A DNA stretch of 36,117 bases from an uncultured Cytophagaceae bacterium (GTDB lineage: Bacteria; Bacteroidota; Bacteroidia; Cytophagales; Spirosomataceae): positions 1-36,117 of the forward strand of contig CAIVPV010000121.1 in NCBI GenBank assembly GCA_903907915.1. Reading direction: 5' to 3'. A program made the translations under genes and the position numbers. The notes under the pieces are model-generated. The model was not told the DNA's origin, made no database searches, and worked only from the letters and a program-made list of their open reading frames with translations. Within the stretch, counting starts at the first letter, position 1. Every line of letters starts with the position of its first letter. Shown piece after piece: positions 1 to 36,117 of the stretch.

Positions 1-639
1 AGCAAAGGAGGACCGCAACCAATAGAATAGACTCGCATTAGCCAGTAAGTTCGCTAAGAATATATAACCAGCACCGATGCTCGGGAAATACAAATTTTGT
101 AAAAATGTAGGACCCCAATGTTCTTCCTGCATCGGCTTTAATAAGGCCAAAAAGAACAAGTTTAAGCCTATGTTGATGAGTATTGAAACGGTTTTGGCCT
201 TAACGAATAAGGAGATTTTATGCTCTAAACGCAGCCGTGCAAAAGGAATCGCCGTCACCGCATCGATAGCCAAAATCAAAGCCAACCAGCGCATGAATTG
301 TCCTTTCCCTTCATAGCCTAGTTGCGCCATTAAAGGATCGGCATAAACAAATAATCCCAAGGTAAAGATTCCCGAAGTCAGGATGATGGCCGTTAAAATG
401 ATGTTATAATAACGTTCTGGTGCTTCTTTCGCATAACGGAAATAAGCCGTCTCCATCCCGTAGGTATAGATAATATTGGCGATGGCCATATAGCCATAGA
501 GCTTGACGTTTACGCCTAATTCAGCAGGTAAAAAAGCGGCTGTGTGGATGAAAACCAATAAAAAATTCAGTGAACGACCTAGGATCGTACTGAATCCGTA
601 TGAAAGTGTTTCGCCAGCTAATTTTTTAAGAATGGACAT
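1..639 (-). CDS. Polysaccharide/oligosaccharide flippase-like multi-TM protein (partial, C-terminus outside window)
   Basis: Reverse-strand open frame from ATG at 639 running off the left edge; translation MSILKKLAGETLSYGFSTILGRSLNFLLVFIHTAAFLPAELGVNVKLYGYMAIANIIYTYGMETAYFRYAKE... resembles Wzx/MATE-like flippases. Not in the supplied ORF list because it has no stop in the window. Confidence 0.75.
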   Translation of the reverse strand, partial: MSILKKLAGETLSYGFSTILGRSLNFLLVFIHTAAFLPAELGVNVKLYGYMAIANIIYTYGMETAYFRYAKEAPERYYNIILTAIILTSGIFTLGLFVYADPLMAQLGYEGKGQFMRWLALILAIDAVTAIPFARLRLEHKISLFVKAKTVSILINIGLNLFFLALLKPMQEEHWGPTFLQNLYFPSIGAGYIFLANLLANASLFYWLRSSFA

Positions 640-673
640 GTGTCAATGTTCGGTCAATTCTCAAAGTTACAAT

Positions 674-1426
674 TTATTGCTTTTGATAGCCGATGATTTG
701 GTAAAAATGCTCAGAATAACTTTCGCTAATCGGAATGTGGTTCTCGCCTATTTTAATTTTTTGGCTACGAATCGACTCCATTTTGCTTAAGGAAACGATA
801 AATGACTTGTGCACCCTCACAAAATCTGTCGAGGGCAATTTCTCCTCAATGGACTTCATCGTCATGCGACAAACAACGGGAAATTTTTGGGTTCTTAGGT
901 GGATTTTAATGTAGTCTTTCAAGCCCTCGATGTACAAAATATCTTCCAGCATGATCTTCATTAAGGAATAATCCGCATGTATGAATAGGAACTCTAATTT
1001 AGGGGCTTCAGCTGTTTTCGTTGTTACTTGTTTGCTTTTAAAGTAGTCTACAGCTTTATGACTTGCCTTTAAAAATCGTTCGAAATTGATAGGTTTCAAA
1101 ACGTAATCGATGACATCTAAATTAAATCCATCGAGCGCATATTGTTGGTAAGCTGTTACGAAAATAACCATGGGCTTTTTCGTTAAACTTTCTAAAAACT
1201 GCAAGCCCGTCATGCCAGGCATTTGTATATCAAGGAATAATAAATCGACTGGATTGTTTTCCAAATACTCGACAGCCTCCATTGCATTCCTACAACGTTT
1301 AACGAGTTGGAGGAAGGGGACTTTGGAAATATTATCTTCGACTAAGTCCAAAGCCAAACTCTCATCATCCACCGCCATGCATTTTAAAATGGTGCCCGGA
1401 ATCTCTACTAAATTTTCCTCTGACAT
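674..1426 (-). CDS. LytTR-family response regulator (REC + LytTR DNA-binding domain)
   Basis: MAVDDESLALDLVEDN (acidic pocket), LLFLDIQMPGMTG (phospho-Asp), K in YVLKPI, C-terminal LytTR region (ILYIEGLKDYIKIHL, FVRVHKSFIVSLSKMES). Internal ATG (MSEEN) at 1426 fits better than the listed 1459 start, which overlaps the upstream kinase gene. Confidence 0.93.
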   Translation of the reverse strand: MSEENLVEIPGTILKCMAVDDESLALDLVEDNISKVPFLQLVKRCRNAMEAVEYLENNPVDLLFLDIQMPGMTGLQFLESLTKKPMVIFVTAYQQYALDGFNLDVIDYVLKPINFERFLKASHKAVDYFKSKQVTTKTAEAPKLEFLFIHADYSLMKIMLEDILYIEGLKDYIKIHLRTQKFPVVCRMTMKSIEEKLPSTDFVRVHKSFIVSLSKMESIRSQKIKIGENHIPISESYSEHFYQIIGYQKQ

Positions 1427-1427
1427 A

Positions 1428-2492
1428 TTAAACGTGTTGAATGGTGAGGGTAATTTCAAAATCCGAATCGGACTCTTTCACAACTAGACTATGATTATTC
1501 GGATAAAGCAATTCTAGGCGGCGTTTCACATTAGCAAGACCGATACCTGAGCTCTCGTCTTTTGGTTCATTAACCGAAGCGCCTTTTTTATTTGCAACGT
1601 GGAAGGTTAATTCTTTCGAGCTGTCCTTCAATTCTATTTCAATCGTCGGATTTTCAATAAAGCCTACGCCGTGTTTGAACGCATTTTCAACGAATGGAAT
1701 CAGTAGCATAGGCTCAATACTGCTCGATTTAGGCCCTATTTCATGTTTGAAATTAATAAGAATATCATCGCCAAAACGAATCTTTTGTAGGTCAATATAA
1801 CTTTCTAAGTAAGTTAACTCTTTACTGATGGGAACGATGGAATCATTCGTTTCATAGATCATATAACGCATTAATTCAGATAGTTTTACCACTACCGGTT
1901 CCACCATTTCGGGTTTTCTCCGGGATAAAGAAACCACGCTATTCAATACGTTAAACATGAAATGCGGGCTGATTTGCGATCGCAAGAAGGACAGTTCTGA
2001 TTTTAAACGCTCGTTTTCTTGTTCGTTTTTCTCCTCATCTTCTTTCATTCGGTCTGAAATCAATCGATAGGAAGTACCGATGGCCGCATAGAACAAAAGC
2101 TGGAAGATCATCCGCATTAATGACCCTCTTCTGGGGCCACCTGAGCCTCCACTTTGGCCATCTGGCTGAATAAAATGAGTATAAGCCCAATGAAATAATT
2201 CTTCATGGAACCAAAGCATCAATGCGATCGTGCTGATAAGTGTCACTAAATAAATGACAACCCCTTTTGCTCGAAGTAATTTAGGGAGCAAAATCTCCGT
2301 ATTGAGGTAAAAGAAGGGGATATTGATGACCGTGAAGCTAGTCATATAGAAAATCCAAAAGTAGGAACGTCGAATGTCTTCCGGATTATTCGAGTTCGAA
2401 TTAGGCCCTAAAAGAATAGGAAGCATAATAAGAAAAGCCCAAAAAAACAGGTGCAATAAAAAGTTCCTTACTGTAAAGGTTTTATTTTTCAT
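1428..2492 (-). CDS. LytS/YehU-type sensor histidine kinase
   Basis: N-terminal TM helices; His_kinase motif LRSQISPHFMFNVLNSVVSLSRRKPEMVEP; HATPase features PMLLIPFVENAFKHGV and GIGLANVKRRLELLYP. Confidence 0.93.
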   Translation of the reverse strand: MKNKTFTVRNFLLHLFFWAFLIMLPILLGPNSNSNNPEDIRRSYFWIFYMTSFTVINIPFFYLNTEILLPKLLRAKGVVIYLVTLISTIALMLWFHEELFHWAYTHFIQPDGQSGGSGGPRRGSLMRMIFQLLFYAAIGTSYRLISDRMKEDEEKNEQENERLKSELSFLRSQISPHFMFNVLNSVVSLSRRKPEMVEPVVVKLSELMRYMIYETNDSIVPISKELTYLESYIDLQKIRFGDDILINFKHEIGPKSSSIEPMLLIPFVENAFKHGVGFIENPTIEIELKDSSKELTFHVANKKGASVNEPKDESSGIGLANVKRRLELLYPNNHSLVVKESDSDFEITLTIQHV

Positions 2493-2612
2493 GGGTTTTA
2501 TACTGCTTTTTACATAACAGAGAATTCAAATTAAGAGAATCTTCCTTATATTTCCATTATAATTTCTACCAGTGTCCTGATTGTGCCGATGAAAAGGCCA
2601 AATGATTTTCGG

Positions 2613-2620
2613 TAGATTTG
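2613..2620 (+). promoter_or_regulatory. Candidate Bacteroidota -7 promoter element (TAGATTTG) upstream of DUF1080 gene
   Basis: Exact match to TAnnTTTG 20 bp upstream of the ATG at 2640; no clear -33 TTTG at the expected distance. Confidence 0.35.
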
Positions 2621-2639
2621 ACTAAACCTACAATTTGCT

Positions 2640-4430
2640 ATGAAGAAATTGCTCTTTTCGATGCTGTGTTCGATGCCCTTTTTTGGAATGGCGCAGCAAT
2701 CGATTCCATTGACAGACTTGTCTGCCTTCGACCAACCGAGTAAAAATTGGACGATTGAGCAGTCTGTATTCTCGAAATATTCCGATACGCTTTTTCAGGT
2801 AAGTCCGGGGAAAGGTGTCATAGTCAATACGCTCAGAGGCGAAAAATACCATCGGACGGATGATTTGAAGTCTACAATGCAGCATGGCGACATTCGTCTT
2901 TTAGTGGATTTTATGCTTCCTAAAGGCATGAATTCTGGTATTTACTTACAAGGGCGTTACGAGGTTCAACTCTATGACTCTTGGGGTAAGAAGACCGTCA
3001 GATTTGATGATTGTGGCGGTATTTATGAGCGTTGGGATGATGCACGAGGAAAGGGAAAAGAAGGCTATGAGGGGTATGCTCCGCGTCAAAACGCTAGTAA
3101 AGCGCCAGGTTTATGGCAGACTTTAGAAATTGATTTTCAAGCACCTCGCTTTGATGCGAGTGGCCATAAAATAGCGAACGCCATCTTTAAGAAAGTGATT
3201 TTGAATGGCATACTCGTACAGGAAAACATCGAAGTTTCGGGGATGACTCGTGGCGCGATTTTTGACAAAGAAGCACCCTTTGGCCCTATCCTGATTCAAG
3301 GGGATCACGGTCCAGTTGCTTTTAGGAATATTCGATTTGAGACCTATGAGAAACCAACGGCTTCCTTAGGGGAAGTGTCCTACGATTATTATACGGGCAA
3401 ATTCACCGAGCCCATTATTCCCACTACGAAACCCGTTACAACAGGGAAAATACCTGCCTTAACCTACCGAGTAATTCCAGCAAATACTGATTTCTTAATT
3501 CATTATAAAGCTGAATTAACGATTCCGGAAGATGATAATTATGAATTCCAAACGTATTGGACAGGTTCAGGTGAATTGAAAGTGGATGGAGTTGTGTTGA
3601 ATCAAGGAGCTCATTGGTTTAATGAAATGGTGCCTGCTTCCACCTTCTTGAAGGCAGGTAAACATCAATTGGAAATTATTCATATCAAAGATTTCCCTTG
3701 GGGTCCAAAAGCCTTAGGTTTAAATGTAAAGCGAATCGGCTCTCGTTTAGTTTCGATGCATGATAGAACCTCACTTTTAGACCCAGATGCAGTGGGATTA
3801 ATTGAAGTGAAGGCAAATGCAGAACCCGTTTTACAGCGTTCATTTGCTTTCCATTTAGGTAAGAAAAAGATGTACATCATTCAAGTAGGGGATCCTGCTG
3901 GCGTGCATTATACCTATGATTTGAAGCAAGGAGCGATCTTGCAGGTTTGGCGAGGCAAATTCTTAGATGCCACCCAAATGTGGGATAACCGTGGCGAACC
4001 TCAAACCTCAGAACCGCTTGGTTTAACGGTGGTCCAAGATGGAAAATTCCCCTTAGTCTTAGCTCACCAAGCACAGCCAGATTCGACTGATTTAGTATAC
4101 AAAGGATATCGCTTAGAAGCGGGTCGTCCCGTATTTATGTACGAATGGCCAGCGGCGAAATTGAAATTAGAAGATCGTATTCAGCCCGCTGGAAATGGTT
4201 TACGTCGTACACTGACTTTAGTGGGAGCGAGTCCGCAAAAGAATGAGGTGGAGGCAGTTCTAGCAACAGGTTATCATTTATCGATTTTACAAAACGGTCT
4301 TGCTTCACAGCCGGGCAATTTCATAGAATGGAAAGGGGCCGCAGCCGAACTACTTAAAACGGCGTCTGGATCGCAACAAATTCGCGTGCCATTTACGGGG
4401 GCGCAACTAACTTATGACTTGATTTGGTAA
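2640..4430 (+). CDS. DUF1080 (3-keto-disaccharide hydrolase/LamG-like) secreted protein with a PA14-like second region
   Basis: Signal peptide MKKLLFSMLCSMPFFGMAQQ; MNSGIYLQGRYEVQLYDSWG, CGGIYERWD, WQTLEIDFQAPRFD and PILIQGDHGPVAFRNIRF are typical of DUF1080; central YRVIPANTDFLIHYKAELTIPEDDNYEF resembles PA14-type domains. Confidence 0.82.
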   Translation: MKKLLFSMLCSMPFFGMAQQSIPLTDLSAFDQPSKNWTIEQSVFSKYSDTLFQVSPGKGVIVNTLRGEKYHRTDDLKSTMQHGDIRLLVDFMLPKGMNSGIYLQGRYEVQLYDSWGKKTVRFDDCGGIYERWDDARGKGKEGYEGYAPRQNASKAPGLWQTLEIDFQAPRFDASGHKIANAIFKKVILNGILVQENIEVSGMTRGAIFDKEAPFGPILIQGDHGPVAFRNIRFETYEKPTASLGEVSYDYYTGKFTEPIIPTTKPVTTGKIPALTYRVIPANTDFLIHYKAELTIPEDDNYEFQTYWTGSGELKVDGVVLNQGAHWFNEMVPASTFLKAGKHQLEIIHIKDFPWGPKALGLNVKRIGSRLVSMHDRTSLLDPDAVGLIEVKANAEPVLQRSFAFHLGKKKMYIIQVGDPAGVHYTYDLKQGAILQVWRGKFLDATQMWDNRGEPQTSEPLGLTVVQDGKFPLVLAHQAQPDSTDLVYKGYRLEAGRPVFMYEWPAAKLKLEDRIQPAGNGLRRTLTLVGASPQKNEVEAVLATGYHLSILQNGLASQPGNFIEWKGAAAELLKTASGSQQIRVPFTGAQLTYDLIW

Positions 4431-4432
4431 CG

Positions 4433-6274
4433 ATGAAAAAATATACAGCTTTTGTTCTTTTGTTTACGCTAGCCTTAGGCGCTTTTGCACAAACAAAACC
4501 GACTCCTAAAAAGGAGCAAGATTATTACGAAATTAAAACCCTACCGATTCCTAAAGAGATTTATTTAGAGATAGGAGGTTTAGCACCGATGCCGGATGGC
4601 CGCTTAGCGGTTAGTACGCGAAGAGGGGAGATTTGGATTGTAGAGAATCCGTACCAAAAATCAAGCCATCAGACGTATTACCGTCGTTTTGCTAGCGGTT
4701 TGCACGAGGTATTGGGTCTGGCGTACAAGGATGGCGTTTTTTATTGCTCACAACGGGGGGAATTGACGAAGATTTCGGATACCGATCGCGACGGAGTAGC
4801 AGATTTATATGAGCCGGTCTATCAATTCGATATATCCGGGAATTACCACGAATATACCTATGGCCCAGTTTTCGATAAGAACGGGGATATGTGGGTGAGT
4901 TTGAATTTAGCGTGGGTGGGATTTGGTGAAGGTAAGTTTGCCAAATGGCGCGGCTGGTTCGTTAAAATCTCTCCAGACGGGAAAATGGAGCCTTTTGCAG
5001 GTGGATTACGTTCCCCCGCTGGTTATAGCTTTAACGACGAAGGTGATCTTTTCTACGGTGAAAACCAGGGGGATTGGGTCGGTTCAGGTCGGGTGACTCA
5101 CCTAGCCAAGGGAGATTTTGCTGGGAATCCAGGCGGTCTTAAATGGGCGAAAGAACCTAACAGCCCATTGAAACTTAGCTTAGAAGAGATTCAAGATAAT
5201 GGCTCGCCTATGTTTGAGGCAGCGAAGAAAAATCCGAAGATTAAATTGCCGGCGGTTTGGTTCCCTCATGCGATTATGGGGATTTCGACTTCAGATGTGC
5301 TACAAGACACAACGAAAGGCAAGTTCAGTCCTTTCCCGGGGCAGTATTTCGTGTCAGATCAGGGGCAATCCAAGGTGATGCGTATGGGTTTAGAGAAAAT
5401 CAATGGCGTGTATCAAGGATTTGCGATTAACTACCGCGAAGGCTTTCAGTCGGGTATATTAAGAGAACGTTTTGGTCTAGATGGTAGCATGTTCGTAGGG
5501 ATGACCTCTCGCGGATGGGGTAGCACGGGAAAAGATGATTTCGGTTTACAACGCTTATTTTGGAATGGGATTATGCCTTTTGAGATTGATATGATTAAGG
5601 CAAAATCAGATGGCTTTGAATTTAGCTTTACGCAGCCAGTGGATGTGAATTCGGTGAAGAAAGCGGCATCTTATGCGATTCGTTCATATATCTATAAATA
5701 CCAACACCAATACGGCAGTCCTATTATTGAGTTAAAAGACTTAAAGATCAAAGGGGTTGAGGTTTCTGCCGATCACAAGAAGGTGCGTATCTCGATCGAT
5801 GGAATTCGCCAATTTTTCATCCACGAATTCATCTTGAAGGGTGTTCTGAATGAAAAGGGAGATCCCTTATTACACGAAACGGCTTATTATACCTTGAATC
5901 AGATTCCGGCTGGACCCGCTTTAGTAGCGGCGGCACCTCAGGACGAAATCTTCACGAAGGTAACGCAAATAGGAGTTGTTAAAAACTCGATGGGTTATGA
6001 ATTAGGCATTGCTGGTTTATTGAAGAAGCACACCTGCTCCGCTTGCCACGCGAAAGACACTAAATTAATCGGACCTGCCTTCACGGATATAGCGAAAAGA
6101 AATTATTCGAATGCGCAGATTTTGGCATTGGTATATAAACCTAATCCGCAAAACTGGCCTGACTATGCGACCGAAATGGCACCTATGAGCCACGTTCCTA
6201 AGGCAGACGTCTTGAAGATTGCAGGATGGATTAATAAGCTGCGAGAAACAGAAGGTCTCAAGAACCGTGACTAA
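4433..6274 (+). CDS. Secreted L-sorbosone-dehydrogenase-like beta-propeller with C-terminal cytochrome c domain
   Basis: ATG at 4433 (MKKYTAFVLLFTLALGAFAQ signal peptide) preferred over TTG at 4424; propeller motifs (GLAPMPDGRLAVSTRRGEIW, DRDGVADLYEPVY); CSACH heme motif at 6035-6049. Confidence 0.82.
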   Translation: MKKYTAFVLLFTLALGAFAQTKPTPKKEQDYYEIKTLPIPKEIYLEIGGLAPMPDGRLAVSTRRGEIWIVENPYQKSSHQTYYRRFASGLHEVLGLAYKDGVFYCSQRGELTKISDTDRDGVADLYEPVYQFDISGNYHEYTYGPVFDKNGDMWVSLNLAWVGFGEGKFAKWRGWFVKISPDGKMEPFAGGLRSPAGYSFNDEGDLFYGENQGDWVGSGRVTHLAKGDFAGNPGGLKWAKEPNSPLKLSLEEIQDNGSPMFEAAKKNPKIKLPAVWFPHAIMGISTSDVLQDTTKGKFSPFPGQYFVSDQGQSKVMRMGLEKINGVYQGFAINYREGFQSGILRERFGLDGSMFVGMTSRGWGSTGKDDFGLQRLFWNGIMPFEIDMIKAKSDGFEFSFTQPVDVNSVKKAASYAIRSYIYKYQHQYGSPIIELKDLKIKGVEVSADHKKVRISIDGIRQFFIHEFILKGVLNEKGDPLLHETAYYTLNQIPAGPALVAAAPQDEIFTKVTQIGVVKNSMGYELGIAGLLKKHTCSACHAKDTKLIGPAFTDIAKRNYSNAQILALVYKPNPQNWPDYATEMAPMSHVPKADVLKIAGWINKLRETEGLKNRD

Positions 6275-6279
6275 TAAAA

Positions 6280-6308
6280 AAGGCTCTCTGTTATGAACAG
6301 AGAGCCTT
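6280..6308. terminator. Bidirectional intrinsic terminator between convergent genes
   Basis: Perfect inverted repeat aaggctctctgtt-atg-aacagagagcctt, A-rich on the left and T-rich on the right, between 4433-6274 (+) and 6328-6705 (-). Confidence 0.85.
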
Positions 6309-6327
6309 ATTTATGAAGTGCATCGAA

Positions 6328-6705
6328 TTATTTTTTCGCAGCCACACTACCTTGAATGGCTAAAACAATTTGCGATGCCTCACCATTGTTTATCACAGTA
6401 ACGGTTTTATTGAAGGTTCCTGGACGTCCTGCTGAATTATATGACGCTGTTACTTTACCTGTTTTACCTGGCATAACAGGCTCTCTAGTCCAATCTGGAG
6501 TTGTACAACCACATGAAGGCTGAACGTTAGAAATAACTACGGGTGTTTTTCCAGTATTAGTGAATTCAAAGCTATACGTAGCTATAGTTCCTTCTGTGAT
6601 CGTTCCAAAATCATGTTTTTCTTGCTTGAACTTCAAAGCACCTTGCGCATTCGAAGTAAATGCAAAGCCTAAAATTAGGGCAAATAGGGCGATTATTTTT
6701 TTCAT
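6328..6705 (-). CDS. DUF1573 domain-containing secreted protein
   Basis: Signal peptide; KQEKHDFGTITEGTIATYSFEFTNTGKTPVVISNVQPSCGCTTPDWTREPVMPGKTGKV is typical of DUF1573. Confidence 0.92.
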   Translation of the reverse strand: MKKIIALFALILGFAFTSNAQGALKFKQEKHDFGTITEGTIATYSFEFTNTGKTPVVISNVQPSCGCTTPDWTREPVMPGKTGKVTASYNSAGRPGTFNKTVTVINNGEASQIVLAIQGSVAAKK

Positions 6706-6803
6706 ACTATTTTCATTGGTTTTATATATGGTTCAAATCTATAAACAATAAAAGATTTCGCCAAGTTTCTTGACCGGATTCTGTTTGGAGGGCGAGGATT
6801 TTA

Positions 6804-9248
6804 TTGTATTTTTACGTGTTTAATAAGACCCAGCATTTGAATTCATTTACTTTTTCTAAGCCTAATCTTACGTTCGACCCTATCCGGGTAGTAGAGGACT
6901 ATCGCCTAGCTGTTATCAGCCGTGCCTGTAGTCTTTTAGTGCGCAAAGAGGTGTTTTCAGGACGGGCAAAATTTGGTATTTATGGGGATGGTAAAGAGTT
7001 ATGCCAAATCGCTTTAGCTCGATCTATGCGCCCAGGGGACTATGTTTCGGGTTATTATCGGGATCAAACGATAGGTGCAGCTATCGGTGATTTAACTTGG
7101 CCACAGTATTTTGCTCAGCTGTACGGACATCCGGATATTCAATTCGATCCGCATTCTGGGGGTCGTCAGATGAACAACCACCATGCGACGCGTTGGTTAG
7201 ATGAAAAGGGTAAATGGGTGGATCAAACTTCACGTTATAATACGGTTGCAGGTATATCCTCTACTGCGGGTCAAATACCTCGTGCTTTGGGAATTGCTTA
7301 TGCCTCGAAAATGTACCGTGAAAGAGCGGATCTTAAAGATCATCAAGCTCTTTTCTCGAAACAGGGCCAAGAAATTTGTTTCACCACGATTGGGGACGCA
7401 TCCACATCAGAAGGCATGTTTTTTGAGTGTATTAATGCGGCAGGCGTGTTGCAAATACCGATCATTTTCTCTGTTTGGGATGATGGTTATGGTATTTCGG
7501 TTCCCATTGAATTTCAAACGACAAAATCATCTATTTCGAAGGTTTTAGCTGGATTTCAGCGTAATGAGCAGGAAAAAGGAGTAGAAATAATACAAGTGAA
7601 AGCCTGGGATTACCCGGGATTAGTGGCGGCCTATCAGCGCGCGGCGGAATTAGCTCGAAAAGACTTTGTTCCTTGCTTAGTCCACGTGATTGAATGTACA
7701 CAACCGCAGGGTCACTCTGCCTCCGGTTCGCACGAACGCTATAAATCCTCTGAGCGATTAGCTTGGGAACAGGAAGCGGATTGTAATGCCTTGTTCCGCG
7801 AATGGGTTTTAGCTGAAAATTTCGCTTCAGAAGATCAGTTAAAGGCTATCGATGAGGAGGCCGTTGTATTAGCGAGGAAATACCAAAAAGAGGCTTTTGC
7901 CGCTTATATGGCATCGGTTGATGTAGATAAAAAAGGCTTTTTACGCATTGCAAAAAGTCTTTTGGAATCCACTAATGAACCGGGTCTTTTGCAACCCATT
8001 CTGGATGAATTAAATGCCTTACCTTATCCTATTTTCAGTGATTTAGTTCGAGCGGGTCGCAAGACTTTACGGGCCTTCCGTTTTTATCAAGGTCCTGCCG
8101 TAAAATTACTCCGTAAATGGTTAGATGACCTGGAGAAAGTAAACCGCAGACGCTTTAGTTCTCACCAAATGAGTGAGTCCGATGAGTCCCCTCTATTAAT
8201 TAAGGGCGTAAAGCCGACTTATGAAAAAGAGCCGGCTTTGGTCGATGGGAGAGAGATTTTGAACAAAGCATTTGCTCAATTTTTAGCCGATCCACGGGTA
8301 TTTATCTTAGGTGAGGATGTAGGGAAAATAGGGGATGTAAATCAAACCCTAGCCGGATTACAAGAAATTTATGGACCACTTAAAGTAACGGATACGGGTA
8401 TTCGCGAAGTGAGTATCGTAGGTCAGGGAATAGGCGCTTCGATGCGCGGTTTGAAGCCGATTGTAGAGATTCAATATTTGGATTATATATTTTACCCATT
8501 CCCGATTTTATCGGATGACTGGGCCTGTTTACATTACCGTACCGCAGGAGGCCAAAAAGCGCCCATGATTGTTCGAACTAGGGGACATCGTTTGGAGGGA
8601 ATTTGGCATTCTGGTAGCCCTATGGCTGTTTTAATTAATGGTTTACGAGGAGTACATTTCTGTGTGCCACGCAATATGACACAAGCGGCCGGGATGTACC
8701 GCACTTTATTGAAAGGGGATGACCCTGGAATTGTGATTGAATGTTTGAATGGATATCGTTTAAAGGAGCCGATGCCCACTAATTTAGATGAGATCGAAGT
8801 GCCTTTAGGCGTTACAGAAATTTTGCGAGAAGGAACCGATATTACCGTAGTCACCTATGGTTCTATGTGCCGAATTGTGATGGAGGCGGCGGAGACTTTG
8901 GCAGGATTAGGGATTTCAGTGGAAGTGATTGATGCGCAGACTTTATTGCCATTTGATCGCCATCATAGTATTTTAGCGTCGATTCAAAAGACACACCGGG
9001 TCATCTTCGCAGATGAAGATATGCCGGGAGGAGCAACGGCCTATATGATGCAGGAAGTTTTGGACAAACAGGGAGCATTTACTTGGTTAGAAAGTCCAGC
9101 TGTTTGTATTGCTGCTACTGCTCACCGTCCTGCCTACAGTTCGGATGGGGATTATTTCTCTAAGCCTAATACAGAAAATGTGGTGGATGCGGTCTATGAG
9201 ATTATGCGCGAATCCGATCCATCGACTTATCCAGCGATCTATTTTTAA
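6804..9248 (+). CDS. Fused 2-oxoacid dehydrogenase E1 component (alpha + beta)
   Basis: N-terminal half E1-alpha (GDGKELCQIALARSMRPGDYVSGYYRDQT, GDASTSEGMFFECINAAGV); C-terminal half E1-beta (VFILGEDVGKIGDVNQTLAGLQEIYGPLKVTDTGIREVSIVGQGIGASMRGLKPIVEIQYLDY). No in-frame ATG near the N-terminus: TTG 6804, or GTG/TTG slightly downstream. Confidence 0.93.
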   Translation: MYFYVFNKTQHLNSFTFSKPNLTFDPIRVVEDYRLAVISRACSLLVRKEVFSGRAKFGIYGDGKELCQIALARSMRPGDYVSGYYRDQTIGAAIGDLTWPQYFAQLYGHPDIQFDPHSGGRQMNNHHATRWLDEKGKWVDQTSRYNTVAGISSTAGQIPRALGIAYASKMYRERADLKDHQALFSKQGQEICFTTIGDASTSEGMFFECINAAGVLQIPIIFSVWDDGYGISVPIEFQTTKSSISKVLAGFQRNEQEKGVEIIQVKAWDYPGLVAAYQRAAELARKDFVPCLVHVIECTQPQGHSASGSHERYKSSERLAWEQEADCNALFREWVLAENFASEDQLKAIDEEAVVLARKYQKEAFAAYMASVDVDKKGFLRIAKSLLESTNEPGLLQPILDELNALPYPIFSDLVRAGRKTLRAFRFYQGPAVKLLRKWLDDLEKVNRRRFSSHQMSESDESPLLIKGVKPTYEKEPALVDGREILNKAFAQFLADPRVFILGEDVGKIGDVNQTLAGLQEIYGPLKVTDTGIREVSIVGQGIGASMRGLKPIVEIQYLDYIFYPFPILSDDWACLHYRTAGGQKAPMIVRTRGHRLEGIWHSGSPMAVLINGLRGVHFCVPRNMTQAAGMYRTLLKGDDPGIVIECLNGYRLKEPMPTNLDEIEVPLGVTEILREGTDITVVTYGSMCRIVMEAAETLAGLGISVEVIDAQTLLPFDRHHSILASIQKTHRVIFADEDMPGGATAYMMQEVLDKQGAFTWLESPAVCIAATAHRPAYSSDGDYFSKPNTENVVDAVYEIMRESDPSTYPAIYF

Positions 9249-9249
9249 G

Positions 9250-9939
9250 ATGAAAGCTTATTTTCAGTCCATTTTAGAGGGAATTCAGAGTATCCGAAAG
9301 GGGATGGCTTTGACGTGGAAGCATGCCTGGGCGGCGCGTAAGCAACGCAGCATTCAAAATATCCAAGACCCTGATTATTTTAATCAGCAAGCTGGTATTG
9401 TCACACTTCAATACCCGCAACAACAAATGATACCCCCGGTCAACGGCCGCTACCAATTGCATAACGAAATGGATGATTGCATCGTCTGTGATAAATGTGT
9501 GAAGGTATGTCCGGTAGATTGCATTGAAATTGATCCGATTAAAGCGACGGGTTTAGTAGGCACCACGTCAGATGGTTCACCCATCCGTTTATATGCCGCT
9601 AAATTTGATATTGACATGTCCAAATGCTGCTTCTGCGGCCTTTGCACCACAGTTTGCCCCACGGAATGTTTGACGATGACCTCGGAATACGATTTCTCGG
9701 TCTTTGATGTGAAGGAACATAATTTCGAGTTTGCGAATTTGAGTCCGGAGCAGGCAGCTGAAAAGCGTGCTTTATATGAGCAGTTCGTGGCGGAGAAAGA
9801 AGCGGCGAAAACGGTAGCCTCTGCTGCGGCGACTACATCGGAAGCGCCAGAAGGAACTACAGAAGAAAAACCTAAACCAGCCTTCAAACCCGCCTTTAAG
9901 CCTGTTTTCAAACCAAAACCTAAACCAGACGCCGAATGA
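9250..9939 (+). CDS. nuoI: NADH-quinone oxidoreductase subunit I
   Basis: Two 4Fe-4S motifs CIVCDKCVKVCPVDC and CCFCGLCTTVCPTEC. ATG at 9250, 1 nt after the E1 stop, preferred over the listed 9109 start that overlaps E1. Confidence 0.93.
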   Translation: MKAYFQSILEGIQSIRKGMALTWKHAWAARKQRSIQNIQDPDYFNQQAGIVTLQYPQQQMIPPVNGRYQLHNEMDDCIVCDKCVKVCPVDCIEIDPIKATGLVGTTSDGSPIRLYAAKFDIDMSKCCFCGLCTTVCPTECLTMTSEYDFSVFDVKEHNFEFANLSPEQAAEKRALYEQFVAEKEAAKTVASAAATTSEAPEGTTEEKPKPAFKPAFKPVFKPKPKPDAE

Positions 9940-10469
9940 GCCCGCTCGTAATCGCTTTTTTGGTTTTAGCCTTATTGATATGCGGAAGTGCTTTGTCTAT
10001 GTTATGGACGAAAAATCTATTGCACGCGGCATTAGCTATGTTTCTAACCATGCTCGGTTTAGCCGGATTGTATGTTTTAGCTTATGCGGACGTATTAGCG
10101 GTGGCACATCTTTTAGTTTATGTAGGAGGGGTGCTGATCTTGATCTTGTTTGGGATTATGCTAACGAATCAAACGAATCAAACAAACCAAACAAACCAAA
10201 CCGATACCGCTTCCAGTAAAAATCATTTGATGACTCGGGAGTCGAGTCGCCTACTGCCGCTATCCATCGGATTATCTTTTTTTCTAGGCCTGTTTTGGTT
10301 ATTTACGAAAGGACCCTGGATGAATAATCTTCCTGTCACTGGCGATTCCAAATTGAAAGAAGTAGGTTTAGGCTTGTTGACTGAATATGCTTTTCCCTTC
10401 GAATTAGCCGGAGTCTTTTTATTGATTGCCTTAATAGGTGCCACCTTTGTTGCGAAGAACCATGACTGA
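9936..10469 (+). CDS. nuoJ: NADH-quinone oxidoreductase subunit J
   Basis: Multi-TM; NLLHAALAMFLTMLGLAGLYVLAYADVLAVAHLLVYVGGVLILILFGIMLTN is characteristic of NuoJ; ATGA overlap with nuoI. Confidence 0.92.
   Translation: MSPLVIAFLVLALLICGSALSMLWTKNLLHAALAMFLTMLGLAGLYVLAYADVLAVAHLLVYVGGVLILILFGIMLTNQTNQTNQTNQTDTASSKNHLMTRESSRLLPLSIGLSFFLGLFWLFTKGPWMNNLPVTGDSKLKEVGLGLLTEYAFPFELAGVFLLIALIGATFVAKNHD
10163..10198 (+). repeat. 9-bp tandem repeat (4 units) coding (T)NQ-type repeats in nuoJ
   Basis: aacgaatca aacgaatca aacaaacca aacaaacca, coding TNQTNQTNQTNQ. Confidence 0.95.
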
Positions 10470-10767
10470 TATTCCGGTACTTTATTTTTTGTGGGTATCC
10501 GCCTTTCTTTTCGCGACAGGTCTAACGATTTTGCTGTTGAAAAAGAATACGATTTTTGTCTTGATGGGCATTGAGCTGATTTTGAATGCAGCAAATTTGA
10601 ATTTAGTCGCCTTTTCGAAGAATGATCCATCGATGCAGGGGCTTTACCTCAGTCTGTTTGTCTTAGTAGTCGGAGTTTGTGAGATGGCGATTGCCTTGGC
10701 GATTATTTTACAAGTATACCGAAACTACCGCGCGATCGATGTGGATCAGTTTAAATCTGAATTCTAG
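10462..10767 (+). CDS. nuoK: NADH-quinone oxidoreductase subunit K
   Basis: ~101 aa, three TM helices, LLLKKNTIFVLMGIELILNAANLNLVAF and FVLVVGVCEMAIALAIIL; ATG at 10462 matches usual NuoK length. Confidence 0.93.
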   Translation: MTDIPVLYFLWVSAFLFATGLTILLLKKNTIFVLMGIELILNAANLNLVAFSKNDPSMQGLYLSLFVLVVGVCEMAIALAIILQVYRNYRAIDVDQFKSEF

Positions 10768-12566
10768 AGGTTTTCTAGTTGCTTTTTGAATTTGAGGGCT
10801 TTCATTTTGCCTAGGACTTTGGCCAAATCCTCATCCGACGCCTCCTTCAGCTTCGCCACCGTCCCAAAAGTCTTCAGTAATTTCTCCGCCGTCAACTTTC
10901 CAATCCCGTCCATCGTCTCTAATTGTGACACAATAAAGTTTTTACTTCGCTTATTTCGATGCGCCGTAATCCCAAACCGGTGCGCCTCATCCCGCAGCTG
11001 CTGAATCAATTTTAGCGATTCCGATTTCTTATCTATATATAAGGGCAAACTATCCTCGGGGAAATAAATCTCCTCTAAACGTTTCGCAATACCAATGATT
11101 GGAATCTTTCCATACAATTCGATAGCCTTCAACGCATCGCAGGCTGCACTTAACTGCCCCTTGCCTCCATCGACGATAATCAGATTCGGTAATTCGGCCT
11201 CTTCTTCTAATAAGCGCGTATATCTTCGGGTGATCACCTCGAACATCGTGGCATAATCGTCTGGCCCCTCCACTGTTTTAGGCGTGAAGATGCGGTAATC
11301 CTTTTTCGAAGGCAGAGAATTCATGAAACAGACCATCGCGGAGACCGGATTAGTCCCTTGTAAGTTCGAGTTATCGAAACATTCGATATGTTTAGGCAAG
11401 TCTGTGAGCCGCAAATCATTTTTCAATTTGATCATCACGCGCATCTTGCGATCCCCTCCACTTTCTTCGGCTGCCTTGCGATCCGCCTTATCTTTACGGA
11501 AATACAAGACGTTCTTTAAGGACATATCTAACAGCTTTCGCTTGTCGCCCTGATTCGGCAAGGTATTTTTCACCCCCTCAAATTCGATCGACATGGGGAT
11601 GTTAGTAATAATCTCTTTAGCCTTACTCTGAAACTGATCTCTTTTTTCCCAAATCAGCATCGTCAACAATTCTGCCTCCTCTTCCTCTAATTTTTTCTTC
11701 ACCTCCCAGGTCTGCGATTGCAAAATCGTTCCATTAATGACCTTCATGAAATTGATATAGGCCAAAGACTCATCCGACACGATCGAAAACACATCCACAT
11801 CATGGATCGATGGATTAACGACCGTCGACTTCGCTTGAAAGTTTTCCAATAAATGCCATTTCTCTTTCCACTCCTGCGCTTGTTCAAAGGCGTGGCGGGT
11901 GGAGGCGTCCTGCATTTGGGATATAAAGAAGCTTTTCGCTTTCTGGTAATTCCCCTTCAAAATCTGCGAAACCTGATCGATGTACTCCATATAGCGCACG
12001 TCCTGCTCTAAACCCTCACAAGGCCCCTTGCAATTACCGATATGGTATTCCAAACAAACCTTGAATTTCCCTGCCTCGATATTCGATTCCTTCAAATTAA
12101 GCGCACATGTCCGCAAAGGATACAGCTGGTGTAACATTTCGAGCAGCGCATTCATTTGTTTAGGATTCGCATAAGGTCCAAAAAACGTTCCCAAAGTATG
12201 ATTTATCCTACGTTCCGTAATCAAGCGCGGGAAACGTTCCTTTGTCAAACAAATAAAAGGATAGGTCTTGTCATCCCTTAATAGGATATTGTATTTGGGC
12301 TGAAACTGTTTGATCAGCGTATTCTCTAGCAGTAGCGCATCGAATTCTGAGTGAACGATAGTGAACTCCAGCTTACGGATCTGTGATACAAGTCGACGCG
12401 TCTTATTGTCCTTTCCTTTCGTATTGGTGAAATAGCTGCTGACTCTATTTTTTAAATTCTTCGCCTTACCTATATAGATGATGGTACCGCTTTCGTCAAA
12501 ATAGCGATATACCCCCGGATCTTCGGGTAAGGTAGGAAGGAGGATTTTAGGGTCAAAGGATGACAT
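10764..12566 (-). CDS. uvrC: Excinuclease ABC subunit C
   Basis: GIY-YIG start (LPEDPGVYRYFDESGTIIYIGKAKNLKNRVSSYF), UVR region, RNase H-like core (HIECFDNSNLQGTNPVSAMVCF, LIIVDGGKGQLSAA, RDEAHRFGITAHRNKRSK), C-terminal HhH (MDGIGKLTAEKLLKTFG). Confidence 0.97.
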   Translation of the reverse strand: MSSFDPKILLPTLPEDPGVYRYFDESGTIIYIGKAKNLKNRVSSYFTNTKGKDNKTRRLVSQIRKLEFTIVHSEFDALLLENTLIKQFQPKYNILLRDDKTYPFICLTKERFPRLITERRINHTLGTFFGPYANPKQMNALLEMLHQLYPLRTCALNLKESNIEAGKFKVCLEYHIGNCKGPCEGLEQDVRYMEYIDQVSQILKGNYQKAKSFFISQMQDASTRHAFEQAQEWKEKWHLLENFQAKSTVVNPSIHDVDVFSIVSDESLAYINFMKVINGTILQSQTWEVKKKLEEEEAELLTMLIWEKRDQFQSKAKEIITNIPMSIEFEGVKNTLPNQGDKRKLLDMSLKNVLYFRKDKADRKAAEESGGDRKMRVMIKLKNDLRLTDLPKHIECFDNSNLQGTNPVSAMVCFMNSLPSKKDYRIFTPKTVEGPDDYATMFEVITRRYTRLLEEEAELPNLIIVDGGKGQLSAACDALKAIELYGKIPIIGIAKRLEEIYFPEDSLPLYIDKKSESLKLIQQLRDEAHRFGITAHRNKRSKNFIVSQLETMDGIGKLTAEKLLKTFGTVAKLKEASDEDLAKVLGKMKALKFKKQLENL

Positions 12567-13058
12567 AGTCCAAAATTAAGCAAAAATCTCTTCTTTGTGT
12601 TTTTTGTAATTATCTAAGGAGGGTCTTTCTAGATTATGCACGCATTATCTATGTGTTATGCCTTGGTTACCTACTTCCAAATTCACGACAAAATCGACAT
12701 ATCTGCCGACCAAAGTATCTTTCTCTATTGTATTACAAAGGCAAAATAGCCCCCCTGAGAGCTTATTAAGAGAATACTGCTATTTAAAATAAAAAAAATG
12801 AAAAAATATCAACCGAAAACTTGTGAAGGTTGGAAGTATTGGACATATTTGGGGGTATGTAATAGTATAGCATAGTTGAGGCTGGTCATCTATTTCCGAT
12901 GTTGTTTTCACGTGCTATTGTATTATTTAAAGATTTGTTTAACGACTAAACCTATTTAAAGTTTAAACTATTTATTCACCTAATCAGAAAGGAGGGCTAT
13001 TGAACTAGTAAAACGTAAACCCAAAAAATTTAATTTAAAAACTAACTTAATCTTTATT
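12567..13058 (+). promoter_or_regulatory. Long AT-rich leader/intergenic region upstream of susC-like gene
   Basis: 492 bp without a long ORF between divergent uvrC and the susC-like gene; two AAGGAGGG octamers (12616-12623, 12989-12996) and two short ORFs (12636-12749, 12798-12875). Confidence 0.5.
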
Positions 13059-16000
13059 ATGAAAAACAATTTTTACCAAAGTCTACGAAGCTTTCTTTTG
13101 CTAGCGATAGTGATGCTAGGAAGCTTTTCGTCATTTGCCCAAGACCGCAAGGTTTCAGGTAAAGTCTCTGGGACAGATTCTCAGGGAATTCCAGGTGTCA
13201 GTATCTTAGTAAAAGGAACTAACACAGGAGCAACTACAGATGTTAATGGTACGTTCTCCGTATCTGTTAAGTCTGGATCAGCTGTTTTAAACATTTCAGC
13301 TGTAGGCTATAAGTCACAATCCGTTACTGTAGGTTCTCAAGCCTCTATTAACGTAACGTTAACAGAAGATAATTCTCAGTTAGATGAAGTAATCGTAACT
13401 GGTTACTCTGTGACTAACAAGAAAGAGTCCACTGCTGCTGCTTCTATCGTTAAAGCGAAGGATTTGCAAATCGCACCTTCAGGTAACGTAGAGCAACAAT
13501 TACAAGGTCGTGTAGCCGGTGTTACTTTAATCACAAACGGACAACCAGGTACTGCAAGTATCATCCGTGTTCGTGGTTTCGGTGCATTTGGTGGTAATGA
13601 GCCATTGTACGTTGTGGATGGAGTTCCAGTAGGAACAACAGATTTCCTTTCTCCTGATGATATCGAGTCTACAACGGTCCTTAAGGATGCGGCAGCGGCT
13701 TCTATCTATGGTGCTCGTGCAGCGAATGGTGTAATTGTTTACACAACTAAGCGTGGTACGCGTAATAAAGGTATTACGATTACTTATGATGGATTGTACG
13801 GTGGTACTGATCCTAACGTAGGTGGTGCTCCTAAAATGTTAACACCTCAAGAGCAAGCTGATTGGACTCACGTAGCTTTCCGTAATAACGCGGCGGCTAA
13901 CGGTACAGCAGTTTCTTATACTCACCCTCAGTACGGTACTTCAGCGCAAGCTACTTTACCTACTTACTTGCACTTTAATGGCGCAAATGGTGTGAACTCT
14001 GGTGACTTAGCTGCAGCTCAGGCTGCTTTCGGTGCGAATCCTTTGACTACATTTGTGATCAAAACAAATAAAGAAGGTACTAACTGGTTCGATGAAATTA
14101 CTCGTTTCGGTTCTACTATGCGTCACTCTTTAGGTATTAACGGTGGAACTGACAAAGGTCGTTTCTATTTAGGATTATCTGGACAAGAGCAACAAGGTAT
14201 CTTAATCGAGAATGATTTCAAACGTTATTCAGCACGTTTTAACTCTGAGTTCGATTTAGGAAAGAAAGTACGTGTAGGCGAAAACTTACAATTTACGTAC
14301 CGTTCAGTTCGTGGTCAAGGGGGTGGTAACAACGGTTTAGGTATTGCGGGTGATGAGTCAGTACTCTTATCTGCTTACCGTATGCCTACAGCTATTCCTG
14401 TATACGATGAGTTCGGAAGCTTTGCGTCTACTAAGGCGGCAGGTTTTAACAACCCTCGTAATCCAGTTCGTCAAATCATGCGTAATAACTCTAAGGACAA
14501 CAACTACAATGCATCTGCATTTGGTAACGTTTATGTAGAGTATGAGCCAATTAAAGATTTGATTTTGAAAACATCAATCGGTGGTAATTATTCAGGTTAT
14601 GGATATAAAGATTATAACTTCAAATACTTAGGGGATTCTGAGCCAGAGGCTTCAGATTCATTCTATGAAGGATCAGGTTATAACTTTGCCTATACTTTTA
14701 CAAATACAGCAGCATACAAATACCAGTTTAGAAAACATGGTGTTAAAGCTTTAGTAGGTATGGAGGCATTGAACACAGGTGCTGGTCGTCAGATCTCTGG
14801 TTCAGGTATCAATCCATTCTCAATGGATACAGACTTCGTAACTTTATCATCTGTGCAATCTCCAGTAGTTAACTCTAATTTGTATTCAGGTGTTAATTTC
14901 TACTCTCTATTCTCTAAGTTAGATTATAACTTCGATGAGAAGTATTATTTAACTGGAGTTGTTCGTCGTGACGGATCATCTCGTTTTGGTTCTGAGAATC
15001 GTTACGGTGTATTCCCTGCAGTATCTGCTGCTTGGAGAGTAACTTCTGAGGAGTTTATGAAGGATCTTCCTGCTGTCACTGATTTAAAAATTCGTGGTGG
15101 TTGGGGTTTAATGGGTAACTCAAATAACGTTGACCCAGCTAACCAGTATTCATTATATGCTGCTAATAAAGGATCATCTTACTATGCTATTGATGGTCAA
15201 TCATCAGGAGCTAACGAAGGATACTACCGTTCTCGTATCGGTAACCCAGCGGCTAAGTGGGAGACTTCAGAAACAATGAACATTGGTTTTGATGCAACTC
15301 TTTATAATGGTAAGTGGGAAATCGTATTAGATGTTTGGAGAAAAGATACACGTGATCTATTATTCAACGTGCCACTTCCAGCGGTAGTAGGACCATCTGC
15401 GTCTGCTCCTTCTGTGAACGTAGCGAAGATGCGTAACCAAGGTATTGATTTCCAAATCATTAACCGTGGTAAATTGACTTCTGATATCAAGTATGAACTA
15501 ACGTTAAACAATTCATTCTTGAAGAACGAAATCGTTGCATTTGCTCCAGGGATCACTAATTTAACAGGTGGTTCATTCCGTGGAATTACGCCAGTACGTA
15601 TGGAAGTAGGTCAATCATTATCTTCTTTCTACGGTTACAAAGTAATCGGATATTTCGGTTCTGCAGCTGAAGTAGCATCTGCTCCTTCTCAAGATGGTTC
15701 AGGAGTAGGTCGTTTCCGTTATGCGGATATCAATGGTGATGGTAAAATCACAACGGATGACCGTACGTTCTTAGGTTCTCCAGTACCAACTTATACAGGT
15801 GGTATTAATGTAGGTTTGACTTATAAGGATTTTGAATTTGCTACGTATTTATACGCTTCAGTAGGAAACCAAATCTGGAACCAATCTAAGTGGTTTACTG
15901 ACTTCTTCGGAACGTTTGAAGGATCAGGTAAAGGGGAACGCGCTAAGCAATCATGGACTCCGGCTTTAGGAAACAGTGCAGGTGCTCCTATCTGGGAATC

Positions 16001-16292
16001 AGCATCTAACATGTCTACTTCAGCGGGTGCTAACTCATGGTATGTAGAGAACGGTGATTACTTACGTGTTCAAAACATCTCATTAGGATACAACATTCCT
16101 AAAGCTTATACTTCTAAGTTAGGTATCAAGCGTGCGAAGTTTACTTTATCCGCTAACAACATCTTTACTTTTACTAAGTACAAAGGTTTAGATCCAGGTG
16201 TAGGTGGAGCGGCAGATACAGGTTTTGGTATTGATGTGGGTAACTATCCAGTGACTCGTTCATTCAATGCTTCTATCAACTTGACTTTTTAA
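13059..16292 (+). CDS. SusC/RagA-family TonB-linked outer membrane protein
   Basis: Signal peptide, carboxypeptidase-like domain (VSGKVSGTDSQGIPGVSILVKGTNTGATTDVNGTFSV), plug (LDEVIVTGYSVTNKKEST, YVVDGVPVGT, VLKDAAAASIYGARAANGVIVYTTKRG), C-terminal beta signature ending in F. Confidence 0.97.
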   Translation: MKNNFYQSLRSFLLLAIVMLGSFSSFAQDRKVSGKVSGTDSQGIPGVSILVKGTNTGATTDVNGTFSVSVKSGSAVLNISAVGYKSQSVTVGSQASINVTLTEDNSQLDEVIVTGYSVTNKKESTAAASIVKAKDLQIAPSGNVEQQLQGRVAGVTLITNGQPGTASIIRVRGFGAFGGNEPLYVVDGVPVGTTDFLSPDDIESTTVLKDAAAASIYGARAANGVIVYTTKRGTRNKGITITYDGLYGGTDPNVGGAPKMLTPQEQADWTHVAFRNNAAANGTAVSYTHPQYGTSAQATLPTYLHFNGANGVNSGDLAAAQAAFGANPLTTFVIKTNKEGTNWFDEITRFGSTMRHSLGINGGTDKGRFYLGLSGQEQQGILIENDFKRYSARFNSEFDLGKKVRVGENLQFTYRSVRGQGGGNNGLGIAGDESVLLSAYRMPTAIPVYDEFGSFASTKAAGFNNPRNPVRQIMRNNSKDNNYNASAFGNVYVEYEPIKDLILKTSIGGNYSGYGYKDYNFKYLGDSEPEASDSFYEGSGYNFAYTFTNTAAYKYQFRKHGVKALVGMEALNTGAGRQISGSGINPFSMDTDFVTLSSVQSPVVNSNLYSGVNFYSLFSKLDYNFDEKYYLTGVVRRDGSSRFGSENRYGVFPAVSAAWRVTSEEFMKDLPAVTDLKIRGGWGLMGNSNNVDPANQYSLYAANKGSSYYAIDGQSSGANEGYYRSRIGNPAAKWETSETMNIGFDATLYNGKWEIVLDVWRKDTRDLLFNVPLPAVVGPSASAPSVNVAKMRNQGIDFQIINRGKLTSDIKYELTLNNSFLKNEIVAFAPGITNLTGGSFRGITPVRMEVGQSLSSFYGYKVIGYFGSAAEVASAPSQDGSGVGRFRYADINGDGKITTDDRTFLGSPVPTYTGGINVGLTYKDFEFATYLYASVGNQIWNQSKWFTDFFGTFEGSGKGERAKQSWTPALGNSAGAPIWESASNMSTSAGANSWYVENGDYLRVQNISLGYNIPKAYTSKLGIKRAKFTLSANNIFTFTKYKGLDPGVGGAADTGFGIDVGNYPVTRSFNASINLTF

Positions 16293-16311
16293 TTAGCGAA
16301 AGCCATATTTA

Positions 16312-18072
16312 ATGAATAATAAAATGAAAAATAATCAGATTTTAAAGCGAATCGCTTTAGTGAGTGTGTCAGCTCTGACGTTGACCTTCGCTTGTAAGGA
16401 TCAGTTTTTAGAAGTTCCGCCTACAGCCTCTTTGGCTCAAGCACAATTATCTTCTAAAGCTGGTGTAGAAGGTGCCTTAATAGGTGCTTATGCTCAATTA
16501 GCTGCGAAAGGCTATTCTCGTCTTGCTGCAGGTAATAACTGGGTTTGGGGTTCAATCCGTGGTGGTGAGAACAACAAAGGAACGGATCCAGGGGATTATT
16601 CGAACATCAATACTATGCAACGTTATGAGGTTCAAGCTACTGATGGTGACTTGAATGATACGTGGAAAGGAAAATACGAAGGTATCGCTCGTTGTAATGC
16701 GACTATCAACTTAGCGAATGGTTCGAAAGAATTATCTGCTGCTGATAAGACGCGTATTGTTGCGGAGGCACGTTTCTTACGTGGTCACTACTACTTCGAA
16801 TTAAAGAAGTTATTTAACTCTGTTCCTTATGTGGATGAGACGTTAGATTACGGAAAAGGTATCGAAAAAGTAGCTAATACAGAAGCATTCTGGGATAAGA
16901 TCGAAGCTGATTTTGCGTATGCATTTGCAAACTTGCCAGCAACGTCTTCGTCTGCAGGTCGTGCGAACAAGTGGGCTGCTGAGGCTTATTTAGGTAAAGT
17001 GTTATTGTTCCAAGGAAAGTTTGCTGACGCGAAAGCGAAGTTAAATGACGTAATTGCGAACGGTGTTACTACGAATGGTAAGAAGTATGGTTTAGTTGCT
17101 AAGTTTGCTGATTTATTCAATGCAGAGTTTGACAACAATGAGGAGGCTATTTTCGCTATCCAATCTTCAATGAACACAGGTAACGTGAATAACGCGAACG
17201 GTTTCGATGACTTGAACTACCCATATAACACGGGTTCTGATGGTCCAGGTAACTGCTGCGGATTCTTTCAACCTTCGTTCTCTCTAGCTAATGCGTATCG
17301 TACAGTAGGTGGTTTACCTATCTTAACTGAGACAGCAGGTGCTCCAGATTATAACTCTACTGCGAATGCTGTGAAGAATGACTTTCTTATCGCTTCATCT
17401 GCTGCGTTTACAGAAGATGCAGGTACATTAGATCCACGTATTGACCACACTATCGGTCGTCGTGGTATCCAATACTTAGACTGGATCGAGCACCCGGGTG
17501 CTAACTGGATTCGTAAGCAAGATTACGCTGGTCCTTATTCTCCTAAGAAATACGTTTATTACAAGCGTCAAGAGAATACATTAACGGACGGTTCTTCATG
17601 GACACGTGGTTATGCAACGTTGAATTTCAATATCATTCGTTTTGCTGACGTATTATTAATGGCTGCTGAGGCTGAAATCGAAGCTGGTTCATTAACTACT
17701 GCTTTAGGTTACATCAACCAAGTTCGTGCTCGTGCGGCTAACCCTGCAGGTTTCGTAATGAAAGGTGGTGTTGCTGAGGCTAACTACGTAATCTCTCCTT
17801 ATACAGCATTTGCTGATAAGGCGTCTGCTCAAAAGGCGGTTCGTATGGAGCGTTTATTAGAATTAGCGACTGAAGGTCACCGTTTCTTCGACTTAGTTCG
17901 TTGGGGTATTGATGCAACTACGTTAAATGCTTATTTAGCGTATGAGTCTAAGTACTTAGTAACTAAGTTTGGTGGAGCATCTTACCAAGCGACGGATAAG
18001 TATTTACCTATCCCTCAATCTCAAATTGACATCCAAGGAACTTCAATCTTGAAGCAAAACCCAGGATATTAA
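16312..18072 (+). CDS. SusD/RagB-family nutrient-binding lipoprotein
   Basis: Lipobox-like LTFACKDQFLEVPPTASL; ARFLRGHYYFELKKLF; FNIIRFADVLLMAAEAEIEAG; INQVRARA; C-terminal YLPIPQSQIDIQGTSILKQNPGY. Confidence 0.96.
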   Translation: MNNKMKNNQILKRIALVSVSALTLTFACKDQFLEVPPTASLAQAQLSSKAGVEGALIGAYAQLAAKGYSRLAAGNNWVWGSIRGGENNKGTDPGDYSNINTMQRYEVQATDGDLNDTWKGKYEGIARCNATINLANGSKELSAADKTRIVAEARFLRGHYYFELKKLFNSVPYVDETLDYGKGIEKVANTEAFWDKIEADFAYAFANLPATSSSAGRANKWAAEAYLGKVLLFQGKFADAKAKLNDVIANGVTTNGKKYGLVAKFADLFNAEFDNNEEAIFAIQSSMNTGNVNNANGFDDLNYPYNTGSDGPGNCCGFFQPSFSLANAYRTVGGLPILTETAGAPDYNSTANAVKNDFLIASSAAFTEDAGTLDPRIDHTIGRRGIQYLDWIEHPGANWIRKQDYAGPYSPKKYVYYKRQENTLTDGSSWTRGYATLNFNIIRFADVLLMAAEAEIEAGSLTTALGYINQVRARAANPAGFVMKGGVAEANYVISPYTAFADKASAQKAVRMERLLELATEGHRFFDLVRWGIDATTLNAYLAYESKYLVTKFGGASYQATDKYLPIPQSQIDIQGTSILKQNPGY

Positions 18073-18090
18073 TTTGTTCTAATTTTCTTT

Positions 18091-18122
18091 AAAAAAGGTG
18101 GGATATTAATCCCACCTTTTTT
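18091..18122 (+). terminator. Intrinsic terminator downstream of susCD
   Basis: aaaaaaggtgggat-attaa-tcccacctttttt, stem followed by T run. Confidence 0.85.
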
Positions 18123-18149
18123 ATTTTCGCTTAAGTTTAAAATAACCCT

Positions 18150-21100
18150 ATGAAGTATATAAACGCCTACTTATTTATCATTTTTTCGTTTCTAGTTTTC
18201 TCTTGTAAAAACGCCACTACTTTTGAGCTTTTATCCGGTGATGATACCGGTATTCATTTTTCAAATAAGATCGTGGAGAATGACTCCTTGAGTATTTTGA
18301 AGTATGAATACCTCTACAACGGAAGCGGCGTGGGTATGGGAGATTTTAATAATGATGGGCTTTTGGATATCATTTTCTCGGGCTCTCAGGCCAATGCTAC
18401 TTTGTATTTGAACAAAGGGGAGATGAAGTTTGAAGAGTTAGGTAAAGCGGCTGGTTTAGACACAAAAGATCGCTGGTGTTCTGGCGTGAGTATTGTGGAT
18501 ATCAATGGGGATGGCTTATTAGATGTGTATGTTTCTGCGACGATGAAAAATGCAGAACGTGATCGCCAAAATATGCTCTTCGTGAACCAAGGAATTAAGG
18601 CGGGTAAGCCTAGTTTTAAGGAGATGGCAGCGGAGTATGGAATCAATGATTCGGGCCATAGCGAACATGCGGCTTTCTTTGATTATGATCGGGATGGGGA
18701 TTTGGACTTATATGTTTTGACCGACGTAATTGATCAAGTGCCGTCACTTTATCGTCCTAAAGTAACGGATGGATCGTATCCGAATACCGATCGTTTATAT
18801 CGCAATGAGTGGTCAAAAGAAAAAAATCATCCCGTATTTACGAATGTATCGAAACAGGCAGGAATAACTATTGAGGGATATGGTTTAGGGATTAATATCT
18901 GTGATATCAACCAAGATAATTGGCCAGATATCTATGTGACGAATGATTATGTGTCGGATGATATTTTGTACATCAATAATCATGATGGGACGTTTACGGA
19001 TCAGGCTAAAGCGTATTTCAAGCACACCAGTTTATCGGCGATGGGGAATGATGTGGCGGATATCAATAATGATGGACGTCCTGATATCGTGGCCTTGGAT
19101 ATGTTACCGAAGGACAATGAGCGTAAGAAGCAATTAGCGCCGCCTAATAGCTACCAGTCCTACCAAAACAGTGATATACACGGTTATACGTATCAATACA
19201 TGCGTAATACCTTACAATTAAATGCAGGTAAAAAGGCGGATGGTTCTCCTGCGCCTTTCCAGGAGATTAGTTTGATGGCTGGCATGGCAGAAACAGAGTG
19301 GAGCTGGTGCCCTTCTTTGGCAGATTTTGATAATGATGGTTTCCGTGATTTGATGATCACTAATGGTTTTCCTCGGGACGTGACGGATCGTGATTTTATG
19401 TTATACCGTGCGAACTCTGCAAGATTAGCATCGGATGCGATTCTATTAGAGCAAATGCCGGTTATTAAGGTAAATAATTATGCCTTTAAGAATAAGGGCG
19501 GGATGCATTTTGACGATGTGAGTGCGGCTTGGGGAATCCAGCGTCCGTCTTTCTCGAATGGAGCTTCCTACGGGGATTTGGATAACGATGGAGACTTAGA
19601 TTATGTGGTCAATAATATTAATGACGAGGCATTTGTTTATAAGAACAATACGGTAGAAACGAATGCAGATAAAGGGCATTATTTGCGTGTGAAGTTTGAG
19701 GGGAAAGGCCAAAATACGCAAGGAATTGGAACCCGAATCGAAGGAGTTTATGCAGACGGCACCTATTTCTATTACGAGAATTCGCCTTATAGAGGTTATT
19801 TATCTAGTGTGGAGGCCGTGGCTCATATCGGTTTAGGGGCAAAGCAAAAGATCAAGGAATTGAGGATTATTTGGCCCAATGATTCGATGCAGGTAATTAC
19901 TCGACCTGGGGTGGATAAGCTCATGAAAGTAAAAATTTCGGATGCAAAACAGCCTTATGTTTCTTTATACCAGACACAAGCACCCCTATTGCAAGATGTA
20001 ACGGATCAAATGCAATTAACGGACGTGCACAAGGAATTAGACTTTATTGATTTTAATTTCCAAAGTTTAACCCCTTTCAAAATGTCTCAATTGGGGCCAG
20101 GTGCTTCGGTAGGGGATGTGAATGGCGATGGTTTGGAAGATTTCTTCGTGGGAGGAGCTAAGTTTTATTCAGGGATCATCTATCTACAACAGCCGTCCGG
20201 AAAATTCGTAGCGAAATTCCTAGAAGGGATGGCGGAGAAGAAGGAAAAATTAGGGGAGGACTTAGGATCGCTATTAATTGATATGGACGGCGATGGGGAT
20301 TTGGATTTATATATTGCTAGAGGGGGAACAGAGGGGAAAATAGGTGCAGCGAGTTTTCAAGATGTGGTGTATGCGAATGATGGGAAAGGGAACTTTAGTT
20401 TAGTCGCTTCAGCCTTACCTACTTTCACAGAGAGTAATGCGGCAGTTCGTGCCGTTGATTTTGATAAGGATGGCGATTTAGATCTTTATGTGAGTGGACG
20501 TAATGTTCCGTTCTCTTATCCACAAGGAACGCCATCTCGTTTGTTGCGTAATGATTCAAAATCAGGATCGATTAAATATACGGATTTGACGTCGAAATGG
20601 GCACCAGATTTATTGAAACCTGGGTTAGCTTGTGATGCGGTTTGGACGGATGTGAACAACGATGGTTGGTCAGATTTAGTGGTTGCTGGAGAGTTTATGC
20701 CGATTCAGATTTATCAAAACGAGAAAGGGCATTTGGTAAAATTAGAAAAGACGGGATTAGAGGAGATAACGGGTCTTTGGGGATCGGTAGCAGCGGCAGA
20801 TTTTGACCAGGATGGTGATGTGGACTTAGTAGCGGGTAATATGGGAAAGAATACCTTATTGCGTGCAAATGCGAAGCAGCCAGTAGATGTTTTACATGGC
20901 GATGTGGATGGGAATGGGGTATATGATATATTCCCCTTTGTTTATTTCCAAAGCGCGGCTGGTACTCCCGTTTCAGCGCCCTTGTTTGGGAAAGACGATG
21001 TTCACAAACAACTAAATTCTACACGTCAGCGCTGGGTATATTACAAGGACTACGGAAAGATCACGCAAGATGATTTCTTAACGGAAAAAGAGAAGGCGAA

Positions 21101-21638
21101 GGCCTCTAAATTATCCTTTACGGAAAATGCATCGATGTATATGGAGAATCTAGGGGGAGGCCATTTTAAAGCAAAGGCTTTGCCTGATATGGCACAATTA
21201 TCGTCTTTAAATGGGATGCAGATTTTGGATGTGAATTCGGACGGTTATTTAGATATTCTCTATGTGGGGAATAACTTTGCGAACGAGGTGGCTATGGGTC
21301 GTTACGATGCTTCGAATGGCGGGGTTTTATTAGGAAACGGCAAAGGATTCACTTATGCCCAAAATTCAGGGATGATGGTCTCAGCGGATGCGAAATCTCT
21401 GGTGGGTATTCAAGTGGGATCCGAATTAGCCTTTATAGCTTTTCAAAACAGAGGGCCGATGCGGGTGTTCAAACCACAACAAGGTGTTTTCGTAAAAGCG
21501 AATGTGAAGCCTGGGCAAGCATTTAGCTATACCTTTAAGGGTCATAAGCAAAAGGTCGATTGGAACTATGGTTCGTCTTATTTAAGCCAAAGTGCAAGTG
21601 CACAAACTTTCATTCCTAAGGGGGCAAAACTTAATTAA
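18150..21638 (+). CDS. FG-GAP/VCBS repeat lipoprotein with ASPIC/UnbV-like domain (CRTAC1-like)
   Basis: Lipobox FLVFSCKN; many D-x-D/N-x-DG propeller motifs (DFNNDGLLDIIF, DINGDGLLDVYV, DYDRDGDLDLYVL, DLDNDGDLDYVV); UnbV-like GIGTRIEGVYADG...GYLSSVEAVAHIGLG...LRIIWPN. Confidence 0.92.
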   Translation: MKYINAYLFIIFSFLVFSCKNATTFELLSGDDTGIHFSNKIVENDSLSILKYEYLYNGSGVGMGDFNNDGLLDIIFSGSQANATLYLNKGEMKFEELGKAAGLDTKDRWCSGVSIVDINGDGLLDVYVSATMKNAERDRQNMLFVNQGIKAGKPSFKEMAAEYGINDSGHSEHAAFFDYDRDGDLDLYVLTDVIDQVPSLYRPKVTDGSYPNTDRLYRNEWSKEKNHPVFTNVSKQAGITIEGYGLGINICDINQDNWPDIYVTNDYVSDDILYINNHDGTFTDQAKAYFKHTSLSAMGNDVADINNDGRPDIVALDMLPKDNERKKQLAPPNSYQSYQNSDIHGYTYQYMRNTLQLNAGKKADGSPAPFQEISLMAGMAETEWSWCPSLADFDNDGFRDLMITNGFPRDVTDRDFMLYRANSARLASDAILLEQMPVIKVNNYAFKNKGGMHFDDVSAAWGIQRPSFSNGASYGDLDNDGDLDYVVNNINDEAFVYKNNTVETNADKGHYLRVKFEGKGQNTQGIGTRIEGVYADGTYFYYENSPYRGYLSSVEAVAHIGLGAKQKIKELRIIWPNDSMQVITRPGVDKLMKVKISDAKQPYVSLYQTQAPLLQDVTDQMQLTDVHKELDFIDFNFQSLTPFKMSQLGPGASVGDVNGDGLEDFFVGGAKFYSGIIYLQQPSGKFVAKFLEGMAEKKEKLGEDLGSLLIDMDGDGDLDLYIARGGTEGKIGAASFQDVVYANDGKGNFSLVASALPTFTESNAAVRAVDFDKDGDLDLYVSGRNVPFSYPQGTPSRLLRNDSKSGSIKYTDLTSKWAPDLLKPGLACDAVWTDVNNDGWSDLVVAGEFMPIQIYQNEKGHLVKLEKTGLEEITGLWGSVAAADFDQDGDVDLVAGNMGKNTLLRANAKQPVDVLHGDVDGNGVYDIFPFVYFQSAAGTPVSAPLFGKDDVHKQLNSTRQRWVYYKDYGKITQDDFLTEKEKAKASKLSFTENASMYMENLGGGHFKAKALPDMAQLSSLNGMQILDVNSDGYLDILYVGNNFANEVAMGRYDASNGGVLLGNGKGFTYAQNSGMMVSADAKSLVGIQVGSELAFIAFQNRGPMRVFKPQQGVFVKANVKPGQAFSYTFKGHKQKVDWNYGSSYLSQSASAQTFIPKGAKLN

Positions 21639-23104
21639 CGAATCGTATTTCTTAAAAGTCTAATCTGAAGGCCAGGTGTTAGTATAACGCCTGGCTTTGG
21701 TTTTCCAAATTGAAAATTACCCAGAAGCAGGTCTATATCCCCATCTTTGTCGAAATCACCGGCATCCATGGCCATATAACGCGCATCATCTGGAAGGTTT
21801 AAGTTACTTACTTGAAATTGTAGCTTTCCTTGGTTTTGGAAGTATAAAAACGATTCGTTTTTGCCGTGGTCGTTTTCAGAAAAGAAGGCAATCATCGCTA
21901 AATCTATATCTCCATCCGCATCAAAATCACGTGCGAGCGTTTTAGTGGCACCATAGGCAGGGTAGAAATATGCCTCTTTGAAGTTGTTCTTTCCATCGTT
22001 CATAAATAAATGGACACCATGGTAGGCTTTTTTGCTAATGGAATTGTCGGCATTGTCTCCAGTAGAAATGACGATATCATCAAATCCATCCTGGTTCAAA
22101 TCAGCCACTTCCATAAAACTGCTTCCCCAAACCGACTCAAATTGTAGCAGCGGTTTTTCAACAAACATTCCTAGACCCTTGTTTATAAATAAGGAAACAC
22201 CTTCTTTCGCCTCCGCCATCAAGACTAGTATATCTGGTATCCCATCCTTCGAGTAGTCTTTAATAATGACATTTCTGGCGCCTGGCTGCGACTTTAACAG
22301 ATGCCGCTCTTTTGATTTTCCATCCACCCAAACCAACTGTCCTGCTTGGTATCCATATTCGCAGAGTAGATAATCCATTGTGCCATCACCATTAAAATCG
22401 GCTACTTGCATATCGACTGGACGCTTTAAGCCATCGACTAATTTAGCAAGTTTTCCGCCTGAATTAACCTGAAACAATTCCCCAATTTTTTCATCATTCG
22501 GAAGTGTTTTTCCAATACTTAAAAGATAGGTCTTCCCTTGAATAAAGGCGGTGTTGACATTAGGGCTAGGGGTTCGAATGATAGAGCTAACTTGAAGTTT
22601 GCTGTCTATAATTACCGTTTCATTGGTATTCATTCCTATCCAAGCCTCGGATTTAGAGGGGTGCACTTTAATGGAGGTAACTCGTCCTTGTATTTGGGAA
22701 GGGGATAGGAAGTCTTCCTTTTTGAAATTGAATGTTTGGGAAGAGATGGGACTTTTCGCTTTTTGAGGAAGGGGATTTTCTGGTGCGTTTGTCACATAAT
22801 AATCAACAATTGCCTGCCAATCTTCCACGCTCATAGCCGGTGTATCTGGAAAGATATTTAGGTCTACAGCTGTCTGAAATTGCTCCTCCGTAATTTTTGC
22901 TGCTAATTCAAACTTGTTGCGCATGCCGAAACGGTAGGACATATCCATCAGCACTTGGTCGTTCCAGGTCTTTTTGTCCAAAAGACTTGGATCTGGAAAC
23001 TTGTGACAGGAACTGCAATTTTCTTTGGCAAGTTCTTCACCCGTTTTCTTTGTACTGCAGGCAAAAGTAAAAAGGATAATAAAAACGAAGGCTAAAATTC
23101 TCAT
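21635..23104 (-). CDS. FG-GAP/VCBS repeat lipoprotein with N-terminal cytochrome c-type heme motif
   Basis: Lipobox LFTFACST; CSSCH at 23003-23017; DFNGDGTMDYLL, DLNQDGFDDIVI, DFDADGDIDLAMI, DFDKDGDIDLLL. Confidence 0.88.
   Translation of the reverse strand: MRILAFVFIILFTFACSTKKTGEELAKENCSSCHKFPDPSLLDKKTWNDQVLMDMSYRFGMRNKFELAAKITEEQFQTAVDLNIFPDTPAMSVEDWQAIVDYYVTNAPENPLPQKAKSPISSQTFNFKKEDFLSPSQIQGRVTSIKVHPSKSEAWIGMNTNETVIIDSKLQVSSIIRTPSPNVNTAFIQGKTYLLSIGKTLPNDEKIGELFQVNSGGKLAKLVDGLKRPVDMQVADFNGDGTMDYLLCEYGYQAGQLVWVDGKSKERHLLKSQPGARNVIIKDYSKDGIPDILVLMAEAKEGVSLFINKGLGMFVEKPLLQFESVWGSSFMEVADLNQDGFDDIVISTGDNADNSISKKAYHGVHLFMNDGKNNFKEAYFYPAYGATKTLARDFDADGDIDLAMIAFFSENDHGKNESFLYFQNQGKLQFQVSNLNLPDDARYMAMDAGDFDKDGDIDLLLGNFQFGKPKPGVILTPGLQIRLLRNTIR
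21671..21705 (+). terminator. Candidate + strand intrinsic terminator lying inside the 3' coding end of the opposing gene
   Basis: gccaggtgtt-agtat-aacgcctggc followed by tttggtttt; 10-bp stem with one G-U on the + strand transcript. Confidence 0.55.
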
Positions 23105-25422
23105 TAGGGTAAGGCGGTTGCAGTGGAACTAATTAGCGTGGAATCCCCACCGATACCACCTACGCAGCTAAAGTCAAAAACGATGTTTTCGGGTTTGATA
23201 AAGGGCATTTTTTGATACCCATCTAAGGCGAGCGATCGATCAGCGTAGACTTTTTCCATGAATTTAGTAAAGGCAGGCATGGCCATTTTAGCACCTTGTC
23301 CTAAACTTATATTTCTAAAGTGAATACTTCGGTCATCGCCACCAACCCAAACTCCAGTGACTAGTTTTTGGGTAACTCCCATGAACCAACCATCAGAGAA
23401 ATTCGAGGTTGTACCCGTTTTTGCTCCTATTTCATTTCCAGCTGCGATGGAGCTTCGGTTTAGACCCTCGGCCGTTCCGCCGGGTTCACGTACAGCTCCT
23501 TGTAACATAAAGGTCATCAGGTAGGCGGTTTCTGGTTTCATTACCGCTTTAGCCGTAGGGGAGAATTCCCTTAATACCACGCCATTTTTATCCGTAATCT
23601 TAAGAATGATAATAGGATCGATTTTTTCACCTCCATTCGCAAAGGTGCTATAGGCAGAAACTTGTTCTAAGACCGAAACCTCTGAAGTACCTAGGCAAAG
23701 TGACGGACCTTCATAAAGTGGACTTGTAATTCCAGCTTTATGGGCAAAATCTGCAATTTTACTCGCACCCATTGCCTTCATTAATTTGGCCGATATGGTG
23801 TTAATCGAACGTCCCATCGCACGGCGAAGGGTCAAGTTTTCGTAGCTGTATTTGCCGTCAGAGTTTTGAGGAGTCCACGTATCATTCGTTAATCCATCCT
23901 CCGTACCAAAAGTCACGGGTTCATCCACATACTTATCGCAAGGCGTTGCTATTTCATTTTCAATGGCAGCACCATAGACGAATGGCTTGAAAGTAGAGCC
24001 GGGTTGGCGCTTACTTTGGGAAATATGATCATACTTAAAGTACTTATAATTAATTCCCCCTATCCAGGATTTTACGTGTCCGTTCGTCGGATCCATGGAC
24101 ATCATGCCAATATTTAGAATGCGTTTATAATAACGCATGGAATCCAATGGACTTAAGGTGGTGTCGATGTCCCCGTGATAAGAGAAAACAGTCATTTTAA
24201 TGGGACGTTTTAATTCTTCCCAAACACGCATTTCATCATTATTATAGGCCTCCATCAAATCTCGGTACCGTTGCGTGCGCTTCATCGCAGTAGAAATAAA
24301 GCCTTTTAACTCTTGCATCTTTTCATTTACCCAGGGATTGCGTCCTGCCCAATGCTGATTGAAAGCAATTTGTTCCGCCTTCATGTGCTCTTGTACCGCA
24401 TCTTGTGCATATTTTTGCATGCGGGAGTCGATCGTTGTATGAATGCGCAAGCCGCTCGTATATAGGTTTAACTGTTGATCCTCTGGGCGATCTTTATTAA
24501 TCTCTTGTAGGACGCCTAAAATTTCTTTACGAATAGATTCCCGTAAATAGGGGGCGGAACCCGTATTCTGATTCTCTACTTTATAATGTAGATTCAATGG
24601 ATCCGTTTTCATTTTTTCTGCATCCTCTTCCGTTACAAATTCGTATTTCGCTAATTGATCTAACACGGTATTTCGGCGAGCGAGAGTACGTTCTGGACGT
24701 AAGCGAGGGTCGTATAAAGACGGGTTTTGTAATAATCCGATCAGCGTTGCTGCTTCGGCATAGCTGACGGTTTGGACGTTTTTCTGGAAGTAAGTACGGC
24801 AAGCGACTTGAATGCCATAGGCATTATTCCCAAAACTCACTTCATTCAAATACATAGCAAGGATCTCTTGCTTTGTGTAACGACGTTCTAATTTGATGGC
24901 TAAAATCCATTCTTTCACTTTTGCAATCGCCGTCTTAAGTCCGCCCACTTTCATTAACAACCCCATGTAAATCGGATCATCTTCCCCATATTCTAGCGAG
25001 CGGGTATGAAATAAATTCTTTGCTAATTGCTGGGAGATAGTACTACCTCCTCCGGAGGTACCAAAAGTGAATAATACCCGCGCCATAGAACGCACATCAA
25101 TTCCCGAATGGTTGATGAAACGGGCATCCTCCGTCGCCATAAGCGTATTTACAATAACGGAAGGCAATTCTTCGAACTCTACTGGATTTCTATTCTCTCT
25201 GAAGTATTTGCCTATTTCTTCGCCATCTTCTGAAATTAAAAGGGACGCCTCTTGACTCTTCGGATTTTCTAGTTCCTGTAAACTAGGCATCCCACCAAAT
25301 AGCCAAAGAAAATTATAATTAACCGCCGTGATAAACAGAATGGCAAACAAGAATGTGCCACCAAAAATTTTATAGGCTAAACTAATTTTATTCAGCTTAT
25401 TTTCTTTGTTGAATTCTATCAT
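23104..25422 (-). CDS. Bifunctional class A penicillin-binding protein (PBP1A-like)
   Basis: GT51 motifs (LMATEDARFINHSGIDVRSMARVL, GGSTISQQLAKNLF, RRYTKQEILAMYLNEVSFGNNAYGI); transpeptidase SQSKRQPGSTFKPFVYGAAIE and GAKTGTTSNFSDGWFMGVT. Confidence 0.96.
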   Translation of the reverse strand: MIEFNKENKLNKISLAYKIFGGTFLFAILFITAVNYNFLWLFGGMPSLQELENPKSQEASLLISEDGEEIGKYFRENRNPVEFEELPSVIVNTLMATEDARFINHSGIDVRSMARVLFTFGTSGGGSTISQQLAKNLFHTRSLEYGEDDPIYMGLLMKVGGLKTAIAKVKEWILAIKLERRYTKQEILAMYLNEVSFGNNAYGIQVACRTYFQKNVQTVSYAEAATLIGLLQNPSLYDPRLRPERTLARRNTVLDQLAKYEFVTEEDAEKMKTDPLNLHYKVENQNTGSAPYLRESIRKEILGVLQEINKDRPEDQQLNLYTSGLRIHTTIDSRMQKYAQDAVQEHMKAEQIAFNQHWAGRNPWVNEKMQELKGFISTAMKRTQRYRDLMEAYNNDEMRVWEELKRPIKMTVFSYHGDIDTTLSPLDSMRYYKRILNIGMMSMDPTNGHVKSWIGGINYKYFKYDHISQSKRQPGSTFKPFVYGAAIENEIATPCDKYVDEPVTFGTEDGLTNDTWTPQNSDGKYSYENLTLRRAMGRSINTISAKLMKAMGASKIADFAHKAGITSPLYEGPSLCLGTSEVSVLEQVSAYSTFANGGEKIDPIIILKITDKNGVVLREFSPTAKAVMKPETAYLMTFMLQGAVREPGGTAEGLNRSSIAAGNEIGAKTGTTSNFSDGWFMGVTQKLVTGVWVGGDDRSIHFRNISLGQGAKMAMPAFTKFMEKVYADRSLALDGYQKMPFIKPENIVFDFSCVGGIGGDSTLISSTATALP

Positions 25423-27494
25423 TTGTTGATCAGCTTTAGCATTTCGGTGGCCTCTTTCAGTAGTGGACTAGTGGGAAAGGAAATTATAAACTCTTGTAAC
25501 AGATTTTTACATTCTTCTGTCTCCTGCATCCCCGCTTTAGAAAGCGCCAATAAAAATACAATTTTATCTTCCAATTTACTACCGGGATAATTTTGTTGTA
25601 TGAAAAGACAGGCCTCCATTGTGGACTTAAAATCCTTTGCTTCAAAACGCACAAATGCGTCCTCGTATTTTTTCTGTGCTTGTAATTCTTTGTTCTCGGA
25701 TAAAATCCCATTTTCTAATTTTAGAATCATAGTCTTGAAATAGGAACTGGGGTAGCGTTCGAATAAAGTAGAGCGGAAGCTGGATTTCTCCACTCCTTCA
25801 CTACTTAAGTAGCGGATATACAGCGCTTCTGCTTCAAAGGCCGTACTGGGATAATCCGTCAAAAGTCTTTTAAGCGTGGTATTAGCTAGCTCATTTTCCC
25901 CTAATTCTAAGCGGGCTAGCTTTCCTAATTTTAACAAGGATTCCTCCCTTGTTTTCGCTGCTTTTAATTTTGCAGCGGAACCCAAAGGGATAGATTTCAT
26001 CCAGTTTTCTTCTGACTGACCAATCATTTCCTTACTTGAGTCTTTTGTTTTTTCAGGGGCAATATTTGTCGTAGCGGCAAGACTAATGCTGGTATTTTTG
26101 TTTTTACGATTCCAAAAATCTTCTAATGTTCGATTTCCCCATCGATTAGAAAATTCAATCGCCCCCTGAATGCGGGCTTGTTCGTTATTGAAATAAAAGT
26201 TTTGTTGATCAGAACTAAATGTTCTCCTTGTGAAAATAGGTGCCACCGTTTTCGTGATAAGCGAAGCTTTTTTAACCGTGTCTTTTTGTTGTTTTAAAAA
26301 TATATCGTGCAAGGCGGCAGGACTTAGATTTGCTAAATGGAGTAGCGAGTCTTGCAAAGTAATTTGTTTAGATAGGGCAGTATACTTGCCCCAGGATAAT
26401 TTTAATTTTTGTGCTTTTGCAAAATCTGGATGACTCGATGAAAGGTAGGTGGCAGCGCTATCATAGTAACTTGCTGCTAGATCATAGTCTTTCATTTGTT
26501 TGGCAAAAAGACCTCCTAATTGAAAATAGAGTTCACCCTTGTTCGGGTTATTTTCGCCTCCTTTTTCCCAGTTTTCTTTGGCCTTTTTAAAGTCTTTCCG
26601 AGCATAATAATATTGCCCTATTTTCACGTAGATGAAAGATTTGTGGTCTTCATTTTTCGGATCTTTCAACATTTGATTCAAGGCCTCGATATTTCCTTCC
26701 AGCTGGTGGATGGCAAGGCTTGCTTGCAAGTTTAAATCGTAGCTTGGCTTATTGTTTATCACCGCTTTATAGCTCTCTAAAGCTAAATTAGACTGATTAT
26801 TATCGCTAAACAATTGCCCCATGATAAAGGAAATACGTGCCTTTTCGTCCCCTTTTTTTATAAATTTAGAGGCTTCCTGCAAAATGGCTACCGCTTTCAG
26901 TGGTTCATTCAGGAGCTGAAAGGAATAGGCTTTTAGTAGTAAAAATTGTTTTTTCTCGTTGGAATTCAAGGGATTCTCGCTCAGGAATTCTTCGATTTTC
27001 TCGGCTGAACTAAACTCAAGTTGATGTAAATAGATTTCATAAAGAGCTAGCAAAGCCTCCGGTCTAATTTCGAGGGAATTGACATATTTATAGGTTTCGA
27101 TGGCATTTTTCAGGTCGTTTTGGTATAAACGACCTTTACCTATCAGCAGGTAAGCATCAAGGATGAAATGGGAATTTTGGTGTCGATCAATGACTAAAGA
27201 CGCTTTACGAATTAATTCTTTGATGTCTTTTTCGTTGCCTTGTTTAAAGCTGGAGTCCCGGGGAATAATGATGGGCAAAATGGAGTTATAACTCTCTTTC
27301 CTTTCGGCAAAAGATTTTTTTTGTAATTCTTTATCTAACCTGGATGCCTGCCAAATGGCATTGTATTTCGCATTCACATTATGAAAGCTAACGGCCATAG
27401 GCTTGTTACTGTATTGAGAACAAGACCAGGTGCCGAGGGCCAGAAAAAGCAAGATGAAAATCCTGTGCATAAGGTTCAAAAGAACAATTTTCAA
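25419..27494 (-). CDS. TPR-repeat lipoprotein, PorW/SprE-like (type IX secretion/gliding)
   Basis: Lipobox ALGTWSCSQ; N-terminal FHNVNAKYNAIWQASRLDKELQKKSFAERKESYNSILPIIIP resembles the N-terminal region of PorW/SprE; multiple TPR-like repeats. Confidence 0.68.
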   Translation of the reverse strand: MKIVLLNLMHRIFILLFLALGTWSCSQYSNKPMAVSFHNVNAKYNAIWQASRLDKELQKKSFAERKESYNSILPIIIPRDSSFKQGNEKDIKELIRKASLVIDRHQNSHFILDAYLLIGKGRLYQNDLKNAIETYKYVNSLEIRPEALLALYEIYLHQLEFSSAEKIEEFLSENPLNSNEKKQFLLLKAYSFQLLNEPLKAVAILQEASKFIKKGDEKARISFIMGQLFSDNNQSNLALESYKAVINNKPSYDLNLQASLAIHQLEGNIEALNQMLKDPKNEDHKSFIYVKIGQYYYARKDFKKAKENWEKGGENNPNKGELYFQLGGLFAKQMKDYDLAASYYDSAATYLSSSHPDFAKAQKLKLSWGKYTALSKQITLQDSLLHLANLSPAALHDIFLKQQKDTVKKASLITKTVAPIFTRRTFSSDQQNFYFNNEQARIQGAIEFSNRWGNRTLEDFWNRKNKNTSISLAATTNIAPEKTKDSSKEMIGQSEENWMKSIPLGSAAKLKAAKTREESLLKLGKLARLELGENELANTTLKRLLTDYPSTAFEAEALYIRYLSSEGVEKSSFRSTLFERYPSSYFKTMILKLENGILSENKELQAQKKYEDAFVRFEAKDFKSTMEACLFIQQNYPGSKLEDKIVFLLALSKAGMQETEECKNLLQEFIISFPTSPLLKEATEMLKLINK

Positions 27495-27538
27495 ATTTAC
27501 GATTTATCTTCCCGAAAATTGGATAAATTTAGGTGAAT

Positions 27539-27724
27539 ATGAATTCATACCAAAAATTCTTAGGCGCTGCCTTTCAGATGCTCGTTACCATACTTGCCGG
27601 TGTTTTTGCGGGTCGCTATCTCGATAGCTATTTTAGTACCGAAAAACCGTGGTTTACCATTATTTTTTCGCTGGGATCGATCGCTCTTGCGCTTTTGGCA
27701 CTCATCAAAAGTCTTCCCAAATAG
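27539..27724 (+). CDS. AtpZ/AtpI-family small membrane protein
   Basis: Two-TM MNSYQKFLGAAFQMLVTILAGVFAGRYLDSYFSTEKPWFTIIFSLGSIALALLALIKSLPK matches the AtpZ pattern; ATG 27539 (alternative GTG 27533). Confidence 0.8.
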   Translation: MNSYQKFLGAAFQMLVTILAGVFAGRYLDSYFSTEKPWFTIIFSLGSIALALLALIKSLPK

Positions 27725-27777
27725 CTTTCGCAGAAGCGCAGATAATTCCGTATTTTTGTCATTAAAATATCAATCTA

Positions 27778-29637
27778 TTGTTTACTCAGCGGCGAAATCT
27801 GATTTTCTTGTTTTTCGGAATCATTGGGCTCTTGTTCATTGGGAAGTTGTTTTTCCTGCAAGTGGTCGATGACACGTATGAAAAAGCGGCCGATAATAAT
27901 GCGATTCGGAAGATTATTCAGATTCCTTTTCGAGGCGAAGTTTACGATCGATTTGGTAAATTAATTGTTTATAATACCCCCGTTTACGATTTGTATATGA
28001 TTCCGCGAAAAGCCGTGGTGAAGGATACAAATCATTTTTGTCAAGTGTTTCGGGTGACTAGAGAATATTTCATTAAGACAACTCAGCGGGCAAGGGCCTA
28101 TTCGCGGGTAAAACCAAGTTTATTTTTGAAGCATTTATCGAAAGAAGATTTTGCCAGTGTACAAGATGCTATGGTTGATTTTCCGGGTTTCTTTTTTGAG
28201 ACAAATGCCTTTCGCACCTATCAATCTCGTTCCTTTTCGAATGCCTTAGGTTACGTCGCAGAGATTAGTCCCACTGCCCTTGTTGATCAGAAGGACGATT
28301 ATTACCGCCAAGGGGATTATGTGGGTATTTCTGGAATTGAATCCTTTTATGAGGAAACTTTGCGAGGTCAGAGAGGGGTGAAATACCGCATGGTGAATAG
28401 CAATGGTGTGGAAAAGGGCGATTATAAAAATGGCTCTTTGAACATTAACCCCATATCCGGGAATAATCTATATACCTCTATTGACTTAGAAATTCAGGAA
28501 TATGCAGATAGCTTAATGCAGCATAAGGTAGGTAGTGTCGTGGCCATCGAACCTTCGACTGGAGAAATTTTAGCGATGGTTTCGGCACCGTCTTATGATG
28601 CGAGTCTTTTGACGGGTAATAATTTTTCGAATTACTACCAACAATTAGCCTTGGATCCGATGAAGCCACTGCTAAATCGACCGCCCTCTGCTTATTATCG
28701 CCCGGGTTCTACTTTCAAATTAGTGCAAGCCTTGGTAGGCCAACAACTTGGCTTTATCGGTCCAGGTACGGTCTATTCGCATGCTGGTGCTCCAGTTAAA
28801 TGCCACGTGCACGGACCCGTGGATTTGCGAGGAGCGATTCGCGTGTCTTGTAACCCTTATTTTTATCATGCTTTTCGAAAGATGATTTATGATAATACTT
28901 CCGGAGACACGTATGAGCGTTCGGCTACAGGATTACAACGTTGGGCTGATTTGGTCGCTAATTTTGGGTTTGGACGTAAGTTAGGGGTTGATTTAGGAAA
29001 CGAGAAGAAGGGGATTTTGCCAAACGTAGATTATTATAATGCCGTTTATAAAGGGGAGAAAAGTTGGAAATTTTCTAATATCTATTCGATAAGTATTGGC
29101 GAAGGGGAAATTGTCGTTAGCCCGCTAAAAATGGCAAATTTAGCAGCAATCATCGCTAACAGAGGTTGGTATATTCCGCCTCATGTAGTGAAAGGGGTGG
29201 GTTTAGCAAAAAGCATTGATCCTTTCTATAAAACTCCCGTAAAAGTGGGGGTAGAGGCTAAATATTTCAATGTCGTTATTGATGGAATGCAAGATGCTGT
29301 CGCAAATGGTACGGTGGGTCCAGACGGTAAAATTCCTGACATATTGATGGTGGGTAAAACGGGAACATCCCAAAATCAAAAGGGGAAGGATCACTCGATT
29401 TTTATCGCTTTTGCTCCAAGAGATAATCCGAAGATCGCGATTGCTGTGTTTGTGGAAAATGCGGGTTTCGGTGGTTCTGCTGCAGCTCCTATTGCTTCTT
29501 TAGTAGTTGAAAAATACTTAAAACGGAAAGTGGATCGCAAAGCGGTGGAGACCAAGTTTATGAATATGAATTATTTGCCAAATGCATACGGAGGTATTGT
29601 TCGAAAGAAGCTTGCCATTGATTCAACTAAAAAATGA
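27778..29637 (+). CDS. mrdA: Penicillin-binding protein 2 (class B PBP, elongation)
   Basis: N-terminal TM, PBP dimer region, transpeptidase RPPSAYYRPGSTFKLVQALVG, SCNPYF, VGKTGTSQN. TTG is the only plausible start after the in-frame stop at 27763-27765. Confidence 0.94.
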   Translation: MFTQRRNLIFLFFGIIGLLFIGKLFFLQVVDDTYEKAADNNAIRKIIQIPFRGEVYDRFGKLIVYNTPVYDLYMIPRKAVVKDTNHFCQVFRVTREYFIKTTQRARAYSRVKPSLFLKHLSKEDFASVQDAMVDFPGFFFETNAFRTYQSRSFSNALGYVAEISPTALVDQKDDYYRQGDYVGISGIESFYEETLRGQRGVKYRMVNSNGVEKGDYKNGSLNINPISGNNLYTSIDLEIQEYADSLMQHKVGSVVAIEPSTGEILAMVSAPSYDASLLTGNNFSNYYQQLALDPMKPLLNRPPSAYYRPGSTFKLVQALVGQQLGFIGPGTVYSHAGAPVKCHVHGPVDLRGAIRVSCNPYFYHAFRKMIYDNTSGDTYERSATGLQRWADLVANFGFGRKLGVDLGNEKKGILPNVDYYNAVYKGEKSWKFSNIYSISIGEGEIVVSPLKMANLAAIIANRGWYIPPHVVKGVGLAKSIDPFYKTPVKVGVEAKYFNVVIDGMQDAVANGTVGPDGKIPDILMVGKTGTSQNQKGKDHSIFIAFAPRDNPKIAIAVFVENAGFGGSAAAPIASLVVEKYLKRKVDRKAVETKFMNMNYLPNAYGGIVRKKLAIDSTKK

Positions 29638-30923
29638 CAGATTCGAATCACATACAAGGTCGCCTCGATTGGATCACCGTAGGATTCTATGTCTTTTTCA
29701 TCGGATTAGGCTGGTTGAATATCTATTCGGCGGTCTATAGTCCGGATGCGCCTCTGTCATTCTCAGATCCTGCTTTCTATGATTCGAATGCAGGCAAGCA
29801 ATTAATTTGGATAGGGACAAGTATTATATTAATTATCTGTGTATTGGTGATTGATTTTCGTTTTTTCGAATCCTTTGCTCTCTTTATTTACCTCGGATTA
29901 TTGCTTTTGCTAATCGCTGTGCCTTTTTTAGGGGTAACGATCAATGGATCACATTCTTGGTTTAAATTTGGAAGTGCCACCATTCAGCCTGCTGAATTTG
30001 CTAAAACAGCCACCGCCCTTTTACTAGCGAAATACCTGAATGATCCGTTGGTTAACTTGAGTAAATTTCCATTTCAATGGAAAGTAGCCTTGATTATATT
30101 GATTCCTATGCTTTTGATTATTGGTTCGAATGAGACGGGTTCTGCCTTGGTTTTTGCCTCCTTCATCATTCTATTGTACCGGGAGGGCTTGCCAGGCACC
30201 TATCCCGCTCTATTTATTGGGGGAATTGCACTTTTTGTATCGGCCTTGCTTGTGAAGGCCTGGGTGATCTTACTTGTGTTGGTGTTATTAGCAGGCCTTT
30301 TGGTGTTATTTATGCCGATTTATATGCAGAGGGACCCCAAGACCTATTTACGTCTTTCAGGAGCCATTGCTGGAATTATGACCTTGGCTTTATTAGTGGA
30401 CTGGGTAGTGAATAATGTCTTAAAAGAACACCAAAGAAACCGTATTCGCGTGTTAATTGATCCAGGATTTGATCCTCGAGGTCTAGGTTACCAGGTGACA
30501 CAATCGAAAATTGCGATTGGATCTGGGGGATTTTGGGGGAAGGGTTTTTTAGGAGGGACGCAAACAAAATTTGATTTCGTTCCGGAGCAAAGTACCGACA
30601 TGGTATTCTGTACCATTGGGGAAGAGCACGGCTTTATTGGTGTGATGTTAATGATTCTACTTTTCCTGGGTTTCCTTTGGCGATTAATGTATTTAGCGGA
30701 TTTGCAGCGCTCCCGTTTTGCACGAGCCTATGGGTATGGATTAGTAGGAATTCTATTTTTTCACTTTTTAGTTAATATAGGGATGACGATTGGCTTGATG
30801 CCCATTATGGGAATCCCATTGCCATTTTTCAGTTATGGTGGATCGTCTTTATGGTCTTTCACCATTTTGCTATTTATCTTTTTAAAACTAGACTCTCACC
30901 GGTCGGATATGCTTTCTCGCTAG
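29634..30923 (+). CDS. rodA: Rod shape-determining protein RodA (SEDS glycosyltransferase)
   Basis: SEDS features: INGSHSWFKFGSATIQPAEFAK, EQSTDMVFCTIGEEHGFIG, GLMPIMGIPLPFFSYGGSSLW; ATGA overlap with PBP2. Confidence 0.95.
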   Translation: MTDSNHIQGRLDWITVGFYVFFIGLGWLNIYSAVYSPDAPLSFSDPAFYDSNAGKQLIWIGTSIILIICVLVIDFRFFESFALFIYLGLLLLLIAVPFLGVTINGSHSWFKFGSATIQPAEFAKTATALLLAKYLNDPLVNLSKFPFQWKVALIILIPMLLIIGSNETGSALVFASFIILLYREGLPGTYPALFIGGIALFVSALLVKAWVILLVLVLLAGLLVLFMPIYMQRDPKTYLRLSGAIAGIMTLALLVDWVVNNVLKEHQRNRIRVLIDPGFDPRGLGYQVTQSKIAIGSGGFWGKGFLGGTQTKFDFVPEQSTDMVFCTIGEEHGFIGVMLMILLFLGFLWRLMYLADLQRSRFARAYGYGLVGILFFHFLVNIGMTIGLMPIMGIPLPFFSYGGSSLWSFTILLFIFLKLDSHRSDMLSR

Positions 30924-30924
30924 T

Positions 30925-32157
30925 ATGGAAAACGAAACAATTTCTACTAAGGCTAAAATGCTCATCGCTGTCGCCGCTCTCGGCTACTTCGTGGATGTGT
31001 ATGATTTAATTTTATTCTCGGTTGTGAGAAATCCTAGCTTGATAAGCCTAGGATTAAAAGGCAATGACTTATTGAATCAGGGTTTGAACTTGATGAATGT
31101 CCAAATGGGCGGAATGTTGATAGGCGGAATTTTGTGGGGAATTTATGGCGATAAAAAAGGCCGAAAATCGGTATTATTCGGGTCTATTTTATTGTATTCT
31201 GCCGCCAATGCGTTGAATGGATTAGTAACTGATTTGAATACCTACGCTATCTTGCGTTTTATTGCAGGAATAGGGCTTGCAGGTGAATTAGGAGCTGGGA
31301 TTACGCTGGTAAATGAAACTTTGCCGCCATCCAAGCGAGGCATCGGAACCTTAATTATTGCAGGTGTGGGCGCAGCTGGTGCTGTTTTTGCCCCCATCAT
31401 TGCGGGCTTAAGTACGGATCCCGAGTGGTGGAGATCTTGCTATTTTATAGGTGGAGGAATGGGATTAGCGCTCTTACTTTTGCGTTTAGGGACATTCGAA
31501 TCATCCATGTATACGGAAATGGATGATAAGGTTGAACGAGGAAATTTCTTTCAGTTATTTCAAAATCCAGCGACTTTTAAAAAATACCTGTATTGTATTT
31601 TGATGGGCTTGCCTATTTGGTATATCATTGGAATTTTGGTCTTTTCAGCACCTGAAATTTCGAAGCTGATAGGCATCGATGGAAAAATCAGTGGCGGGGA
31701 TGCGATTATGTTTTGCTATATAGGTCTTGCCACGGGGGACTTTGCGGCTGGCGCCCTAAGTCAATGGCTGAAGAGCCGCGGAAAAGCTGTTTTAACCTAT
31801 TTATTTATTGCGGTAGGGATTTGCGTGTATTATCTCTTTGGGATGTCTAATATTACTACCACGCATGCTTATGTGATGATTACCTTGCTAGGTTTCTTTG
31901 GAGGTTATTGGGCCGTATTTTTGACCTTTTCGTCAGAACAGTTTGGGACGAATGTTCGAATGACCGTTACGACGACGGTACCTAATTTTGTTCGTGGCGC
32001 ACTAATTCCTATTTCTTTGCTCTTTAAGTTTTTAATTCCATCCGTAGGCTTGATTCATTCTGCGGCCTATGTAGGAATTTTATGCTTTGCTTTGGCCATC
32101 TATTCCGTCTATCAACTGAAGGAAACGTTTGGTAAATCCTTAGACTATACCGAATAA
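30925..32157 (+). CDS. MFS transporter
   Basis: 12-TM profile; GDKKGRKSVLFGSILLYSAANAL (motif A), ILRFIAGIGLAGELGAGITLVNETLPPSKRG resembles metabolite:H+ symporter-type MFS proteins. Confidence 0.9.
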   Translation: MENETISTKAKMLIAVAALGYFVDVYDLILFSVVRNPSLISLGLKGNDLLNQGLNLMNVQMGGMLIGGILWGIYGDKKGRKSVLFGSILLYSAANALNGLVTDLNTYAILRFIAGIGLAGELGAGITLVNETLPPSKRGIGTLIIAGVGAAGAVFAPIIAGLSTDPEWWRSCYFIGGGMGLALLLLRLGTFESSMYTEMDDKVERGNFFQLFQNPATFKKYLYCILMGLPIWYIIGILVFSAPEISKLIGIDGKISGGDAIMFCYIGLATGDFAAGALSQWLKSRGKAVLTYLFIAVGICVYYLFGMSNITTTHAYVMITLLGFFGGYWAVFLTFSSEQFGTNVRMTVTTTVPNFVRGALIPISLLFKFLIPSVGLIHSAAYVGILCFALAIYSVYQLKETFGKSLDYTE

Positions 32158-33179
32158 TGGCCCTTATTTCGAAAAAGAAGACCCTTTATCGGATTAACCA
32201 ACAGCTTCGCAGGTATTTACATAAATACAACCGGGAGCATGAGATGAATATTAGCTATACTGATCTGTTGCGCTATGATAATTCTATTGTTCTTTATGAT
32301 AAGAATGAAGTGGATACCCTTTGGGAGACAGTTTTTTACTCTCCGGGCGATCAAAAAGATGTGTATGAAGCTTTGAAACAAATCTATGCCGATTTAAAAA
32401 CGGATGGGAATGAGGAGGTAATTAAGCACTTAGTGATCGATCGGGTGGATTATTGTACGTATGGAAATACGCATCCCTTTCGGATTCGGATTGTGAATCG
32501 GGTGAATGATAACTTTGATTATTTCTACATTAAAATTGCGGATGCATCTCGTGTTTACGGGCTGGAATTAGAACATATTTTATCGCCCAATAGAATCAAT
32601 TATATCACCTGTGATAATACCTTGGTAGAGGAACATATTGCGGGTGTGCCTGGTGACGCATTTCTTAAGCAAGATTTGGAGAAAGATTTAGAGTCCCCTA
32701 TTCGACTTGCAAAGGAATTTGTCAAATTTAATGAGCGTTGTCTTGTCCAATTATTGGGGGATATGCATTCGGCCAATTTTGTCGTGATTACGACGCCAGA
32801 TTTTGAGGAGATATATTATCGAATACGCCCCATTGACTTTGATCAGCAATGTTATGAGGGTAAGAAATCGGTTTATTTGCCACAATATTTCAAGCAAAAT
32901 AATGCCTTAATAGAATTGGGGATGAAATATATGACACCGGAATCGGTTTGGCAATATCAAATAGAAGAGCGTTCGATGATCGCCTCTCGATTAAAGTCAG
33001 AGAGTCAACGGGTGTATGACTTAATGGATGTGATGTCAAAAGATGAGATAGCTCCTCCAGATAATATGGAGCAATTGAAATCGGAATTAGCCAAGCATTA
33101 CGAGGATGATCGCTTCTTACACTGTAAGACGATGGGGGAGATTGTTTGGTTAAGTCTTGAATTAGTGATGCGCCACTAA
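32157..33179 (+). CDS. Uncharacterised protein with protein kinase-like/APH-like catalytic motifs
   Basis: 340 aa; candidate beta3 Lys (FYIKIADASRVYGLELEHIL, K126 with E137/E139), hinge-like LVEEHIAGVPGDAFL, catalytic loop GDMHSANFVV (aa 201-210), metal-binding IDFD (aa 226-229). TAATG coupling to upstream MFS gene. Confidence 0.7.
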   Translation: MALISKKKTLYRINQQLRRYLHKYNREHEMNISYTDLLRYDNSIVLYDKNEVDTLWETVFYSPGDQKDVYEALKQIYADLKTDGNEEVIKHLVIDRVDYCTYGNTHPFRIRIVNRVNDNFDYFYIKIADASRVYGLELEHILSPNRINYITCDNTLVEEHIAGVPGDAFLKQDLEKDLESPIRLAKEFVKFNERCLVQLLGDMHSANFVVITTPDFEEIYYRIRPIDFDQQCYEGKKSVYLPQYFKQNNALIELGMKYMTPESVWQYQIEERSMIASRLKSESQRVYDLMDVMSKDEIAPPDNMEQLKSELAKHYEDDRFLHCKTMGEIVWLSLELVMRH

Positions 33180-33551
33180 TTATTTCTTAAAGATGGACCA
33201 CATCATCAATCCATATCCCATTAAATAGGATAATCCGCCTATCGGGGCAATTGCTCCGAATATGCTCCGATTAGTCAGGCAAATTAAATACAAAGATCCA
33301 GGAAAGAGGATGCATCCTGCGAAATGGAAATAGGCCGCTGTCTTTAAGTGTTTATTGCTGAAGTTCATCTGCCAAACACCTAAAATCAACAAAGTGATTC
33401 CTCCATACATTTGGTACCGAGCAGCCGTCTCAAAAGTCTCTAAACGATTAATTCCGCGTAAATAATCCTTCCAGGCATGCGCACCGAAAGCGCCCAAGGC
33501 AACGGATATGCCTGCCATCAAAGACCCCGAAAATAAAGCAAATTTTTTCAT
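33180..33551 (-). CDS. DUF423 family small membrane protein
   Basis: FSGSLMAGISVALGAFGAHAWKDYL, ARYQMYGGITLLILGV, FPGSLYLICLTN, APIGGLSYLMGYGLM are typical of DUF423. Confidence 0.92.
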   Translation of the reverse strand: MKKFALFSGSLMAGISVALGAFGAHAWKDYLRGINRLETFETAARYQMYGGITLLILGVWQMNFSNKHLKTAAYFHFAGCILFPGSLYLICLTNRSIFGAIAPIGGLSYLMGYGLMMWSIFKK

Positions 33552-33582
33552 AAGGAATGCGCGCGACGCGATTTAGGGCAAG

Positions 33583-33610
33583 AAAAAGGCCCTGTTTCCA
33601 AGGCCTTTTA
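33583..33610 (-). terminator. Intrinsic terminator after atpH
   Basis: On minus strand: aaaaggcc-ttggaaacag-ggcctttttctt, between atpH stop (33613) and DUF423 start (33551). Confidence 0.7.
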
Positions 33611-33612
33611 CA

Positions 33613-34149
33613 TTAAGATGCTAAAGAAACTTTCAAATCGTTTAGCTTCCGCTTAATCGAATCATCGATTTGTCGGTCACCTACCTTTAAGATAAAACCG
33701 CCTATTAGGCTTTCATCTATTTGTTCGATTAATTCCACTTCTTTACCGGTATAATCTTTCACAATTTTCGATACCGTTGCTTTCTGATCTGCTGTTAAAG
33801 AAGACGCAGTCGTAACTGTAGCCTTTTGGATTCCTTTAAAATCTGTGTACATCGATATAAATTCTTTCGCTACAGCAGGAAGAATTTTCTCTCGGTTTTT
33901 ATTCGTGATAATCACGAAGATACCATAAGTCAAAGGATTGAATTTATCCTTAAAAAGCTTCGCTAGGATAGCTAACTTCGTATAATGCTTGATGATTGGG
34001 CTCTTAAGCGCTAAAACTAATTCAGTACTTCCTTCGCAAGTTTCTGCGAAATCGATCATATCCTTAGCCACAGCCTCTACCGCATTCTTTTCGATGGCGT
34101 AGTCTAGCAGTGATTTAGCGTAACGGTGAGCTACAATTAATTCTGACAT
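33613..34149 (-). CDS. atpH: F0F1 ATP synthase subunit delta
   Basis: VAHRYAKSLLDYAIEKNAVEAV, ATVTTASSLTADQKATVSKIV, IDESLIGGFILKVGDRQIDDSIKRKLNDLK. Confidence 0.96.
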   Translation of the reverse strand: MSELIVAHRYAKSLLDYAIEKNAVEAVAKDMIDFAETCEGSTELVLALKSPIIKHYTKLAILAKLFKDKFNPLTYGIFVIITNKNREKILPAVAKEFISMYTDFKGIQKATVTTASSLTADQKATVSKIVKDYTGKEVELIEQIDESLIGGFILKVGDRQIDDSIKRKLNDLKVSLAS

Positions 34150-34160
34150 GGTCTATTCGA

Positions 34161-34655
34161 TTAAGATAATTTAACGTCAGCCATCCACTCAGTGACTAAT
34201 TTCTCCTGAGTTGCTTTGTCTTTTAATTGGCTTTTTAACACTTTCTCTGCTAAATCTAAAGAAAGTGATGCTGCTTCCTTACGGATCGCTGCTACGGCAC
34301 TTGATTTTTCTTGTTCGAAGGCTACACGAGCTTTTTCGATTTCTTGATTAGCTGCCGTTTGTGCATCTAACTTCGCTTGAGAAATCATCGCATCGGATGC
34401 TTCTTTCGCTTGTTTGATCAAGGCATCTCTTTCTGCACGTGCCGAAGCGATTAATTGCTCATTACCTGCTTTCAATTCAGCCATTTCAGCACGCGTTGTT
34501 TCAGATAACTTGATGGCCTCGTCGATCGATTGTTCGCGCTCCGCTAATGATTGAATGATGGGCTTCCAAGCATATTTGGCTAAAAGGAAAAATAAAATTC
34601 CAAAGACAATTAGTTGCCAGAAGATAAGTCCAAAGTCTGGGGTGATTAACTCCAT
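34161..34655 (-). CDS. atpF: F0F1 ATP synthase subunit b
   Basis: N-terminal TM PDFGLIFWQLIVFGILFFLLAKYAWKPI then long charged helix. Confidence 0.96.
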   Translation of the reverse strand: MELITPDFGLIFWQLIVFGILFFLLAKYAWKPIIQSLAEREQSIDEAIKLSETTRAEMAELKAGNEQLIASARAERDALIKQAKEASDAMISQAKLDAQTAANQEIEKARVAFEQEKSSAVAAIRKEAASLSLDLAEKVLKSQLKDKATQEKLVTEWMADVKLS

Positions 34656-34685
34656 AGTATTTTAATTTAATGTAAATCGTTTCAA

Positions 34686-34726
34686 AAAACGCAATTTGGC
34701 ACCTAATGTAAACCAAATTGCGTTTT
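34686..34726 (-). terminator. Terminator/attenuator-like hairpin between atpE and atpF
   Basis: 14-bp perfect stem aaaacgcaatttgg / ccaaattgcgtttt with 13-nt loop; minus-strand 3' side continues as TTTTTT. Confidence 0.75.
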
Positions 34727-34781
34727 AAATGGGGTAGAATCAAATACAAAGGCTAACCCTTTGGAGATTCTGATTGGTATC

Positions 34782-35027
34782 TTATTTCAAAGTTACCAAT
34801 AGACAAATTACTGCTGCGAATAACGCAACCGCCTCCACGAAGGCAGCAACGATCAACATCGCACCTTGAATTTTTCCAGATGCTTCTGGTTGGCGAGCGA
34901 TAGCTTCCATAGCAGAACCACCGATACGGCCGATACCAACTCCAGCTCCTAAAGCAGCTAAACCAGCACCAATACCTGCAAGACCAAGACCTACAGAAAC
35001 TTCTAATAAAATCGATAAAATAGACAT
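34782..35027 (-). CDS. atpE: F0F1 ATP synthase subunit c
   Basis: Hairpin proteolipid GLGLAGIGAGLAALGAGVGIGRIGGSAMEAIARQPEASGKIQGAMLIVAAFVEAVALFAAVICLLV, with conserved Glu. Confidence 0.97.
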   Translation of the reverse strand: MSILSILLEVSVGLGLAGIGAGLAALGAGVGIGRIGGSAMEAIARQPEASGKIQGAMLIVAAFVEAVALFAAVICLLVTLK

Positions 35028-35064
35028 ACGATTTGGGTTTATATAATAAAAAAAAATTTACAAA

Positions 35065-36117
35065 TTAATGATGATGCTCCTCTACCGCCGAACCGATATA
35101 GTTCGAAACTAACATCGTAAAGATGAAGGCTTGGATGAAGGCAACAATTAGCTCAATTACGTTCATGAAAAGTGAGAAAGGAACTACTGCTAGTCCTAAA
35201 GCCGCGTTTTCAAAAATGAAAATCAAGGATACTAAACTTAATAAAATGATGTGACCTGCGGTGATATTCGCGAACAAACGAACCATTAAAGAGAACGGTT
35301 TCATGAAAACACCGACAATTTCTACTGGAGTTAAAATAACTAGCATCCATTTAGGAACACCTGGCATCGCGAAGATGTGAGTCCAATAGGTAGAACGTCC
35401 ATTTACATTCGTTACAATAAAAGCGATGATCGCTAAAACTAATGTTACGGCTATATTACCCGTCACGTTTGCTCCACCCGGAATCAGGCCTAACATATTG
35501 TTGAACCAAATAAAGAAGAAGATCGTCAATAAATAAGGCATAAAACGACGGTAGTGTTTCTCGCCAATGTTATTTTTTGCAATCTCGTCACGAACAAAAA
35601 TAATGATCGGCTCGAACATCGATTGTAAACCTTTAGGTGCTCTATGTGGATTATCTTGGTATTTTTTACCAATACCGATGAAGATGGTCAATAATAAAAC
35701 AGCTGATAGAAATAAGGAGGCTACATTTTTCGTAATCGAAACATCATATACCTTCTCGCCATTTTCTGCGTGAATTTTTCCATGCTCTAAAACGAAACCA
35801 TTGTAAGGGATCTCCTCGTGGTGCTCGTTTTTGAAATTAGAAGATGAAAATACTTGCAGACCTGCTGATGCTGTGTAAACAATACAAGGAAGTGGTAGGG
35901 TAGCATGGAAATGACCTACTGTGAAGAAGTGCCATTCGTGTTCATCCGCAATGTGGTGAAGAATTAGTTTACCCGGATCGAATTTCTCCGTTTTAGCTTC
36001 AGCTGGAGCAGCCGTTTCCTTCGCCTCAGAAGTAGGAGCTGCAGCGGGTTCGTTTGCGAACGCCGATAAGCTAATAAAGCTGAGGAATAGCCCTAGTAGG
36101 ATATTCGAAAAGTACAT
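35065..36117 (-). CDS. atpB: F0F1 ATP synthase subunit a (start codon at window edge)
   Basis: Signal-peptide-like N-terminus then subunit a features (LLTIFFFIWFNNMLGLIPGGANVTGNIAVTL, SLMVRLFANITAGHIILLSLVSL, FIQAFIFTMLVSNYIGSA). Confidence 0.95.
   Translation of the reverse strand: MYFSNILLGLFLSFISLSAFANEPAAAPTSEAKETAAPAEAKTEKFDPGKLILHHIADEHEWHFFTVGHFHATLPLPCIVYTASAGLQVFSSSNFKNEHHEEIPYNGFVLEHGKIHAENGEKVYDVSITKNVASLFLSAVLLLTIFIGIGKKYQDNPHRAPKGLQSMFEPIIIFVRDEIAKNNIGEKHYRRFMPYLLTIFFFIWFNNMLGLIPGGANVTGNIAVTLVLAIIAFIVTNVNGRSTYWTHIFAMPGVPKWMLVILTPVEIVGVFMKPFSLMVRLFANITAGHIILLSLVSLIFIFENAALGLAVVPFSLFMNVIELIVAFIQAFIFTMLVSNYIGSAVEEHHH

Follow-up and report, generated by a model that had tools for sequence, protein, structure and literature searches.

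Three questions are raised by a gene at the end of a short array in an uncultured Cytophagaceae bacterium: whether its product is an enzyme of the protein-kinase-like (PKL) superfamily, to which kinase family it would belong, and whether it acts together with the transporter whose gene it overlaps. The gene lies in a stretch of DNA of 36,117 nucleotides (the window; contig CAIVPV010000121.1 of assembly GCA_903907915.1), where a PBP2-type gene, a RodA-type gene, a gene for an MFS transporter and the gene in question, here termed KIN, follow one another head to tail, overlapping or separated by a few bases (Table 1). As the initial annotation had stated, the start codon of KIN overlaps the stop codon of the MFS gene: the TAA at 32155-32157 and the ATG at 32157-32159 have one base in common within TAATG (32155-32159), and the sequence across this junction is GAATAATGGCC. 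A promoter scan at the KIN locus performed no better than it did on shuffled sequences. Downstream, positions 33180-36117 of the window are occupied on the minus strand by the DUF423 gene, a neighbor that is retained across much of the window's family (Spirosomataceae), and then by the ATP synthase genes atpH, atpF, atpE and atpB, as read from the sequence.

Table 1. Features of the KIN locus, with positions numbered from the first base of the window
Feature	Position	Strand	Basis or remark
PBP2-type gene, first of the pbp2-rodA-MFS-KIN array	27778..29637	+	called by sequence reading, not library scan
RodA-type (SEDS) gene	29634..30923	+	called by sequence reading, not library scan
MFS transporter (PF07690)	30925..32157	+	1-base overlap with KIN; lineage-specific partner
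KIN (kinase-fold protein, 340 aa)	32157..33179	+	ORF and translation; full-length homologues; two predicted models
beta-3 Lys K126 codon (ATP-binding Lys position)	32532..32534	+	invariant in 130 sequences; end of model strand 120-127
alpha-C Glu E139 codon	32571..32573	+	129/130 (Asp once); in model helix 130-142
catalytic loop LGDMHSANFV, residues 200-209	32754..32783	+	D202 and N207 invariant; position 204 His or Arg
metal-binding motif IDFDQQ, residues 226-231, DFG position	32832..32849	+	six of six residues invariant in 130 sequences
DUF423 protein, convergent, downstream of KIN	33180..33551	-	PF04241, E 5.5e-25

Kinase motifs and the predicted fold

The ordered series of kinase motifs that had been recognized in KIN by eye is present in its entirety, comprising IK (K126), LELE (E137/E139), a hinge-like motif (VEEHIAGVPGDAF) that starts at V157, GDMHSANFVV (D202, N207) and IDFD (D227, D229). 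Conservation was assessed in an alignment of 130 KIN homologues sharing 38-96% identity, proteins from further Bacteroidota genomes included, in which 39 positions are invariant. K126, E158, H160, G201, D202, M203 and N207 are kept in every one of the 130 homologues, as are I226, D227, F228, D229, Q230 and Q231; E139 is conserved in all but one, and H204 of the GDMH motif is replaced by Arg in 43. The residues on which the initial annotation had staked its proposal (K126, D202, N207 and D227/D229) are all among these invariant positions, and the probability that all five would fall there by chance is about 2e-5. The set of residues expected of the PKL superfamily, namely a beta3 Lys, an alphaC Glu, a catalytic Asp, an Asn five positions on and a metal-binding Asp, is found in the proper order and conserved.

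Two AlphaFold2 models were obtained, one of the window protein (model 1; 61 homologues, pLDDT 88, pTM 0.86) and one of a relative from another family that is 46% identical to it (model 2; 50 homologues, pLDDT 93, pTM 0.88). In both, the first 90 residues or so form an N-terminal helix followed by a beta hairpin and a helix. Strands 1-3 come next, the third of them ending with K126; helix C, which bears E139, leads on to strands 4-5 and to a hinge in which the invariant residues E158 and H160 lie; and the chain continues through helices D and E and the catalytic loop to a hairpin, the IDFD motif and a helical C-lobe. These elements, through to beta7-8, follow one another in kinase order, and both models predict a bilobal kinase fold. 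Foldseek searches of the PDB at E <= 1e-3 returned 24 matches for model 1 and 139 for model 2; the matches listed are kinases or pseudokinases, at probabilities of up to 1.0 and with TM-scores of only about 0.2-0.4, and the leading matches in a structural library of viral proteins are mostly Ser/Thr kinases. The kinase-like fold proposed at the outset is borne out by the two predicted models and the listed Foldseek matches, and membership of KIN in the kinase superfamily is supported at the level of these predictions. No solved kinase gives a high TM-score, so the C-lobe of KIN would be divergent or oddly placed. The top match shifts between the models, from the PI3K Vps34 (model 1) to the JH2 domain of JAK2 and LegK4 (model 2). 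PI3K was dropped as a candidate for the closest relative of KIN, since the model 1 match was not reproduced with the better model 2.

Relation to known kinase families

The first reading of the sequence had placed KIN in no known kinase subfamily, and the database comparisons agree. The Pfam kinase models gave no match at E <= 1 in the approximately 110 KIN members scanned (the window protein plus sets of 61 and 50), the NCBIfam kinase models matched neither the window protein nor any of 50 members, and searches of PDB sequences with the KIN protein and two profiles found no kinase. PADLOC and PHROGs likewise yielded nothing meaningful, and across all five resources, whether queried with single proteins or with alignments, only chance-level matches to proteins other than kinases were obtained. 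A literature search, whose coverage ran without the 2020 review of bacterial kinase-like families, found no description of the KIN family.

The likeness to APH and choline kinases claimed in the initial annotation holds for the motif and was not borne out by profile comparison. GDM[HR]xxN followed by IDFD, an APH-type loop, occurs in all 130 homologues, a motif that is common to other PKL families and so is not decisive. The APH/choline-kinase-like proteins (PF01636, including SrkA) have the same GDxHxxN loop followed by D-[aromatic/hydrophobic]-D/E, and they too are stand-alone cytosolic enzymes of similar size. KIN differs from them in the absence of any PF01636 match in the scanned members (E <= 1) and in possessing its own N-terminal 90 residues and IDFDQQ/YLPQ segments. 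Profile-profile comparisons by hhalign with APH (17 proteins), HipA and DUF2252 profiles drawn from related genomes were not significant, the DUF2252 profile being a weak test as it was built from two sequences only; the D-x-H-x-x-N loop was the only part to align, with HipA and DUF2252. Assignment of KIN to the APH/choline kinases would thus be an assignment by motif alone.

Other families show comparable mixtures of likeness and difference. The PI3/PI4 kinases (PF00454) share a DxHxxN-type loop with KIN and furnished the top Foldseek match of model 1 (Vps34; E 1e-5, TM 0.35-0.41), but KIN has DFD in place of DFG in all 130 sequences, has no PF00454 match and does not have these kinases as the top match of model 2; PF00454 is also absent from 39 related genomes. 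HipA (PF07804) has the DxHxxN loop, in the form DxHxKN at the HipA loci compared, together with a kinase-like fold, and the genome of the window carries two true HipA_C genes. KIN, however, has no HipA_C match, no significant profile similarity to HipA and no HipB-like neighbor in the clustered neighborhoods. Members of DUF2252 (PF10009) carry GDxHxxNF followed by a DFD-type motif. Their N- and C-lobes are described as flipped (PMC9758233), whereas in KIN K126 precedes D202, the modeled lobes stand in normal order and no PF10009 match is found. The classical protein kinases, represented by the structures of JAK2 JH2, LegK4 and LIMK1, match KIN at Foldseek probabilities of 0.96-1.00, but with only 10-14% identity and TM-scores of 0.2-0.4, and KIN has no HRD motif (GD[M] instead), no APE motif and no PF00069 match.

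Kinase-fold families are still being added singly to the superfamily, and the KINtaro catalogue now holds 72 PKL families, with 32 of its families missing from domain databases (PMC10870513). The best reading of the comparisons is that KIN would found an unnamed PKL family that is confined, in the genomes sampled, to Bacteroidota and its near relatives; this family appears to be uncatalogued as judged by Pfam, NCBIfam, PDB, PADLOC and PHROGs.

Distribution and changing neighbors

Relatives of KIN occur on at least 588 GTDB genome contigs, and the best 80 of these, all full length and 54-96% identical to the window protein, belong to Cytophagales, Saprospiria, Chitinophagales and one Rhodothermota MAG. 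The gene is carried by 81 of 297 genomes in an even sample of the phylum, by 104 of 296 in a class sample and by 101 of 121 genomes of the window's family, and it is present in a single copy, nearly always full length, in about 80/81, 103/104 and 100/101 of the positive genomes, respectively. A dN/dS of about 0.01 relative to the nearest relatives, at saturated dS, indicates strong purifying selection. KIN is a chromosomal gene, and carriage by mobile elements was rejected, as plasmids, phages and viral contigs gave no match. Nor is it essential: the window's family includes several genera without it, and its loss there argues against an essential role. In one genome of this family (G250), a decayed remnant with in-frame stops (L129:8188-8456) lies beside the same genes that flank the intact KIN of Spirosoma sordidisoli (L025).

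Of 40 copies from the window's family in the KIN tree, 4 are placed by supported branches among other families, a pattern suggestive of the replacement of some copies through lateral transfer. The KIN proteins of L208, L209, L210 and L212, which belong to the window's family and group with other families, are only 47-54% identical to that of the window. Just one sampled genome (G091; loci L107 and L108) has two full-length copies; that of L108, at 38% identity and on a long branch, has nonetheless retained all catalytic residues.

The gene upstream of KIN differs from lineage to lineage. Outside the window's family, this position is taken by genes for DUF3817, glycosyltransferases, a BshA-like glycosyltransferase, LytTR regulators, flavodoxin, bestrophin, malic enzyme, DnaJ, an AspRS-like synthetase and others, and the gap between KIN and its neighbor is below 30 bp in 58 of 97 co-directional cases. 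With partners so varied and gaps so short, KIN tends to close lineage-specific operons, whichever each lineage offers. One such operon, in Cyclobacteriaceae, consists of pcm-like, thioesterase-like, DUF3817 and KIN genes and also encodes a conserved protein, about 190-235 aa long, that has no Pfam match (L012:3955-4659, with homologues in 25 loci). A link to bacillithiol, suggested by the BshA-like neighbor in one lineage, was discarded; BshC is present in 290/297 genomes vs 81 for KIN, and the profile is uninformative.

Predicted activity and competing explanations

Taken from its conserved residues and predicted structure, KIN is probably a real and active kinase-fold enzyme. We give a probability of about one half to the reading that it is a catalytically competent, cytosolic, stand-alone kinase-fold phosphotransferase of an unnamed PKL family, most likely with one fixed ligand. 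From the invariant residue set, binding of ATP-Mg and phosphotransfer are predicted: K126 and E139 would hold ATP, D202 would act as the catalytic base, and N207 and D227, with D229, would hold Mg. The reaction that we infer, in its ATP use, catalysis and substrate class alike, would be an ATP-dependent phosphotransfer. A fixed ligand is suggested because conservation extends over the entire N-lobe, the helix that precedes the catalytic loop (KEFVKFNER), DFD-QQ and YLPQ, and because KIN works in a variety of unrelated operons with no regulator, antitoxin, sensor or membrane module. KIN would phosphorylate this one ligand, more probably a small metabolite than a set of proteins. The choice of a small molecule over a range of proteins draws on the conservation pattern and the acidic DFD, and we place about as much trust as doubt in it; the wide conservation could equally fit a protein partner.

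It is accordingly conceivable, if doubtful, that KIN resembles SrkA or HipA in being a regulatory protein kinase, one that modifies Ser/Thr, or another residue, of a core cellular protein. The Foldseek matches of the better model are mostly protein kinases, conservation this extreme would also fit a conserved protein partner, and the DxHxxN loop is that of HipA and SrkA-type kinases; however, KIN matches none of HipA_C, Pkinase and APH, adjoins no HipB-like or sensor partner, and has no conserved operon partner that could serve as its target.

The functional tie to the MFS transporter put forward in the initial annotation, whereby KIN would phosphorylate an imported compound (metabolic trapping) or control the transporter, is unlikely. 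The TAATG overlap speaks for it, as do 7 genera of the window's family in which an MFS gene lies upstream of KIN at distances from -1 to a few hundred bases, but neighborhood conservation, which that annotation had named as a check, shows a partner that changes between lineages. By comparison of listed positions, the MFS gene is directly upstream of KIN in 22/101 genomes of this family and is missing there in 27 of its 34 genera; among 40 family loci read, it holds that place in 11, while RodA is the direct upstream neighbor, with MFS missing there, in at least 10. Outside the family, MFS was found in none of the upstream genes tested. Orthologous MFS genes are also found elsewhere than beside KIN, including in genomes that lack it. 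In the MFS tree, KIN-adjacent transporters fall in more than one branch, with at least 4 label changes forced by supported branches, and the pairing may therefore have arisen repeatedly; either the pair is old in this family and has come apart often, or it was formed more than once, and repeated formation, if true, would be a hint of function. Four genomes without KIN (G358, G390, G412 and G427) carry an MFS gene of the same subfamily, and two of these, G390 and G412, were placed in the tree, where their transporters cluster with those adjacent to KIN in genus g174. What the one-base overlap in the window shows is co-expression rather than joint function, and the transporter is at most an accessory partner that is co-expressed with KIN in one branch of the family.

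A role as a cell-wall or cell-shape factor tied to PBP2 and RodA, the older neighbors within the family, is very improbable: the pbp2-rodA-KIN order recurs in many genera of the window's family, with some gaps of 2-3 bp, but was not found outside it, where KIN stands beside such genes as those for DUF3817, response regulators and malic enzyme. The canonical phosphotransfer residues are all invariant in the KIN family, and we know of no pseudokinase with an alternative chemistry of which the same can be said. It is thus hardly to be expected that KIN keeps the kinase fold for another chemistry, such as AMPylation or glutamylation, although its C-lobe appears divergent and SelO and SidJ set a precedent in the PKL superfamily (PMC10870513).

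The KIN family is an unusual one, with housekeeping-level conservation as a single-copy gene in hundreds of environmental Bacteroidota species and yet no Pfam or NCBIfam model, so that its members would all be annotated "hypothetical protein". The locus also holds a lesson on genomic context, in that a gene sharing one base with a transporter gene gave the impression of a functional pair, but the partner varies by lineage. Our tentative suggestion is that KIN might represent a kinase family exclusive to Bacteroidota and its near relatives, without sequence-level kinship to any catalogued kinase family, and that its target might be a metabolite or core protein whose phosphorylation is not known; if true, such a family would constitute an overlooked piece of the basic physiology of the phylum. 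Knowing the substrate of KIN would account for a conserved reaction in a major phylum, and hundreds of genes could then be named.
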